Shown here piece after piece: positions 1-64,000 of a stretch of DNA of 64,000 nucleotides. How positions within the stretch are numbered: the stretch's first letter is position 1; every line of letters begins with the position of its first letter. Both the position numbers and the translations under genes were made by a program. Source of the DNA: Terriglobia bacterium (lineage in GTDB: Bacteria; Acidobacteriota; Terriglobia; Terriglobales; Acidobacteriaceae). The notes beneath the pieces are model-generated. The model had not been told where the DNA came from. It saw only the letters and a program-made list of their open reading frames with translations, and did not search any database. The stretch is taken from positions 1 to 64,000 of the forward strand of contig JAIQFH010000014.1 in NCBI GenBank assembly GCA_020073385.1, written 5' to 3'.

Positions 1-40
1 AGCATATTGACCGCTTGGGAGCGCTATGCCACACTGACCC

Positions 41-2002
41 GTGACGCGTGGCGCTCTTATTCGATTTGTTCCGCGACAGGCGTTGGTCCTGCCTCTTCTG
101 GGCGCATGCCTGCTGCTTTCACTTCATGCCCAGGTGAATTCGTCTGATCCCCTTGGAATTAACTCTCGCCGACTAACCGCCGACATGATGCGTGACTACA
201 ACACCGCGCCCAATACGGCCGTGGTGATTTTTAAAGTGTTCGGAGAACGCAAGGGACATCTTCTCGATCGCCAGGCGGTATTGAAACTCACGAATCCCGC
301 GACTCAGTTCTCCACCTGGCAAACCACAAGTCGGGATCCCGCCGGTGAGAGCCTTGCAACCGGATCCGAGGCTGTCTTCCTCGACGTTCCTCTGGGTGTG
401 TACGACGCCGAGATCACCGCGGTTGGCTTCCTTAGCGCTCATCAGGAGGTGCGGATCAGCACCAGCCTGGCCCAGGAACGCTTCGAGGTGATTCTTCAAC
501 GCGACCCGTTGGCCGTCAATCTCGACTTGACCGGCGCGGAGGTTTCGCCGAAGACGCGCAAGGAACTCAAGCGCGCAGTCTCCGCGCTCAAATCCCATTT
601 CCTCCCGGAGGCCGAGAAACATCTCAACAAAGCCTACCAATCCTCGCCCGGCAGTTCGAATATCAATTTTCTTCTGGGTTATCTCTTCTTCGAGAAGAGA
701 GATTACGCCCAAGCCGAGAAGTACCTTGCGAGCGCCTCGACCCTGAATCCACACAACGGTCAGGCGCTCACTCTATTGGGACGCACCGGGATGGAAAGAC
801 AGAACTATCCAGCCGCCCGCTCGGCTCTGGAGCAGGCTGTTCTGGCTGACCCGGAGAACTGGCTGCCTCACGACCTTCTGGCCGATACATATCTGCATGA
901 GAAGAACTACGAGAATGCCAAGGTCGAAGCGAACAAGGCTGTGACCAAGGGCCAGGCAGCGGCCAGTCCCGCCCAACTCGTTTTGGGGCAGGCCTTGCTG
1001 AATCTTGGCCAGTTTCACGACGGAGTTCAGGCTCTCAAGGTATTCCTCGATCAGTCACCGCACAATCCAGTTGCCGGGCAGGTTCGCGATCTTGTCACGC
1101 GGTTCGAGAACATGCCCGCCACCACGAAGCTCGCAGAGGCTGATCCCGTCGCAAAGGGCAAGCTCGCAGGCGTAAACGCATTGGACGCCGTCGCGGCGCC
1201 AAGGCTTGCAGTGACCGCCTGGCAACCGCCGGGCATCGACGACGTCAGACCATCGCTCGCGCAGGGTGTTGAGTGTCCGGCAGGCCAAGTCATCTACGAA
1301 TCCGGAAAGCGCGTCGAAGAACTTGTGGACGGCGTCGCCCGTGTCGCTGCGATCGAGGACCTCACCCATCAGACGGTCGACGAAGTGGGCAATCCTATCG
1401 ACACAGAAAGCCGCAAATACGATTACGTCGCATCCATCGCCGAAACCGAGTCCGGCTTCCTCGCCGTAGATGAATACCGGACTTCGGTGACGAGGCTTTA
1501 CGATTATCCTGGCGGCATCGCCAGCACTGGCTTTTCCAGCCTGGCTCTGGTCTTTCACCCCCACGTCCGTGACAATTTCGAGCTGCGCTGTGAAGGGCTC
1601 GGAGATTGGAACGGACGAGCAACCTGGCTGGTACATTTCCGACAGCGCGACGACCGCCCAAACGTGACGCACAGCTACGACATCGGCGGCCAGATCTATC
1701 CAGTCAAACTCAAGGGACGCGCCTGGATCAGCCCCGACAAATTCCAAATCGTGCGGATCGAAGCGGAGATGGTCCGGCCAATGCCTGAGATCCTGCTGCT
1801 CAGCGAACACCAGATCGTGGATTACGGCCCTGTCCCCTTCCCGCGGAAGCAAGTCTCTCTGTGGCTGCCCAAGAGCGTGGACATTTATTTCGACTTCCGC
1901 AAGCATCGCTATCATCGCCGCCACAGCTTCGATCACTACATGCTGTACTCGGTTGACTCCGTAGAAAAGCGGAAGGAGCCTGTCGCCACGCCGGCCGACT
2001 AA
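41..2002 (+). CDS. Secreted TPR-repeat protein
   Basis: 653 residues from a GTG start that follows an in-frame stop at 35-37. Residues 1-31 look like a signal peptide: basic start, hydrophobic core, then LHAQ. Residues 50-150 resemble a carboxypeptidase-regulatory-like beta domain. Residues about 170-350 hold several TPR units, for example LGYLFFEKRDYAQAEKYL. The last 230 residues are beta-rich and unassigned. It is probably a periplasmic or envelope scaffold. The exact role is unknown, and the gene could be the last of an operon that begins before the window. Confidence 0.8.
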   Translation: MTRGALIRFVPRQALVLPLLGACLLLSLHAQVNSSDPLGINSRRLTADMMRDYNTAPNTAVVIFKVFGERKGHLLDRQAVLKLTNPATQFSTWQTTSRDPAGESLATGSEAVFLDVPLGVYDAEITAVGFLSAHQEVRISTSLAQERFEVILQRDPLAVNLDLTGAEVSPKTRKELKRAVSALKSHFLPEAEKHLNKAYQSSPGSSNINFLLGYLFFEKRDYAQAEKYLASASTLNPHNGQALTLLGRTGMERQNYPAARSALEQAVLADPENWLPHDLLADTYLHEKNYENAKVEANKAVTKGQAAASPAQLVLGQALLNLGQFHDGVQALKVFLDQSPHNPVAGQVRDLVTRFENMPATTKLAEADPVAKGKLAGVNALDAVAAPRLAVTAWQPPGIDDVRPSLAQGVECPAGQVIYESGKRVEELVDGVARVAAIEDLTHQTVDEVGNPIDTESRKYDYVASIAETESGFLAVDEYRTSVTRLYDYPGGIASTGFSSLALVFHPHVRDNFELRCEGLGDWNGRATWLVHFRQRDDRPNVTHSYDIGGQIYPVKLKGRAWISPDKFQIVRIEAEMVRPMPEILLLSEHQIVDYGPVPFPRKQVSLWLPKSVDIYFDFRKHRYHRRHSFDHYMLYSVDSVEKRKEPVATPAD

Positions 2003-2293
2003 GGCTGCCATCACGCAACCGTCACTTTCTCGTCAACCAACCGAGCATCCCTCTATCGAAACGTCACGAGCTTTGCGAGAGAGCAAACATGGGGAATCCG
2101 TCCGGCCGGAAGGTGCCAGCGAAGCTGGAGAAAAGGCATTCTGCCGAAGGCTAAATGAGTGAGATCGGGATTGTTCAGCACTTCTTTCGATTGAATGCAA
2201 ATGTGAGCGTTTATTGCGAGAGGTTAGTGCTGCGCCGCCTCAAAACGGTTATCCGATGTAGTTTTCCGGAAACTCTTATCACCGGGACTGAGA

Positions 2294-2761
2294 TCATGCG
2301 TCGAAGACCCATCCCTCGCTGACCAGGAAGTTCGCTAGCGAACAGAGAACGATCGCAAGGGCGTTCGCGAGCAGGTAGTTCATTCCGCCATAGCCCACCA
2401 TCACCTTCATCAGCGCAAGGTTGCCTAGGATTGAGACGACGCCTGTGGTCAGGTTGAATCTCGCGAATCGAGGAAGGGATCGGCGCCACGATGCCTGCAC
2501 GCGGTCGGACCAGGTGAACTGTTCGTGCCATACGAAGTTGTGGACTACCGCAGCTTCGACCGCAACCGCAGTAGCCGCAAGATAATTGAAGTGGAATATC
2601 CCTTTCAGCAGAAACAATGCGGCGAACTGCACGGCGATCCCGATTCCCCCGACAAGGTTGAACTTCAACCAGCGCACCATGACGTCACGAGTGTGTCTTT
2701 GGCTAGTGTCAGCAGAGAACTTCTCGATCTCGAGTTCGGGAAGCAGCGATCGCGTGGTCAT
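2294..2761 (-). CDS. GtrA-like membrane protein
   Basis: 155 residues with four predicted membrane helices and the GtrA-type opening WLKFNLVGGIGIAVQF. Proteins of this family are thought to help move polyprenyl-linked sugars across the inner membrane. The start codon overlaps the stop of the upstream CDP-alcohol phosphotransferase gene by ATGA, so the two are translationally coupled and probably act in the same envelope-lipid or glycan process. The substrate is unknown. Confidence 0.8.
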   Translation of the reverse strand: MTTRSLLPELEIEKFSADTSQRHTRDVMVRWLKFNLVGGIGIAVQFAALFLLKGIFHFNYLAATAVAVEAAVVHNFVWHEQFTWSDRVQASWRRSLPRFARFNLTTGVVSILGNLALMKVMVGYGGMNYLLANALAIVLCSLANFLVSEGWVFDA

Positions 2762-3507
2762 TGCGAAATCCTTTCCTCGCGATAGAGCCGAATCGTGTTC
2801 TGCGCCGTGAAGAACACCAGCATCAGGCTCATGCCTACCAGGCCAATGGCGCCTCCGACATCGAACAGCCGGTACTTTCCTCCAAACAGACTCACCACAG
2901 GCCTCCAGAGCAGCGCGAGGTTGCCGATCGCGAGCAGGATGCGCAACTCGGTCGGGCCGAAGCGCCAGAACGAAATGCGGAACTCTCCGAGCGCGTGGGT
3001 TGCGAGATACGACTGGATGGAGAGCATGAGAAACGCGACCAGCAGGCCGATCGCGATCCAGGGATGCATGTAGCCAGAAAGGGCAAGGCCACCCATCAGC
3101 GCGAGCGCACCGAAGCTATCGACGATGTGGTCGACATAGAATCCGTAGCGCGGCCGCTGGCAGTGACGGACCCGGGCCAGAGTGCCGTCCAATGAGTCAC
3201 CCAGCCAGTTCAGCGCAAGACAGGCGATGACGCCCAGCAGCGCGTATCGATTGCGGGCAGCCAAGGCATAGAACACTCCGGCGCCAATCTGCGACGCCAG
3301 ACCAAGAACTGTGAGATGGTCGGGGCCGATGCGTGACGGTGTGTGGGCTGCCAACCATACGAGCGCCCGTTTCTCCGGTGCCGCCGTCCAGCTTTGCTGG
3401 AGACGGAGCATGTCGGGAAACGGACGTTTGCGGCGCATTTCCAACAGCACCCGGGGATTTACCTGTTCGCAAAATTCCGTCATCGTATGTGATCCAGAAG
3501 TCGCCAT
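2758..3507 (-). CDS. CDP-alcohol phosphatidyltransferase family protein
   Basis: 249 residues from the ATG at 3507, which has a good GGAGG six bases upstream. An upstream ATG at 3609 would add 34 residues but lacks this site. The family signature is visible as DSLDGTLARVR followed by GFYVDHIVD, giving the DxxDG..AR...G...D...D metal and CDP site. Several membrane helices follow. The family transfers a phospho-alcohol from a CDP-activated lipid, or the reverse, in the inner membrane. The alcohol substrate cannot be told from sequence. It is coupled to the GtrA-like gene downstream. Confidence 0.8.
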   Translation of the reverse strand: MATSGSHTMTEFCEQVNPRVLLEMRRKRPFPDMLRLQQSWTAAPEKRALVWLAAHTPSRIGPDHLTVLGLASQIGAGVFYALAARNRYALLGVIACLALNWLGDSLDGTLARVRHCQRPRYGFYVDHIVDSFGALALMGGLALSGYMHPWIAIGLLVAFLMLSIQSYLATHALGEFRISFWRFGPTELRILLAIGNLALLWRPVVSLFGGKYRLFDVGGAIGLVGMSLMLVFFTAQNTIRLYREERISQ

Positions 3508-3721
3508 ATGAGCCTCCAAGCCTGTTAGGCTCCCTGCTTCACTAGCGAATTTCGCGCGGAACAGCAGCGAGAACAATGCAGGGAGGGTCAAACGATGATC
3601 AAGCGGCAAGTTATTGACAAGACTAGGCTAATGTCTTCATCTCCAGAGCGGATTAGAAGGCCTCGGGCGGGCTGAAGAGGGAATCTGCTAATCAGACTCC
3701 ACGAACCGAGCTCCCGCGCGA

Positions 3722-5089
3722 TTACGCTGGGGACTGAGCTTCCCGGATGGCACTGGCGAGTTGGTCGACTGACCACAACACCTGATCCGGCGCGATGACC
3801 GCGGGTGGGGCAAGAAGGATGTGATCGCCCGCCGTCCCGTCGACGCTGCCTTGCATGGGATAGACGAGCAGACCCCGCCTGAGAGCCGCTGCAGCTACCA
3901 AGGCCGAGAAACCTCGAGCGGGTGGGAAGGGACGTTTCGTCGACTTGTCAGCCACGAATTCGATCGCCCAGAGCAATCCGATGCCCCGGACGTCCCCAAC
4001 CGATTCCTTTTCACGCAGAGTTTCTAGAGCCTGTTTGAAAAGCGTGGCTGGTGTCCCGGAACAGTTGGAATCGGCGGCTTCCACCAGCTTGTGTGTCTGC
4101 AAATACTGAAGTACCGCTCGTCCGGCAGCCAGAGAGATGGGGTGGGCGTTGTAAGTGAACCCGTGCAGGAATGACCCTGAGCCGACGGCGATGGCGTCGA
4201 CGACTTTCTGGCTGGCAATCACCGCGCCAAGCGGGGCGTACCCGCTGGAGAGCCCCTTTGCCGCGACCAGGATATCCGGCTTCACATCCCAATGCTCGAC
4301 GGCGAAATTGCGGCCTGTGCGTCCCATGCCGGTCATGACCTCATCGGCGATGAGGAGGACACCATTTTCACGGCAGACTTCTGCGATCGACTGCAAATAT
4401 CCGGGCGGAGGAACAACAGCACCGAGCGTTGCCCCGCTCACCGGCTCAAAGATAAATCCGGCGGCCTCACCGTTGGCGCTTTCGATCGCGTGCTTGAGTT
4501 CGGCGGCGAATTGTTGCCCGCAGTTGCGGCATCCGTCGGTGCAGTCGAATGCGCAGCGGTAGCAATACGGCATGCCAATGTGCGGAAACTCGCGCACCAT
4601 CGGCAGATACATTTCCCTTCGACGCTTGTTGCCGGAGACCGAAAGCGCGCCGAGCGTCGAACCGTGATAGCTCAGGTGCCGGCTGAGGATCTGGTGCCGC
4701 TGGCTTTGGCCGACTTCTACCTGATACTGACGCGTGAGCTTCAGCGCCGTCTCGACCGATTCCGAACCTCCGCAGGTAAAGTAAACCGCGCCGCCCTCGA
4801 AATGTTTCCCTGCGAAGGCAAGCAACTCTTCGGCATATTCCTCGGCGATCGGAGTCGTGAACTGGCTGGTGTGAACGAACTCCAGTTTGCCCGCCTGCTC
4901 GGCCATGGCCGCGGAGATCTCGGGAACACCATGACCGATCAGATTCACCGCGGCTGATCCCGCAAGGTCGAGATACTTCTTGCCGGCGGAATCCCAGACG
5001 TAGGCTCCTTCCCCTCGAACTGCGGAAGGAAAGTCCTTGCGGAAGGATCGACGAAAGACAGACGAGCGGGCCTGGGTCTGCTGCTTCAT
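3722..5089 (-). CDS. Class III PLP-dependent aminotransferase
   Basis: 455 residues, a full-length class III (omega) aminotransferase. The PLP lysine lies in AAKGLSSGYAPLGAV, the cofactor aspartate in LLIADEVMTGMGRTG, and the phosphate-binding turn in FTCGGSESVETALK. A five-cysteine cluster (CYRCAFDCTDGCRNC) sits near residue 180; the YCYRC part is seen in related enzymes and the rest looks expanded. Substrate is unknown; diamine, beta-amino acid and ornithine-type donors are all possible. It is divergent from the MurJ-like gene, with about 60-130 bp between the starts. Confidence 0.85.
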   Translation of the reverse strand: MKQQTQARSSVFRRSFRKDFPSAVRGEGAYVWDSAGKKYLDLAGSAAVNLIGHGVPEISAAMAEQAGKLEFVHTSQFTTPIAEEYAEELLAFAGKHFEGGAVYFTCGGSESVETALKLTRQYQVEVGQSQRHQILSRHLSYHGSTLGALSVSGNKRRREMYLPMVREFPHIGMPYCYRCAFDCTDGCRNCGQQFAAELKHAIESANGEAAGFIFEPVSGATLGAVVPPPGYLQSIAEVCRENGVLLIADEVMTGMGRTGRNFAVEHWDVKPDILVAAKGLSSGYAPLGAVIASQKVVDAIAVGSGSFLHGFTYNAHPISLAAGRAVLQYLQTHKLVEAADSNCSGTPATLFKQALETLREKESVGDVRGIGLLWAIEFVADKSTKRPFPPARGFSALVAAAALRRGLLVYPMQGSVDGTAGDHILLAPPAVIAPDQVLWSVDQLASAIREAQSPA

Positions 5090-5215
5090 AGTTAGTTCCG
5101 TTACGCAGCGATTATCTCAAAACAGGACTGCCGATCTGCGATTTGGCCATTGATGCCGATTGGTCAACAGGAATCGCAGGGAGCTTCCTATAAGATTGAA
5201 ATTCCGGCCCTGAAC

Positions 5216-6850
5216 ATGACGAGACTGCTGCGTTTCTTCCGGCCATCACACCAGCACACGGCCTTCTCGGCGACTCTGCTGCTGATTACGGCGGTGATGC
5301 TGTCGCGTGTGATTGGGTACGCGCGCGATGCCTACATCGCCTGGGCCTACGGCGCAGGTGGAGCGACGGATGCTTACGTGGCGGCGTTCACGCTCCCCGA
5401 TTTTCTGAACTACATCGTCGCCGGCGGTGCGGCTTCGATCACTTTTATTTCCATCTACACGCGATTTCTCGCTGAGAAACGCGACGAGGATGCGCAGAAG
5501 ACGTTCTCCATCATCATCACCGTCATGACCACGGTGATGATTGCGGGGACCATCGCCACGGAGATCTTTGCGCCGCAGTTCGTGCGCTGGTTCGTCAAAG
5601 GATTCACGCCCGACAAGATCGATCTGTGCGTTCGCCTGACACGCATTCTGCTGCCCGCACAGATCTTCTTCTATGTAGGTGGCGTCGTTTCAGCGGTGCT
5701 TCTATCGCATCGGCTTTTCCTGTTTCCCGCATTTGGCCCGTTGATTTACAACCTCTTCATCATTTTGGGTGGGGTCGTTGGTGGGCACCGTTTCGGTATC
5801 GCTTCGCTTGCTTATGGGGCATTGGCAGGCGCGTTTGCGGGTCCTTTTCTCGCCAGCGTGATCGGTGCGGCCCGCATTGGCACTGGATACCGGCCCTCAT
5901 TTGATATTAGGAATCCAGCATTTCGCGAGTGGGTCAAACTTTCGGTTCCGCTGATGCTGGGCGTTTCGCTCGTGACCGCTGACGACTGGATTTTGCGGCA
6001 CTACGCCGCCACAGGGATCGGCGACATCACCCGCTTAACGTTCGCGAAGCGGTTGTTTGCCGTGCCGATCGCGGTCTTGGGGCAAGCGACCGGACAGGCC
6101 TCTTTGCCCTTTTTTGCCCGGCTTTTCAATGAAAAGAAGCTCAAGGAATTCGCCGACACAGTGAACGACTCGGTCTACCGCGTGTCGGCAGCATCGCTGC
6201 TCGCCACGGGATGGATGATGGTAGCGGCGCTCCCTCTTATTGATCTGGTATACCGCCGCGGCAAGTTTCTCTTTACCGACACGCAAACCAGTGCCGTGTA
6301 CTTCTTCTGGTTCTCACTATCCCTGGTGCTTTGGTCGGCGCAAGGTTTGTACGCACGGGCATTTTACGCGGCCGGTGACACGTTGACCCCGATGATAGCG
6401 GTCAGCGTGATCACGGTGTTGTCGCTGCCGATTTATTCATTCCTGTTTCATACATTTGGAGTGATTGGGCTGGCATGGGCATCCGATATCGGGATCGGTA
6501 TCAACCTGCTGACGCTGGCTGCACTTCTCGGATATCGAAAGTTGGTGCCGCTGGGCGGATTGCGCTGGAAGGAACTGGGAAAGGCGGCCTTGGTTTCGAT
6601 CGTCGCCGCCGCGATCAGTTTTGAAGTTGCCAAGGCGGTACCGTTGTCAGGTGCAGGACATGGAAGCCGTATCGCGGACTTGGCCCAGTTGGCGCTGGTT
6701 TCTGTAACCTGGATGGCCGCGACTGCCATGGGGCTGTGGCTGCTGAAGTCGGAGTTACCACGCGATCTCCGCAGACGGCGCGCAGCTGCATATCCTGCGG
6801 TGGCGCAGGCCGAGAGCAAAGAAATCATGGGCGCTGGACGAGAGCCTTAA
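5216..6850 (+). CDS. murJ: MurJ-type lipid II flippase
   Basis: About 544 residues from the ATG at 5216. In-frame TTG/ATG codons at 5150-5153 would add 22 residues with no counterpart in the family, and none of the starts has a strong ribosome site. MurJ/MviN features are clear: VMLSRVIGYARDAYIAWAYG in helix 1, then AGGATDAYVAAFTLPDF, and about 14 membrane helices. Known role: moves lipid-linked peptidoglycan precursor across the inner membrane. A second, polysaccharide-linked MviN paralogue cannot be excluded. Confidence 0.85.
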   Translation: MTRLLRFFRPSHQHTAFSATLLLITAVMLSRVIGYARDAYIAWAYGAGGATDAYVAAFTLPDFLNYIVAGGAASITFISIYTRFLAEKRDEDAQKTFSIIITVMTTVMIAGTIATEIFAPQFVRWFVKGFTPDKIDLCVRLTRILLPAQIFFYVGGVVSAVLLSHRLFLFPAFGPLIYNLFIILGGVVGGHRFGIASLAYGALAGAFAGPFLASVIGAARIGTGYRPSFDIRNPAFREWVKLSVPLMLGVSLVTADDWILRHYAATGIGDITRLTFAKRLFAVPIAVLGQATGQASLPFFARLFNEKKLKEFADTVNDSVYRVSAASLLATGWMMVAALPLIDLVYRRGKFLFTDTQTSAVYFFWFSLSLVLWSAQGLYARAFYAAGDTLTPMIAVSVITVLSLPIYSFLFHTFGVIGLAWASDIGIGINLLTLAALLGYRKLVPLGGLRWKELGKAALVSIVAAAISFEVAKAVPLSGAGHGSRIADLAQLALVSVTWMAATAMGLWLLKSELPRDLRRRRAAAYPAVAQAESKEIMGAGREP

Positions 6851-6900
6851 CCGCGAAAGCAGCCAGATAAGTTACGCTATACTCTAACCCCTGTGTAGCG

Positions 6901-7476
6901 ATGATTACCTCCACCAAAACGGTCCCCATTCAGAAACTCGTCGAAGAGTTGCGCACGCTGCCGGAGTCCGCATTTATTCCCACCGAGCCTCTACGCCAGT
7001 TCCTCACGCAGATGCCGGTTGATGCCGAATCCCTCGCACCCTATCTCACCTGGGATCGTCAGCACTACACGCGTAATCTGATCGATCGCACTCCACTTTA
7101 TGAATTGATGGCCATTTGCTGGGAGGTCGGTCAAGAGAGTTCCGTTCATAATCATCGCGACCAGAACTGCTGGATGGCAGTCCCACTCGGCAGGCTCCAG
7201 GTAGAAAACTTCCACCTTGTTGATCAGGATCTGGCGGCTGGGCGCAGCCGGTTGGAACCGCTCAATACCGTGGAGATGAACATCGCCCATCCTTGTGCGG
7301 TCGACCCAGCCGATCCGGTACATCGCGTCATTAATCCCCGCGAGTTCAACCAGCGTGCCGTCAGTCTGCATGTTTATTCGCGCCCGTTCGACACTTGCGT
7401 GGTGTACTCGCCGGAGCAGGGCACCTGCGGCGAGATCAAGCTGCACTTCACGACCGAATATGGCAAACCGAAGTAA
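6901..7476 (+). CDS. Cysteine dioxygenase (type I)
   Basis: 191 residues of cupin fold. The iron ligands are visible as HNH (VHNHRDQNCWM) and the later His in VSLHVYSRPF. The cysteine in H-x-H-x4-C corresponds to the residue that forms the Cys-Tyr cofactor, with Tyr in VVYSPEQG as possible partner. The substrate-binding Arg may be that in HYTRNLIDR. It oxidises L-cysteine to cysteine sulfinate in the cytoplasm. A TATACT box at about 6880 could be its -10. Alternative thiol dioxygenases of the family are less likely given the Cys. Confidence 0.85.
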   Translation: MITSTKTVPIQKLVEELRTLPESAFIPTEPLRQFLTQMPVDAESLAPYLTWDRQHYTRNLIDRTPLYELMAICWEVGQESSVHNHRDQNCWMAVPLGRLQVENFHLVDQDLAAGRSRLEPLNTVEMNIAHPCAVDPADPVHRVINPREFNQRAVSLHVYSRPFDTCVVYSPEQGTCGEIKLHFTTEYGKPK

Positions 7477-7545
7477 CCATCAAAAAACCAACGATCACTG
7501 ACGCCTCCTGCTTATTCCCACTAACATTTCTCTTTCGGGGGAGTC

Positions 7546-8214
7546 ATGCGGACTATTGTCGGTTTGATGGTCACCAGCCTTGTTCTGGTCGCGTTAGCAT
7601 GTTTCGGGTGGATGCACGTTCGCCACACGGCGGATTCATTTAACATCCAGGCGGCACCCATCGCCGAAGATGCGCGGCAGGCGGAAACAACCTATGAGGA
7701 AGCCCAGGGCGCGCATCAGTCGGTCGCCCTGGCCGGTCCTCTCGCGACCTACATGACCAAGCAGGGCCCGGTTGCCGTAGAGAAAGTGCGTGCTGCTGCC
7801 TATAAACCAACTGCTTCGGATCACGTCGGTGGATCGGTTGTCGGCACCAGCATTCCGATATTGAATGGGAAGTTCCATGTGTCGGTAATTGTGGATTTGC
7901 CGTTTGATGTTCCGCCGCATGCCTCGACTCCACAATTGCGTGGAACCTTTCGCTCGTTTCTCCAGGCTAGCGGCAAGCCAACGAGCGATACCGATGCAGA
8001 CGTCGAGTTTCACGTTTTGAGCGACCAGGAGTTCTCCAACTTCTTGAACGGTAAGCCCAGCGAGGCGCTCTTTTCCGCCGACGCGACCCACAGCGCGGAG
8101 GTGAACGCGAGTTTGCCTCCCACTTTGAACCATGCCGTCACCTATCACATGGTGTTCCTGAACGACTCGAAAAAGAAGAAAGTCGTGCAGGCAGATTTCC
8201 GCATCGATTTCTAG
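7546..8214 (+). CDS. Membrane-anchored or secreted protein of unknown function
   Basis: 222 residues with a strong GGGGGAG site just before the ATG. The N-terminus (MRTIVGLMVTSLVLVALACF) is a single hydrophobic anchor or signal. The rest is soluble and probably beta-rich, with no motif I recognise. It lies between cysteine dioxygenase and polA on the same strand, 27 bp before polA. Function unknown. Confidence 0.6.
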   Translation: MRTIVGLMVTSLVLVALACFGWMHVRHTADSFNIQAAPIAEDARQAETTYEEAQGAHQSVALAGPLATYMTKQGPVAVEKVRAAAYKPTASDHVGGSVVGTSIPILNGKFHVSVIVDLPFDVPPHASTPQLRGTFRSFLQASGKPTSDTDADVEFHVLSDQEFSNFLNGKPSEALFSADATHSAEVNASLPPTLNHAVTYHMVFLNDSKKKKVVQADFRIDF

Positions 8215-8241
8215 CGGCTTTCATGCGCTAAACTAGGCGGG

Positions 8242-11088
8242 GTGCCCCCGAAGAAGAAATCGTCGAATGCCCCGCCTGAAGCGACTCCTCGCCCCCAGGA
8301 AGTGCCGGCCGCCAAGGCCCCCGGCTCTAATTCCAAGAGCACTACGGACGCCTCCACCCCAGGCTCGCATGGCCGTATATACCTCATCGACACGATGTCG
8401 TTCATCTTCCGCGCCTATCACGCCATGGCGCGGCAGCGTCCCATGTCCACCAAGACGGGTTTGCCCACGGCCGCCATTTACGTTTTCGTGAACATGCTGC
8501 GCAAGCTGCGCGACGATTTCTCTCCCGAGTATCTCGCGGCAGTTTTCGACGTGGCCGGACCCACGTTCCGCGATGAGCAAGCCGAGGCCGTGACGACTGT
8601 CCGGAAATTCGATATCAAAACCCAGACCTTCACCGAGATCGAATACAAGGGATACAAGGCCAACCGCAAAGCTATGCCGGAAGACCTCGCGCAGCAGGTG
8701 CCGTATATCCGGCGGGCGCTCGAGGCGTACCGGATTCCAATGATCGGCGTGACCCGCTTCGAGGCCGATGACGTGATCGGAACCCTTGCGCGGAAAGCTG
8801 CTGAGGCTTCACATCCGGTCTACATCGTGTCGAGCGACAAGGACATGATGCAGCTTGTGAATGACAAGGTGCACATTCTGAATCCGCCGAAGGACAACCT
8901 CATCTGCGATGCGGCGAAAGTAGAAGAAATCCTGGGTGTGCCGCCGGAGCGCGTCATTGATGTCATGGCCCTGCGGGGCGACTCGATCGACAACATTCCC
9001 GGCGCGCCGGGGATTGGCGACAAGGGATCCGTAGAACTCATCAAACGCTTCGGCACAGTCGAGCAGACGCTGGAACGAGCGGCTGAGGTCGAGCGCAAGA
9101 CCTATCGCGAATCCTTGCTCAACAATCGCGACACGGTCCTGTTCAGCAAAACCATGGCCACGATCGATACCAATGTGCCGGTCGAACTCGATGTTGACTC
9201 CATGCGGGCTGGGGAACCGGACGTGGACGCGCTGCGAGCGCTTTTCACCGAGCTCGAGTTCACCTCGCTGCTCAAGGAATTGCTGCCGGTGGTCGAAGTG
9301 AGTGACGCCCAATACGTCGAGGCCAAGTCAGCGACAGATGTTGAAAAGGTGCTTCGCGCGATTCCTGCCGGAGGCGTCCTCGCTGTTGCGGTCGAACAGG
9401 AAGAGAGGCCGGAGCAGGCATCGGATGAAGAAGAGGAAGCGGAATCGCAGGATGCCCAGTTGTCGCTGATGGGCGGAACGAAGACCGGTCCTGCGGTTGA
9501 ATCCGCGACCCACCGCGTGGCGATTTCAGCGTCAGCCGGATCGGCAGTTGTCGTGAACCTGCGTTCCAAAGAAATTTCCGAAGGACTTCTTTCCGCTCTT
9601 GCCGACAATGAAACGCCGAAGGCGATTCACGACTACAAGGCGGCCATCCACGCGCTGGGTCCGCTTCAGATTACGGTGACGGGGGTTCGCCATGATTCGA
9701 TGCTGTATTCCTACCTGCTCGATCCGACGTATCCGTCGCATCGCCTGGCCGACGTGGCGCTCCGGCGCTTCAACCTGAAGCTGGCGGGCCAACTTGCCGA
9801 GTCTGCCGATATCACAGGAAGGTTGACTGCGGCTCTGCGGGGCGAAGTCGAACAGGCGGGCCTCGCTAAGCTTTATGAGGACATCGACCTGCCGCTCGTT
9901 CCGGTTCTCGCCCGCATGGAGCAGGCCGGAGTGAAGATCGACACCGGCGCATTGTCGAAGATGTCGTCCGAGCTCGAGCGCGAGATTATTTCCAAAGAGA
10001 AAGAGATTCACCAAGCTGCCGGCATGGAGTTCAACGTCGGATCGCCGAAGCAGCTCGGCGACGTCCTGTTCAACCGCATGAATCTGCCCAAGCCGGTGAA
10101 ATACGGCAAGGGACGCATGATCTCTACGGCCGTCGATGTGCTGGAAGAACTAGCGGAGAACCACCCCATCGCGAGGATGGTGCTCGATTACCGGCAGCTT
10201 ACAAAGCTGAAATCCACCTACGTCGACGCGTTACCAGCCCTCATCAGTCCGGCAACCGGACGCCTGCACACAACGTTCGGTCAGACGGGCACAGCCACTG
10301 GCCGTCTTTCGTCCGCGAATCCCAACCTGCAGAATATTCCCATCCGCACCGAGCTCGGACGCGGAATTCGCGCCGCATTCATCGCCGAACCCGACCACGT
10401 GCTGCTCACCGCCGACTACTCCCAGATTGAATTGCGCTTGCTGGCGCACTTCTCGGGCGATCCTTTGCTGGTCGAAGCGTATCGCCGTGGCGACGATATC
10501 CATACCCTGACTGCTTCACAGGTCTTCGGTGTTCCACCCCTCATGGTTACGGCCGACCATCGCCGTCAGGCCAAGGTGGTGAATTTCGGTATCGTTTATG
10601 GTCTCTCGCCGTTTGGTCTCTCGCAGCAACTCGGCATCCCAACCAGCGAAGCCAAACAATTCATCTCCAATTATTTCGAGAAGTACGCGGGGGTGAGGAA
10701 GTTCATTGATAAGACTCTCGACGAAGCGCGCCGGGATATGAAAGTAAAGACGCTGTTCGGACGCGTGCGGCCGATTCCCGACATCAACAGCAAGAACCCC
10801 AACCAGCGCGGCTTCGCCGAGCGCACCGCCGTCAACACGCCGCTGCAGGGAACGGCAGCGGATCTGATCAAGATTGCCATGATCCGCATCGACGCGGCCA
10901 TCCGTGAGCGTGGCTTGAATTCCAGGATGACCCTGCAGGTCCACGACGAGCTCGTTTTTGAGGTGCCCGAGAAAGAAATTGAGTGGATGAGGCTGCTGGT
11001 CCGCGAGCACATGGAAAAGGTGCACGATCTGGCCGTGCCGCTGCAGGTGGAAATGGGCGTTGGCCCCAACTGGCGGGATCTGGAATAG
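8242..11088 (+). CDS. polA: DNA polymerase I
   Basis: 948 residues from a GTG start. The 5' nuclease domain (about residues 45-330) has EADDVIGTLA, VSSDKDMMQLV and GDSIDNIPGAPGIGDKG. The polymerase domain (about 560-948) has motif A (LLTADYSQIELRLLAHFSGD), the O-helix (RRQAKVVNFGIVYG) and motif C (LQVHDELVFEV). The middle 3'-5' exonuclease domain is degenerate: the DxE motif is replaced by VAVEQE and the later aspartates are not visible, and an acidic low-complexity stretch is inserted near residue 395. The enzyme should lack proofreading, as in Taq polymerase. Role: gap filling and Okazaki fragment processing. Confidence 0.95.
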   Translation: MPPKKKSSNAPPEATPRPQEVPAAKAPGSNSKSTTDASTPGSHGRIYLIDTMSFIFRAYHAMARQRPMSTKTGLPTAAIYVFVNMLRKLRDDFSPEYLAAVFDVAGPTFRDEQAEAVTTVRKFDIKTQTFTEIEYKGYKANRKAMPEDLAQQVPYIRRALEAYRIPMIGVTRFEADDVIGTLARKAAEASHPVYIVSSDKDMMQLVNDKVHILNPPKDNLICDAAKVEEILGVPPERVIDVMALRGDSIDNIPGAPGIGDKGSVELIKRFGTVEQTLERAAEVERKTYRESLLNNRDTVLFSKTMATIDTNVPVELDVDSMRAGEPDVDALRALFTELEFTSLLKELLPVVEVSDAQYVEAKSATDVEKVLRAIPAGGVLAVAVEQEERPEQASDEEEEAESQDAQLSLMGGTKTGPAVESATHRVAISASAGSAVVVNLRSKEISEGLLSALADNETPKAIHDYKAAIHALGPLQITVTGVRHDSMLYSYLLDPTYPSHRLADVALRRFNLKLAGQLAESADITGRLTAALRGEVEQAGLAKLYEDIDLPLVPVLARMEQAGVKIDTGALSKMSSELEREIISKEKEIHQAAGMEFNVGSPKQLGDVLFNRMNLPKPVKYGKGRMISTAVDVLEELAENHPIARMVLDYRQLTKLKSTYVDALPALISPATGRLHTTFGQTGTATGRLSSANPNLQNIPIRTELGRGIRAAFIAEPDHVLLTADYSQIELRLLAHFSGDPLLVEAYRRGDDIHTLTASQVFGVPPLMVTADHRRQAKVVNFGIVYGLSPFGLSQQLGIPTSEAKQFISNYFEKYAGVRKFIDKTLDEARRDMKVKTLFGRVRPIPDINSKNPNQRGFAERTAVNTPLQGTAADLIKIAMIRIDAAIRERGLNSRMTLQVHDELVFEVPEKEIEWMRLLVREHMEKVHDLAVPLQVEMGVGPNWRDLE

Positions 11089-11174
11089 AGACGTAGCTGG
11101 CTACGTCTCTGCTTGCAGCTCGGTGGACCTGAAGGTCCGAGACGCGGCTGGCAAAGACGTTGCAAGCAACGTCT
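11088..11174. repeat. Cluster of three palindromes after polA
   Basis: Three inverted repeats follow each other: GAGACGTAGC/GCTACGTCTC with a 2-base loop at 11088-11109, GGACCT/AGGTCC at 11125-11138, and AGACGTTGC/GCAACGTCT at 11155-11174. None is followed by a T-run. They may act as a bidirectional stop or mRNA-end protector for polA, like REP elements. Confidence 0.6.
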
Positions 11175-11253
11175 CTCCGATTGTAGTGTAAAATTGCTGG
11201 GAACCCCTCTGCTGGGGCTGGTCCTAAACGGGCCGTTCCAGCGGAATCCTTCC

Positions 11254-11301
11254 AGTCGGGACGTGGCTCAGCCTGGTAGAGCACTCGCTTGGGGTGCGAG
11301 G
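11254..11301 (+). repeat. attL, left copy of the 48-bp direct repeat
   Basis: Identical to 17467-17514. After the final G the left copy continues CTGTGCG and the right copy GGTCGGC, so the identity stops sharply at the 3' end of the anticodon stem. This is the junction with the chromosomal side next to polA. Confidence 0.85.
11257..11301 (+). pseudogene. tRNA-Pro(GGG) 5' fragment
   Basis: Contains the acceptor 5' strand, D arm and complete anticodon arm of the tRNA-Pro at 17470, then diverges. It has no variable loop, T arm or acceptor 3' strand, so it cannot form a tRNA. It is the original 5' part of the gene, left behind on the polA side by integration. Confidence 0.85.
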
Positions 11302-11338
11302 CTGTGCGTCACGTATTCATCTGAAAAGGGTTGCTGGA

Positions 11339-12193
11339 ATGTTCCTCCAAATTGAGTACTCGCGGAGGAAAATTGTGCTGCCAAAATTCCAGCAGTTCAT
11401 CAACGAACGTCAGTACCTTCACAACGTCACGCCCGCAACAGTCGAGTGGTACACACACGCTTTCAAGTGGCTGCGCACGGAATCACCATCGCACGATGAG
11501 TTGAAAGATACCGTGATGCGAATGCGCGGGAAGGGACTGAAGGCCACGGGCTGCAACTCCGCAATCCGCGCGATCAATGCCTATCTCAAGTGGGCAGCAT
11601 CCGACCAGCGCATCGCCCAACTCAAAGAGCCTCAGCTTGTCCTGCCTACGTTCTCCGTTGCGCAAGTCACCCGCCTCATCGGATCAAAGCCCCGTAGTTT
11701 TTATCAGCGGCGTCTGCACCTGATTGTGCTCATGCTGCTCGACACAGGATGCAGGATCACCGAGGCGCTGACTCTGCGCGTCAGTGACGTTGACTTCGAC
11801 AATCTGCTCCTCCTGCTCGACGGTAAGGGACGGAAGCAGCGTAAGGTTCCGTTCTCATTCGAGCTTCGCAAGGCGCTGTTCCGCCACACGCGAGAGTTCT
11901 GCCCACAGCAGCACATGCTGGTGCTTGGCACACGAGACGGCTGTAAGCTAGGCAGGCGTGTGGTCCTGCGGGACGTAAAGCTGCTATGCAAGCGACTCGG
12001 CTTCGATCCACCAGCCCGCACACTCCACGCATTCCGCCACACGTTCGCAGTCAACTACCTTCGGCGGGGAGGATCGGTGTTCCATCTTCAGAAGGTGCTG
12101 GGACACTCCACCCTTGAGATGACTCGGCGCTACGCGAATCTGATGACCGAGGATTTGCAGGCCGTGCATCAGCAGTGCTCGTTGCTGGCCTGA
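11339..12193 (+). CDS. Tyrosine recombinase (integrase of the element)
   Basis: 284 residues from the ATG at 11339; an AAAAGGG lies about 9 bases upstream. An earlier ATG-type start at 11294 lies inside attL and is unlikely. An N-terminal SAM-like core-binding domain (residues 15-100) precedes the catalytic domain. The catalytic set is complete: Arg in DTGCRITEAL, Lys in DGKGRKQRKV, HxxR in LHAFRHTFAVNY, His in LGHSTLEM, and Tyr in TRRYANLM. It should catalyse integration at the tRNA-Pro site. It reads away from attL into the element. Confidence 0.9.
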   Translation: MFLQIEYSRRKIVLPKFQQFINERQYLHNVTPATVEWYTHAFKWLRTESPSHDELKDTVMRMRGKGLKATGCNSAIRAINAYLKWAASDQRIAQLKEPQLVLPTFSVAQVTRLIGSKPRSFYQRRLHLIVLMLLDTGCRITEALTLRVSDVDFDNLLLLLDGKGRKQRKVPFSFELRKALFRHTREFCPQQHMLVLGTRDGCKLGRRVVLRDVKLLCKRLGFDPPARTLHAFRHTFAVNYLRRGGSVFHLQKVLGHSTLEMTRRYANLMTEDLQAVHQQCSLLA

Positions 12194-12631
12194 CCCAAAT
12201 CTCAGACCGTACCTGCCGGGCCGACTCAATCATCCCCCTCGGAGCCTTACCCCCTCCGAACGTCTCGGATTCGGAGGACTAGGATCAGTACGTCCTTGAC
12301 CGGGATGTATAGTGTACGCGAGGAAGCCCGGTGTAAAGCGCCCAATCGTAGCGCTGCATCTTCCGCATAATAAAGGACTTGCAAAGTAAAGCGTGCTCGG
12401 GAAGACCAGCGCCACAACGGTCTGGCTGCGGTTCCTGCCAGACGACACAGAGCAGTAATACTCCGAATTTGGGGCATCTGTCCGTGCCAATTCGTGCGGA
12501 AAAGTGTGCCTACATCGACGCGTTCAGCCCCCACCCCGACCGCGTATCACGAAGCCGGACACACCGTGTTCTCCACTCTCCACAGCCCAAGGTGTGGAGA
12601 CGCTCCTCGCAAGTGCGAGAAGTGCGGAACC
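12194..12631. other. Non-coding or degraded stretch after the integrase
   Basis: 438 bp without a convincing gene. A perfect stem, CCTCCGAA at 12253-12260 and TTCGGAGG at 12270-12277, follows the integrase stop by 60 bp and may end its transcript, although it has no T-run. One reading frame at 12531-12590 reads TAYHEAGHTVFS, like the zinc site of a metallopeptidase, but nothing around it supports a gene. It may be a remnant. Confidence 0.5.
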
Positions 12632-14752
12632 TCACACCCTACCTGCCTTGACCAACCGCATTTGGATACCGAGACTGACCAGGTAAGCTCCAACAATCAA
12701 AAACATCAGGTTTTGGTTGCCCATGATCATGCTGAGGTACTCACTGAACCCACCGATCATCGCTCCGATTAGGTTTGCGCCGAAGAAAGAGGACGGGTTC
12801 AACGCTTGGCGGAAGGTCGTGGAGAAGATCAGCCCGGCAAAAAAGATCGGTAAGGGCACAACGAGAAGGGACCAAACTAGTCGTTCGTTGAAACTTAACG
12901 CCAGAATAACGTCTCGCTTAACGAAGTAGAGCAGCAGCAGAGTTGCGATCAGTGGCGCGTAAAGCCACGTTCGGAAACCGCTCATGCGCATCGCCAGCAT
13001 GTTCGCAGCCAACACCATCAGAAGAACGCCCGCTACAACCACCAGGGTTACAAACCAGGTGGTGCCAAAGTAAAGAGAACAGTCCGAGATGCTCTTCGTT
13101 TCCAGCAGCAGGAAACCCACCCCTAGAAAGAGAAAGTGACCATCGTTCATTCCGAACCCTCGGCCACGCAGCACGAACACCGTCGGTATCGTGATCGCCA
13201 GGAGGATTCCAATCACGATCAGGTAATCAGCCGGGATGGTTTTGTGAGAGAGATAAAGAAAGGGCCAGTCGTCTGTAGGAACGACGGCTTCGGATAAATC
13301 GTCACCTACCGGGAAGACTGTGCGCACGAATCGGCCGTAGTGAGGGGGCGGGTTCGGGTGCTGACCACGGAAGGCGCAGATCACCACCTGTCCCTGACTT
13401 TCATACACAACGGGCATCTGGTTAGTGGCGAGTGCAACCATTCGCACCAGCTTGCGGGCGAGCCACTCGTGCCCGGCCATGAAAGAAAGCGACAATACCC
13501 CGCTGTCGTTCAGCAACCGGAAGGCCGACTGCATACTCTGCACGGTGTAGATATAACCATCTAAGCGGATATTACTCATTGAGCTAAACAGTGTTTGTGA
13601 GTCTAAGAAGCCGAAGACCACCATGTCGTATCCGCCATTTGAACGCCGAAGAAAAGCTCGGGCATCCTCGACGTGGACACGAACCTTCGGATTCTCGTAA
13701 ATTCCCGAAGCATTGAATCGGTTAGACAGCTTCACTAACATTGGGTCGATTTCCACCGCATCTACCTGTTCGGCTCCGTTCAGCACCGCAATCTGCGTGT
13801 CCGTACCTCCTCCCGCCCCTAACATGAGCACCCGTCGGTGGGCCGGAGCCAGCACATACGGCAGTTCGTATTGCAATCTCGCGTCGAGAATCTGGGTTCT
13901 CTTCAGTGGAGAATAGCGGCTTGGGTCGAAGGTGCCGTCGCTCTGAAGAAAATAGTGATTTACCCTCACATCGTAGATGGGCGGGTCCTGCATTGTGCGC
14001 AGCCCCGGCTGTGGCTCGCGGATGGGAGTATTACCGTGCTTATCGCCCTGCAAGACCACGACGATGTAGTAGTACGGTGACCAGATTGCGCTGGGACTGA
14101 CCGAAAAATACACCCCCGCCAACGACAGCACCAGGATCGGGATTGATCGCAACCATTGCCCGCGCGGAAGAAGCAAAATAATAGCGAAAGCCACGAATCC
14201 CATTCCAAGCATCGGTGAAAAATACTTCAACGAGAAAACCCCGAAACACAACGTCCCCGCAAGGCTGCCACCCAAATCCCAGGAGTAGGCCAGTAAAGGG
14301 GGGAGAGCTTCAAAGAGCGATCCGATCCGCTGACCCAGCGGTACGAACACTATTGCGTTGCTGACGAAGATACCCACCAGACTCACATAACGCACGAGTT
14401 GGGGAGTAGGTGTGTAAAACCTGCTCTCCGAAGCAGTAGTCGGCAGCGTGATGAAATGGGCAATCAACAGCCATACCACGTTGATCAGCAGCAGAGATGG
14501 CAACCATCCAAAGAGCGACCTTCTTTTCTTGCCGAGAATCGCTCCGACCCCCAGACCGAGGAAAGAACTGATCAATATCAGGTTGGCGTAATAGGCGATC
14601 AGTCTTACGACCGCAGGCGCCCAGCGAATCACCATCAATTCGAGAAAGAGAGCGAGGAATGACAGACAGAACAACTCAAGCCCGCGCCGCCGTCTGACAT
14701 GCCATTCCGTCACTTGAGACAACGGTAGAGCGGGTGAATCGGTTGAAACCAT
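12632..14752 (-). CDS. Membrane protein with spermidine-synthase-like domain
   Basis: 706 residues. About seven membrane helices (residues 25-230) precede a soluble Rossmann methyltransferase-like domain at about 305-460, followed by about six more helices. The SAM-type glycine loop is VLMLGAGGGTDTQIAVL and the acidic strand-2 end is VDAVEIDPML. The acidic catalytic motif of true spermidine synthases is replaced by VFGFLDSQTL, so aminopropyl transfer is doubtful. Homologues of this fused type are known in many environmental bacteria without a defined reaction. It is the largest cargo gene of the element and faces the integrase. Confidence 0.75.
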   Translation of the reverse strand: MVSTDSPALPLSQVTEWHVRRRRGLELFCLSFLALFLELMVIRWAPAVVRLIAYYANLILISSFLGLGVGAILGKKRRSLFGWLPSLLLINVVWLLIAHFITLPTTASESRFYTPTPQLVRYVSLVGIFVSNAIVFVPLGQRIGSLFEALPPLLAYSWDLGGSLAGTLCFGVFSLKYFSPMLGMGFVAFAIILLLPRGQWLRSIPILVLSLAGVYFSVSPSAIWSPYYYIVVVLQGDKHGNTPIREPQPGLRTMQDPPIYDVRVNHYFLQSDGTFDPSRYSPLKRTQILDARLQYELPYVLAPAHRRVLMLGAGGGTDTQIAVLNGAEQVDAVEIDPMLVKLSNRFNASGIYENPKVRVHVEDARAFLRRSNGGYDMVVFGFLDSQTLFSSMSNIRLDGYIYTVQSMQSAFRLLNDSGVLSLSFMAGHEWLARKLVRMVALATNQMPVVYESQGQVVICAFRGQHPNPPPHYGRFVRTVFPVGDDLSEAVVPTDDWPFLYLSHKTIPADYLIVIGILLAITIPTVFVLRGRGFGMNDGHFLFLGVGFLLLETKSISDCSLYFGTTWFVTLVVVAGVLLMVLAANMLAMRMSGFRTWLYAPLIATLLLLYFVKRDVILALSFNERLVWSLLVVPLPIFFAGLIFSTTFRQALNPSSFFGANLIGAMIGGFSEYLSMIMGNQNLMFLIVGAYLVSLGIQMRLVKAGRV

Positions 14753-14843
14753 GGAAACTTCTCCTTCGGGTGCCAGGACGCGACAGTGATTGAATGACAG
14801 GATCGCTTGATCATTGTAAATCCCCAGAGCATGGGCGGATGGC

Positions 14844-15422
14844 TCACACTGCCGCGCAGTGCCTGATTAGCGTATCTTTCGGCACACCGATCTCAGCCGC
14901 GATGTTGCGCCAGCTAAGCCCCTCTTCGCGGAGCTTCAGAGCGCGGTCGGTGTCGACTTCAACGGTTGGTCTACCGAATCGCACACCGCGCCGCTTGGCT
15001 GCGCGTTGACCAGCTATTACACGCTCTCGGATAGTGGAGCGTTCCAGTTCTGCGACGGCTGCGAGTACCGTGAAGATCATTTTCCCGGTCGGCGTGCTGG
15101 TGTCGATACTTTCTTTCAAACTTACGAAATCAATGCCCAATGCAGCGAACTCTTCTAACGCACGGAGCAGGTGCGAAGTAGAGCGTGCAAACCTGTCAAA
15201 ACGCCAGACGGCAACCGCGTCGAACTTTCCGCGTTTAGCATCAGCCATAAGTCGATCCAGCGCAGGACGCCGATCCTTCGCACCACTCATTTTGTCGGCA
15301 TAGGTTTCGACTGTCTGCCACTTACGGAAAGCTGCATACTCACTGAGTTCGTTCACCTGTAGGTCTGCGTTCTGCTCGCCTGTGGATACTCTGACGTATA
15401 GCGCCACTCGTTTCGGTTTCAT
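14844..15422 (-). CDS. Serine recombinase (resolvase/invertase type)
   Basis: 192 residues from the ATG at 15422, which has GGGAGG upstream; the frame stays open further back but without a better start. The catalytic Ser is in ALYVRVSTGEQ. The conserved WRFDRFARST and ELERSTIRERV motifs follow, and a C-terminal Hin-like helix-turn-helix is seen in LSWRNIAAEIGVPKDTL. This is the small resolvase/invertase class, which resolves cointegrates or flips segments. Its partner site could be the dyad upstream at 15520. Confidence 0.9.
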   Translation of the reverse strand: MKPKRVALYVRVSTGEQNADLQVNELSEYAAFRKWQTVETYADKMSGAKDRRPALDRLMADAKRGKFDAVAVWRFDRFARSTSHLLRALEEFAALGIDFVSLKESIDTSTPTGKMIFTVLAAVAELERSTIRERVIAGQRAAKRRGVRFGRPTVEVDTDRALKLREEGLSWRNIAAEIGVPKDTLIRHCAAV

Positions 15423-15519
15423 GAATGATTGCCTCCCGCTGGCGAACTTAGCACGGGTTCCTGAGAAGCTCGGCAGAGCGACCTGCAAGCGGCACAAACG
15501 GTTGGAAATAGAGTTCTTG

Positions 15520-15540
15520 ACTTGTCTCACAAGTTATAAT
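15520..15540. promoter_or_regulatory. Dyad ACTTGT-CTC-ACAAGT with TATAAT
   Basis: A perfect 6-3-6 inverted repeat (15520-15534) abuts a consensus TATAAT (15535-15540) in a locally AT-rich stretch, about 100 bp upstream of the serine recombinase start. It could be an operator or recombinase half-site pair. No well-spaced -35 is visible on either strand. Confidence 0.4.
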
Positions 15541-15806
15541 ATTTGCGACATTCAAAATGGAAAAGTATGAGTGAGCCGAATCAGTCAGTTACAGGGTGAC
15601 TCTCACGGCGACTTTTGCGACACGCCCTATCCCCACCCGAGCAGCAGCGTTCCCCGCGCGGCAGAGGATTCTTTACCTGGGGGCGAGTCTCTGGGAAGGG
15701 AGTGTTATGCGGAGCATGGTAGGGCGCATGAGAACAATACAAACTGGCGTCGGTCGCGTGGAGGTTTTGTCGCTCTACGATACGTGTCTACAACCGATTC
15801 GACGTG

Positions 15807-16437
15807 TCAGTTTCTCCCCATTCTGTCTATCGCCGCCATGATTTTCGGCCATTCCTGCTTCAATGCGTGAGGACCGTTGACTGCCCGCTGTGGATCATTC
15901 TGGAAAGCCAGCGTCACCCCCGCCTGAATCTGCGCACTGGTGAATCCTTGTTTGAGCCATGCCTGCATCACAAAGGCCCATCGCTGCTCCCATCCCTTGC
16001 GCACTTTGGGACTGACGGGCTTCTTCCACCTCTTTGCCTCTTTGAGTAAACACGCACACCACGCACGCGGGCGAGATACCAGAACGCCAGTTTTTCAGCT
16101 TCCTCCGTAACAATCGTTTGGGTGAAGTCTTTCAGCGGCAGGTTTCCCACCTGCACAACATAGGTGTTCCCCGTCTGCCGTCTTTTGCCAGAATGCTTCA
16201 CAATCCAGCAATGATCCTTGTCCTCTAGAGACGGGCGACAGAGCGATAAACGGTGGAGCGATTGACTTTCGAGCATTTCCCTAACGTTTCCCACGATACG
16301 CGACACGCCATCTTTGCATCGGCACGAGCGATCAGGTGAGCGGTGAGCAGTATGTCTATCGTTTCGACCCAATCCGGCTTTCCCGCTGCAAGGAAGGATT
16401 GCAGTAGTTTCAGTTGATCTTTCACAGTCCCCCTCAT
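15807..16437 (-). pseudogene. Winged-helix DNA-binding protein, broken by two tandem duplications
   Basis: Three consecutive frames form one protein when two tandem duplications are removed: an extra AG at 16227-16230 and one copy of CCTCTTTG at 16029-16036/16037-16044. The repaired length is 621 bp, or 206 codons plus stop. The repaired N-terminal part reads through the winged helix: CSKVNRSTVYRSVARL, then LEDKDHCWIVKHSGKRRQ, then TGNTYVV. The C-terminal part (RKGWEQRWAFVMQAWLKQGF onward) is unassigned. It was probably a regulator or replication protein of the element. Sequencing error is an alternative for either duplication. Confidence 0.65.
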
Positions 16438-16485
16438 TAACTATAAAGTACTGGCTACATGTCTACAGGTTACTGTCTTACAATA

Positions 16486-16498
16486 TTGCACAGTGCAA
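16486..16498. promoter_or_regulatory. Perfect dyad TTGCAC-A-GTGCAA
   Basis: A 6-1-6 palindrome about 50 bp upstream of the broken winged-helix gene. Its position and symmetry suit a binding site for a dimeric repressor, possibly that protein itself. Not proven. Confidence 0.35.
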
Positions 16499-16518
16499 CG
16501 CTATTAATCATATTAACG

Positions 16519-16571
16519 GCAGCAGAAACCGGGTGTTGCCCGGTTGTAGAGACAGTTAGGTTTTCTGCTGC
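16519..16571. other. Branched stem structure inside the element
   Basis: Outer arms GCAGCAGAAA (16519-16528) and TTTCTGCTGC (16562-16571) enclose an inner hairpin ACCGGG-TGTTG-CCCGGT (16528-16544). The result is a branched fold of about 53 bases in the gap between two gene blocks. It could be a structured RNA leader, a single-strand origin-like site or a terminator. Confidence 0.4.
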
Positions 16572-16607
16572 TCGCGTTCCTAGAGGAACAGAAGGCAGGA
16601 TGCCTCA

Positions 16608-16805
16608 GTGCGTAAGCACTGGGAAACATCTTCCGAGGCGAACAAAAAGCGAATACAGAAACAGGCCGCGTATACTATACACCTCAGGATTGCCGATTCA
16701 GAGGTTGCTGACCTCGTGATGGCCCTTGGGCCTTCCGAGTGTCTATGTCGCGCTAGAACGGCTCCCAATGCGGTTTCCAGGGCAGCAGGAAGAGTCTCTA
16801 CCTAA
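16608..16805 (+). CDS. Possible small protein coupled to the HNH gene
   Basis: 65 codons from a GTG. The stop overlaps the next start as TAATG, the usual sign of translational coupling. A middle segment (AAYTIHLRIADSEVADLVMA) looks protein-like; the C-terminus does not. No family is recognised. It could be an accessory or directionality factor, or only a leader. Confidence 0.35.
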   Translation: MRKHWETSSEANKKRIQKQAAYTIHLRIADSEVADLVMALGPSECLCRARTAPNAVSRAAGRVST

Positions 16806-17290
16806 TGAAGACTATCCCTTTGACTCAAGGTTTCGTCGCCCTCGTGGATGACGCCGACTATGAACGAGTGTCAGCCTTCAAGTGGAGCGCGAGCAGGACC
16901 AAAAGCAACGTGTACGGCGTGCGGAAAATACGAACGCCCGAAGGTCGATCTACGTCACAACTCCTGCACCGCTTTGTTATGGGTGTAACTGACCCCGAAA
17001 TTGACGTTGACCATGAGGATCACGACGGGCTGAACTGTCAGCGGTCCAACTTGCGTAAATGCGTTGGCGGCGAGAACGATGGGAACCGAACGAAGACACA
17101 TGGAAGTTCTCAGTACAAGGGTGTCTCGTGGTCCAAAGATAAAGGCAAGTGGAGAGCGTGCATCACGATAGAGAAGACAGTGCATCTTGGCTACTTCACT
17201 GACGAGGTGCAGGCGGCACTCGCCTACGATACGGCGGCACGGGTTCGCTTCGGTGTAATGGCAAATTGCAACTTCCCTTTGCAGGCATAG
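16805..17290 (+). CDS. HNH endonuclease with AP2 DNA-binding domain
   Basis: 161 residues. The N-terminal half holds an HNH site: LLHRFVMG, then DVDHEDHDGLNCQRSNLR. The C-terminal half is an AP2/ERF-type DNA-binding domain: SQYKGVSWSKDKGKWRACI, then HLGYFTDEVQAALAYDTAA. This arrangement is known in free-standing homing endonucleases of phages and mobile elements. No intron or intein is visible beside it. It is the last gene before attR and may promote spread of the element or be a selfish passenger. Confidence 0.85.
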   Translation: MKTIPLTQGFVALVDDADYERVSAFKWSASRTKSNVYGVRKIRTPEGRSTSQLLHRFVMGVTDPEIDVDHEDHDGLNCQRSNLRKCVGGENDGNRTKTHGSSQYKGVSWSKDKGKWRACITIEKTVHLGYFTDEVQAALAYDTAARVRFGVMANCNFPLQA

Positions 17291-17466
17291 AGTACCTGCC
17301 TCACACATGTTCGATCCCAACAACGCATGTGCTTCAGAGGAAACGCGAGCTTCTCTCCAAAAAGAATGAGTTCGTTCTCTGCGACTTTCCTCCGAAGATG
17401 GCTTGCCAGAGCAGCGTACTCGCCTCTATGATTGAGGCGGTGGAACTTCCATCGTAACCCCTTTAT

Positions 17467-17514
17467 AGTCGGGACGTGGCTCAGCCTGGTAGAGCACTCG
17501 CTTGGGGTGCGAGG
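17467..17514 (+). repeat. attR, right copy of the 48-bp direct repeat
   Basis: Identical to attL at 11254-11301 and forms the 5' part of the intact tRNA-Pro. The element thus supplied the 5' half of the working tRNA, and the chromosome the 3' half. Confidence 0.85.
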
Positions 17515-17546
17515 GGTCGGCAGTTCAAATCTGCCCGTCCCGACCA
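17470..17546 (+). tRNA. tRNA-Pro (anticodon GGG)
   Basis: 77 bases with CCA encoded. Acceptor CGGGACG pairs with CGTCCCG, D stem GCTC with GAGC, anticodon stem CTCGC with GCGAG around loop TTGGGGT, and T stem GGCAG with CTGCC around TTCAAAT. The anticodon is GGG. The DNA directly upstream belongs to the integrated element, so the native promoter has been separated from it. Confidence 0.95.
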
Positions 17547-17631
17547 TTCATCCAACTGCCTTTCCCTCAGGCGCTTTGCGGCGGCTCATGCGCGGAACTC
17601 GCTCCAAATCTCCATAAGAGTTGGGGGGCAC

Positions 17632-18726
17632 TCATCTGATGAGAGTCACCCACGCCGGGCCTGTTCCCGCACTGGCCGGCGAGCCGGCTGCACTCAAAGC
17701 GCCCGTGGTCGCATCGATCGTAAACAGCGTGATGCTGTCCGAGCCGAGGTTCGCGACATAGGCGAATCGGCCCGAAGCGTCCAGCGTTAGCGAGACTGGA
17801 TTTGTGCCGCCAGATACGGTGGAGCTTTGCGTCAGCGCGCCGGTTGCGACATCGACTGCAAACGTGTTCACAGATCCATCCACCGCATTCGTCACGTACA
17901 GGAATCGGCCGTGGGAGTCCACCGTTATCGAGGTCGGGCCATTCCCGCTGACCACCGGTTGACCGATCCGCGTCAACGCTCCAGATGCCTGGTCGACCGA
18001 GAACACCGCAACATTGTTTGAGCTGAAATCGGCGATAAAAGCAAATCTTCCAGATGGGTCCATGCTGATGGCAGACGGACTCAAGCCAGCCGGCGTTGCG
18101 CCGAGCAATCCCAAGGCTCCGGAACTGTCCACTCGATAAACTGTCACATCGCCAGAATTAAAGTTGGCTACGTATGCGAAATGACCTGAAGGGTGGAATC
18201 TGAGTTCGACCGGTGCGGCATCCGTTGAAACGGTACCGCTCAAAGGAGTGAGGGCGCCCGTGCTGGGATTGATGGAGAACCCTGAAACGGTGTTGGCTTG
18301 CTGGTTTACTGAATAGAGGACGTTTCCCGTCGGTCCAATTACGATGAATCGGGGGCCGCCGCCGGCAGGAACAGGCGAACCGACCATCGCCAGGTCGCCC
18401 GTGTTGGCGTCGATAGCGAATGTCGAAATGTCATTCGAAGCGAAATTGCCGACGTAGACAAAATTCCCGGAGCGCTCCGCCGCGATAACCCGGGCATGAA
18501 AGCCGCCGGTGGGCACGGTGGCCTTCGGGGTCAGTTGGCCAGTTTGAGGATCGATCGCATAGCTGGAGATGCTGTTGGAGGAAAAATTGGCTACCAACGC
18601 GAAGCGTGCCGCAACGTTCGGCGGCGGGGTAGTTTTAGGGATCGAAGGAGCGTACCCGCCACAGCCTACGAGGTGCGCGGATCCAATAAAAATCAAAATC
18701 TTGAGCGCAAGTTTTCTTGGAGACAT
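17632..18726 (-). CDS. Lactonase-like YVTN beta-propeller lipoprotein
   Basis: 364 residues from the ATG at 18726, which has GAGAGGGA upstream; the open frame before it is not used. The N-terminus is a lipoprotein signal ending HLVGCGG. About seven blades repeat the pattern GRFAYVANxxSxxxTxFxxDxxTGALT. The fold matches 6-phosphogluconolactonase-like/YVTN proteins. As an outer lipoprotein it is more likely a binding or surface propeller than a cytoplasmic lactonase. The active-site residues cannot be assigned. It lies next to the tRNA-Pro on the chromosomal side. Confidence 0.8.
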   Translation of the reverse strand: MSPRKLALKILIFIGSAHLVGCGGYAPSIPKTTPPPNVAARFALVANFSSNSISSYAIDPQTGQLTPKATVPTGGFHARVIAAERSGNFVYVGNFASNDISTFAIDANTGDLAMVGSPVPAGGGPRFIVIGPTGNVLYSVNQQANTVSGFSINPSTGALTPLSGTVSTDAAPVELRFHPSGHFAYVANFNSGDVTVYRVDSSGALGLLGATPAGLSPSAISMDPSGRFAFIADFSSNNVAVFSVDQASGALTRIGQPVVSGNGPTSITVDSHGRFLYVTNAVDGSVNTFAVDVATGALTQSSTVSGGTNPVSLTLDASGRFAYVANLGSDSITLFTIDATTGALSAAGSPASAGTGPAWVTLIR

Positions 18727-19038
18727 CAGTCCCTCTCGTTGAAATTTGATGGCCGGAATTTGTGCAGAATCCCGACGGCCTGGTTGCAGACTGTTCTTCC
18801 CTGCAAAACTGACGGCCTCTACTGGATTTCGGAAGTGGCTTGTTAGATTCAAGAGAAGGTGAAAACTCTTTGTAAATTCTTTGTCACAAAGGGATTGACT
18901 TTTGGTTGAAGAACGGCGGTGGACCGGATGGACGTTTTGTGGTCAGCACTGGGGGTGCCCGCTTCCGCAACCAAAGTTCTAAAATCGTCCTCTAACGCCG
19001 ACCATTCTTTCCGTTCATGCCAGTTGTCCGGCCCAAAG

Positions 19039-19485
19039 CTATTCCTTTAGTTCGCTTTCTTCTGGCGCGTCGGTAGGGCTCTCAAACTCGATACGATACC
19101 CGTCGGGATCGGTAACCGGCACAACCCACAAGCGGTTTCCCACATAGGGAGGTCTGCGCGTCTGAATTCCGTGCGTTTTGAACTGTCGATAAAGGGCGAG
19201 AGCGTCCTCACACATGAAGCAGACCGAGGCTCCAGTGCCAAGAGCTTGCGTTGGCCTACTTCCCGGCCAAAACTCTTGAAGCATAATAGCGGCGGCGCCA
19301 TGCTCAAGCCAACACCAGCGAATTCTCCCGTCGGGATTGTCTTCGGCACGATCCGGAATCCACTGATGCTTTGTTTTGAAACCAAGTCCCTCAACATAGA
19401 ACCGCAACGAAGATTCCATGTTGGTGACGCCGAAAAACGGCACTGCCTGCTTAACGTTCGCAGTTGTGATGGTTGCGACGGTCAT
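19039..19485 (-). CDS. VOC (glyoxalase/bleomycin-resistance fold) protein
   Basis: 148 residues with the VOC pattern: VPFFGVTNMESSLRFYVEGL at the start and VTDPDGYRIEFESP near the end. One of three VOC genes within 2.7 kb. The family includes glyoxalases, dioxygenases and antibiotic-binding proteins. The metal ligands are not conclusive and the substrate is unknown. Confidence 0.8.
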   Translation of the reverse strand: MTVATITTANVKQAVPFFGVTNMESSLRFYVEGLGFKTKHQWIPDRAEDNPDGRIRWCWLEHGAAAIMLQEFWPGSRPTQALGTGASVCFMCEDALALYRQFKTHGIQTRRPPYVGNRLWVVPVTDPDGYRIEFESPTDAPEESELKE

Positions 19486-19622
19486 GATTCACCTCACTCG
19501 CATCACTGAATATCTTACTAACAGTTCCTTCTCTCCCATAAGGCGAACACTTGGACCCTGCAAGCTCTAGACTGCTCATGAAGCGGATCATGGCCGCTGC
19601 CGATCGGCAGAAAAGTTCTTAA

Positions 19623-20633
19623 CTAACGCTTGAACCAAAAAAGCAGAATTCCGTATCCCACGCCAGCGGGATCTGTCGTGCGCGCACTCTGGAACGCCAT
19701 GAAGCGGCCGTCGGTTGAGATTACCGGATTGGAGGCCTTTCCTCCTTCGTAGTCGTTGAAGTGCGTTAGCCGAGTGAAATCTTTTCCGGTTCCATCGAGC
19801 CTGAGCTTCCAGATATCAATATTCCCCGACCCTCGCTGCCCACCGAGTTGTTCGCACTGGCGATCCGCCTCAACCGCGGTGTGGACCCCATCGGGAAAGA
19901 TGCCTTCGGGCTCATTGTAGGTGCCGGGAGCTTTGGAAAAGTTCGTGACTTCACCCGTTTGCAGGTCGACGCCCATCACCGATGCGCGCCCTTCCGGTTC
20001 GTAGCAGGTAAAAGTCATCTTGCGATCGTTGTCGTAGAAATCCTGGGCTTCGATGACGCAGCTTCGATCTTTGCTCTCATAGACCACTTTCTTGTTGAAC
20101 AGCTTCGGTGTGGCGGAGAGGTCGAGGTCAGCCACGATGAGACGAGAAGCTTCGGGGGCAAGGTCCGGGGCCTGCGCGGCAGTCTGCGAGAACGCGAGTT
20201 TCAGAGTCCTCTTGGAAACTGCTGCGCCTTCGCTCATCTTCTGATCGAGTTTGATAGGCTTCGATCCACGTTCTCTGCTGAGGTACCAAAGCTCGTTATC
20301 GCGTGTACGGCTAATGTGGGTATTTTCAAAGTGGTCAGGACCGATAAGGACATAGTCTCCGGTGACCAGGTGCATCACCCGGAGGAAGGCCGCCGCAGGT
20401 ACATTGCAGGTGAGGCATTGAATGACACGGGATTTAACGTCAATCACCATGGCGTCTCCGAAGCTCTTTGCCATGAACGCCACGCGCTGGTTGTCGGGAG
20501 AAATGTCAGCGCGCTCTCCAAAATGCGTGAGAACTTCGATGTTCGAAGGTAAGTGTTGTAGAGGATCCTCTGGAGATCTTTGGCCCAAAGGTAGCATCAA
20601 GCAAAAAGACAGGATGACGGCAAAGGTTCGCAC
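19623..20633 (-). CDS. Secreted TolB/PD40-like beta-propeller protein
   Basis: 336 residues with an N-terminal signal (MRTFAVILSFCLMLPLG). WD40-like/PD40 blades are seen in ERADISPDNQRVAFMAKSF and NPVISTDGRFMAFQSARTT, a pattern shared with TolB and with dipeptidyl peptidase propellers. It probably sits in the periplasm as a binding propeller. There is no catalytic domain. The final strand ends near the stop, so it looks complete. Confidence 0.65.
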   Translation of the reverse strand: MRTFAVILSFCLMLPLGQRSPEDPLQHLPSNIEVLTHFGERADISPDNQRVAFMAKSFGDAMVIDVKSRVIQCLTCNVPAAAFLRVMHLVTGDYVLIGPDHFENTHISRTRDNELWYLSRERGSKPIKLDQKMSEGAAVSKRTLKLAFSQTAAQAPDLAPEASRLIVADLDLSATPKLFNKKVVYESKDRSCVIEAQDFYDNDRKMTFTCYEPEGRASVMGVDLQTGEVTNFSKAPGTYNEPEGIFPDGVHTAVEADRQCEQLGGQRGSGNIDIWKLRLDGTGKDFTRLTHFNDYEGGKASNPVISTDGRFMAFQSARTTDPAGVGYGILLFWFKR

Positions 20634-20821
20634 CGAGAAATCGTATCATCCATGCGGCACCGGAGCCGGGCGCTTTCAGATGCGCCACTCAAACGTCAGC
20701 CTTGAATCGCAGCTATTCGGCAGAAAAGTTCGAAAATCATCTGCCGGGCCGACCATCAAATCCTCGTACTTTCCAGCAGGCCAAAGCCCCTCGGTCCGCC
20801 CAGTGTTATCCTGCTGCGGTT

Positions 20822-21238
20822 ATGGAAGCCAAAGGTTTGACTCCGATATTGAATGTGTCCGACATCGCCAGCACGTTCGCGTGGTTTGAGAAGTGGGGAT
20901 GGAAGAAATTGTGGGACTGGGGAACGCCTCCGACGTTTGGCGCGGTGGGATCGGGTAAGGAAGCTTGCATCTTTCTTTGTCAGGGGGCGCAGGGAGGGCG
21001 AGGCCGCGGCGCGAACACCACCACGTTTCAACAGGACGGAGACGAAGAGGGCGACAAGGGCGTATGGATGTCGGTCTGGGTGGATGACGTCGACGAGATG
21101 CACAAACACTGCGTCGCCGCTGGGCTGGAGATCACATTTCCGCCCACCGATATGCCCTGGCACGTCCGCGAGATGCACCTTCGCCATCCCGATGGCCACG
21201 TGTTCCGGGTCGGCCGGGGATTCGAGCCCCAAAAGTAG
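20822..21238 (+). CDS. VOC family protein
   Basis: 138 residues from the ATG at 20822; an earlier in-frame start at 20702 would add a stretch unlike the family. The pattern is TPILNVSDIASTFAWFEKWG followed by the C-terminal MHLRHPDGHVFRVGRG. It resembles bleomycin-resistance-like VOC proteins that bind a ligand without a strong metal site. Substrate unknown. Confidence 0.75.
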   Translation: MEAKGLTPILNVSDIASTFAWFEKWGWKKLWDWGTPPTFGAVGSGKEACIFLCQGAQGGRGRGANTTTFQQDGDEEGDKGVWMSVWVDDVDEMHKHCVAAGLEITFPPTDMPWHVREMHLRHPDGHVFRVGRGFEPQK

Positions 21239-21279
21239 AAGCCCGAAACTTAGGATGCCCCACATCGCTACGCCGCTGT

Positions 21280-21681
21280 CTACCTTGGTCGACCGAAGAA
21301 CAAGACGTAGCCGTCAGGGTCGCAAATCTCGAAGCCGCGAAGACCATCGTGGGTATCCTTGAGGGGAACGCTGAATGCTGCTCCACCCTCAGCAAATCGA
21401 CCGGCGAATTCGACGGCCAGCGCATCCGGGTCTGGCGCATAGACGAAGGCGTCCCACCGCAAGTGGCGATGGCGCTTGGAGTTCGGCAGCGGCGGGATGT
21501 CTTTCTCGGACTTGACGAAGATCTGCGCACCGTCGCGGCCGACGATGGCGAAAAAAGGATTTCGATCCGGCTCCTGGAATCTGGTCTCGAAGCCAAGCTT
21601 GTCGCGGTAAAACGCGATGGTTTGCTCGACGTTGCTGACGATGAAGAACGGTGAAATCGCCTGCGTCGTTGGTCGTGTCAT
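21280..21681 (-). CDS. VOC family protein
   Basis: 133 residues. It opens with SPFFIVSNVEQTIAFYRDKL and ends with CDPDGYVLFFGRPR, the usual VOC layout of paired beta-alpha-beta modules. It converges on the VOC gene at 20822. It is probably an independent paralogue, as identity among the three looks low. Function unknown. Confidence 0.8.
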   Translation of the reverse strand: MTRPTTQAISPFFIVSNVEQTIAFYRDKLGFETRFQEPDRNPFFAIVGRDGAQIFVKSEKDIPPLPNSKRHRHLRWDAFVYAPDPDALAVEFAGRFAEGGAAFSVPLKDTHDGLRGFEICDPDGYVLFFGRPR

Positions 21682-21833
21682 AAGCTCGGAGCCTCTTGCA
21701 CTGGCATCTTAATGATTTTACGGGCTTTTCGAAAAGCGCCCTTCTGTTCACTGCTGAAAAATAGAAATCAGCGCCGCCTTTGAGTACGCGGTTCGTTCTC
21801 GACAGTAACTCGGTGGGATAAAATGTCTCAAGC

Positions 21834-22058
21834 ATGGCTAAGGAGTGGCCAAAAGAAGTATTTGTCGGATGCTTAGAGTTGTTGTCTGAGAGTGAGGCAC
21901 TCTTCATCTACCTGGTGCTTCCTCTGCTATGTGTTGCGATGGTCGGGATCATCGGAATCGTCGTCTACCACGCTATTTCTGATCCGCAGGCCGCAAGCTT
22001 AGCTTCAACATCGGATTACCTTTCGATCAACCCCGAAAGGTGGTTCCCGCACTCGTGA
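21834..22058 (+). CDS. Possible small single-pass membrane protein
   Basis: 74 codons with one hydrophobic helix (residues about 23-46, FIYLVLPLLCVAMVGIIGIV). The ribosome site is weak and the end overlaps the longest form of the next gene by 19 bp. No family recognised. Confidence 0.35.
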   Translation: MAKEWPKEVFVGCLELLSESEALFIYLVLPLLCVAMVGIIGIVVYHAISDPQAASLASTSDYLSINPERWFPHS

Positions 22059-22126
22059 TGCTGGCTATGCCCAGTCTAGTCGTCCGCGTTACAACTCCAC
22101 TGCACTCATTCACCATGTCGTGCAAC

Positions 22127-23824
22127 ATGCGAGTTCGACCGTTGCTTCTGACCTCAGCACCGATCCTCTTCCTCGCGATTCTGGCTCAGGTGATTCAGGC
22201 CCAGGAAGCGAAACCGGCCGCGACCATCCAGCTTGACCCCACCGCGACATTGTTGGACGCCAAGGCGCTCTACCGTAAGGGCTCGTTCGATCAGTCACTC
22301 GCCAGATACAACGAAGTCCTCAAGGCCGATCCTCATTCGGGGGATGCCTATGCTGGAATCATCCGCTGCTACTTGAAGCAGGACAGAGTCCACGAAGCGG
22401 ATGATGCTGTTCGCAAGGGCCTGCTGGCCGATCCCGCCCACCCTGATCTCAAGGTCGCGGAAGGAGAGCTACTCTTCCGGCAAGGTGAAATCCCGGAGGC
22501 AGGGGCGCTGTTTAACGAAGTCATCACCACGCCTCCGTCCCCGGCTGAGTCGAACGTTCCGCCCAATGCCCGAGCCTATCTCGGCGCCGCGCTGGTGGCG
22601 CGATCGAGCGCCATGTATGCCCGCGAGCACATCCTTATCACGCGAGCCCATGCGATTGATCCTTCCGACTTGGACGTACAGAAGGAGTGGATGCTGGCGC
22701 TGCCCACTGCCGATCGCATCAGGTTGCTGGAAGACTATCTCGGGCGAAACACGAACGACGATGCCGAGACGCGCCGAACGCTGAAAGAGCACCTCGACTT
22801 CCTCAAGGCGTCTCAGTTTGCGCAGTCAGGGCGTTGTCGCATGGTTTCAGACGTGACCTCGACTGAAACGAATCTGATCCCGCTTCAGTCGCGCAGCGGG
22901 AATGTGCAGGGGACCGGCCTGCAGGTGATGATCAACGGACAAGATTCCAGGCTTCTCCTCGATACGGGAGCTTCGGGAATTCTCATTACCAGCAAGCTTG
23001 CCAGCCTGGCGGGGCTGAAGACCGTGTCCGACATTCGAATGACCGGCGTCGGGGACAAGCCCGACATACAAGGTCACGTCACGTACGCCAACTCGGTTCG
23101 CATCGGCAAGCTGGAGTTCCAGAATTGCCAGGTGCATGTGGTCGACCGGCTGCAAACGGCGGATGACGGAATCATCGGCACCGATGTTTTCTCGCAATTC
23201 CTGATCGAAATGGATTTCCCCCGCTCGACTCTACGCCTCAACCCCTTGCCGCCCAGACCTGGAGAAACGCCGGCCAAAGCTTCTCTAAAGACCAGCGATG
23301 AAGATCTTGCTGAGGACCCCGAGGCGAAGCCTTCTGGAGACGCGGGTGCTGCGCCGCAGTCCAAGGCGTCGACCGCGAATTACTCCGATCGCTATATCGC
23401 TCCTGAGATGCACTCCTACGTACAGACTTTTCGGATCGGTCACATGTTGCTGGTGCCCACCAAAATCAATGAAGGTTCCGAAAAGCTTTTCCTTTTGGAT
23501 TCGGGATCGTTCGACAACACTCTTGCCCTCGACACTGCGCAAGAGATAACCAAGGTCCACCGCGCGCCCCGAATCGACGTGAAAGGAATCAATGGAGACG
23601 TGAAGAAAGTCTATGTGGCCGACCGCGTGGTGCTGGACTTCGGCCACCTTCGTCAGACCGTGCCCAACATTGTCGCCATCGACATGTCGCGAGTCAGCCG
23701 TCAAGCCGGCACGGAGGTTTCTGGCACGCTCGGCATGGTTATGCTCCGGCTACTGAAGGTTCGCCTGGACTATCGGGATGCCCTGGCTGATTTCCAATAC
23801 GCGCCGCAACCCGCTCGTCACTAG
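22127..23824 (+). CDS. Secreted TPR protein with two retropepsin-like lobes
   Basis: 565 residues from the ATG at 22127, which begins a clean signal peptide ending QVIQAQ; in-frame starts at 22040 and 22115 are alternatives. Residues about 40-230 form TPR units. Two aspartic-protease lobes follow: LLLDTGASGILIT with DDGIIGTDVFSQF, and later FLLDSGSFDNTLA with VSGTLGMVMLRLL. The two D-(T/S)-G motifs in one chain suggest an internally paired, pepsin-like active site made of retroviral-type halves. It probably acts in the periplasm. The substrate is unknown and the second lobe may be inactive. Confidence 0.75.
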   Translation: MRVRPLLLTSAPILFLAILAQVIQAQEAKPAATIQLDPTATLLDAKALYRKGSFDQSLARYNEVLKADPHSGDAYAGIIRCYLKQDRVHEADDAVRKGLLADPAHPDLKVAEGELLFRQGEIPEAGALFNEVITTPPSPAESNVPPNARAYLGAALVARSSAMYAREHILITRAHAIDPSDLDVQKEWMLALPTADRIRLLEDYLGRNTNDDAETRRTLKEHLDFLKASQFAQSGRCRMVSDVTSTETNLIPLQSRSGNVQGTGLQVMINGQDSRLLLDTGASGILITSKLASLAGLKTVSDIRMTGVGDKPDIQGHVTYANSVRIGKLEFQNCQVHVVDRLQTADDGIIGTDVFSQFLIEMDFPRSTLRLNPLPPRPGETPAKASLKTSDEDLAEDPEAKPSGDAGAAPQSKASTANYSDRYIAPEMHSYVQTFRIGHMLLVPTKINEGSEKLFLLDSGSFDNTLALDTAQEITKVHRAPRIDVKGINGDVKKVYVADRVVLDFGHLRQTVPNIVAIDMSRVSRQAGTEVSGTLGMVMLRLLKVRLDYRDALADFQYAPQPARH

Positions 23825-23850
23825 CTGGCCGCGGTCGAGCATTCCCCATT

Positions 23851-24732
23851 TCACTTCTCACTCACCGTCCAGAACGGCTGCTTGGCCGGCACGAATTCCA
23901 CGGGCACGTCTTTCACGAAACCTTTCAGCCAGCGCGCGCACTCCGCCATGCCCATCTGCTCGCTGGGAATGTGTCCGATCACGATGAGCGCCTTCTTTCG
24001 GCCTTCACTCACCGCATCGGCGGCGTACTCGACCGTCTCCCACTCCCGGGTTTCGCCCACAATCAGCACTTGCACGTCGTCTTGTTCCAGCGCGCGAATC
24101 TCACGTTCCGGTCCCGCTGCCCCGGGGCTGAATCCCACCTTCGTGATCTTCATAGCGGGATCGCCCACGACTCGCACGACCGACGAGCCCAGTTTCTCGC
24201 TAACTTGTTTAGCCAATTCCTTCAGTGTCGTTTCCGGCATCACGAACAGATACTGGTTATCGACGCGTTGAAACTTTTCCCACCCCAGCGCGTGCACGTT
24301 TCCGGCCTCGATTCCATCTGGTTTGCGCATGTGCCAGTGATCGTGAAAACGCCAAACCACCATGCCGTGCTTTTCGATAAACGCCCGCTTCTCCGCCCAT
24401 ACCGCATCGCTCTCCGGAATCCCCTCTGGCGTATCCAGATGCGCATAGAACGTGGGCTCGTGGGTTATCACGAAATTCAATCCTTTAGCCGAGGCGCGCT
24501 GCAGGACATCCATAGTCGCCATCATGGTCACGGCAACCCCTGTCACTGGTGCGTCCGGATTTCCCGCCTTGAAGGTGTCTACGGTGTCCGTCTTCCACTC
24601 GACACCGATCTGCTTTTGAATTTCCGCCACCACTTCACGCGCTGTGATTCGGTGTTCCTGCGCCTCGGTTCCGGGAACAGTCCCGAACAGCGTCAAAAGC
24701 ACGAAACACACTCGGACTGGTTTGATGTTCAT
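23851..24732 (-). CDS. Secreted NIF3-like dinuclear metal protein
   Basis: 293 residues from the ATG at 24732, which starts a signal peptide (MNIKPVRVCFVLLTLFG to TEAQ); upstream codons in the frame are not needed. The NIF3 core is visible as TMMATMDVLQRASAKGLNF, then VITHEPTFYAH, and the C-terminal VIGHIPSEQMGM with its metal-site His. NIF3 proteins are usually cytoplasmic GTP-cyclohydrolase-1-type-2 relatives, so export is unusual. Function unknown. It ends 27 bp from the protease gene, facing it. Confidence 0.75.
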   Translation of the reverse strand: MNIKPVRVCFVLLTLFGTVPGTEAQEHRITAREVVAEIQKQIGVEWKTDTVDTFKAGNPDAPVTGVAVTMMATMDVLQRASAKGLNFVITHEPTFYAHLDTPEGIPESDAVWAEKRAFIEKHGMVVWRFHDHWHMRKPDGIEAGNVHALGWEKFQRVDNQYLFVMPETTLKELAKQVSEKLGSSVVRVVGDPAMKITKVGFSPGAAGPEREIRALEQDDVQVLIVGETREWETVEYAADAVSEGRKKALIVIGHIPSEQMGMAECARWLKGFVKDVPVEFVPAKQPFWTVSEK

Positions 24733-24865
24733 GGACGTGCTCCTCCTACCCTTGACGCTCTTATAAGACAGTAAACCCGGCGAGAAGCTGTCGCACAGTT
24801 TGTTCACGCTCCCACCGAGAGCGTTACGCGGATCAACGGTGACTCGGGGCACGAATTCAGAGATT

Positions 24866-25201
24866 TCACTTACTCTTTGGCAGCTTGCGCAGGTATGAAA
24901 CGAGTTGCATGATCTGTTCCTCGGTCAGCCCTCGTTTCACAAATGCATGAGGATACTGCTTATGCTTGACCCCGTAAGCGATGGTCTTGAAGAGTGCGTC
25001 GTCGGATAGGCCTTGGACTTGTGGCGATCGAAGATCGCCCAGCCCCATTTTCTTTCCCGCCGTGGTCGAGCCGCTTCCGTCGGCCCCATGACAACTGGAA
25101 CAGTGTGCCTTGTAGAGGTCCTCCGCCTGTGCTGCAGCACGGGGAGCAAGAACTGGGCAACACGCCAACACAAGGACTGCGGTCATTCGCGTTCTTCTCA
25201 A
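24866..25201 (-). CDS. Small c-type cytochrome
   Basis: 111 residues with a signal peptide ending RAAAQAE. The heme site is CSSCHGADGSGS and the C-terminal helix is LTEEQIMQLVSYLRKLP, as in class I cytochromes. The usual distal Met before Pro (MPxF) is replaced by QYPHAF, so the sixth ligand may be His or an earlier Met. It should carry electrons in the periplasm. Confidence 0.85.
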   Translation of the reverse strand: MRRTRMTAVLVLACCPVLAPRAAAQAEDLYKAHCSSCHGADGSGSTTAGKKMGLGDLRSPQVQGLSDDALFKTIAYGVKHKQYPHAFVKRGLTEEQIMQLVSYLRKLPKSK

Positions 25202-25283
25202 GGGCAGGTCCTCTTTCCTCTCTTGAGGACAATCTAGTCAGCGCAGAAAGCAGCGAAAAGTATCACGAGGGGTGCGCTCGGCA

Positions 25284-25838
25284 TCAATCCGCCTCCATCT
25301 CCTCGGCGATCTCGAGCATGGCTTTGACGCTGTTCCAGTTGCGAGCCGTGCCAGTCACCTTCAGCACCTTCTCAACCGCCGACCATGGGAGCTTGGATCT
25401 TCCAGATCCATTCGGGAAGTAGATGTAAAGTTCGCGGCCCTTGAGATGCACTTCCTCAGGATAACCCTTGAATCTGTCAAAGCCAGCTCGAGCTTCGAGC
25501 GCCGGTTCCGCGGTCAGGAACGTCACCAGAATCTTGCCCGGTTCCAGGTTGGGCCGATCGGCAAAAGGTGTCGCAGCAATTGCCTTGCGTAGCTCCTCGG
25601 TCGTACGGAGGATCACCTCGGGGCTGCATTCAAACTTCTTTTCGATGGCCGCCCGAATCTTCTGCGCGAGCTGACTGCTGTTCTTCTCTTTCGTTCGGAA
25701 AATGACGTTGCCGCTCTGCACGTAGGTCCGCGGGCCCTCGAACTTCAGGGACTCATACACTGCCCGCAGCGCATCCATCTTGATCCGGTTATGCGGACCG
25801 ACGTTCACGCCACGCAGCATGGAAATCAGAACAGGCAT
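25284..25838 (-). CDS. DUF1697 family protein
   Basis: 184 residues matching DUF1697: ISMLRGVNVGPHNRIKMDAL, then YVQSGNVIFRTKE, with the C-terminal TGTARNWNSVKAMLEIAEEM. The family is common in soil bacteria and has no assigned reaction. It is probably cytoplasmic. It lies 3 bp from the next minus-strand gene, so the two may be co-transcribed. Confidence 0.85.
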   Translation of the reverse strand: MPVLISMLRGVNVGPHNRIKMDALRAVYESLKFEGPRTYVQSGNVIFRTKEKNSSQLAQKIRAAIEKKFECSPEVILRTTEELRKAIAATPFADRPNLEPGKILVTFLTAEPALEARAGFDRFKGYPEEVHLKGRELYIYFPNGSGRSKLPWSAVEKVLKVTGTARNWNSVKAMLEIAEEMEAD

Positions 25839-25841
25839 GAT

Positions 25842-26246
25842 CTATTTCGGGACCCTGTGCACGGTGATGCGGCGGTACAGCGTCTTGCCCCGATCAATCA
25901 TCAACCTGCCCGACATGGTATCGCCCATGGCATGGAATTCCCAATCGTCCTTATCCTTGGTGCTCGACGTGCAACTCAGCGCGTTCGTTTTCGATTCAAA
26001 GTGGCACGTCAGAGTTCCCATGAATTCCGGCGCCCCATCGACAATCTTGTAGCCATCCATGTTGAGCTGAAAGGGATCTTTCTTGTCCTCAGCGATCTGG
26101 TAGAGCACGTGCTCATCATGGCAAGGAGAATCGGCAACTATGCACTTCGAGTCTCCCTCCCAGGAACCGAGCACCGCCTTGTCGGAGGCCAGCAGAGACG
26201 GCGCTGTCAAACCGAGAAAAAGAAGAATGGCGCCTGCACGGGTCAT
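25842..26246 (-). CDS. Secreted small protein, unknown function
   Basis: 134 residues from the ATG at 26246, which gives a signal peptide (MTRAGAILLFLGLTAPSLLA). The mature part has a conserved-looking SWEGDSKCIVADSPCHDE with two Cys and ends with YRRITVHRV. It is beta-rich and lipocalin-sized. No named family recognised. It precedes DUF1697 on the same strand. Confidence 0.6.
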   Translation of the reverse strand: MTRAGAILLFLGLTAPSLLASDKAVLGSWEGDSKCIVADSPCHDEHVLYQIAEDKKDPFQLNMDGYKIVDGAPEFMGTLTCHFESKTNALSCTSSTKDKDDWEFHAMGDTMSGRLMIDRGKTLYRRITVHRVPK

Positions 26247-26496
26247 AAGGATTTCCGCATGATATCCGAAGCCGGGCGTCTCGCCTAGACTGTGCTGGGC
26301 AGTGTCGTTTTGCCGCCGCAATGACTTACCGAGTTCGGCGGAACCAAAAGAATCACTTCTAGCTCAAGCCCTCGCCTCCCAGAATGAGAGAAGGTTTCGT
26401 TCGCGCGTACTCTCGTCGAAAGCGCTCGTCAGCTCGATAGATCTTTCCAGCCGTGCGTCTGTGCTAGAGGCTGATCATCCAAGGGGAGAAGTACAC

Positions 26497-26697
26497 ATGT
26501 CGGGACAAGTCGTTCTTTATTTTGACGATCAGGCCGATGCGCTCCGTTTCGCGCTGGCCGCAGGTCAAGTCATGGCGGGGGAAAGCGGCAAGCTCACGAG
26601 CAATCTGCTGCAAGAGACGGCACGCGTCACCCGCATCCGTCTCGATGCGGTGAATGCCGGAAGCGTGAAGAAGCCGCGCCCCGGCTGCGCTGCCTAA
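26497..26697 (+). CDS. Small protein upstream of the hydrogenase operon
   Basis: 66 residues from the ATG at 26497 with AAGGGGAGAA just upstream; the frame is open from 26302 but only this start has a ribosome site. It is soluble, with a ferredoxin-fold-like pattern (QVVLYFDDQADALRFALAAG) and a C-terminal KKPRPGCAA with a single Cys. No known family. It is 217 bp before the first hydrogenase subunit and may be a separate unit. Confidence 0.6.
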   Translation: MSGQVVLYFDDQADALRFALAAGQVMAGESGKLTSNLLQETARVTRIRLDAVNAGSVKKPRPGCAA

Positions 26698-26730
26698 AAA
26701 AGCGACACAATACGCCCCAAACAGACTGCC

Positions 26731-26744
26731 GTGATGGCGGTCAC
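26731..26744. promoter_or_regulatory. CRP/FNR-like palindrome GTGA-N6-TCAC
   Basis: GTGATGGCGGTCAC matches the core of the CRP-type site (GTGA, six bases, TCAC). It lies 171 bp before the GTG of the first hydrogenase subunit. The operon itself encodes a cNMP-binding protein without a helix-turn-helix, so control by a separate CRP/FNR protein is a fair inference only. Confidence 0.4.
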
Positions 26745-26914
26745 TGACGCCTTTCCCGCGGTCGTGTATCCATCAATTGTGGAACGACTGCGTCTTTAGT
26801 GTCGCTCCGGGTGCAATCAGTCCTCATTTTCCTTTGCTACCCTGCACCCAGTTCCTTTGATCCGGCGCTCCAGCTCGCACTCGGCCCCATGGTTGCGCCG
26901 GTTGAGGAGGTCTT

Positions 26915-28096
26915 GTGGTTGCTGAAGGCGTTCTGGCAGCCCGGGAAACATCCTGGAGTAGCGCGGTGTCCCTGGAAGAGCACGCGGTCCTCGCCGCGAG
27001 TGAATTGGGAAGCCTCATCTCAACACTCGCGCTGGAAGGTTACTCCGTCATCGGGCCAGCTGTGCGCGACGGGGCCATCGTTTACAGCGCCATCGAATCC
27101 ATTCAAGACCTTCCGCAGGGCTGGGCTGACGAGCAGGCGCCCGGGAAATATCGCCTGAGCCCCCGCAATGACGATTCGTTTTTCGGCTACGTCGTGGGAC
27201 CGCAGAGTTGGAAGAAATTCTTGCACCCTCCCGAAGTCCGCTTATGGCAGGCAGAACGCCAGGACGGTTCCTTCCGAATCCTGAACAACGAAGCAACACC
27301 TGAAAAGGCAAAGGCCTTTCTGGGCGTAAGGGCATGCGAGTTGGCCGCCATTCGAATACAGGACCGCGTCCTGTTAGAGGACAGATATCGCGATCCGATC
27401 TATGAAGCCCGTCGCGCGAGCGCATTCGTGATTGCGGTTCAATGTACGCAGGCCGCTTCCACTTGTTTCTGTTCTTCCATGGGGACCGGGCCTGCAGTTT
27501 CCGAAGGAGCTGATCTTGTCCTCACCGAGCTGCAAAGCGGCTCTCATCGATTCCTAGTGAGAGCTGGCACGGACCGCGGCTCGGAGGTGCTCAGCAAGCT
27601 GCGCACGACTGCCGCCACGGAGGCTGATCTCCATCAGGCCCAGGACGGTGTGCAGGCAGCGGCAGCCACGCAAGTAAGAAGTATTGATCAGAACGGCATT
27701 CAAGAATTGCTGTATCAGAACTTCGAGCATCCGCGCTGGGAGAACCTCGCCGCCCGCTGCCTGAGTTGCGCGAACTGCACCATGGTCTGCCCAACCTGCT
27801 TCTGTACGACGGTCGAGGATACGAGCACCGTGACTGGGAATCATGCCGAGCGCTGGCGAAGATGGGATTCCTGCTTCACCCAGGCGTTCTCCTACATTCA
27901 CGGCGGCAGCATCCGGAATTCGAGTAAGTCCCGCTATCGTCAGTGGATCACCCACAAGCTGGCGGCATGGAAGGATCAGTTTGGCAGTTCGGGATGCGTC
28001 GGCTGCGGGCGCTGTATCACCTGGTGCCCCGTCGGCATTGATATCACCGAAGAAGTTCGGGCCCTGAGGAACGGAGGAGATCATGGAGACTCTTGA
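26915..28096 (+). CDS. hyhB: Hydrogenase Fe-S subunit (group 3b beta subunit)
   Basis: 393 residues from a GTG with TTGAGGAGG upstream. Two ferredoxin-type [4Fe-4S] motifs are visible near the C-terminus: [16 protein letters not shown] and [18 protein letters not shown] further Cys group, [12 protein letters not shown], lies near residue 180. This matches the beta subunit of bidirectional NADP-linked group 3b hydrogenases, formerly sulfhydrogenases. It carries electrons between the FAD subunit and the NiFe module in the cytoplasm. It overlaps the next gene by 14 bp. Confidence 0.85.
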
Positions 28097-28541
28097 GCGC
28101 ATCATCGCGGAACATCCATTTCTGGCCGATCTGGATCCCGGATTCACCAGTCTCATGGTGGGTTGTGCCAAAAACGTGCGCTTCAATCGAGGCGACTATC
28201 TTTTCCGGGAAGGCGATCCCGCGGACCAGTTTTACCTGATCCGCGAGGGCAAGGTGGCGGTCGAGATCTTCGCGCCTCAGCGCACGCCCATCATTGTCTC
28301 GACACTCGGCGAGGGCGAGATTCTGGGATGGTCGTGGCTGCTGCCGCCCTACCAGTGGAAGCTCAACGCGCGCGCGCTTGAATATCTCCGCGCCATCGCC
28401 CTTGACGGTAAGTGCCTCCGCAATAAATGCGAGCAGAATCATGACCTCGGTTACGAGGTCCTCAAGCGCTTTGCCCGCATCATCGAGCAGCGCCTCGAGG
28501 CCACGCGGATGCAGTTGCTTGACGTCTACGCGGTACGGTGA
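28083..28541 (+). CDS. Cyclic-nucleotide-binding domain protein without HTH
   Basis: 152 residues, almost entirely one CRP-like effector domain: FNRGDYLFREGDPADQFYLI, then REGKVAVEIFAP, with LGEGEILGWSWLLPPYQWKL at the phosphate-binding region. It ends soon after the long C-helix, so no DNA-binding domain is present. It is nested between hyhB (14-bp overlap) and the FAD subunit (4-bp overlap), so it is made with the hydrogenase. It may bind cNMP or another ligand and control the enzyme directly. The canonical cAMP-binding Arg is not evident, so the ligand is open. Confidence 0.8.
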   Translation: METLERIIAEHPFLADLDPGFTSLMVGCAKNVRFNRGDYLFREGDPADQFYLIREGKVAVEIFAPQRTPIIVSTLGEGEILGWSWLLPPYQWKLNARALEYLRAIALDGKCLRNKCEQNHDLGYEVLKRFARIIEQRLEATRMQLLDVYAVR

Positions 28542-29392
28542 AAAGTCTCATGGCAACAGCGGTTAAAGCCGATGCAATGGTCACGCAGCCGTACCTGATC
28601 CGGGACGTGTCCAAGGAAACCTATGACACGTTCACGCTGAAGCTGGAACCCGACAAGGGATCGAATCACACCCAGTTCCAGCCCGGACAGTTCAGCATGC
28701 TGTGGGTATTCGGAGTGGGCGAACTGCCTATCTCGATCAGCGGCGATCCCGATGAGGAGGAGCGGCTGGTCTACACGGTTCGCTCTGTCGGGCAAGCGAC
28801 GAATGCGTTGGTGACGCGCTCGGTGGGAGAGGCGATCGGAGTCCGCGGACCCTTCGGCACAGGCTGGCCTCTTGAGGCGGCCCGCGGACATGATGTCATC
28901 GTTGTGGCAGGCGGAATTGGACTGGCGCCGCTCCGCCCGGTCATCTACGAAGTACTCAATCATCGCAAAGATTATGGCCGGCTGGTCATTCTGTATGGAG
29001 CACGGAGCCCACGCGACCTGCTGTATCGCAAGGAACTGGCCTCATGGGCGCGGCAGAAAGAGACGCAAGTTCTGACCAGCGTCGACTACGGCGGCATGAG
29101 CTGGCGCGGCCATGTCGGCGTGGTCACTTCGCTCTTCAAGTACGCTCGCCTGAAACCGTCTCGCTCGGTGGCGATGGTATGCGGCCCTGAGATCATGATG
29201 CGCTTCGTGACTCGCGAACTGGAAACCTACGGGCTGAGCCGCAGCGACATTTTTCTTTCGATGGAACGAAACATGAAGTGCGCCGTCGGTTTCTGCGGCC
29301 ACTGCCAGTACGGACCGCACTTCATCTGCAAAGAAGGGCCGGTATTCCGCTTCGAGCAGCTCAGGCCGCTGCTGGAGAAGTATGAGCTCTGA
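28538..29392 (+). CDS. hyhG: Hydrogenase FAD/NAD(P)-binding subunit (gamma)
   Basis: 284 residues from a GTG in a GTGA overlap with the previous stop, or 280 from the ATG at 28550. The ferredoxin-NADP-reductase fold is shown by [15 protein letters not shown], the NAD(P) loop [15 protein letters not shown], and [11 protein letters not shown]-terminal [2Fe-2S] site reads [17 protein letters not shown]. The subunit exchanges electrons with NAD(P)H. It overlaps the small-subunit gene by 11 bp. Confidence 0.9.
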
Positions 29393-30188
29393 ACCCAAAC
29401 GCAAGAAGAAGGCCGGGGCCAAGCCCACCATCGGCGTATTCAAGTTCGCTTCCTGCGATGGCTGCCAGCTGAGCCTGCTCGATGCCGAAGACGAATTGCT
29501 CGGCGTCGTCGGGGCGGTGGAGATCGCCTACTTCCCCGAAGCCAGCCGCAACATGGTCGATGGGCCTTACGACATTGGCTTGGTCGAAGGCTCAATCACC
29601 ACGCATCACGACGCGGAGCGGATTCAGGAAGTGCGGCGGAAATGCAAGACTCTGATCACTCTTGGCGCATGCGCGACGGCTGGAGGCATTCAGGCCCTGC
29701 GCAACTGGAAGGACGTGGACGAATTCATTCGGGTCGTATACGCGACCCCGCAATTTGTCAGTACTCTGAAGCTTTCGACTCCAATCGCCGAGCACGTGCC
29801 GGTGGACTTCGAGTTGCGCGGCTGTCCGATTAACAAATATCAACTCATCGAATTGATCTCGGCGACGCTAGCCGGGCGCAAGCCGAATATTCCGACCTAC
29901 AGCGTATGCATGGAGTGCAAGCGCAAGGCGAACGTGTGCATTTCCGTCGCACGCGGCATCGCCTGCCTGGGCCCGGTGACGCAGGCGGGCTGCGGAGCTT
30001 TGTGTCCGAGTTATGACCGCGGTTGCTATGGCTGCTTTGGGCCAATGGAGACTCCGAATACGGCATCGCTCACGTCGCAGTTCAGAGTGCTAGGTCAGAG
30101 CGACGATCAGATCTCGCGTGCATTCCGCAGCTTCAATGCCTGGGCGTGGCAGTTCCGCCGCGCCAGCGAGGAGTGCAAACCGACATGA
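29382..30188 (+). CDS. hyhS: [NiFe] hydrogenase small subunit (delta, group 3b)
   Basis: 268 residues. Proximal-cluster ligands are in [13 protein letters not shown], then [10 protein letters not shown] and [11 protein letters not shown]. Further Cys groups ([11 protein letters not shown] and [18 protein letters not shown]) fit the medial and distal [4Fe-4S] clusters. There is no Tat signal, so the enzyme is cytoplasmic, as expected for group 3. The stop overlaps the large-subunit ATG as ATGA. Confidence 0.9.
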
Positions 30189-31483
30189 GCGGACGGGGCA
30201 CGAGAACGATCAAGGTCGACACGCTGGCCCGCGTGGAAGGCGAGGGCGCGCTTTACATCAAGATGGCGGGCGATCGCGTGTCTGACGTCAAGCTGCGCAT
30301 TTATGAACCGCCGCGAATGTTCGAGGCGTTCCTGCGCGGCCGCCACTTCTCCGAAGCTCCCGACATTACCGCGCGAATTTGCGGCATCTGCCCGATCGCC
30401 TATCAGATGAGTGCCGTTCACGCCATCGAGCGGGCGCTGGGAATCAAGGTTGACCCAGCGGTTCGCCTGCTTCGACGCCTCTTCTATTGCGGCGAATGGA
30501 TTGAGAGCCATGCCCTGCACATTTACATGCTGCACGCTCCAGATTTCCTCGGCTATCAGGATGTCATCGAGATGGCCAAGGATCATCGTGAAGTGGTCGA
30601 GAAGGCGCTACGGCTGAAGAAGATCGGCAATCGGATCGTGCAATTGATGGGTGGCCGCGAAATCCATCCCATATCCGCCGCCGTTGGCGGATTCTACAAG
30701 GTGCCAGGTAAAGCCCAGCTACGCGAACTGATGGGAGATCTGCAGTGGGCGCTGAATACCTCGCTCGAAGCGGTTCGCTGGACTTCGACCTTACAGTTCC
30801 CGGATTTTGAGCAGGACTATGAGTTTGTCGCGCTCCGGAATCCGTCGGAGTACGCCCTCTGTGAAGGACGCCTGGTCTCGAATCACGGTCTCGACATCGA
30901 TCCGGCAGAGTACGAGGACCGCTTCGCCGAGTTGCACGTCAAGCACTCCAACGCTCTGCATTCCGTGGTGCGCGGCAGGGGTTCCTATCTTGTCGGTCCT
31001 CTGGCTCGATTCAATCTGAACTTCGACAAACTGCCGGAAACAGCCCGACAGGCAGCCACTGAGGCGAAGTTAGTCCCGCCGGTTAAGAATCTCTTCCGCA
31101 GCATTCAGGTGCGAGCGGTCGAGTTGGTGTTTGCCTGTGTGGAAGCCCTGCGAATCATCGCGGAATATGAACCGCCGAGCGCGCCTCGGGTTGATGCTCC
31201 TAATCGAAGAGGCGTCGGTCAGGCAATCACGGAGGCTCCACGCGGAATTCTCTATCACCGCTATGCCGTCGACGAGAAAGGTACTATCGTTACTGCCAAA
31301 ATTGTCCCGCCCACGTCGCAGAATCAGCGGCGGATCGAAGACGATCTCCGCGAGTATGCCGCCCAACTCGCCGCCTGGCCTCTCGAAGAAGCCACCTGGA
31401 AGTGCGAGCAGGCCGTGCGTTGTTACGATCCCTGCATCTCCTGCGCTACCCACTTCCTGAAAGTGATCATCGAACGCGAGTAA
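30185..31483 (+). CDS. hyhL: [NiFe] hydrogenase large subunit (alpha, group 3b)
   Basis: 432 residues from the ATG at 30185, which sits in an ATGA overlap with hyhS; the frame extends back to 30023 but that is inside hyhS. The nickel ligands are complete: [10 protein letters not shown] near residue 60 and DPCISCATH at the C-terminus. The last residues after that His (FLKVIIERE) are the peptide that the maturation protease removes. The enzyme oxidises H2 or evolves it with NAD(P)H. None of the hypA-F accessory genes is in the window. Confidence 0.92.
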
Positions 31484-31498
31484 GCTATCAGAGGCCAT

Positions 31499-31548
31499 GT
31501 GGGCACAGCCGCCTTCGGCTGTCCCGCGATGGCGAAGCCGAGCGGCCT
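31499..31548. repeat. Intergenic palindromic repeat, family B
   Basis: CAGCCGCCTTCGGCTG-type stem followed by a second, weaker stem. The same unit recurs at 42376 (inverted), 49068 and 57331. Here it separates hyhL from its protease gene. Confidence 0.6.
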
Positions 31549-31580
31549 GTTACGAAAGTTGAGACTCAGCACCTCCCGCC

Positions 31581-32015
31581 ATGCTCATCCTTGCCTGTGG
31601 TAACCGTAACCGCGCCGACGACGCTGCCGGAATCCTTGTAGCAGAGCGTCTGCGCGAACTCGGCATCGATGCGAAGGAGTGCGCGGGCGAAGCTCCCGAC
31701 TTGATGGAAGCCTGGAGCGCCGCTGACAACGTGATCGTTGTTGATTGCGTCATGACAGGCGTGCCCGCCGGCACCGTGCACCTCTGGGACGCGTCGCATC
31801 CACTGGCCTTCAAGTCGTCTGGTTCAACTCACGGTTTAGGGCTCGGCGAAGCGATCGAATTGGCGCGCTCGCTCGGATGCCTTCCGGCCAGACTCCGAAT
31901 CTATGGCATCGAGGGAAAGAATTTCGAGGTTGGCGCCGCCGTTTCAGTCGAAGTGCAACGTGGAGTCGCGGAGGTGGTCAACAAAATCGCCGCCGAGACC
32001 GGAAGCGGACAGTAA
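31581..32015 (+). CDS. Hydrogenase maturation protease
   Basis: 144 residues of the HycI/HoxW/HyaD type. LILACGNRNRADDAAGILVA carries the first acidic metal ligand and VIVVDCVMTG the second. The His ligand is probably in SGSTHGLGLGEAI. It removes the C-terminal peptide of HyhL after nickel insertion. It follows hyhL by 97 bp with a palindromic repeat between. The next gene on the other strand ends 4 bp away. Confidence 0.85.
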   Translation: MLILACGNRNRADDAAGILVAERLRELGIDAKECAGEAPDLMEAWSAADNVIVVDCVMTGVPAGTVHLWDASHPLAFKSSGSTHGLGLGEAIELARSLGCLPARLRIYGIEGKNFEVGAAVSVEVQRGVAEVVNKIAAETGSGQ

Positions 32016-32019
32016 GGCG

Positions 32020-32367
32020 CTACGCCGTGCCCGCGTTCGTGAACGCTTCGATCGCATCCGACAACGTGGGGAACATCAACAGAATCTGCTCAACCTTCGT
32101 AATCTCAAATACTTTCAGGACGCGCTTGTTGACTCCGGTGAGCGCAATGCGGCGTCCGGCCTTCGCGCACGAGGTGCAGGCGCTGACCAGCGATCCCAGG
32201 CCCGAGGAATCAAGGTAGGGCACACCGGAGAAATCCAGAATCATGGTCGGAGCAGTTTCGCGGCGCACCGCGTTCATGAATGGAGTCACGTTCTCCATGG
32301 TGAGCGGACCGCGGAAGCTCAGCACTCCCCGATCCAACCGCTCGACTTCCAACGGCTCTGATGCCAT
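32020..32367 (-). CDS. STAS-domain anti-sigma factor antagonist
   Basis: 115 residues, one STAS domain. The phosphorylatable serine lies in FSGVPYLDSSGLGSLVSAC. Such proteins act in partner-switching control with a kinase/anti-sigma factor, which is not in this window. It converges on the hydrogenase protease gene and is probably unrelated to it. Confidence 0.85.
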   Translation of the reverse strand: MASEPLEVERLDRGVLSFRGPLTMENVTPFMNAVRRETAPTMILDFSGVPYLDSSGLGSLVSACTSCAKAGRRIALTGVNKRVLKVFEITKVEQILLMFPTLSDAIEAFTNAGTA

Positions 32368-32575
32368 AGCAGCAAGCGATTCTAGGCTAGAAGTCGAGTA
32401 ACGTTCAAGTTGACCTGCACTCCTAACCCGTCGTGGAATGTTCCTCCCACTTTTTGAAGCGATTCCCGCACTTTGTAATCTTTTTGTGTTTTCTTCCGCC
32501 GGATATTCCCGAGCGCTCCCCGGGCAGCTACGATGACATCAACGGCATGTGGGGGGAAACGGATGATGACAAGAA

Positions 32576-34261
32576 GTGGAAATCCATGCCTCGGATCTAG
32601 AACGTTCCAGCCGCGTTGAAAGACATCCCAAGGGAACGCAGGCCCGCATCCTGCTGAGTTCGGTCTTCGGCCCGTACGCCCGAGATGATGAATTTGGCAG
32701 CCGCTCCATCAATCCGATGGAGCTCTATCACAATCAGGTCACTCGCGCGCAGGGCAGCTTTTCGCTGCGTATGTTCCATCGTTCCTGGGGCATCATGCTG
32801 ATCCAGGCGAACATTTCAGCGCCCTGCACAGTTCTCGATTTCCCCACTCGAAAAGACTTCACGCGCGAGATCACCGCGCATCACTATGACGTCATCGGGA
32901 TTTCCGCGATCATAGTGAACGTCGCCAAGGTGCGCGAGATGTGCCGCATGATCCGGAAGCAGTCGCCGGGCTCGACCATTATTGTGGGCGGGCACGTCGC
33001 GGCCATACCCGGAATCGAGAAGATGATCGATGCGGACCACATCGTGAAGGGCGAAGGCATTTCCTGGATGCGACGCTACCTGGGCGAAGACGAAAACGCT
33101 CCCATCCGGCATCCCGCCATCGTCTCCGGCATGCGCACACGCATCATGGGGATCCGGCTGCCCGAACGCAAAGGAGCGACGGCGGCGACGATCATTCCGT
33201 CGGTGGGCTGCCCCATGGGCTGTAACTTCTGCACAACTTCGGCCTTCTTCGGCGGCAAGGGAAAGTTCGTTAACTTTTACGAAAGCGGCGATGAGCTGTT
33301 CGAAGTCATGCAGCAGATGGAAACCGAGCTGCAAGTGCAATCGTTCTTCATCATGGATGAGAACTTCCTTCTGCATCGCGAACGCGCCATGCGCTTGCTG
33401 GAACGCATGAAAGAAGCCCACAAGTCCTGGTCGATGTCGGTCTTCGCCTCCGCCAACGCCATTCGCAAGTACACCATGCAGGAACTGGTGGAACTCGGCG
33501 TCTCATGGCTGTGGATGGGCCTTGAATCGCCGCAAGCCAGCTACAACAAGCTGCAGGGCACTGACACTCGGCAGCTCACGCGCGAACTCCGCGAGCACGG
33601 CATCCGCGTACAAGGATCGACCATCATCGGACTCGAGCACCACACTCCGGATAACATCGTCGCGGAAATCGAGCACGCGGTATCGCACGACACCGACTTT
33701 CATCAGTTCATGCTCTACACGCCCGTGCCCGGAACTCCCCTGTTTAAGCAAATGTCGGAAGAAGGCCGCATGTTGCGCGACGTGGATTTTGCTGACGTTC
33801 ACGGCCAATTCAAGTTCAATTTCACGCACGCCGCCATCTCGCGTGATGACTCGAAACGCTTTCTCGATTTGGCATTCTGGCGCGACTTCGAGGCCAATGG
33901 TCCCAGCCTCTACCGCATTGCTCGCACACTGCTGGCCGGCTGGAAGCGCTACAAAGATTGGCCCGATGCACGCGTCCGTGAGCGCTTTGCCCGCGAAATG
34001 TACAAGCTCAACGGAGTTTACAGTTCGGCGCTATGGGCGATGGAGCGGCAGTTCCGGAAAGTCGATGTCAAGGTCAGCGACCAGATCCGTGCGCTGCGCG
34101 GGGAATTCAAGCAAGAATCCGGAATCGTCTCGCGCTTGATGCCCGCAGTGCTTGGTCCCATGCTGCTGTGGAGCACGCGCCGTGAAGAGAAGCGTCTGGC
34201 GCGGGGAAAGACTTACGAGCCGCCGACAATTCTGGAGCGGACGAACTGGGTGGAAGCGTAA
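32576..34261 (+). CDS. Radical SAM protein with B12-binding-like N-terminal domain
   Basis: 561 residues from a GTG. Residues about 65-160 form a Rossmann domain like B12-binding modules (TIIVGGHVAAIPGIEKMI), but the DxHxxG cobalamin motif is not visible. The radical SAM cluster site is GCPMGCNFCTTSAFFGG (CxxxCxxC) near residue 220, followed by a TIM-barrel with MGLESPQASYNKLQG. It belongs to the BchE/HpnP/HpnJ-like superfamily, whose members modify lipids and pigments. The substrate is unknown. The C-terminal 120 residues are helical. It converges on the MerR gene. Confidence 0.8.
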   Translation: MEIHASDLERSSRVERHPKGTQARILLSSVFGPYARDDEFGSRSINPMELYHNQVTRAQGSFSLRMFHRSWGIMLIQANISAPCTVLDFPTRKDFTREITAHHYDVIGISAIIVNVAKVREMCRMIRKQSPGSTIIVGGHVAAIPGIEKMIDADHIVKGEGISWMRRYLGEDENAPIRHPAIVSGMRTRIMGIRLPERKGATAATIIPSVGCPMGCNFCTTSAFFGGKGKFVNFYESGDELFEVMQQMETELQVQSFFIMDENFLLHRERAMRLLERMKEAHKSWSMSVFASANAIRKYTMQELVELGVSWLWMGLESPQASYNKLQGTDTRQLTRELREHGIRVQGSTIIGLEHHTPDNIVAEIEHAVSHDTDFHQFMLYTPVPGTPLFKQMSEEGRMLRDVDFADVHGQFKFNFTHAAISRDDSKRFLDLAFWRDFEANGPSLYRIARTLLAGWKRYKDWPDARVRERFAREMYKLNGVYSSALWAMERQFRKVDVKVSDQIRALRGEFKQESGIVSRLMPAVLGPMLLWSTRREEKRLARGKTYEPPTILERTNWVEA

Positions 34262-34279
34262 CTGGCTGCAAGAAGTTTG

Positions 34280-34684
34280 CTATCCCGTCCGACGAGCTGA
34301 TAACAAGTCCAGAAGCTCCCGCAGTCCCTGCCGAATGTGTTGAATCTCTGGCGCAGCCTGCGTAGGGAACGGAATCGCAGCCTGCGTCTTGTCCGACTTT
34401 GTCTCTGCGCGCAATTGCTGGCGGGCGCCAGAAATCGTGAACCCCTGCTCGTAAAGCAGCTGCTTGATGCGCAGCACGCTCTCGACATCACGCTTGCGGT
34501 ACATGCGCTGGCCGGTGCTGCTTTTGATGGGCTTCAGTTGAGGAAACTCGGACTCCCAGAAGCGGAGCACGTACGCCGGCAGCCGGCAAAGCGTAGCCAC
34601 TTCGCCGATCCGGAAGTACAACTTGTCCGGAATAAGAATTTCATCCGCTGCGTGCTTTCCGGTGCTTTTCTTCCTCGCTGTCAT
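34280..34684 (-). CDS. MerR-family transcriptional regulator
   Basis: 134 residues from the ATG at 34684; another ATG at 34711 adds nine residues and neither has a clear ribosome site. The MerR winged helix reads YFRIGEVATLCRLPAYVLRF, WESEFPQLKP and GQRMYRKRDVESVLRIKQLL. The short C-terminus lacks the metal-binding Cys of classical MerR, so the effector is unknown. It resembles small chromosomal regulators found beside ihfA in proteobacteria. Confidence 0.8.
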   Translation of the reverse strand: MTARKKSTGKHAADEILIPDKLYFRIGEVATLCRLPAYVLRFWESEFPQLKPIKSSTGQRMYRKRDVESVLRIKQLLYEQGFTISGARQQLRAETKSDKTQAAIPFPTQAAPEIQHIRQGLRELLDLLSARRTG

Positions 34685-34764
34685 GCCGAATCGCGCGGGC
34701 AAAAGCCGCATCTTCCGCCTATTGTGACACAGGTCAGGCGAAGAGTCGCACAATTTCGCGGCAC

Positions 34765-35184
34765 TTAAGGGCAGGTTAACGTGGCATATCCGGATACCTT
34801 GAACTGAGATCCGCCGTCCGGATTCATGGAGATCATCTGTGATGCCCCGGCCAGGATGTACCCCGATCCATGCGTCGTGGCGTTGCACTGCGCCATCCCG
34901 TTCTGGTCGACTGTGGCAAAGGGCACGATGTTGCCGACACATGCGGTCGGAGTCGCATTGGGCACACTCGTCAACTCGCCCACGCACCACGACACGTCCT
35001 TGCTGGTAAGCGTTACGGGCGACGGCGGCTTGCTGAAAGTACCGGTGGCTGTGAATTGCGCCTGGCTGGTCGCCGCAGGAGGATCGATCTTCACGCTCTG
35101 AAGTTGACGGCCGCTGCCGCAACTTAATGTCGCCAGAGAAAGAAGCAGGAGAGGCCCGACCGAGATCGAACAACGTCCAGTCAC
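34765..35184 (-). CDS. Small lipoprotein with Ig-like fold
   Basis: 139 residues from a GTG at 35184 with GGAGGT seven bases upstream; an ATG at 35241 has no such site. The signal ends LATLSCGSG, a lipobox. The rest resembles a bacterial Ig-like module (LQSVKIDPPAATSQAQFTAT) with a few internal Cys. Probably on the outer membrane. No function known. Confidence 0.6.
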   Translation of the reverse strand: MTGRCSISVGPLLLLSLATLSCGSGRQLQSVKIDPPAATSQAQFTATGTFSKPPSPVTLTSKDVSWCVGELTSVPNATPTACVGNIVPFATVDQNGMAQCNATTHGSGYILAGASQMISMNPDGGSQFKVSGYATLTCP

Positions 35185-35241
35185 AATGCACCTCCGAATG
35201 CAGATTTTATGACCGGTGGGATGAATGCTTACGCGCGGCAA

Positions 35242-35709
35242 GTTGCCCGCGGCTATGTTAATTCTACGTCCGCCGTCAAAGTTGTGGGCGTTCCGTGCGG
35301 TCGGCGCGCCAACGGAAAAGCCTCTTAAGAGGTGCTTCTCTCAAGAGGCCGGTGAAAAATCGTAGTGTAGGCGAGATATTGTCTCGCTTCCGGTTAGTGT
35401 TTCTTCTTTTTTGCCTTCTTCTTCGTTGCCATTGAAGGAGCCTCCGTGAGCGATTTTCCCTTGCAAGGGTTTACGACTTTGGGCCCTTATCCTGAAAGAC
35501 CAACCCTACTCATAGTATGGGAAGGTCCTATAACACAAGATATTGCGGCAGTATTAATAAAGTGTCAATAGAATTTTGCATTTCTTGGCAGAAATCTTGT
35601 CGTTGGTTAAAGGGTCGTTGGTCGTTCGTCGATGGTCGTTCTCCAAAATCCGTTGGGATGACCGACACTTCGAGGGCGACTAACGATCAACGACTGCTAC
35701 TATCGCGTC
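35242..35709. other. Long intergenic region with palindromes and a Lys-rich mini ORF
   Basis: 468 bp between divergent genes. It holds a perfect 12-base palindrome CCTCTTAAGAGG (35321-35332), a 12-codon lysine-rich ORF on the minus strand (35394-35432), an AT-rich stretch at 35480-35590 that may hold promoters, and an imperfect inverted repeat of GGTCGTTGGTCGTT type (arms 35613-35630 and 35678-35695) just before the HyuB start. Confidence 0.5.
35394..35432 (-). CDS. Possible Lys-rich mini-peptide
   Basis: A 12-residue ORF reading MATKKKAKKKKH, with GGAGG eight bases before its ATG. Eight of twelve residues are Lys. It may be the end of a decayed histone-H1-like gene, a leader peptide or chance; the good ribosome site argues against pure chance. 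Confidence 0.25.
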   Translation of the reverse strand: MATKKKAKKKKH

Positions 35710-37356
35710 ATGCGGCGCGATCCGATCGAACTGGAAATCTTCAAGAACCTTTACCACTCGATTGCCGAGGAGATGGGAGCAGCCTTGCGCCGAACCGCGT
35801 TCTCTCCCAACATCAAAGAGCGGCGCGATTATTCCTGCGCCGTATTTGACAGTAACGCACGTGTCATCGCGATGGGCGATCACATGCCCGTGCACCTCGG
35901 ATCCATGCCGATGTCGGTGCAGGCTGCGATTGATGCGGGACCGATGCAACCGGGCGACGTGGTGATGCTGAACGATCCGTTCCGCGGCGGTACGCATCTG
36001 CCCGACATCACACTGGTCGCGCCGGTCTATGTGCAGACGCGGGGGCGAGTCGCCCGCGGGCACACGAATCCCGATTTCTACGTTGCCTCACGCGCACATC
36101 ACGCCGATGTGGGCGGAGCCTATCCCGGATCGATGGGCCTTTGCCGCGAGATCTACCAGGAAGGAGTGCGCATTCCTCCGGTCAAACTGATGCGCGAAGG
36201 CGTCACCGACCGCGATGTTCTTGCGATGCTTTTGAATAACGTACGCACGCCGGAAGAGCGTGAGGGCGACCTGGGCGCGCAGATCGCCGCTTGCCACACC
36301 GGCGCCGAAAGGCTTCGCGAAGTTTGCGCGCGCTACGGCTTGGAACGCGCGAAGAAGGCGGCGGAGGATCTCCTCGAGTATGCCGAAGAGTTGATGCGTG
36401 CTTTCCTGCAGCAGGTGCCGGCCGGGGAGTATCGAGCGGAGGATTACCTCGATGGCGATGGGATCGTGGAGCGCCCGGCGAAGATTGCCGTTGCGATCAA
36501 GGTTCATGCACCTGGCCGGGTGCGGCGGCAGGATGCCGCCGCCACAGCCGGCGCGGACGCCGGCGCTACTCTCGTCACGATCGACTTCACTGGCAGCGAT
36601 CCGCAGGTTGAAGGCAGCGTGAATGCGGTCGAAGCCATTACCTACTCTGCCTGCTTCTACGTTTTTCGTTGTTTACTCACGGAAGACGTACCAGCGGCTG
36701 CCGGACTGATGCGGCCGATTCGCGTCATCGCGCCACAGGGGACGATTGTGAATGCGCGGCCACCCGCGGCTGTCGCGGGCGGAAACGTGGAGACCTCGCA
36801 GCGCATTGTTGATGTACTTCTCCGCGCGCTGGCACAGGCAGTTCCCGATCGGATACCCGCGGCCGCGTCGGGAACCATGAACAATCTCACCATCGGCGGC
36901 ATCGATCCGCGCACGGGTGAACCGTTTACGTATTACGAAACCATTGCCGGAGGCATGGGCGCGCGGCCGGGCAAGCCCGGCGTCTCGGGCGTCCATACGC
37001 ACATGACGAATTCCCTGAATACGCCTGCCGAGGCGCTGGAGTACGCGTATCCGCTGCGCGTGCGCTCCTATTCCTTGCGTCCCGGCAGTGGTGGCGAGGG
37101 CAAGTTCCACGGCGGTGAGGGGATCATCCGCGAGATTGAGGTGCTGACGGACTGCGAAGTGACGCTACTTGCCGACCGGCGATCGCGGGGGCCTTGGGGA
37201 CTGAGCGGTGGAGCGGACGGCGCAGCGGGAAAAACCACGATCGTGCGGCGGAATGGGTCGCTGGAATCAATGCCCGGAAAGTTCAGCACCCGGTTGCACA
37301 AAGGCGAGCGCGTTCGGATTGAAACTCCGGGCGGCGGTGGATGGGGAGCGTCTTAA
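35710..37356 (+). CDS. Hydantoinase B/oxoprolinase (HyuB) family protein
   Basis: 548 residues, full length for HyuB. Family signatures are ELEIFKNLYHSIAEEMGAAL, ERRDYSCAVFD, HMPVHLGSMPMSV, VVMLNDPFRGGTHLPDI and the C-terminal RPGSGGEGKFHGGEGIIREI. HyuB works with HyuA to hydrolyse hydantoin-type rings or oxoproline with ATP, or to carboxylate ketones. No HyuA gene is beside it in this window, which is unusual. Cytoplasmic. Confidence 0.85.
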   Translation: MRRDPIELEIFKNLYHSIAEEMGAALRRTAFSPNIKERRDYSCAVFDSNARVIAMGDHMPVHLGSMPMSVQAAIDAGPMQPGDVVMLNDPFRGGTHLPDITLVAPVYVQTRGRVARGHTNPDFYVASRAHHADVGGAYPGSMGLCREIYQEGVRIPPVKLMREGVTDRDVLAMLLNNVRTPEEREGDLGAQIAACHTGAERLREVCARYGLERAKKAAEDLLEYAEELMRAFLQQVPAGEYRAEDYLDGDGIVERPAKIAVAIKVHAPGRVRRQDAAATAGADAGATLVTIDFTGSDPQVEGSVNAVEAITYSACFYVFRCLLTEDVPAAAGLMRPIRVIAPQGTIVNARPPAAVAGGNVETSQRIVDVLLRALAQAVPDRIPAAASGTMNNLTIGGIDPRTGEPFTYYETIAGGMGARPGKPGVSGVHTHMTNSLNTPAEALEYAYPLRVRSYSLRPGSGGEGKFHGGEGIIREIEVLTDCEVTLLADRRSRGPWGLSGGADGAAGKTTIVRRNGSLESMPGKFSTRLHKGERVRIETPGGGGWGAS

Positions 37357-37445
37357 AAAGGAGTTTCTGAAACCAGAAGCTGCTCATGGAATCCAATGTG
37401 GGTTGTGCAAATGACGCCGCTTTGCGTCCGAGAGGTGTAATTGTC

Positions 37446-38009
37446 ATGAACGATGCAGCGACTCACTACCTGGAGGAGGCGCGCCGCCAACTGCGCGGGC
37501 ACAAGCGCATGGGAGAAGGCGCCATGAGCCAGCTTCGCGACGAAGACTTTTTCGTCACGATCGATCCAGAGGCAAACTCCATCGCCATTCTGGTGAAGCA
37601 TCTGGCGGGCAATATGCAGTCGCGCTTCAGTGACTTTCTCACCAGCGATGGCGAGAAGCCTGACCGCTTCCGCGACCGTGAATTTGAAATCGGTCCAGCA
37701 ACAACGCGCGGCGAGGTGATGACCTGGTGGGAAGAAGGCTGGGGCTGCGTTTTCGGTGCGCTCGATCCGCTCAAACCGGAAGACGTGATGCGCACCGTGA
37801 CGATTCGCGGTGAGCCGCACACGGTGCTGCAGGCGGTTAACCGCCAGATCGCTCACTACGCCCAGCACATCGGACAAATCGTACTGCTGGCCAAGCATCT
37901 GCGCTCGAGTGAGTGGAAGACGCTGAGCATTCCGAAAGGTAAATCGGAAGAGTTCAATCAGAAGAAATCGGTGTCCGAGAAGTTCGACAAGGGCGTGCCG
38001 GCAAAATAG
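37446..38009 (+). CDS. DUF1572 (DinB-like) protein
   Basis: 187 residues from the ATG at 37446 with GAGAGG upstream; a start at 37386 is possible. The DinB-like four-helix fold is suggested by SIAILVKHLAGNMQSRFSDF and AVNRQIAHYAQHIGQIVLLA, whose spaced His residues form the metal site. Members are metal-binding, possibly thiol-dependent enzymes. Function unknown. Confidence 0.8.
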   Translation: MNDAATHYLEEARRQLRGHKRMGEGAMSQLRDEDFFVTIDPEANSIAILVKHLAGNMQSRFSDFLTSDGEKPDRFRDREFEIGPATTRGEVMTWWEEGWGCVFGALDPLKPEDVMRTVTIRGEPHTVLQAVNRQIAHYAQHIGQIVLLAKHLRSSEWKTLSIPKGKSEEFNQKKSVSEKFDKGVPAK

Positions 38010-38017
38010 CGGGTTTC

Positions 38018-38084
38018 GTGGAAGGGCACGGCTTTAGCCGTGCCGTTGAGCCCCAAAAATGAGCCGGGCTTTAGCCCCTGTGGG
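38018..38084. repeat. Intergenic palindromic repeat, family A
   Basis: Starts GTGGAAGGGCACGGCTTTAG with the stem GCACGGCTTTAGCCGTGC, and ends with GGGCTTTAGCCCCTGTGGG. The same two-stem unit recurs at 51788, 62034 and 63529, with a weaker copy near 61289. Confidence 0.65.
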
Positions 38085-38085
38085 T

Positions 38086-38721
38086 CTATCGCTGCGGTCC
38101 GAAGTACCGGTAATGGCCCGTGATCCTCCAGTTAAGTAGAACATCTTCCATCTTCGGACCTTCGCCGATGTTGTGCACAATCATGCAGCGCCCGCTCCAG
38201 TGTGATTTCTGATCCACCACAATCCCGATGTGCGGCACGCCGCCGCCAAGATCCCATGTCACGAGATCGCCGGGCGCGTAATCGGCGGCCTTCGCCGTAA
38301 TCGGCAGGGATTCTCCCTTGCGCTGAAAGAACACCATCAGGTTCGGCACCCGACGGTGATCGATGTTCGAATCCGGATGCGCCAGCAGCCAGCGGCGCTT
38401 GATCGGATAGGCCTCGAAATTCTGCACCATGTCTTCGTGAACTTCTTTTTGCAGATCGACTCCGACGGCCCGGTACGATCGAATGATTTCGTCAGTGCAG
38501 ACGCCCGTATCAGCCGGCACATCTCCGCCAGGATAAGGAATGCGCACGTAGGCCGAGACATAGCGCACGGGATGATGAGTACGCTCAATCGCTGCGGCGA
38601 CCAGGCGAGATGTAAATTCCGGACGCGAGCCATGCACAGCCTGCGACATCGCCTGTCCGCCACTGTAGGCCAGAAGTGCGAACAGCACGATGGACCGCAG
38701 ACTCGCTGTGGCAGATTTCAC
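38086..38721 (-). CDS. DUF1287 family secreted protein
   Basis: 211 residues with a signal peptide (MKSATASLRSIVLFALLAYS). The DUF1287 core is clear: DTGVCTDEIIRSYRAVGVDL, then QKEVHEDM, with GGGVPHIGIVVD and VHNIGEGP later. The Cys and His positions suit an NlpC/P60-like papain fold, so a periplasmic amidase or peptidase role is possible but not shown. Confidence 0.8.
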   Translation of the reverse strand: MKSATASLRSIVLFALLAYSGGQAMSQAVHGSRPEFTSRLVAAAIERTHHPVRYVSAYVRIPYPGGDVPADTGVCTDEIIRSYRAVGVDLQKEVHEDMVQNFEAYPIKRRWLLAHPDSNIDHRRVPNLMVFFQRKGESLPITAKAADYAPGDLVTWDLGGGVPHIGIVVDQKSHWSGRCMIVHNIGEGPKMEDVLLNWRITGHYRYFGPQR

Positions 38722-38769
38722 CCGGTCATTGTAACGGCAAGCCCCGCCAAATCTGCAGAGCCTAAGGTG

Positions 38770-39594
38770 TCACGGCTTTTGCGCGTCCCCATTCCTGGGC
38801 TCGGTCTCCTCGGACTTCGGCCAGACGGGAGAGGCCAACTCCGTTCGCCAGACTGGACCGCCCAGAAACGACAGCATCTCTGATTTGACGAAGGTCGGAG
38901 CTTCTCCGCCAATGATCCAGATGTGCGCGTCCGGCGGCTGTTTTCCGAGCAATGGCGCTACGAGGCCGGCGAGTCCTCCGATCTCAACTTTAATCACATA
39001 ATGCAGTGCTTCGCGGCGCGATCCGGCAACGGTGAACGGATCCTTCCCATGCGCGCTGATCGAGAGTTTCACGACTCGCGGCTTGGGGGCGGCCACCACC
39101 ATTGACAACTGCGGGGGTTGATCCTGCGGGCCGAGGTTCTTCAGTACGGTCAGGACCAGGCCATTGGCAAGCGCCGGCGGCAGTTTGAGACGTTCACTCT
39201 CAGTCTTTTCTTCCCCCTTGTCGTTCGTATATTGGACCGTGACCTGCCCGGTAGCCGTTACCACCGACATCTCAGTTGTGTGCGGAAATGCCGGTCCCTT
39301 CTGAACCAGGTGATATGTAATCAGGTGGAAGTTCTGACGCTGCGAAAAGACGGTGGTTTCATCCTGTAGCGATCCATCGCTGAAATGGAAAACCAGGTGA
39401 CTCGTCACCTTGTTGCCACGCGCGACCTCAGTAAGATCGCCTACTGCAATCTGTTTCCCGTCAAGCGTGCTGAGCACGAGAAAGCCGTGTGTCAGTCCTT
39501 CTTTGTAGTGGACCGGAACATTGGAGGCGCCGGACAGCACGCCGGTGAGAACCGAGACTACCGCAATCAAGCACACATGAAATCGGAGAGTCAT
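38770..39594 (-). CDS. Secreted protein of unknown function
   Basis: 274 residues with a signal peptide (MTLRFHVCLIAVVSVLTGVL). The mature part is beta-rich throughout, with no catalytic motif I can name. Its overall look is of a periplasmic domain that binds lipid or polymer, comparable with DUF3108. It shares the strand of the DUF1287 gene, 48 bp ahead of it, so they may be co-transcribed. Confidence 0.6.
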   Translation of the reverse strand: MTLRFHVCLIAVVSVLTGVLSGASNVPVHYKEGLTHGFLVLSTLDGKQIAVGDLTEVARGNKVTSHLVFHFSDGSLQDETTVFSQRQNFHLITYHLVQKGPAFPHTTEMSVVTATGQVTVQYTNDKGEEKTESERLKLPPALANGLVLTVLKNLGPQDQPPQLSMVVAAPKPRVVKLSISAHGKDPFTVAGSRREALHYVIKVEIGGLAGLVAPLLGKQPPDAHIWIIGGEAPTFVKSEMLSFLGGPVWRTELASPVWPKSEETEPRNGDAQKP

Positions 39595-39819
39595 CGAGAC
39601 GTTCGCCTTCCGTGGACGAGGCTTTGATGCGCCCGCCGCCGGAAAGGCATGCTCGGCGCGTTACATTTTTGCGATTGCTTGACAATTCTGGATCGCTAAG
39701 CCGGTCGCAACTGGTGAAACAAACCGCTCGGTCGGCTGGCGTATTCGCCACGGTGCTAGAATCATACGTTTTGTGTTATGGCGTTTTCGCATCGAATAGA
39801 AAATAGATAGGTGGCAATC

Positions 39820-40872
39820 ATGGCTGGAACGATGCTGGCGGTGGTCAAGCCAGAGGCGGCGCCGGGGGCTGACGTCCGAGAGGTAAAGATCCCCGGCTTC
39901 GGGCGCACGGATGTCTTGGTAAAGGTCAAAGTCGCATCCATCTGCGGTACCGATCTCCATATCTACAACTGGGACCGCTGGGCGCAGAACCGCATTCATC
40001 CTCCCCTGATTCCCGGGCACGAATTCTGCGGCGAAGTCGTTGCCTTCGGCGACGAGGTCACGAGCGTCAAGGAAGGCGACTTCGTATCTGCTGAGATGCA
40101 TGTCGCCTGCGGTAAGTGCCTGCAGTGCCGCACCGGCGAAGCCCATATCTGCCAGAACGTGAAGATTATCGGCGTTGACACCAATGGAGCGTTCGCCGAA
40201 TACGTCGTCATTCCCGAGTCGAATATCTGGAAGCTCGATCCGGCGATTCCGCTGGAGTACGCGTCGATTCTCGACCCGTTGGGCAATGCGGTGCACACGG
40301 TTCTTGCGGGAGAGATCGCGGCGAAGACGGTAGCGATCACCGGCTGCGGACCGATCGGACTCTTCTCGATTGCAGTGGCCAAAGCGGTCGGAGCGACCTC
40401 GGTCTTTGCAATCGAAGTCAACGAGCACCGTGCCAAGATCGCGCGTGAGATGCAGGCCGACTACGTGCTCAACCCGGCCAAAGAAGATGTCGATGCGATC
40501 GTGATGGAGAAGACGGGCGGCCTTGGCGTCGATGTCGTGCTCGAAATGGCTGGACACCCGGACTCGATTCGAACAGCCTTTGACATCGTGCGCCGCGGCG
40601 GGCGCATCTCCCTTCTCGGCCTGACCTCCAAGCCCATCCAGCTGAACTTCTCCGAAGACATCATTTTCAAAGGCCTCACTATCCAGGGCATCAACGGCCG
40701 CCGCATGTATCAGACCTGGTATCAGATGACGGCCCTGCTGAAAGCCGGCAAACTCAATCTGCATCCGGTGATCACTGATCGAATCTCGATGAAAGACTTC
40801 GGCAAAGCGATGGAGCGGCTCAGGACGGGGGAGGCCAGCAAGATTCTGGTGTACCCGAACGGAGTGAGATGA
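39820..40872 (+). CDS. tdh: L-threonine 3-dehydrogenase
   Basis: 350 residues from the ATG at 39820 with AGGTGG upstream; a GTG at 39811 is an alternative. It is a zinc-dependent medium-chain dehydrogenase. Catalytic zinc residues lie in ICGTDLHIYNW and PGHEFCGEV, the structural zinc in CGKCLQCRTGEAHIC, and the NAD loop in AITGCGPIGLFSIAVAKAVG. The length and ICGTDLHIYNWD match Tdh. It oxidises threonine to 2-amino-3-ketobutyrate, the substrate of the kbl product downstream. Confidence 0.92.
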   Translation: MAGTMLAVVKPEAAPGADVREVKIPGFGRTDVLVKVKVASICGTDLHIYNWDRWAQNRIHPPLIPGHEFCGEVVAFGDEVTSVKEGDFVSAEMHVACGKCLQCRTGEAHICQNVKIIGVDTNGAFAEYVVIPESNIWKLDPAIPLEYASILDPLGNAVHTVLAGEIAAKTVAITGCGPIGLFSIAVAKAVGATSVFAIEVNEHRAKIAREMQADYVLNPAKEDVDAIVMEKTGGLGVDVVLEMAGHPDSIRTAFDIVRRGGRISLLGLTSKPIQLNFSEDIIFKGLTIQGINGRRMYQTWYQMTALLKAGKLNLHPVITDRISMKDFGKAMERLRTGEASKILVYPNGVR

Positions 40873-40903
40873 CCTTGCACCTGTCGTGAGATGACCCTTG
40901 CGC

Positions 40904-41083
40904 CTGTCATCCTGAACAGCGGCGCAGCCGCTGTGAGGGACCGTACGACAACCGAACTCTGAGATGACGTGGACGAGGGTCACCGAGGCCGCGGCTAGCA
41001 TCGAAGATCCACTTGACTGCACTGGCAGCCTAAACTGTCCTAAGGTCCCTCGGAAGGCTGACGCCCTCCTCAGGATGACAAGA
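40904..41083. repeat. Large inverted repeat between tdh and kbl
   Basis: The left arm (about 40904-40943) begins CTGTCATCCTGAACAG and reaches GTGAGGGACC. The right arm (41041-41083) holds AAGGTCCCTCGG and TCCTCAGGATGACA, its imperfect complement. A related sequence occurs between pyrB and pyrC (47907-47950). This is a dispersed element rather than a tdh-kbl feature. Confidence 0.6.
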
Positions 41084-41144
41084 CATAAATTAGCTTTCAT
41101 TTCGTATCCGCGTACTCTGCAATAGAGAAGTTCCAGAGGTATCC

Positions 41145-42362
41145 ATGACCACCGCAACCCGCACCAACCCGCTTTCCTACCTCACCGATCAGCTCAACGA
41201 GCTCAAAGCCAAGGGCACGCACTTCGAGCTGCGCGTGCTCGAAGACGAGCAGGCGCCGGTGTGTACATTTGACGGCAAGAAGGTCATCAATCTCGCGTCG
41301 AACAATTATCTGGGGCTGACCACCCACCCCAAGCTGCGTGAAGCGGCTCTCGAAGCAACCCGCAAGCTCGGCGTGGGATCGGGCGCGGTGCGCACCATCG
41401 CCGGCACGATGAAGATTCACATGGAACTGGAGGAGAAGATCGCCCGCTTCAAAAACGTTGAGGCGTGCGTAGTCTTCCAATCCGGCTTCGCGGCGAATGC
41501 TGGAACGGTCTCAGCGGTCCTGGGCAAAGACGATTTCATCATCTCCGACGCGCTCAACCACGCCTCGATCATCGATGGGGCACGCCTCTCGAAGGCCAAG
41601 ATCCTTGTCTTCCGCCACAAAGACATCGCGCACGCCGAAGAGCAACTCGCCAGCGTGAAGAACGAGCGCGGCAAGAAGCTGCTGATCACCGACGGCGTCT
41701 TCTCCATGGACGGCGACATCGGCCCGCTGCCCGCGCTCTGCGATCTCGCCGAAAAGTACGGTGCCATCATGATGGTCGACGACGCCCACGCCTCCGGCGT
41801 CCTGGGCCGCAACGGCCGCGGCACCATCGATCATTTCAAGATGCACGGCCGCGTGGACATTCAGGTCGGCACACTCTCCAAGGCAATCGGCGCGCTCGGA
41901 GGTTATGTCTGCGGCACTCGCGACTTGATCGACTTCCTTTACCACCGCGCGCGTCCGTTCCTGTTCTCGACCTCGCACCCTCCGTCCGTCGCGGCAACGT
42001 GCATCGCAGCCTTCGACGTGCTAGAGCAAGAGCCCGAGCGCATGGAAAGACTGTGGGAGAACACACGCTTCTGGAAGAAAGAGCTCGGTCTGTTGGGCTT
42101 TGATATCGGCGGCAAAACCACGCCCGCCAGCGAGACACCGATTACTCCAATCATCATCGGCGACGGCAAGCTCACCATGGACTTCTCTCATGAGTTGTTC
42201 AAAGAAGGAGTACTGGGAACGGGGATCGCGTTTCCAACAGTGCCCGAGGGCAAAGCCCGTATACGCACCATCATGACCGCGACACACACGAAAGATGAGT
42301 TAGAGAAAGCGCTGGAGGTGTTAAAGACCGCAGGAAAGCGAATGGGAATCCTGACGAACTGA
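41145..42362 (+). CDS. kbl: Glycine C-acetyltransferase (2-amino-3-ketobutyrate CoA ligase)
   Basis: 405 residues, an alpha-oxoamine synthase. The PLP lysine is in VGTLSKAIGALGGYVCG, the PLP aspartate in MMVDDAHASGVLG, and the family opening is INLASNNYLGLTTHPKLREA. It splits 2-amino-3-ketobutyrate with CoA to glycine and acetyl-CoA. Next to tdh it completes the threonine-to-glycine route. It has its own AGAGG ribosome site and a 272-bp gap holding a repeat, so it may have its own promoter. A pimeloyl-type synthase (bioF) is the main alternative. Confidence 0.9.
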   Translation: MTTATRTNPLSYLTDQLNELKAKGTHFELRVLEDEQAPVCTFDGKKVINLASNNYLGLTTHPKLREAALEATRKLGVGSGAVRTIAGTMKIHMELEEKIARFKNVEACVVFQSGFAANAGTVSAVLGKDDFIISDALNHASIIDGARLSKAKILVFRHKDIAHAEEQLASVKNERGKKLLITDGVFSMDGDIGPLPALCDLAEKYGAIMMVDDAHASGVLGRNGRGTIDHFKMHGRVDIQVGTLSKAIGALGGYVCGTRDLIDFLYHRARPFLFSTSHPPSVAATCIAAFDVLEQEPERMERLWENTRFWKKELGLLGFDIGGKTTPASETPITPIIIGDGKLTMDFSHELFKEGVLGTGIAFPTVPEGKARIRTIMTATHTKDELEKALEVLKTAGKRMGILTN

Positions 42363-42375
42363 GGGTTCTTAGTTC

Positions 42376-42423
42376 GGCTGCGCTATCGCGCTAGCCTGAC
42401 AGCCGGAGGCGGCTGTCTCCACA
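42376..42423. repeat. Intergenic palindromic repeat, family B (inverted)
   Basis: Minus-strand copy of the repeat at 31499, 49068 and 57331: read in reverse it gives TGTGGAGACAGCCGCCTCCG. It lies between the convergent kbl and malectin-like genes. Confidence 0.55.
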
Positions 42424-42458
42424 TCAGTTCCGAAGTGGCTGGAGCTTACGATGCGCTC

Positions 42459-44003
42459 CTACTCCGGCACGACCTCTATCGCCGACACCGTCGCGTAACG
42501 CGTCACCGGCACAAACTCCAGCACCAGCTTCCCCTGCGCGTTCGGTTCCAGGCCCTTAATCTTGCGCACCAGCGGGCGGTTCTCCCCCACCTCATCAAGA
42601 ATATTCAGCTTCGCCAGCACCGTCTTCCCGTTACAGAAGACGTTAAACACGCGATCCTGCGGAGAACCGCTTCCATCACTCTGTGGAACTTCCGCATTCC
42701 CCGGTGCGGCGTGGTGTTCGATAAAGTGCAAGGTCACCGAGTACTTCCCAGGCGGAAGAGGAATGGCATAAGAAAAATGTCCCCAGCGCTCGGTCTCATA
42801 GAATTCAGGATCGTCTGTCCCCTGCGCCGGCTCCTGGCTGCTGCTGATCTGTCCGCCCTTGAAGTAGGCGTCGGGACTCCACCACCGGCTGTCATCGGAG
42901 TAGTACGGCACGTCGCGGGCCACGATGCGCACGGGCCGGATCTGCCCGCGCACTCCCGGCAGAATCTCGATGGCCGACAGCATGGCGCTGCCACTCCTTC
43001 CCGAGAAGCTGAGATGCAGTTGACCATCGCTGGCCGGAGAGATGTCGTGAAAGACCTTCACTTCCGCCGTCCGCTCGCCTCCCGCGTCGGCCAGCACGTC
43101 AAAGTCTCTGAGCAGGGTCTCACCGTTGGCCGTGACAGTCATTGTGCGGCTGCCTTCGCCACCTCCACCCGCATTCTCCGGGCCGTATTGAGTCTCCGCG
43201 AAGTGCATGCGCAGTTCATACGTCCCCGGCTTCAGCGGAATGTTGTAGCTGAACTCTCCCTGCCGGCTGGTGCGGTAGATGATGGGATCTTGCGTCCGCC
43301 AGATGTGCTGGACCGCGCTCTGCACCGCGTTTCCGCCAGAAAAGTAAGTATCCGGATTCCACACTTTGCCCGCGTGATCGACGTACTTGCGGCTCGATCC
43401 GGCCAGAATATGGACTTCTTCTCCGACGGGAAGCCCGACCGAGGGTTCGGCAAGAGGCTGGGAATAAGAAGGAGCGGATACCAGCTGCGGCTTATGTCGC
43501 TTTCCCACCAGAAACGCGGCAACAACCAATCCGCACAACAAAAGGACGGCAGCGCCCATCAGCCAGAAAGCCCTGGAGTTCCTGGGCGATCGATGCTCAG
43601 GTGGCGAAGGCTTCTCCGGCTCACTCGCCGCCGGCGTCGCCTGATCCTGCACTACCACGCGCTGAAACAAAGGCACGTACTGTCCCACCGGAACCGTAAT
43701 GTGGATCGCATGTGCGGCTCCCTCTCGGGCGTAGTACTCGCCTAACCGCTTGCGCAGCCGGTTGGCCTGCACGCGCACGATGGAATCCGTATCCTGATCG
43801 AACGAGTCCTGGCGATCGAAGACGTCGAGCGCAACGGAATACTCCTTAATCTGATCGGTTTCTCCTGTGAATGTTTTTTCGCAGAGATAAGTCAGTAGAT
43901 GGCTGAGCGCCGGGGATCGCGCAAAGAGCGGCGACTGCAACACGGCCTGCAACTCAGCCCGTTCTTCTTCCCAGGATATCGACACCGCCATGGTCGAAGG
44001 CAC
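42459..44003 (-). CDS. Membrane protein with regulator-like N-terminus and two malectin-like domains
   Basis: 514 residues from a GTG at 44003, supported by GGGAGG six bases upstream. Residues about 12-115 match a domain frequent in acidobacterial and myxobacterial regulators (LLTYLCEKTFTGETDQIKEY, VRVQANRLRKRLGEYY, VPVGQYVPLF). One membrane helix follows at about 147-167 (FWLMGAAVLLLCGLVVAAF). The outer part holds two malectin-like, carbohydrate-binding domains (residues about 195-345 and 350-512), each with YELRMHFAE or YSVTLHFIE strands. It may sense glycans outside and signal inside; this is inference. Confidence 0.7.
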   Translation of the reverse strand: MPSTMAVSISWEEERAELQAVLQSPLFARSPALSHLLTYLCEKTFTGETDQIKEYSVALDVFDRQDSFDQDTDSIVRVQANRLRKRLGEYYAREGAAHAIHITVPVGQYVPLFQRVVVQDQATPAASEPEKPSPPEHRSPRNSRAFWLMGAAVLLLCGLVVAAFLVGKRHKPQLVSAPSYSQPLAEPSVGLPVGEEVHILAGSSRKYVDHAGKVWNPDTYFSGGNAVQSAVQHIWRTQDPIIYRTSRQGEFSYNIPLKPGTYELRMHFAETQYGPENAGGGGEGSRTMTVTANGETLLRDFDVLADAGGERTAEVKVFHDISPASDGQLHLSFSGRSGSAMLSAIEILPGVRGQIRPVRIVARDVPYYSDDSRWWSPDAYFKGGQISSSQEPAQGTDDPEFYETERWGHFSYAIPLPPGKYSVTLHFIEHHAAPGNAEVPQSDGSGSPQDRVFNVFCNGKTVLAKLNILDEVGENRPLVRKIKGLEPNAQGKLVLEFVPVTRYATVSAIEVVPE

Positions 44004-44323
44004 CCGAAGCCTCCCTCAATCTGGAACTATGCGCCTTCTGCTTCTTTTATACGCCTGTCCGGAGATTATGTTTGCTGCAAACGGTTACGTAACCCTTGTA
44101 ACCCGCGTTGCTTTCTGCCGACTTAGATGCTTGTTGTCTTTCGCATCAAGCCGACCAAGTGCTTGCGTTCGTATAGTTTATCTTTCCCTGCCGAGTTGAT
44201 TTCCCCGGACTAACCTCCAGGTAGCGGATATAGCGTTGTAGCACTCCACAAATCACGGCATAACTGACTCAGTCGCGGTGAGCAGGACGCCCGAACCTGG
44301 GCAGCCGCGAGAAAGAGGCTAAT
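44004..44323. other. Divergent promoter region
   Basis: 320 bp between the malectin-like gene and the TPR gene. AT-rich patches around 44050-44100 and 44165-44235 could hold promoters in both directions. I see no clear gene, repeat or named site. Confidence 0.4.
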
Positions 44324-45094
44324 ATGCGGAACACCATACTAAGGATCATGATGCTGGCGCTGCTCGTCACTCTGTCGCGATACGGCGCTGCCGCTGCCGC
44401 ACCCGAGCAGGGCGACATCAATATGAAGGCGATGACGGTTGCCGAACTGGAGAAGGCCGGTGACCAGGCGCGCTCAGTCAAGGATTACAACCTGGCGATC
44501 GACTACTTCCAGGCAGCACTGCGCAAGGATCGCAAAAACGCCGTCATCTACAACAAACTCGGCCTCGCCGAGCTTCGCAAGGAGGACCTGGGTTCGGCCC
44601 GAACGCATTTTGAGCGAGCCGTCAAGGTGAACTCCAAGTATGCGGAAGCCGTCAACAACATCGGCGCCGTGTATTACATGCAGAAGAATTATGGCTCGGC
44701 AGCGAAATACTTCAAGAAGGCCGTCGCTCTGAGCGAGACCGACGCAACCTTCCATGTGAATCTCGGGGCGGCGTGGTTCAGCCAGAAGAAGATGGATCGC
44801 GCCATCGCCGAGTACATGCGGGCCATGGAGCTCGACCCTGATGCGCTCCGGCATGACAACCGGACCGGCATCGCAGCGCAGATCTCGAGCCCCGAGGAGC
44901 GCGCGCAATACTCCTATCTGTTGGCGAAAGCCTATGCCAAGCGCGGTGACGTCGAAGGCTGCCTGCAATGCCTGAAGCGCGCCAAGGAAGATGGCTACCG
45001 CAATCTGGCGAACGTCTACAAAGACGAGGAGTTCAGCCACTTGCGCGAGAACCCGAGACTGCAGGAGGTGGTACCTCCGCCGACGGCGAAGTAG
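44324..45094 (+). CDS. Secreted TPR protein
   Basis: 256 residues with GAGG before the ATG. A signal peptide (MRNTILRIMMLALLVTLSRY to AAAAAP) precedes four or five TPR units (YNLAIDYFQAALRKDRKNA, then AEAVNNIGAVYYMQKNYGSA). A helical C-terminus ends in PPPTAK. It probably acts as a periplasmic scaffold. It is divergent from the malectin-like gene and may work with it. Confidence 0.75.
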   Translation: MRNTILRIMMLALLVTLSRYGAAAAAPEQGDINMKAMTVAELEKAGDQARSVKDYNLAIDYFQAALRKDRKNAVIYNKLGLAELRKEDLGSARTHFERAVKVNSKYAEAVNNIGAVYYMQKNYGSAAKYFKKAVALSETDATFHVNLGAAWFSQKKMDRAIAEYMRAMELDPDALRHDNRTGIAAQISSPEERAQYSYLLAKAYAKRGDVEGCLQCLKRAKEDGYRNLANVYKDEEFSHLRENPRLQEVVPPPTAK

Positions 45095-45191
45095 AACCGG
45101 ACTTCGTGGCTTCTCCTCTGCCTGGGACAGAGGAGAAGCCCGGCGGGGCGGCTCGCAGCTCTCTCCAAAAGTCGCCCCGTATCCATCGTTG

Positions 45192-46517
45192 TCACTTCTT
45201 CGGGAAAATCTCCCGATTCATCTCTTCAACCGACGCCGACTCAGGATGCTCGGCTTTCCAGCGCATCGCCGCAGTAATGCGCGTGCGCCCGCTGGGATGA
45301 TCGTAGAAGATAAATTCTTCGACCGACCCTGGATCGAGCTTCCTATACTCGCCCAGCATCATATCGACATTCGCCTCGCCATCCGGCTGCTGTGCGGCGT
45401 TCAGCCCGTACATATCAGCTTCAAACTCCATGGTGCGGGTGATGGAGTTATTGATGGGCGTAGTGATGAACAGATAGAAGAACAACAGAACCGTAGCCAA
45501 TGGCAACACCGCGAGGTCCGTGATCCCGCGAATATCCCACACCGATCCCCACTTCGCCAGCGCGAAATTAATCCCCCAATTGACGAATGCGAATCCTATG
45601 AGTATCAGCACTCCGCTGATCACCAGCCCTTTGTACTCATGATTCAAAACGTAATGCCCCATCTCGTGCCCCATCGTGGTCTGAATTTCCGGCAGCGTGC
45701 AGCGCTTCAGCAGGTTGTCGTTCAACGAGATTCGCATCGTATTGGCGAAACCGCTGACGTTTGCGCTCACCCGATTCGACTGCTTGGAGGCGTCGAACTC
45801 GTAGACATCTCTCGCCGGAATGCCGTTGGCCCGAGCCATCTGAAGGATCGAGTCCTTGACGCGGACGTTTTCCAGGCTCTTGTATTTGTTGAAGAGAGGC
45901 GCGATGTACACCGGGGCGATCAAGCTCACAAACGCGAAAAAGACAATCATCAGCACGGCACCCCATACCCACCAACTCTTGCCCAGGCGCCGCACCAGCC
46001 CGAACAAGGGCACCATCAGAATTGCTCCGAGCACAACGCCTACTGCCAATCCGACCAACTGGTCGCGCATCCACTCGCCGAAATTCTGATTTAACAGTCC
46101 GTATTTATGCTCGCGGAAGTAGCCTTCATAGATGCCGAGCGGAAAGGTCAAGATTGAGAACACCACGATGAACTGCACCCAGTAAAACACGGTCTGTATA
46201 GGTCGAAAGCGCGTGATTCGCTCGGCGAGATTCCGCATCTTCGCCGACCAGCGGAAGTGCAGCATGAGCCATAAAACGAAAGCAGCGGAAAGAAAATCCC
46301 ATAAGAGGAGCCAGTACCCTCCTTCGAAGTAGGCATCTGATCGGGCACGCTGGTCGGGCGGCATTTTAGCCAGGTAGGCATCGACAGCGGCTTTGATATC
46401 GAACTGCGAAGCGGCGCTGGCAGAGGCTAACGGCGCTTTCGGAGTGTTCGTCTGGGCTAATGCAATCACCGCGGACAGCAGAACGACAGAGACGAGGAAT
46501 CGTACTGCTCGAATCAT
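45192..46517 (-). CDS. Ste24-like M48 metallopeptidase
   Basis: 441 residues from the ATG at 46517 with GGAGG upstream. The zinc site is TMGHEMGHYVLNHEYKG (HExxH) and the third ligand Glu lies in TMEFEADMYGL. The pattern ASKQSNRVSANVSGFANTMR and about seven membrane helices match CAAX prenyl protease 1/Ste24, full length. Bacterial versions act in membrane protein quality control rather than on prenylated proteins. It follows pyrC on the same strand with a 76-bp gap. Confidence 0.88.
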   Translation of the reverse strand: MIRAVRFLVSVVLLSAVIALAQTNTPKAPLASASAASQFDIKAAVDAYLAKMPPDQRARSDAYFEGGYWLLLWDFLSAAFVLWLMLHFRWSAKMRNLAERITRFRPIQTVFYWVQFIVVFSILTFPLGIYEGYFREHKYGLLNQNFGEWMRDQLVGLAVGVVLGAILMVPLFGLVRRLGKSWWVWGAVLMIVFFAFVSLIAPVYIAPLFNKYKSLENVRVKDSILQMARANGIPARDVYEFDASKQSNRVSANVSGFANTMRISLNDNLLKRCTLPEIQTTMGHEMGHYVLNHEYKGLVISGVLILIGFAFVNWGINFALAKWGSVWDIRGITDLAVLPLATVLLFFYLFITTPINNSITRTMEFEADMYGLNAAQQPDGEANVDMMLGEYRKLDPGSVEEFIFYDHPSGRTRITAAMRWKAEHPESASVEEMNREIFPKK

Positions 46518-46592
46518 ACGGCCTCCATTTTTTGAGAGGAAACGCAGCTGCGCAGTAACCACAGACTATTGGACGTGCCAGTCGCGCGTATA

Positions 46593-47894
46593 TTACATGC
46601 CGTAAACAATTCTTCCCGCCACAATCGTCGCCACTGCCTTTCCTGTCAGCTGACAGCCGTCAAAAGGCGTGTTTCGTGAGAGCGAGCGTGTATTCGCGGC
46701 TTCGAACGTCCACCGCTTCTTCGGATCGAAGATCGTAACGTCGGCAAAGCTACCGCGAGCGAGCGAACCGCGCCCGCTTAGATCGAACACTCGGGCCGGC
46801 CCCGACGTGAAGAGTTCCACAATCCTGGTTAGGGGGATCTTATGTGTACGGTGCAGGTGCGTAACTGCCAGTCCCAACGCCGTTTCTAGTCCCGTGATGC
46901 CGAAAGCCGCGCGCTCGAATTCCACTTGTTTTTCATGCGCCGCATGCGGAGCGTGGTCGGTGGCGATGGCGTCCACCGTGCCATCCGCCAGCGCGACGAG
47001 AATGGCTTCTCGGTCTGTCGCAGAACGCAGCGGCGGGTTCATCTTGAAGTTCGTGTCATACTCGCCCACGTTCTCATCAATCAAAGTGAAATGGTGCGGG
47101 GTAATCTCACACGTCACCCGCGCTTTGGCGCGCTTCCCCCGCCTTACCGCCTTCAGCGCATCAGACGTGGAAAGGTGTGCCACGTGCAGCCGCGATTCTC
47201 GAATCTGCTGCGCGAGCGTGACGTCGCGATCCACAACTGTCGCTTCGGCAGATCCGGGCATGGCTCGCAGTCCCAGACGGAAGCTAGTCGGGCCGGCATG
47301 CATCGAGCAATTTTCCGTGACGCGCGTGTCTTCTGCATGCTGCACCACCGGAAGGTTCAATTCCGCCCCGAGCCGCAGCGCCATGCGCATGATGTCGTCG
47401 TCGAGGATGGGCTTGCCATCGTCGGTCACAGCCACGGCGCCCGCGCGCTGCAGGGCACTGAAATCAGTGAGGGTTCCTCCCTTGCTGCCACGCGTCGCCG
47501 CTGCGATTGGAAACACGTTCACCACAGCTCCCCGCTCCGGCTGCCGCAGCCAACTCACCCACTCTGCTGTATCGACCACCGGCTGGGTGTTGGGCATTGT
47601 GCACACGGACGTGAATCCGCCCGCCGCCGCAGCCGCTGTACCCGTGGCGATCGTCTCCTTGTAGCTCTGGCCGGGCTCACGCAGGTGGACGTGCAGATCA
47701 ATGAACCCCGGCGCCACGATCAGGCCCCTCGCGTCAAACTTCTCGTCCCCCCCTCCGCGAATCTTGTTGGGCACCGCAACCTCGACCACACGCCCATCCC
47801 GCAACAGCACATCCATCGACGCATTAATCCTCGCCGCGGGATCGATCAGGTGGCCGCCCTTGATCAATAAACTTTTCTGTTCCGGGCGTGTCAT
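46593..47894 (-). CDS. pyrC: Dihydroorotase
   Basis: 433 residues, class I. The metal ligands are in FIDLHVHLREPGQSYKETI, the bridging acidic/lysine-equivalent region in AVTDDGKPILDDDIMRMAL, and later His in VVQHAED and TCEITPHHFTL. A catalytic Asp is in AIATDHAPHA. It catalyses ring closure of carbamoyl-aspartate to dihydroorotate in pyrimidine synthesis, directly after the PyrB step. It is 154 bp from pyrB, with a dispersed repeat in the gap. Confidence 0.93.
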   Translation of the reverse strand: MTRPEQKSLLIKGGHLIDPAARINASMDVLLRDGRVVEVAVPNKIRGGGDEKFDARGLIVAPGFIDLHVHLREPGQSYKETIATGTAAAAAGGFTSVCTMPNTQPVVDTAEWVSWLRQPERGAVVNVFPIAAATRGSKGGTLTDFSALQRAGAVAVTDDGKPILDDDIMRMALRLGAELNLPVVQHAEDTRVTENCSMHAGPTSFRLGLRAMPGSAEATVVDRDVTLAQQIRESRLHVAHLSTSDALKAVRRGKRAKARVTCEITPHHFTLIDENVGEYDTNFKMNPPLRSATDREAILVALADGTVDAIATDHAPHAAHEKQVEFERAAFGITGLETALGLAVTHLHRTHKIPLTRIVELFTSGPARVFDLSGRGSLARGSFADVTIFDPKKRWTFEAANTRSLSRNTPFDGCQLTGKAVATIVAGRIVYGM

Positions 47895-47906
47895 CGAGCC
47901 CCCGCT

Positions 47907-47950
47907 TTGTCATCCTGAGCGCGTTCTTTGCGCGAAGGACCTGTGCAACT
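47907..47950. repeat. Dispersed repeat GTCATCCTGAGCG type (pyrB-pyrC gap)
   Basis: TTGTCATCCTGAGCGCG continuing to GCGAAGGACCTGTGCAAC, related to the arms between tdh and kbl. Sequences of this type are common between genes in environmental genomes. Confidence 0.5.
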
Positions 47951-48048
47951 CTGCTGCTCACACGGGCGACGTACGGATGCTTCGCTCCGCACGGCAGAGA
48001 GCAATCCGCGTTGATCTGCGTACATCCGCGGAATGGAAGTTGCCGGCC

Positions 48049-48963
48049 TCATCGCACCTTCCCCAGCGCACGCGCCAGAATCGCCATCCGCGTCGGCACG
48101 CCATTGTGCACTTCGTCGACGATCACCGACTGCGGACCATCCGCCACTTCGGCGGTCAATTCCAGCCCGCGAATGATCGGCCCCGGATGCATCACGATCG
48201 CATCCCGCTTTGCCAGCTTCAGTCGCGCCGCCGTCATCTGATAGCGCGCAATATAATCCTGCAGGCGAATCTTCTGTCCGGCGAGCCGCTCCGTCTGCAC
48301 CCGCAGCAGCATGACCACGTCGGTTCCGCGCAATGCATCTTCGATATGACGGGTCACCCGCAATCCCGGCACGAGCGTCGCCGCGACATCAGGCACAAAC
48401 TCGGGTGGGCCGCACAGCGTAATCTTCACTTCAAACCGAGTCAGCAGGTGACAAGCGCTACGCGCGACTCGGCTGTGGAAAATGTCTCCGATGATGGTCG
48501 CTTGCAGTCCTTTGAATGATTTCTTGTGTTTGAGGATCGTCACCGCATCCAGCAGCGCTTGCGAAGGATGCTCGTGCATCCCGTCGCCAGCATTGATGAT
48601 CGGAATATCGAGATGCGTCGCCATCAGGTGCGGCGCGCCCGCCGAAGGATGCCGCATCACAATGCAGTCCGCTCCCACCGCTCGCAACGTGTATCCGGTA
48701 TCGATCACCGACTCGCCCTTTTCGATGCTCGATCCCGACGACTGCACGAGTGTGGTCATCGCGCCTAGCGACTTGGCGGCGAATTCGAACGACGACCGCG
48801 TCCGGGTGGAAGCTTCGTAAAAGAGAAGCACGACTCTCTTGCCCCGCAGCAAAGGACGCGCCTTCTGCGGATTCATCCGGCGCGCCAGCTTCAGCAGGCC
48901 CACGATTTCTTTCGTGTCGAGATGTTCGATCCCAAGCAGCGAACCGCGTGCGGGCTTATTCAT
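48049..48963 (-). CDS. pyrB: Aspartate carbamoyltransferase catalytic subunit
   Basis: 304 residues. Carbamoyl phosphate and aspartate sites are visible: FYEASTRTRSSFEFAAKSLG, then VMRHPSAGAPHLMATHL, NAGDGMHEHPSQALLDA and the C-terminal VMHPGPIIRGLELT. It makes carbamoyl-aspartate, the first committed step of pyrimidine synthesis. No pyrR precedes it and no pyrI follows, so the enzyme is probably of the class without a PyrI regulatory chain. It is divergent from the Gfo/Idh/MocA gene. Confidence 0.93.
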   Translation of the reverse strand: MNKPARGSLLGIEHLDTKEIVGLLKLARRMNPQKARPLLRGKRVVLLFYEASTRTRSSFEFAAKSLGAMTTLVQSSGSSIEKGESVIDTGYTLRAVGADCIVMRHPSAGAPHLMATHLDIPIINAGDGMHEHPSQALLDAVTILKHKKSFKGLQATIIGDIFHSRVARSACHLLTRFEVKITLCGPPEFVPDVAATLVPGLRVTRHIEDALRGTDVVMLLRVQTERLAGQKIRLQDYIARYQMTAARLKLAKRDAIVMHPGPIIRGLELTAEVADGPQSVIVDEVHNGVPTRMAILARALGKVR

Positions 48964-49067
48964 CGAGACAGGTTCGTCAACAAAAGTGCAAACGGTGCAT
49001 CATACGCGGCAGGCGAGCACGCCGCAAGAGCTGGCGTCTCGCGGCACTCCGAAGGAGTGAAGATTCT

Positions 49068-49118
49068 TGTGGAAACAGCCGCCTTCGGCTGTTCGGCCGC
49101 GCGAGCGGCCGTTTTTCC
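49068..49118. repeat. Intergenic palindromic repeat, family B
   Basis: TGTGGAAACAGCCGCCTTCG with stem ACAGCCGCCTTCGGCTGT, then GGCCGCGCGAGCGGCC as the second stem and a T-run. Same unit as at 57331 and 31499. The T-run could make it a terminator. Confidence 0.65.
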
Positions 49119-49245
49119 CTTGCATGGGAAATTCAACCTCAGACGGACAGTCGAAGGCAGCCGTCCCCACATAATCAGGCAGGGATGCTCTCCTGCCGCG
49201 TTTGCATTTACAATCCTTGCGGCAACCGGCCATCGAGATAATCTC

Positions 49246-50268
49246 CTGCCTTCCCAAAGTCCGATCTCTGTCGCGGTGGTGGGCGTGGGCGTCTTTGGAC
49301 GAAATCATGCCCGAGTCTACAAGGAACTGGAACAACAAGGGGAACCGGTGCGACTGCTGGGAGTGGTCGATCCGGACACTGCTCGCGCCGACGCCGTCGC
49401 GCGCGAGTTCGGATGCAAGGCGTTTGGCTCGGTTGCGCAACTGGTCACCACTCATAGTGAGGTGCAGGCGGCGTCGATCGCCGCTCCGACCGTGCACCAT
49501 CTTTCGGTTGCGTCGGAACTGATGAAAGCAGGCGTCGATGTTCTCATCGAGAAGCCGCTGGCGGCGAGCCTGAGTGAGGCCGAACAGCTGGCGAAGCTCG
49601 CGACGGCGCATAAAAGAATTGTGCAAGTCGGGCATCTTGAGCGCTTCAATCCGGCCGTGCAGGCGACCTTACCTATCCTGACGCAGCCGATGTTTTTCGA
49701 GGTGCACCGACTGAGTGTGTTCACTCCGCGATCGCTGGATGTGGACGTCGTGCTCGATCTCATGATTCACGATCTCGACATTGTCCTCGCCTTCGCCAAA
49801 TCGCCGGTGCGCGAGGTGCGTGCCGTAGGACTCCCGGTGCTGTCCGGGAAAGTCGACATCGCCAACGTTCGGCTCGAGTTCGAATCGGGCTGCATCGCCA
49901 ATTTCACCGCCAGCCGGGTTTCGACCGAGCGAGTGCGCAAGCTGCGATTCTTCCAGCCGCGGCAGTATGTTTCGCTCGATTACGGCCGTCAGGAAGTGCT
50001 GGTATTCACGGTAGGATCCGACGGCGCTTCGGCGGGGACGCCATCGGTCAATCCGCAGATTGGCGTCAACAAGATCGCGGTAGCTGCGGAAGAGCCGCTG
50101 CATGCTGAATTGAAATCTTTCCTGCGCGCGGTGCGACAGAGATCGACACCGGTCGTGTCGCTGGAAGACGGCCAACGTGCACTCGGATTGGCGCTGGAGA
50201 TTGTAGGAGCAATTCGCGAGCACGGGAAGAAGGTGGGGCTGGCCGGAATGGCAAAGGCGAAAAACTAG
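49246..50268 (+). CDS. Gfo/Idh/MocA-family oxidoreductase
   Basis: About 340 residues. The NAD loop is VAVVGVGVFGRNHARVY near the start, the EKP motif is VLIEKPLAASLSEAEQLAKL, and the catalytic region is DLMIHDLDIVLAF. It resembles UDP-GlcNAc 3-dehydrogenase (GnnA)-like proteins, but the product is not certain. There is no ATG, GTG or TTG at the expected start just before the beta strand; a CTG at 49246 is the nearest candidate. In-frame GTG codons at 49058 and 49070 would read through a palindromic repeat. Confidence 0.75.
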   Translation: MPSQSPISVAVVGVGVFGRNHARVYKELEQQGEPVRLLGVVDPDTARADAVAREFGCKAFGSVAQLVTTHSEVQAASIAAPTVHHLSVASELMKAGVDVLIEKPLAASLSEAEQLAKLATAHKRIVQVGHLERFNPAVQATLPILTQPMFFEVHRLSVFTPRSLDVDVVLDLMIHDLDIVLAFAKSPVREVRAVGLPVLSGKVDIANVRLEFESGCIANFTASRVSTERVRKLRFFQPRQYVSLDYGRQEVLVFTVGSDGASAGTPSVNPQIGVNKIAVAAEEPLHAELKSFLRAVRQRSTPVVSLEDGQRALGLALEIVGAIREHGKKVGLAGMAKAKN

Positions 50269-50274
50269 GTTCGG

Positions 50275-50351
50275 CCACGGATCTCCACGGATTTTCACCG
50301 ATACCCCTCACAATCTGTCGCTTTATCCGTGACAATCCGTGAGATCCGTGG
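50275..50351. terminator. Inverted repeat after the Gfo/Idh/MocA gene
   Basis: Arms CCACGGATCTCCACGGATT (50275-50293) and AATCCGTGAGATCCGTGG (50334-50351) are almost perfectly complementary and are followed by CGTTTTTAC. It begins 7 bp after the stop at 50268. It fits a terminator, although this sequence type is also a known dispersed repeat. Confidence 0.5.
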
Positions 50352-50557
50352 CGTTTTTACATATATTTACAGACCAAGGTCGCGCGCGAAATCTGGAGAG
50401 CAGAATCCCGGGAAAGATGCGAAAATAGAGACACCTTGGTTGTAGAGCAGCGCGCACCGTTGGCAGCACTTCCACGACAGCCGGATGCAACGCCGCGACT
50501 GCATTTCGTGTCTAACGACAGGCGGATACAGCTAAGTCCTATTAGCTAAACCAACGC

Positions 50558-51664
50558 ATGCCGATCACGCAAATTCCATTCCAGGACCCGGTCGCTCCGC
50601 CTGAGAAGAGCCAACCCGAGCAGTTGGGACTCTACGACCAAGAGGACTGGGAAACGGCGTACCGCGAGCTGGATGCCCGGGTGCCGCACCTGCTGATCCA
50701 GTTGCAGGATGATCTGCAGCGCTCGCGTCGGCGCGAAGCGGCGTGGATTTCGATCATCGGACACCTCCTTGTGTTCATCGTGCTGTGGAACCTCCCACTG
50801 ATCGAGAAGACGGTCGGATGGCACCGCACGGTGGTTATCCCGGTGAATCCGTTGCAGGACAAGAATGTAACGTTCCTGCCTTTGCCGCCGGACGCACAAA
50901 AGCTAACGCGCAAGCCGAACACGAACATCGCGTCGGACAAGGACCGCATTGCAATGTCGCGGCATCCGCACCTCGATCCGAAGGAATTGCAGAAGATCCT
51001 CGCGACCCCGCCTCCCGGTCGACCGGGCGCAAGTGGCCCATCTGCAGCGCAGCCGTCTCCGCCGCAGCAGGCGATGGCGCAGAATCCGCCATCGATTCAG
51101 CCGCAGCAACAGCAGGCGACGCAGCGTCCGCAGTTTGAGAGCAACCAGACGGCGCAATTGCAGACGCCGCAGTCCAAGAACTCATTCAGCAAATACGCGG
51201 CGGGGATGAGTGCCGGTTCGGCGATTCAGCAGGCGGCAGAAGCTGCCGCAGAGCGCCGTGGTGCAGGTGGAGGCCAGGGAGGCGACTTCGGGCTGGGGAC
51301 GGGAGCGCGCGGGCAACAAGCCGGCGCTCTTGACATTCTCAGTGATACCCAAGGCGTGGACTTCGGTCCCTACCTCGAGCGCATTCTTCATGACGTGCGG
51401 CAGAACTGGGAGTTATTCATCCCAGAATCGGCGAGGATGGGAAAGAAGGGCAAACTGGCAATTGAATTTGCCATCACTAAAGACGGACAGGTTGCGGAAA
51501 TGAAGCTGGTGGCCACTTCCGACGACTCCGCTTTGGACCGTGCTGCATGGAGCGCAATCACGCACTCGAATCCCTTTCCTCCGCTTCCCAGGGAATTTAC
51601 CGGGCCTTATCTTGCCCTGCGGTTTCGCTTCTATTACAACCCTGACAAGGCAGACCTGCAGTAG
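50558..51664 (+). CDS. TonB-family energy-transducing protein
   Basis: 368 residues. One membrane helix lies at about residues 64-82 (AAWISIIGHLLVFIVLWNLP). Pro/Gln-rich linkers follow (about 150-215), and the C-terminal TonB-like domain starts near 285 (YLERILHDVRQNWELFIPES to AITHSNPFPPLPREF). TonB-type proteins pass proton-motive energy to outer-membrane transporters. No ExbB/ExbD or receptor gene is adjacent. The N-terminal cytoplasmic segment of about 60 residues is longer than usual. Confidence 0.8.
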   Translation: MPITQIPFQDPVAPPEKSQPEQLGLYDQEDWETAYRELDARVPHLLIQLQDDLQRSRRREAAWISIIGHLLVFIVLWNLPLIEKTVGWHRTVVIPVNPLQDKNVTFLPLPPDAQKLTRKPNTNIASDKDRIAMSRHPHLDPKELQKILATPPPGRPGASGPSAAQPSPPQQAMAQNPPSIQPQQQQATQRPQFESNQTAQLQTPQSKNSFSKYAAGMSAGSAIQQAAEAAAERRGAGGGQGGDFGLGTGARGQQAGALDILSDTQGVDFGPYLERILHDVRQNWELFIPESARMGKKGKLAIEFAITKDGQVAEMKLVATSDDSALDRAAWSAITHSNPFPPLPREFTGPYLALRFRFYYNPDKADLQ

Positions 51665-51787
51665 GTTCGCCCTCGAATCCTTCCTGTTCGCAACACAATC
51701 AAAACAGCTGTCGATACTGGAAGATATAGCTATCGCACAAATGGCTTTGGGAAGGGCGGTTCTTATCCGCACCGCAAAAAGGGTTTA

Positions 51788-51851
51788 GTGGAAGAGCGGC
51801 GCTTTAGCGCCGCGTCAGGTCCACCAGGGACTGGGCTTTAGCCCCTGAGGG
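51788..51851. repeat. Intergenic palindromic repeat, family A
   Basis: GTGGAAGAGCGGCGCTTTAG with stem GCGGCGCTTTAGCGCCGC, then GGGCTTTAGCCCCTGAGGG. Same two-stem layout as at 38018, 62034 and 63529. Confidence 0.7.
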
Positions 51852-51932
51852 AATGCGCAGTTTAAGCTTTCGGATCAGCGTGAGATAGCTGGATCGCTTC
51901 GATTTCGTAGCGCAAGGCAGGAGAGACCCCAT

Positions 51933-52718
51933 TTGAAGAAAATGCCGGTATTGTTCGTCGGCCATGGATCGCCGATGAACGCGATCGAACACAATGCCTT
52001 TACCGAGTCGCTGAGCGCTCTGGGCGCACGCCTGCCGCGGCCCAAGGCCGTGTGTGTGGTCTCGGCGCATTGGGTGACGCCGGGGACGCAGGTACTGAAG
52101 TCGCAGCACCCGCGGACGATCCACGATTTTCACGGCTTCCCGAAGCCTCTGTACGAGGTGCAGTATCCAGCTCCCGGAGCGCCAGAAGAGGCGGAGAAAG
52201 TCGCCAGCGATCCCGAGATCGTGAAAGATGAAACCTGGGGACTCGATCACGGGGCTTGGAGCGTGCTGCGGCATATGTATCCCAAGGCCGATGTACCCGC
52301 GTTTCAGTTGAGTCTCGACGAACGGCGCGGATTCAAAGAGCACCTGGCACTGGGTCGGGAGATTCGCAATCTTCGGGAGCGCGGCGTGCTGATTCTGGGC
52401 AGCGGGAATATCGTGCATAACTTGCGCCGGATCGATTGGGAAAATCCGCACGCAGCGTACGATTGGGCACGGGAGTTCGACGCCAAGGTTAAGACTGCAG
52501 TCGACTCGCATGATGCTGGCTCGCTCGCCGAACCGCAAAAGTGGGGCGAAGCGCTGCTGGCGACGGCACATCCCACCGTCGAGCATTATCTGCCGCTGCT
52601 TTATTGCATAGGCAGCACGGACGAGCGGGATGCGGTGTCGTATCCGTATGAGGGATTCGATTTCGGCAGTATCTCGATGCGGGCGGTGCTGTTCGGGGAC
52701 GCATCAGTTGCGCGATAA
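51933..52718 (+). CDS. ygiD: Extradiol dioxygenase, 4,5-DOPA dioxygenase (YgiD) type
   Basis: 261 residues from a TTG with GGAGAG at good spacing; the ATG at 51942 is an alternative. It belongs to the class III LigB family. Metal ligands are in FVGHGSPMNAIEHNAF and the later NIVHNLRRIDW, with TWGLDHGAWSVLRHMYPKA and VSAHWVTPGTQV as further conserved blocks. YgiD-like enzymes open catechol rings of DOPA-type compounds. The natural substrate in this organism is unknown. Confidence 0.88.
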   Translation: MKKMPVLFVGHGSPMNAIEHNAFTESLSALGARLPRPKAVCVVSAHWVTPGTQVLKSQHPRTIHDFHGFPKPLYEVQYPAPGAPEEAEKVASDPEIVKDETWGLDHGAWSVLRHMYPKADVPAFQLSLDERRGFKEHLALGREIRNLRERGVLILGSGNIVHNLRRIDWENPHAAYDWAREFDAKVKTAVDSHDAGSLAEPQKWGEALLATAHPTVEHYLPLLYCIGSTDERDAVSYPYEGFDFGSISMRAVLFGDASVAR

Positions 52719-52728
52719 CCGGTCTCTA

Positions 52729-53376
52729 TCAAGTCAACGCTGCTATCCGAAGTGCATCGTTCAGCCACTCGCGGTACCACTCGGAGAAGGTTGCTCTGGA
52801 TTCATCCTTCAGATAGAGCGGGTTGATTCCGGTGTATTCGGCGCGGGTGTCGCGCCACAGTCGACCCGCCTCCGGGCCGGTGACTACTAGCCAAATCCGA
52901 AGTGCACAACCTTCGTGACAAATCGGAAAGGCGCCGCTCACGAGTGAGGCGTTGAAGTACCGGCCTTCGAACTCGTCAAACTGCTTCTCGTAAAGGTCTT
53001 CATCGACATCAACCAGTTCGTCGGCCGGCTTTCCGCTTAGATCATTCCAGCCATGAGTGAGGGGGAAAGGCTCTGAGAGCGCTCCGATGAAGCCATCTCC
53101 TTCGGACCACGGGTTAAGCAACTCATGTATGCCATCCATCTTGCCGAGAGGAAAGACGCCGTAATAGGGCCCGGCGCCTCCGTTGCCGACGTTCGCGAGA
53201 AAATGGCGGTAATCTGCGGGCAAGTGGATCCCATGCCGCTGTTCAAAGGCGAGGATCTCCATGTTATCCAGAACGGGATTCAGCTGAAAGTGGTGTCCAT
53301 TAGCGCCGAAAACGTCCGCTTGAGTGGCAGACAATCGCCGCAGCGACTCTCGAACGTATGCTGCCGTATCGAGCAT
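52729..53376 (-). CDS. SMI1/KNR4 (SUKH) family protein
   Basis: 215 residues from the ATG at 53376; the ATG at 53415 overlaps the upstream peptidase stop by 26 bp and is possible. The SUKH pattern is ILAFEQRHGIHLPADYRHFL then ANVGNGGAGPYYGVFPLG, with a later WSEGDGFIGALSEPFPLTHG. SUKH proteins are often immunity proteins in toxin systems. No toxin gene is nearby, so a domestic role is also possible. Confidence 0.8.
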   Translation of the reverse strand: MLDTAAYVRESLRRLSATQADVFGANGHHFQLNPVLDNMEILAFEQRHGIHLPADYRHFLANVGNGGAGPYYGVFPLGKMDGIHELLNPWSEGDGFIGALSEPFPLTHGWNDLSGKPADELVDVDEDLYEKQFDEFEGRYFNASLVSGAFPICHEGCALRIWLVVTGPEAGRLWRDTRAEYTGINPLYLKDESRATFSEWYREWLNDALRIAALT

Positions 53377-53389
53377 TGCCAAGAATTTC

Positions 53390-55420
53390 TCACCAGACTC
53401 GGCAGCGATTCTCATTCACCATCGGCTGACCTGCTTTGCAGTGAAACGCCTCCTGGAATTGCGGCATGTTGGAGACGACTCCGTTGGTACGATATTTTTC
53501 CGGGGAGTGCGGATCAATAGTCGCGCGCATGCGTTTGCTTTCGTCGCGGACTTGGCCGCACCAGCTCTGTCCATAACCGACGAAGAAGCGCTGGTCCGGT
53601 GTCAGGCCGTCGATCGGATCCAGCTTCTGGCCTTTTGTGTCGTCCTTCCACGCCATGTACGCAAGTAGAAGTCCGCCGAGGTCAGCGACGTCTTCACCGA
53701 GCGTCAGCTTGCCATTGATCTTGATGTCGTCGATGATCACATACTTCGAGTACTGGTCAGAGATGCAACTGGCCCGCTTCTCAAATTCCTTTCCGTCCGC
53801 TTCCGTCCACCAGTCGCGCAGGTTGCCCTGGGCATCGAACTGACGGCCTTCGTCGTCGAATCCGTGAGTGAGCTCGTGGCCCACGGTGCCGCCTGTATCG
53901 CCATAGTTCGGAGCGGCGTCGGAGTTGGGATCGAACGCCGGCGGCTGCAGCACTCCAGCCGGAAAGTTGATGTCGTTCATCTGGGGGTTGTAGTAGGCGT
54001 TGACCGTGGGTGGAGTCATGTCCCACTCGCCCCTGTCGACGGGCTTGCCGATTTTCCCCAACTGCCGGTTAAATTCGAACTGGCGCGCCCGTTCGACGTT
54101 CCCGAGATTGTCTCCGCGGACAATTTCCAGCTTCGAGTAATCGCGCCACTTGTCGGGATAGCCGATCTTGTTCGCCATGCCCTGCAGCTTGGCGAGTGCC
54201 TGCTGTTTGGTGGCAGGAGACATCCAGCTCAGGCTGTGAATGTCCTGCTCCATGGCGCCGCGAATCTCTTTGACAACGGTGAGCGCCTGTTCTTTCGCCT
54301 TGGGACTGAAATACTTTTCGACATAGGCCTGCCCCAGGGCCTCGCCAAGATAGTCGTCGATATCCTCGGTGCAGCGCTTCCAGCGCGGCTTTGGCTGCTG
54401 GTTCCCCTGGAGAGTCTTGCCGAAAAAAGCGAAATTCTCGTTGAAGATCGCGGACGAAAGATGCCGCGCATTGGCATGCACCAAGTGCCAGCGGAGATAG
54501 GTCTTCCAGTCATCCAGGCTGTCTTTCGCGATTTCCTCATTCAGCGTCTTGAAGAAATCCGGTACAGCCACGTTCAACGACGAAATAGTCGGCAAGCCGA
54601 CTTTGGTGAAGTAAACCTGCCACTGGAATTCTGGAGAAATCTTCACGAGCTCGCCGCTGGTCAACTTGTGATCCAGCTTCTTGGGATCGCGCCGGTCGAC
54701 GCGAGTCATCGAACCTTTTGCCAGGGCGGTCTCGATGCGCATCACAGTTTGCGCCTCGGAAGTGGCCTTGTCAGGACTGTCGCCCAGAAGTCGAAACATC
54801 TTCTGCACGTGGGCGAGGTAAGCCTTCCGCAACTCCTCCGACTTGGCGTCCGTCTTGAGGTAATAGTCGCGGTCGGGTAGGCCAAGTCCGCCCTGATCGG
54901 CATTGGCGACGACCTGCGTGGCATCGCGAAGGTCCTGAATAGACTCGAAGCGGAACAGCACATTGTCGGTGGCCATTGCAGATGCAACGTCGGCGAGTTC
55001 GGACTTCGAACTGATTTTCGCAATTCGATTCAGTTCCGGCTTGAGCGGTGCGATGCCTTTGTCTTCGACGGCCTTCTCATCCATGCACGAGGCGTAGTAG
55101 TCTCCGATTTTCTGGTCCACCGCCTTTCGACCCGGATCAGGTGCAGATGCTGCCTCCAGAATGCTGCGCAACTTCGTTTTGTTCTCGTCTTCCATCTTCG
55201 AGTACAGGTCCCACGATGCCTGGTCGGATGGAATCGGATTGTTCTTGATCCATCCTCCGCACGCATAGGCAAAGAAATCGACGCATGGATCGATGCTGCG
55301 ATCCATCGCAGTGATGTCCAGCACAGGTGTGTACTTATCGGTAGCAGCTTGCTGGGCATTCGCCAGCGAAAAGCAGAAGATGATTGCGAGCGCAGCGACA
55401 CTTATGCGCAGAGTTGCCAT
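53390..55420 (-). CDS. Secreted M13-family metallopeptidase (neprilysin-like)
   Basis: 676 residues with a signal peptide ending LANAQQ. The N-terminal M13 pattern is DPCVDFFAYACGGWIKNNPI. The zinc site is VGHELTHGFDDEGRQFD (HExxH), with the third ligand in GEDVADLGGLLLAY. The substrate-binding NAYYNPQMNDINFPAGVLQP and C-terminal CxVW (ENRCRVW) complete the family. It cleaves peptides in the periplasm. It lies in a minus-strand run with DUF4097 and SUKH genes. Confidence 0.92.
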   Translation of the reverse strand: MATLRISVAALAIIFCFSLANAQQAATDKYTPVLDITAMDRSIDPCVDFFAYACGGWIKNNPIPSDQASWDLYSKMEDENKTKLRSILEAASAPDPGRKAVDQKIGDYYASCMDEKAVEDKGIAPLKPELNRIAKISSKSELADVASAMATDNVLFRFESIQDLRDATQVVANADQGGLGLPDRDYYLKTDAKSEELRKAYLAHVQKMFRLLGDSPDKATSEAQTVMRIETALAKGSMTRVDRRDPKKLDHKLTSGELVKISPEFQWQVYFTKVGLPTISSLNVAVPDFFKTLNEEIAKDSLDDWKTYLRWHLVHANARHLSSAIFNENFAFFGKTLQGNQQPKPRWKRCTEDIDDYLGEALGQAYVEKYFSPKAKEQALTVVKEIRGAMEQDIHSLSWMSPATKQQALAKLQGMANKIGYPDKWRDYSKLEIVRGDNLGNVERARQFEFNRQLGKIGKPVDRGEWDMTPPTVNAYYNPQMNDINFPAGVLQPPAFDPNSDAAPNYGDTGGTVGHELTHGFDDEGRQFDAQGNLRDWWTEADGKEFEKRASCISDQYSKYVIIDDIKINGKLTLGEDVADLGGLLLAYMAWKDDTKGQKLDPIDGLTPDQRFFVGYGQSWCGQVRDESKRMRATIDPHSPEKYRTNGVVSNMPQFQEAFHCKAGQPMVNENRCRVW

Positions 55421-55518
55421 GAAGGACTCCCTTCGATAGAAACCAAAATCCGAGATTCCAAAGTATAAGCTTCAGCGCGAGAAAATTTGTCAGTCAGCGA
55501 CGCGGTGATGCGCCGGCG

Positions 55519-56319
55519 CTACCCTTTTCTCAAATGAATGGAGCCATCGCCGGTGCGAATCGTCAACAGGCTGCCGCCGCCGTTCAGCTTGCCATGGACT
55601 TCATTCTGTCGAATCTTACCTTCCGTCGTTACCGGCATGTCGAGATCGATGTGGCCGTCGCTGGTGTGCAGGTCGACATCAGCCGCAAGGTTGCCGGGGA
55701 CCTCCAGAGACACGCTGCCGTCACCCGTCTCCAGCCTCCAGCCAGCGGCTAATGCCGAGCCGTTCCTGGCGCGCACGTCGACGTGTCCGTCGCCCGTCTT
55801 CAGTCCAAGTTCGTCAAAACGGCCGTTCGCCTGGATGTGCCCGTCGCCAGTCGTCGCGCGCAGTTTGCCATCGACGCCATCGAGATTGATGGAGCCGTCT
55901 CCCGTGTGCAGATCCATCTCGCCCTTGAGCCCGGCAACCTCAATCTTGCCGTCGCCGGTGCGGAGATTGACTTTGCCTTCCCGCGGCATCTGGATGATCA
56001 CGTCGACCTTGTGTTGTCCCCACTCGACGCTGACGTTGTGATGGGGATAGTGCACGTCGATTTCGACCGAATCTCCGGCCTGGTGTTCATCGACGCGAAT
56101 GCCACCCTCGCCGATCTTGTAATGGGCCGAGATGACCTTGGCTTCGATCGTGTTCTGGTCCCAGGTGGTGACGCGGATGTTGGCATCTGAGGTTTCGACG
56201 CGCAGGTCAGGCTTGCCGCTGATGTTATAGGTTTTCGACCATTCCTCGGCGCGGGCTTGAGAAACCGCAATCGCCAAGGCGATGATTGTCAGTGAAAGAC
56301 GGACGACAAGTGATTTCAT
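55519..56319 (-). CDS. DUF4097-type beta-strand repeat protein, secreted
   Basis: 266 residues with a signal peptide (MKSLVVRLSLTIIALAIAVS). The mature part repeats T-G/S-D-G-x-hydrophobic about six times (TGDGKIEVAG, TGDGSINLDG, TGDGHIQANG, TGDGHVDVRA, TSDGHIDLDM, TGDGSIHLRK). This forms a right-handed beta-helix-like stack of DUF4097 kind. Such proteins are thought to adhere to, or report on, the envelope. It follows the winged-helix gene by 50 bp and precedes the M13 peptidase. Confidence 0.8.
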   Translation of the reverse strand: MKSLVVRLSLTIIALAIAVSQARAEEWSKTYNISGKPDLRVETSDANIRVTTWDQNTIEAKVISAHYKIGEGGIRVDEHQAGDSVEIDVHYPHHNVSVEWGQHKVDVIIQMPREGKVNLRTGDGKIEVAGLKGEMDLHTGDGSINLDGVDGKLRATTGDGHIQANGRFDELGLKTGDGHVDVRARNGSALAAGWRLETGDGSVSLEVPGNLAADVDLHTSDGHIDLDMPVTTEGKIRQNEVHGKLNGGGSLLTIRTGDGSIHLRKG

Positions 56320-56369
56320 GGAGTCCTCCGGCGGGGAGACACACCTTGGCCCCGCCCTGTTAGACGTGG

Positions 56370-57278
56370 TTACGGCGAATCCGTGTGTTTGGTTCCATCC
56401 AACCGTTTTTCGGGTGAAGCGGGGCGAAGATAAGCCAACCGGATCAGCGTCCGCTCAGAGAAGGGCAGGTACAGCAAACCGGCGCTGGCTGCGAATGCCG
56501 CTCCCAGGCCAATCTTCTCCATCAATAGAAATGGTGCGATGGCCCACAACTGATCGAGTGCCAGGACGAAGGGGAAGATGCGCCGGAATTTTTCGTCCAG
56601 ACGCTGGTAGTCAAAGCCTACAGCGGAGAGCAGATAACAGCGCAGTGGAATCCCCACGCCTGCCGTAACCATGACCGCTACCGCGAGAGTGTTTGCAGCC
56701 CACAAGGGCAGGAACGAGTCGGCGATTCTTTGAATTCCATGCAGACGAAACAAGGCCGCTAAATAAAAACAGAGATACATCACCTGGATGAGCGCAAACA
56801 GTCCACGCGTCAGGCCACGATGCGGGATCGGTACCTCGAGTTCCGGATGCAGAATGGCCGCGGGCAGAGGAGCTTCGTGAGGCACAGATTGGGCGGGAAG
56901 GGGCACGCTCTCTGAAGCAATCGCCGGGGCAACCTGAGCCGGAGCCTGTACAGGAGCGATAAATCGATATCCGCGCCGAGCGAGAGTCTCCACGTAGCGG
57001 GGGCTCGCGGCGGAGTCTCCGAGCGCTTCCCGCACCTTGTTGATGGCGGTGTTCAAGCTGTGATCGAAGTCGACGAAGGTGTCGGATGCCCACAGCTTCT
57101 CGCGCAGCTCTTCGCGAGTGACCACATCGCCCGCGCGTTCCAGGAGAAGAGTCAAGACCTGAACAGGTTGGCCTTGCAGACGGAGTTTCACGCCGCCCTT
57201 GCGAAGTTCGCCTGTGTTGAGGTCGAGCTCGAAGACTCCAAAACGCGCGATCCGGTTGTTGTTTTGCTGGACTGCCAT
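56370..57278 (-). CDS. OmpR-type winged-helix protein with C-terminal membrane segments
   Basis: 302 residues. Residues 10-105 are a winged helix of OmpR/CadC type (RFGVFELDLNTGELRKGG, VVTREELREKLWASDTFVDF, YVETLARRGYRFIAPV). After a Pro/Ala-rich linker come about five hydrophobic helices (residues 160-280). It lacks a receiver domain. Placing the DNA-binding domain before the membrane region suggests a ToxR/CadC-like membrane sensor. It probably controls the genes downstream on the same strand. Confidence 0.8.
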   Translation of the reverse strand: MAVQQNNNRIARFGVFELDLNTGELRKGGVKLRLQGQPVQVLTLLLERAGDVVTREELREKLWASDTFVDFDHSLNTAINKVREALGDSAASPRYVETLARRGYRFIAPVQAPAQVAPAIASESVPLPAQSVPHEAPLPAAILHPELEVPIPHRGLTRGLFALIQVMYLCFYLAALFRLHGIQRIADSFLPLWAANTLAVAVMVTAGVGIPLRCYLLSAVGFDYQRLDEKFRRIFPFVLALDQLWAIAPFLLMEKIGLGAAFAASAGLLYLPFSERTLIRLAYLRPASPEKRLDGTKHTDSP

Positions 57279-57330
57279 GGACGACGCCGTAGTTTAGCAC
57301 CGCGCGGGCCAGTCCGAATCTGAGGAAGTT

Positions 57331-57379
57331 TGTGGAGACAGCCGCCTTCGGCTCTCCGGCCGCGCGAGCGGCCGTCTTT
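57331..57379. repeat. Intergenic palindromic repeat, family B
   Basis: TGTGGAGACAGCCGCCTTCG followed by GGCCGCGCGAGCGGCC, nearly the same as at 49068. It lies just upstream of the winged-helix gene start and of the His-rich small gene. Confidence 0.65.
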
Positions 57380-57454
57380 GCCCGTTACACCAGAAATTCA
57401 GTGATGAGATGACGACACCTCACACTGACCTGCCCAAGCGTCTACAATATCCGC

Positions 57455-57610
57455 GTGACCGCTCCACATCCCCACGACGAAGCCGAGCATCATCACCATC
57501 GCCACGCGGTGTATGCCTCGGAAACCACCGGGCTGCTCTTGATTGCTCTTGTGCTGCTTGTGCTCACTCTGATCCGGTACTGGCATGAGATCCATTGGAG
57601 CCTGCACTAA
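57455..57610 (+). CDS. His-rich small membrane protein upstream of miaA
   Basis: 51 residues from a GTG at 57455 to TAA at 57608-57610. The N-terminus has PHPHDEAEHHHHRHAVYASE, a cluster of seven or more His, followed by one membrane helix (TGLLLIALVLLVLTLIRY). The stop overlaps the earliest miaA start by 16 bp, so it is probably translated with miaA. A metal-binding role is a guess. No family known to me. Confidence 0.5.
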   Translation: MTAPHPHDEAEHHHHRHAVYASETTGLLLIALVLLVLTLIRYWHEIHWSLH

Positions 57611-58599
57611 ACGTGGCCCCCGAACCTGCTGAAGCCAATTCCTCTGATCCGTTGCTGGTAGTCATCCTCGGCCCTACGGCCAGCGGGAAGACCGCGTTGT
57701 CGTTATCCCTTGCCGAGAAGTTCCAGGGTGAGATCGTCAACTCCGATTCAGTGGCTATGTACCGCGAGTTCAGCATCGGGACAGCGAAGCCGAGTCTCGC
57801 TGAACGCGCCCGCGCGCCGCACCATCTCTTCGATTGCGTCGATCCCCTGCAGGATGTGACTGCCGGGGAATATGCGCGACAGGCTCGTGGAGTTCTGGCT
57901 GAGATCAAGGCGCGCGGGCATTTGCCCATCGTGGTCGGGGGGACGGGATTGTATCTGCGGGCCTTGCTGGAAGGGCTGTTTGCCGGGCCCCAGCGTTCCG
58001 AGGAACTACGGGAGCGCCTGCGGGAAAGGGCGGCCCAGCGAAGCTTGCCCTATCTCCACAGAATCTTGTCGCGTCTGGATCGTACGACCGCAGAAAAAAT
58101 TCATCCTAACGACACGCCGAAGCTGATTCGTGCGATCGAGGTATGCCTCGCATCGCGGCAGAAAGTGTCGGAACTCTGGCAACAGGGCCGTGATTCGTTG
58201 CAAGGATTCCGCATTCTCCGCCTGGGGCTCGACCCCGACCGCGCAGCGTTGTATGCCCGAATCAACCAGCGCGCCGAGCAGATGCTTAAAGGCGGTTTGA
58301 TCGATGAGACCAAGACACTAATTGAGAAGTATGGTTCCCGCGCGCGACCGCTAGGCTCGCTTGGATACAAGCAAGCTGCCGAATTCCTGCGGGGAGAACT
58401 TACTCACGAGGACGCTCTGTCGATGATTCAGCAGGCGCATCGCAATTACGCCAAACGCCAGATGACCTGGTTCCGGCGCGAACCTGAAGTCATGTGGTTC
58501 CAGGGCTTCGGAGAGGACCCGGAGATCGAACAAAGTGTCTATTCCGTGGTGGCGAGGTCTCGCTCTGGCCATCCCGGCATCGAAATAAGAATTCCTTAG
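57595..58599 (+). CDS. miaA: tRNA dimethylallyltransferase
   Basis: 334 residues from a TTG in the overlap with the His-rich gene, or 328 from the GTG at 57613. The P-loop is VVILGPTASGKTALSLSLA, then NSDSVAMYREFSIGTAKP and VVGGTGLYLRALLEGLF. The C-terminal LGYKQAAEFLRGELT and RNYAKRQMTWFRRE complete the family. It adds the isopentenyl group to A37 of tRNAs that read UNN codons. Full length. Confidence 0.92.
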   Translation: MEPALNVAPEPAEANSSDPLLVVILGPTASGKTALSLSLAEKFQGEIVNSDSVAMYREFSIGTAKPSLAERARAPHHLFDCVDPLQDVTAGEYARQARGVLAEIKARGHLPIVVGGTGLYLRALLEGLFAGPQRSEELRERLRERAAQRSLPYLHRILSRLDRTTAEKIHPNDTPKLIRAIEVCLASRQKVSELWQQGRDSLQGFRILRLGLDPDRAALYARINQRAEQMLKGGLIDETKTLIEKYGSRARPLGSLGYKQAAEFLRGELTHEDALSMIQQAHRNYAKRQMTWFRREPEVMWFQGFGEDPEIEQSVYSVVARSRSGHPGIEIRIP

Positions 58600-58604
58600 T
58601 GACC

Positions 58605-58655
58605 CTCCGTGTCCTCTGTGGTTCATTGTTTTGCCTCACCACAGAGAGCACAGAG
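58605..58655. terminator. Inverted repeat downstream of miaA
   Basis: Arms CTCCGTGTCCTCTGTGG (58605-58621) and CCACAGAGAGCACAGAG (58639-58655) can pair with few mismatches just after the miaA stop. The same CCACAGAGGACACAGAG sequence is a known dispersed type in environmental genomes. There is no T-run after it, so its terminator role is uncertain. Confidence 0.35.
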
Positions 58656-58730
58656 GCTCACAGAGGCTGAGGGCGAGCTCAAGACCTAACACCCAAGACC
58701 TGGCCCTCTCCCCTCTGCTATCGTTCCTGC

Positions 58731-60590
58731 ATGCCGAAAATCTTAACGCTCCCGCTTCTTGCGCTCATTCTCTGTGTGTCTGTATCTGCAAAAGACAAGC
58801 AGCAACATCCAAGTCCGATTCACCACAGCAGTGCGGGTGACAAGTGGGCAGACAAGACGCTAAAGAAGTTGAGCGTCGAGGAAAAGGTCGGCCAGCTCTT
58901 CATGATCTGGTGCCGCGCCAGCTTCTTGAATTTAGAGAGCTCGGAATATCTGGAGCTGCGCGACGACATGCAGAAGTATCACGTGGGCTCCTTCGCCATG
59001 ACCGTCCACGTGGACGGCCCTCTTCTCCTGCGCACCGGCCCGTATGAAGCCGCAGAACTGCTCAACCGCCTGCAGAAAGATTCGAAGCTGCCGCTGCTGT
59101 TCGCCGCGGATTTCGAGAGGGGCGTTGCGACTAGGCTGGTCGGCACAACCAACTTTCCGCACGCCATGGCCTTCGGTGCAGATGGAAAGCTGGAAGATGC
59201 TGAAGCCTTCGGCCGCATCACGGCCCAGGAAGCGCGTGCTGTCGGCGTGCATTGGAATTTCTTTCCCGATGCCGATGTGAACTCGAATCCCGCCAATCCC
59301 ATCATCAACACGCGTTCCTTCGGAGAAGACCCGAAGCAGGTCGGAAATCTAGTTACCGCCTACATCAAAGGCGCGCACGCAGGGGGGATGCTCACCACAG
59401 TGAAGCATTTCCCTGGCCACGGCGACACGGCGACGGACTCGCATCTCGGAGTCGCCAGCGTGAATGTGGACCGCGCCCATCTCGAATCCATCGAGTTGCC
59501 GCCCTTCAAGCAAGCGATTGGCGCCGGCGTCGATTCCGTGATGGTCGCGCATGTCACGGTCCCGGCGCTCGATTCCGATCCGAACCACGTCGCCACCATC
59601 TCCAGCAACGTGGTCTCCGACCTGCTCGAAAAGCAACTCGGATTCAAGGGCATCATCGTGACCGACGCTCTCGATATGGCCGGTCTGACTCACCTGTTCG
59701 CCAACGATATCGGCCGGGCCGCGGTCGAGGCCTTCAAGGCCGGCAACGACCTGCTGATCATTCCGGCGGACTTGCCGGCTTCTTACCTGGCGATGGTCAA
59801 AGCCGTCTCTTCCGGCGAGATTTCCCGCGAGAGGCTCGATCGTTCCGTCCTTAAGATCCTGAAAACAAAGGGAGCGCTCAGGCTCAACGATTCCCGCACC
59901 GTTGACCTGAAGACCATCGCGAGTACGGTAGGCAAGCCCCAGGACATCGCGTTCGGACAACAAGTGGCAGACGCTGCGATCACATTGGTGCGCGACAACG
60001 GGAAGATGCTTCCCTTGAAATCAAAGGGAACCGCCAAGGGCGCCCTTCCGTATATGACCAAAGAGGAGACGCATAACGACGTCGTGGCGGTGTTGTTCTC
60101 GGACGACGTACGTTCGGAGTCGGGCCGCGCGTTCGGACGCGAGTTTCATGCTCGCATTCCGGACTCGCGCGTCATTTATGTCGACCCCAGAATTGCCGCG
60201 GGTATGAGCGATGAAGTCCTCAAAGCAGTCGATGCGGCGCAGACGGTCGTTGCCGCGGTGTACGTGATCCCGACGGCGGGCAAGGTCGGAAACTCGGTCG
60301 CCATGGCCGATGCGACCGGGACGCTTCTGCAGCAGGTGCTCGATCGCGCTGCGCAGAAGACGGCGGTGATTGCGATGGGGAATCCTTACCTGGCCAGCGA
60401 TTTCCCCAAGATTGAAAATTATATGTGCACATTTTCCAATGCGACGGTTTCCGAGGTGGCGGCAGTCAAAGCGCTCTTTGGAGAGATTCCGATTCGTGGC
60501 CATCTTCCGGTCACGATTCCCAACGTCGCTCAACGCGGCGCTGGACTGGAGCGTCCGGCGCAGGTTGCCGAGACGCAAGTTGCCAAGTGA
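58731..60590 (+). CDS. Secreted glycoside hydrolase family 3 (NagZ-like)
   Basis: 619 residues with a signal peptide (MPKILTLPLLALILCVSVSA). The beta-N-acetylhexosaminidase layout is clear: VGQLFMIWCRASFL, then LFAADFERGVATRLVG, the acid/base loop KHFPGHGDTATDSH, and the nucleophile Asp in IIVTDALDMAGLT. A C-terminal domain of about 200 residues follows. NagZ enzymes are cytoplasmic in many Gram-negatives, so an exported form suggests peptidoglycan or chitin breakdown outside the cytoplasm. Confidence 0.88.
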   Translation: MPKILTLPLLALILCVSVSAKDKQQHPSPIHHSSAGDKWADKTLKKLSVEEKVGQLFMIWCRASFLNLESSEYLELRDDMQKYHVGSFAMTVHVDGPLLLRTGPYEAAELLNRLQKDSKLPLLFAADFERGVATRLVGTTNFPHAMAFGADGKLEDAEAFGRITAQEARAVGVHWNFFPDADVNSNPANPIINTRSFGEDPKQVGNLVTAYIKGAHAGGMLTTVKHFPGHGDTATDSHLGVASVNVDRAHLESIELPPFKQAIGAGVDSVMVAHVTVPALDSDPNHVATISSNVVSDLLEKQLGFKGIIVTDALDMAGLTHLFANDIGRAAVEAFKAGNDLLIIPADLPASYLAMVKAVSSGEISRERLDRSVLKILKTKGALRLNDSRTVDLKTIASTVGKPQDIAFGQQVADAAITLVRDNGKMLPLKSKGTAKGALPYMTKEETHNDVVAVLFSDDVRSESGRAFGREFHARIPDSRVIYVDPRIAAGMSDEVLKAVDAAQTVVAAVYVIPTAGKVGNSVAMADATGTLLQQVLDRAAQKTAVIAMGNPYLASDFPKIENYMCTFSNATVSEVAAVKALFGEIPIRGHLPVTIPNVAQRGAGLERPAQVAETQVAK

Positions 60591-60600
60591 GGAGCGGGCA

Positions 60601-61182
60601 ATGGGCAGAACTAAACATCAGATGGTTGGCGTTGCATTCGTGATGGTTGTAATCCTGCTTCTGTCGGCGTGCAACATCAACGTCAAGAAAGAGAAGAACG
60701 GGCAGGACAAGCAGGTCGACATCAGTACGCCCGTGGGCGGCATTCACGTCAGCAAGGGAGTAAACCCGGAGGACGTCGGCATTGCGGTCTATCCGGGCTC
60801 CACACTGAAGGAGCAGGACAACGGCGAGAATAAAAGCGCAAATGTGAACCTCTCCAGTTTCGGTTTCGGATTGAAGGTTGTCGCGCTCGAATATGAGTCC
60901 AAAGATTCGCCGGAAAAAGTGGTCGCGTATTACAAAGATCAACTAAAGAAATACGGCGACGTACTGGTGTGCCACACAACTGGAATGAACGTGAATGCAG
61001 GCACCAGGAAGCACGACGAGAGTTCACACGAACTAACTTGTGAGGGCGACAACGGCCACAATATAGAACTCAAGGTTGGCACCAAGGAGAATCAGCACAT
61101 CGTCGCCGTCGAGCCTTCGGGAAGCGGCACGAACTTCTCACTGGTCTACGTTCGAACCCACGGTAAAGAAGCCGAGATTTAA
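60601..61182 (+). CDS. Lipoprotein, paralogue 1 of a tandem pair
   Basis: 193 residues with GAGGAG before the ATG, 10 bp after the GH3 stop, so probably co-transcribed. A lipobox follows a short signal (VVILLLSAC). The mature part has STPVGGIHVSKGV, PEKVVAYYKDQLKKYGDVLV and a C-terminal KENQHIVAVEPSGSGTNFSL shared with the next gene. No named family. Probably envelope-attached, function unknown. Confidence 0.7.
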   Translation: MGRTKHQMVGVAFVMVVILLLSACNINVKKEKNGQDKQVDISTPVGGIHVSKGVNPEDVGIAVYPGSTLKEQDNGENKSANVNLSSFGFGLKVVALEYESKDSPEKVVAYYKDQLKKYGDVLVCHTTGMNVNAGTRKHDESSHELTCEGDNGHNIELKVGTKENQHIVAVEPSGSGTNFSLVYVRTHGKEAEI

Positions 61183-61288
61183 GCCACTTCGGTTCTGGGG
61201 TCAGAGGTCGGTTAATTCAGAGGTTCGTTAATTATGTAACTTGCACTTTGAAAGGGCGCGGCTTCAGACGCGTCGTAAAACGGTTTTA

Positions 61289-61352
61289 GTGGAGGAGCAA
61301 CCTTCAGGGCCGCATCATCGGGCCAAGGTGGAAGGGCTTTAGCCCCCGAGGT
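61289..61352. repeat. Degenerate intergenic palindromic repeat, family A
   Basis: GTGGAGGAGCAACCTTCAGG and GGGCTTTAGCCCCCGAGG, a weak copy of the unit at 51788. It separates the two paralogous genes. Confidence 0.45.
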
Positions 61353-61379
61353 CACAGGACGCACGACGGAGGATTATTA

Positions 61380-61949
61380 ATGCATCGTCATTTGGCACTT
61401 TCGCTAGCTCTCACCTTGGGAATAGCCGCCCCCGTTCTTTCTCAGGATTCAGAATCGAAGGACAAGAATCTCGACGTTCGCAGTTCGGTTGGCGACCTGC
61501 ATGTGGGCAAAGATGCCGACGCCAAGAAAGCCGGTTTGCCGCTTTATCCCGGCGCGCGGCTCAAATCCAACGGCGCGGACCAGAGCCAGGCCAATCTGAG
61601 CATCGCGACCGAGTCTTTTGGAATGAAACTGGTGGTCGCTAACTACGTTTCCGACGACGCTCCCGGCAAGCTTCTCGACTACTATCGAGATAAGTTGAAG
61701 AAGTACGGAAAAGTGCTGGAGTGCCACTCCGCGAAACTGAACGGAGACGGTTCAGCGCACGATGATGATAAGGATTCCAGCAAGAACAAAGAGCTGAAAT
61801 GTGACGAGAACTCCGGTCCCGTGACCGAATTGAAGGTCGGCACCGAAGACAACCAGCACATTGTGGCCGTCGAACCGGGTGAAGGCAGCAAGGGCTCCAA
61901 GTTCGCGCTGATCTATCTCCACACTCGCGGACAACAGGGCGACATCTAG
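61380..61949 (+). CDS. Secreted protein, paralogue 2 of a tandem pair
   Basis: 189 residues with GGAGG before the ATG. A cleavable signal (MHRHLALSLALTLGIAAPVL) has no lipobox, unlike its neighbour. It shares SSVGDLHVGKDADAKKAGLP, then LLDYYRDKLKKYGKVLECHS and the TEDNQHIVAVEPGEGSKGSK block with the gene at 60601. The pair looks like a tandem duplication in which one copy stayed lipid-anchored. Function unknown. Confidence 0.7.
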   Translation: MHRHLALSLALTLGIAAPVLSQDSESKDKNLDVRSSVGDLHVGKDADAKKAGLPLYPGARLKSNGADQSQANLSIATESFGMKLVVANYVSDDAPGKLLDYYRDKLKKYGKVLECHSAKLNGDGSAHDDDKDSSKNKELKCDENSGPVTELKVGTEDNQHIVAVEPGEGSKGSKFALIYLHTRGQQGDI

Positions 61950-62255
61950 GGCTGACAAAAATGCCGACGCGGTCTGATTGAAATGGCACGGGTTGCAGCC
62001 GTTGCGGAAAAACTCCTGAATGCCGGTGGTAACGTGGAAGAGTGGCGCTTTAGCGCCGCGTAGAGCGTACAGAATCAACAGTGGGCTTCAGCCCCAGTGG
62101 TCGTCCTATAGCGGCGATCCGAGTTTTTCCGCAACCTCTTACAGCCCGTGCCGCTAAGTACTGCACAACTAGCCTGGCTTTAGCCGCTGAGGGAAGCTTT
62201 CGAGTGGTTGCACGCGCCGTCCCGGTGCGATACTTTCAAATTCACCATACCTTTC
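61950..62255. other. Intergenic region with a family A repeat
   Basis: 306 bp. A family A palindromic repeat lies at 62034-62100. Otherwise I see no gene: the ORFs here do not start well and have no recognisable sequence. Confidence 0.5.
62034..62100. repeat. Intergenic palindromic repeat, family A
   Basis: GTGGAAGAGTGGCGCTTTAG with GGCGCTTTAGCGCC, then GGGCTTCAGCCCCAGTGG. Same layout as at 38018, 51788 and 63529. Confidence 0.65.
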
Positions 62256-62915
62256 ATGGAAGAACCCTGCTACAAGTGCGGCCAGATGCTGGAGGAAGGT
62301 CGGGTGTTTTGCCCGCACTGCAGGGCTCCGCAGATTCGCGTAGCCGTTGCCGAACCTGCGGCGGCAATCCCCGCAGACAGCCCTGTGCGGCCGGTTCAAC
62401 TGACGGCATCACAAACGGTGCCAGTCCTTGCGGTCCCCATGCGCTGGGACCAGGCTGCGCAACCGTGTGCCGTCGCCGCCTTTATCGCTGCGCTCGGCAT
62501 GGTGCTGCGGTTGATTGTCCCAGTGATCGCGGTAATCGGAGCAGGATTCCTTGCCGTCGCGCTTTATCGCCGGCGTAATCCAGAAATTGCGGTAAGCGCG
62601 CGCACTGGGGCGCGACTGGGAGCCATCTGCGGGTTTTTCTGCGCTGGCATGACGGCAATCCTGGGAGCTTTGCGGGTTGCGATCCTGCACGAGGGCGGCA
62701 AGATTCGGGCGATCCTTCTTGATGCTCTTCAGCAGCAGTCCGGTCGATCTACCGACCCGGAATTTCAGGCCTCGCTCGATTTCTTCCGATCACCCACCGG
62801 TCTTGTCTTGATGCTGGCGTTCTTTCTTATCATGGCGTTGATCATGCTCATTCTCCTGGGCATGCTTGGCGGCGCGCTGGGCGGGGTCGGCCTGGGACGC
62901 CGCAACCGAAGTTGA
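62256..62915 (+). CDS. Zinc-ribbon membrane protein
   Basis: 219 residues from the ATG at 62256; a start at 62208 adds a stretch unlike the rest. The N-terminus is a zinc ribbon (CYKCGQMLEEGRVFCPHC). Three or four membrane helices follow (residues about 75-100, 115-150, 185-215). Such proteins occur beside various regulators in acidobacteria. No function is known. Confidence 0.7.
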   Translation: MEEPCYKCGQMLEEGRVFCPHCRAPQIRVAVAEPAAAIPADSPVRPVQLTASQTVPVLAVPMRWDQAAQPCAVAAFIAALGMVLRLIVPVIAVIGAGFLAVALYRRRNPEIAVSARTGARLGAICGFFCAGMTAILGALRVAILHEGGKIRAILLDALQQQSGRSTDPEFQASLDFFRSPTGLVLMLAFFLIMALIMLILLGMLGGALGGVGLGRRNRS

Positions 62916-62996
62916 TTGCGACCTACCGCCCAACCTGCGGCATAATTTCCCCACGGACTTTCTTAGCCACATTCAACCGAAAGGACCACCCGCTCC

Positions 62997-63326
62997 ATGC
63001 GCACGATTGCCCTTCTTACCATCTCGAACATCTTCATGACCTTTGCCTGGTACGGACACCTCAAATTCCGTGAAGTCCCTCTCTACAAAGTCGTCGTCGT
63101 GAGCTGGTTGATCGCCTTCTTTGAATACTGCTTCCAGGTTCCCGCCAACCGCATCGGCTCCTACGAATTCACTGCGGCGCAGTTGAAGACGATTCAGGAG
63201 GTCATCACCTTGACGGTGTTCGCGGTATTCTCCGTGCTCTATCTGAAACAACCGCTCCGCTGGAACTACCTGGCGGGATTCGCCCTGATCGTCGCCGCCG
63301 TGGCCGTCATTTTCCGGAAGTGGTAG
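62997..63326 (+). CDS. DUF486 (DMT-like) membrane protein
   Basis: 109 residues with AAAGGA before the ATG. It has four membrane helices and the DUF486 patterns NIFMTFAWYGHLKF and AFFEYCFQVPANRIG. It belongs to the small drug/metabolite-transporter superfamily. The substrate is unknown. Confidence 0.85.
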   Translation: MRTIALLTISNIFMTFAWYGHLKFREVPLYKVVVVSWLIAFFEYCFQVPANRIGSYEFTAAQLKTIQEVITLTVFAVFSVLYLKQPLRWNYLAGFALIVAAVAVIFRKW

Positions 63327-63379
63327 CGAGTAGCGCCGGCGCCTGCCCTGAGCGAAGCCGAATGGGTCCGTGGCGGCTG

Positions 63380-63592
63380 TCGCGAGGGCGTCTCGCCATC
63401 ACTTTCCATCGCGAGGGCATCTCGCCCTCGCTTTCCAAAAAGGCGAGGAAACTCCGCGGTTGAACCACGACCGCCCGATCCACCGTGCGTGACTGCCCGA
63501 TCCACCGCGCGTGACTGCCCGAACCACCGTGGAAGAGCGGCCCTTAAGGGCCGCGTCAAATGCCCATGATTCGTGGCTTTAGCCCCTGTGGG
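63380..63592. repeat. Tandem repeats and a family A palindrome
   Basis: A 29-bp unit (TCGCGAGGGCGTCTCGCC...) is repeated at 63380 and 63409 with a few changes. A 22-bp unit (GACTGCCCGATCCACC...) occurs at 63469, 63491 and 63513. A family A palindromic repeat follows at 63529-63592. No gene lies in the 250 bp. Confidence 0.6.
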
Positions 63593-63992
63593 AATTCTGC
63601 ATCGAGAGTTGAGCCTTCTTCAAAATCGCCATCTGCCCCGCATGATACAACTCATGCTGCGCAATCCCATGCAGCATGTGATAGAAGTCATACCGCTTCC
63701 CCGGAACCTGATCCCGCAAGCGTTTGTCCGACAACGCTGCGACCGTCTCGACGAGTGTGTCGTGCGTGCGCTTCGCCATTGCCACTGCCTCGTGCCATGC
63801 TGATTCCGTCGGTGCAGGTACGCGCGGAAAATTCGCCGTCCCCTTGAGCTGACACTTCTCGCCGCCCAGGCGCCGCAGTCCAGCTCTATCCCACGCCGCT
63901 ACATGTAATACAAGCTCCCAGATGCTGTGCGCATCCTTCAGCGGCTTCGCCGCCGCCGCAGCCGCATCCACATCTTCGAGCAGCTCCAGCAC
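63579..63992 (-). CDS. DinB-family protein, cut by the window end
   Basis: At least 137 residues; the start is uncertain because the frame nears the window edge and the true start may lie outside. DinB pattern: SIWELVLHVAAWDRAGLRRL and DFYHMLHGIAQHELYHAGQM, whose spaced His form the metal site. It resembles the DUF1572 gene at 37446 in fold only. The stop overlaps the family A repeat by 14 bp. Confidence 0.75.
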   Translation of the reverse strand: MLELLEDVDAAAAAAKPLKDAHSIWELVLHVAAWDRAGLRRLGGEKCQLKGTANFPRVPAPTESAWHEAVAMAKRTHDTLVETVAALSDKRLRDQVPGKRYDFYHMLHGIAQHELYHAGQMAILKKAQLSMQNSHRG

Positions 63993-64000
63993 CGCCGGGC

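Follow-up and report, generated by a model that had tools for sequence, protein, structure and literature searches.

An integrase-bearing element of 6,213 bp lies within the tRNA-Pro(GGG) gene of a soil Acidobacteriota genome (G000), where it carries the 5' half of the tRNA; it is contained in a 64-kb stretch of this genome that was analysed as a whole and is called the window below. The 6.2-kb element was probably inserted by its own XerC/D-like integrase, with integration exchanging the promoters of the tRNA and integrase genes and with a promoter-like sequence of the element, P_a, that would be repressed by the integrase. More tentatively, this integrase-repressed P_a may drive the host tRNA-Pro(GGG) by way of a half-site resembling the anticodon stem while the integrase is placed under the tRNA promoter, a reciprocal wiring in which both half-sites shift with the target.

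The element and its ends

A preliminary description of this DNA had reported a perfect 48-bp repeat reaching from the 5' end of the tRNA through the anticodon arm, the left copy being a dead fragment and the right copy part of a full tRNA. Both copies are present on the + strand, at 11254-11301 (attL) and 17467-17514 (attR), 6,213 bp apart from start to start, and since the match is perfect over 48 bp it is not due to chance. The left copy consists of tRNA positions 1-45 plus 3 nt upstream, diverges after position 45 and is not called as a tRNA. The only tRNA that ARAGORN finds in the 64-kb window is tRNA-Pro(GGG) at 17470-17546 (+), which is completed by the right copy, the 5' half borne by the element, joined to chromosomal positions 46-77; the genus loci and the related genome G346 support this assignment. 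Element DNA lies upstream of the reconstituted gene. The element-borne 5' half is identical to the host copy at 48 of 48 positions, and among the tRNA-Pro matches in G000 the GGG gene is unique, the remaining ones being TGG and CGG. A terminal integrase beside attL and direct repeats, one of which completes the tRNA, are the hallmarks of a tRNA-targeted tyrosine-integrase element, and the 5' fragment lies upstream of the tRNA in the same orientation, as in the 5'-fragment islands defined by Islander. With a single tRNA called in the window, no separate complete tRNA is encoded by the element. The segment is confirmed as a small mobile integrative element in tRNA-Pro(GGG) that carries the 5' half of the tRNA.

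The tyrosine integrase gene (11375-12193, +; Phage_integrase, E 2.6e-27) encodes a protein whose best PDB matches by sequence are XerC-like proteins and XerD. Although the reading frame is open from 11294, a Shine-Dalgarno sequence GGAGGAA at 11364-11370 indicates the GTG at 11375 as the probable start. The frame is whole through 12193 and is not split by integration in the manner of the suicidal, pTN3-like integrases. The cargo comprises a protein with a spermine/spermidine synthase domain (12632-14752, -; Pfam PF01564, E 3.2e-09) that appears membrane-like by reading, a serine recombinase of the resolvase/invertase type (14844-15530, -; PF00239, E 5.5e-46), whose gene is nested inside the tyrosine-integrase element, and an HNH endonuclease (16805-17290, +; phrog_99, E 2.2e-29) with an AP2-like domain, the PF00847 match being below the cut-off. 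Three short overlapping ORFs on the minus strand at 15807-16437, which found no family match in Pfam and phrog profile searches, may by a guess from reading be one broken gene.

The empty site and the displaced tRNA promoter

In G346, a genome of the same genus (L237/L239), the element is absent and polA, the native promoter and leader, a single tRNA-Pro(GGG) and a YVTN gene are contiguous. This is the attB on which the preliminary description had staked its reading, one in which a single tRNA connects the DNA on the polA side with that on the 17547 side. The YVTN homologue of G346 is 64% identical to that of the window, and among 45 genus genomes searched the YVTN gene has matches at E <= 1e-60 in two, G000 itself and G346. 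In a set of 15 same-genus loci to which G346 does not belong, the YVTN gene is beside tRNA-Pro(GGG) in none. A single tRNA-Pro(GGG) directly follows polA in five of them (L036, L038, L044, L048, L049); in L039 polA lies about 3.7 kb from the tRNA with other genes intervening, in L045 it is on the opposite side of the tRNA, and in the other eight it falls outside the stretch examined.

A native promoter signature (GTGTAAAAT, GTGTAGAAT or TGGTAAAAT) is located 56-87 nt upstream of tRNA-Pro(GGG) in 14 of the 15 genus loci, L037 being the one without a match. In the window the signature is found 72 nt upstream of the tRNA fragment in the left copy and is not matched in the 130 nt that precede the right copy; the native promoter has therefore stayed on the polA side, as had been proposed. 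The native promoter and leader (11185-11256, +) consist of AGTGTAAAAT at 11185-11194, AACCCC and GGAATCCTTCC, and this region now precedes the dead tRNA fragment and the integrase. The upstream regions of the two genes are in this sense exchanged. The native tRNA promoter is not picked up by a scan with the sigma-70 consensus.

Two further observations concern these neighbourhoods. YVTN/lactonase-like beta-propeller paralogues about 65% identical to one another occur at 17632-18852 of the window, in L238 and in L237, and are convergent to tRNA-Pro genes at two G000 sites (GGG and TGG) and one G346 site. In another genome of the genus (L041, 3998-5271), tRNA-Pro(GGG) is followed after about 1.2 kb by a 50-nt repeat of the 3' half, which possibly marks a small conventional island or a remnant of one.

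The integrase family across genomes

At a match threshold of E <= 1e-40, P0001-like integrases occur in 29 of 398 genomes of the taxonomic family and in 30 of 397 genomes of an overlapping order sample. A whole or partial tRNA stands beside the integrase in 32 of the 36 loci other than the window, and these 32 together with the window make up the family set (n=33). The four loci dropped are L104, with the integrase at the contig start and nothing upstream, L125, with no tRNA near the integrase, and L129 and L130, which hold C-terminal pieces of the integrase only (L130 also has an 18-nt piece of tRNA-Arg). A further 13 loci were not analysed separately; some are duplicate records, the matches of L093 and L095 are partial and short, and L094, L096, L097 and L098 are only distantly related (23-32%).

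The targets of the family are tRNA genes for Pro (GGG, TGG, CGG), Ser(GGA), Val and Arg, and the tRNA piece has the same orientation as the integrase in 13 of the 33 elements and the opposite one in 20. For 22 elements the state of both ends was assessed, the far end being unseen in the other 11. Restoration from the 3' side only accounts for 11 of those judged (L099, L108, L110, L111, L113, L114, L117, L119, L123, L164, L166); L111 carries all but 3 nt of the tRNA, and the far copies of L110 and L119 are about 22.5 and 44 kb away, respectively. In seven elements each end bears a whole tRNA (L103, L105, L106, L109, L115, L124, L128), the copy differing at position 1 in L106, L109 and L128 and being 96% identical in L124. 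SLP1 of Streptomyces is a possible precedent for whole-tRNA att sites, and no paper on such sites was found in our literature search. The whole copy beside the integrase in opposite-oriented elements was considered as an expressed gene and not accepted, no native promoter signature being seen by eye.

The 5' side alone is supplied by four elements, namely that of the window, L112, L127 and L116. L112 targets tRNA-Ser(GGA); its 43-nt fragment has a native-type promoter, and the genome contains a single full copy; no relative with both of its flanks was found, the 5' side alone being matched. In L127, at tRNA-Arg(TCT), a 78-bp perfect repeat includes 37 nt of promoter and leader, and the two contigs concerned overlap by 55 bp. 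L116, at tRNA-Pro(TGG), is a probable 5' carrier, the element and the completed tRNA being on different contigs. The part common to the repeats of the family corresponds to about tRNA positions 29-41, which points to a crossover in the anticodon arm. On an IQ-TREE tree of the 33 integrases, the 5'-only state requires four changes, orientation at least 6 and target at least 12. Four origins of the 5'-only state apparently give the best estimate, with L127 on a long branch and the state of L116 being only probable. The total of nine changes of state on this tree is approximate, as L117 and L119 were still scored without their far ends, and the 3' label of L100, L102, L118 and L165 came solely from the integrase end.

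Outside this set, L174 (G009:C87) contains at 4544-4583 a 5' fragment of tRNA-Pro(CGG) that is 40 nt long and has a promoter of native type. No P0001-like integrase is present in the surrounding 8 kb examined, and the full CGG gene is not among the tRNA matches of this genome, which is 88% complete.

A promoter-like sequence at the end of the element

The element DNA that was expected upstream of the working tRNA includes a promoter-like sequence, P_a, with the structure TTGCCA-N18-TATGAT (17403-17432, +). It ends 37 nt before tRNA-Pro(GGG) and points at the host gene. The sigma-70 consensus scan, uncalibrated for promoters of this host and without a hit at the native tRNA promoter, found this one site against a mean of 0.1 in shuffles; a score at the level of P_a or better was reached by 25 of 5000 random 100-mers of the element and by 50 of 5000 shuffles. 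Within the spacer lies a candidate half-site, GTACTCGC (17416-17423, +), that matches the element's own target.

The same layout recurs among relatives. For 19 elements the far end was available for tests of this side (L110, L116 and L119 were left out), and in 15 of them TTG-N17/19-TANNNT is found just outside the att core, at the end that in a circle would come before the integrase, and a copy of the own half-site, matched at 6 or more of 8 positions, ends 2-4 nt before the -10. Random 130-mers of the same elements gave a mean of 0.04 of 19 and a maximum of 1 of 19 in 200 draws. The pattern was noticed first and scored afterwards, by requiring TTG and TANNNT at 15-19 nt, so that the score of 15/19 is not a blind one. 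Over the 19 sides, with both strands allowed, the summed match to the own target is 134 versus a permuted mean of 120.9 (sd 2.57), and none of 50000 permutations was as high. The layout of the window is shared by L124, which carries a whole tRNA at tRNA-Pro(GGG), in the form TTGCGG-N18-TAGAAT, with ACTCGC at the corresponding position. The full pattern is missing in L113, L115, L117 and L127. In L127, a 5' carrier, a copy of the native promoter is found in place of P_a, and the element side of L112, likewise a 5' carrier, shows no convincing tRNA promoter. In opposite-oriented elements (L103, L105, L106, L109, L128 and others), transcription from P_a at the far end would cross the tRNA copy there in antisense.

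A candidate half-site in the integrase leader

Most integrase leaders contain, just before the Shine-Dalgarno sequence, a short copy of one anticodon-stem strand of the element's own target. In the window this is GAGTACTCGC (11354-11363, +), which adjoins the Shine-Dalgarno sequence of the integrase and resembles tRNA positions 23-32. Across the 33 elements the leader copies covary with the target: the summed best match to the own target is 223 versus 186.1 (sd 4.5) when targets are permuted, with 0 of 100000 permutations as high, and the own target is best or tied in 28 leaders (ties scored as best) and not best in 5. An exact 5-nt stem occurs in 20 of the 33 leaders, compared with 5.7 by permutation (maximum 15 in 20000). 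As a control for relatedness, the own target was favoured in 8 of 8 non-overlapping contrasts on the tree. The half-sites of the leader and of the P_a spacer thus both covary with the target tRNA, and the match of the leader copies to the core suggests that they are half-sites of the integrase.

The leader half-site of the window is situated in the loop of an inverted repeat, TTCCTCC...GGAGGAA (11342-11370, +), able to sequester the Shine-Dalgarno sequence, for which the shuffle control is weak. Pairing of the Shine-Dalgarno sequence (3 or more of 4 nt) is seen in 31 of the 33 leaders, and folding energies are below those of shuffles (mean z -2.18, under -1 in 29 of 33, -1.33 in the window). 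The hairpin was set aside as a clear RNA switch, a shuffled upstream part still pairing the Shine-Dalgarno sequence in 24.7 of 33 cases.

How integration may rewire the tRNA gene

In the mechanism that we favour, the element's own XerC/D-like tyrosine integrase would insert it into tRNA-Pro(GGG) at the anticodon arm. Once the element is excised as a circle, its attP would consist in this order of P_a, the tRNA 5' half, the crossover site, the integrase leader and the integrase gene, so that P_a would be the integrase promoter. Integration would place the chromosomal 3' half of the tRNA behind P_a and the element-borne 5' half, making the gene complete again, and the integrase would fall behind the host tRNA promoter and the dead 5' fragment. 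By binding the half-sites in the P_a spacer and in the leader, the integrase may repress its own synthesis and, in the integrated state, could likewise repress the host tRNA. Transcription from P_a, a tRNA made from it and the occupancy of these half-sites by the integrase are predictions from sequence.

The preliminary description had suggested that the element may control, or silence, the tRNA. Control is plausible, given a P_a-type sequence upstream that is found in 15 of 19 related elements; silencing is unsupported and was rejected as the main reading. A tRNA at attR that is silent or barely expressed might be tolerated, since tRNA-Pro(UGG) can read all CCN codons, and indeed the native promoter no longer adjoins the gene, and proline tRNAs with TGG and CGG are retained in the genome. 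However, a promoter-like sequence lies upstream of attR, and the perfect identity of the element's 5' half to that of the host is what would be expected if a functional tRNA were required, which makes this reading quite unlikely. That the repeat arose by a segmental duplication that left a tRNA fragment, with no integration at all, is highly improbable: the repeat itself fits, and nothing more, whereas there is an integrase at the end, an empty site in G346 and integrases of the same type at tRNA genes in relatives.

P_a may also be regarded as an array of binding sites for the integrase or accessory proteins instead of a promoter, transcription of the tRNA then starting at a more distant upstream site, as with read-through from the HNH gene. 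The conserved block does hold the half-site and could be conserved partly for binding alone. Nevertheless, outside the half-site TTG and TANNNT recur at 17-19 nt in 15 of 19 elements, though the scoring itself required 15-19 nt, and we consider this alternative unlikely. With this element, the possible takeover of host tRNA expression by mobile DNA becomes testable, and the covarying half-sites amount to a natural experiment in the change of integrase targets, in which the sites in core, promoter and leader shift together.

Comparison with known systems

The general statement that most tRNA-integrating elements restore the 3' end is correct, and carriers of the 5' end are a known minority that also includes the archaeal pTN3 type. 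In the published portions available to us, Islander lists 159 of 3919 tRNA islands with a 5' tDNA fragment (PMC4383910), and 5'-distal recombination is described as considerably less frequent (Krupovic 2019, PMC6563490). The present element resembles the Islander 5'-fragment islands in that the tRNA is restored from the 5' side, and anticodon-centred crossovers form a class there. As far as the available text indicates, Islander seeks a tDNA and a fragment and would presumably miss elements whose two ends both bear a whole tRNA; unlike here, no analysis of promoters or half-sites is seen in that text. In Thermococcus, elements of the pTN3 type likewise use the 5' half of the tRNA as attB. According to excerpts of these reports, the tRNA is separated from its original promoter (Cossu 2017, PMC5495485) and is then expressed from the integrase promoter, an arrangement seldom met in bacteria (Badel 2021, PMC8371274). 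There, however, integration disrupts the integrase gene (PMC5495485), whereas the integrase described here is whole, bacterial and XerC/D-like.

Judging from the accessible part of the KplE1 report (PMC2951348), the sites of IntS overlap the integrase promoter of a tRNA-targeted element, as proposed here from half-sites. In KplE1, however, attL overlaps the int promoter after integration, while the promoter-like sequence of the present element is left at the opposite end, where it points at the tRNA. The tRNA-dependent lysogeny of actinobacteriophages (PMC10865867, in the part available) similarly replaces the function of an interrupted host tRNA by element DNA and a promoter, but there a separate complete phage tRNA compensates, in contrast to the completion in place of the interrupted gene. 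A literature search for integrase autoregulation at tRNA sites returned KplE1 alone, and one for integrase promoters driving a tRNA returned, among sources seen in part, KplE1, Badel 2021 and an ICEclc paper.

Restored bacterial tRNA genes are described in the available text of Badel 2021, citing Williams 2002 (PMC8371274), as keeping their original promoter with very few exceptions. Related integrases of this family furnish the 3' side, a complete tRNA or only the 5' side, so that the rule is not dictated by the integrase. A partial search of partly available literature found no report of a single integrase family that mixes 3', whole and 5' carriers, nor of target-covarying half-sites in both the spacer of an integrase promoter and the leader. 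What is new is the comparative picture of the family, 5'-carrying tRNA islands being already known as a minority.

A second family member in the same genome

Contig C127 of G000 (L117) carries a family member at tRNA-Pro(TGG), whose integrase is about 61% identical. Its ends match an uninterrupted tRNA-Pro(TGG) region on contig C59 (L003), the left end over 241 nt at 97.5%, with mismatches in the tRNA 3' half, and the right end over 169 nt at 100%. The crossover falls within tRNA positions 17-49, and in the occupied state the tRNA would differ in the sequence of its T arm. ARAGORN calls a tRNA at the right end (12431-12506), which was rejected, its first 15 nt mismatching the host tRNA; for this reason L117 is counted as a 3' carrier. 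Occupied (C127) and empty (C59) sites coexist in one assembly, pointing to either excision or a population of mixed state.
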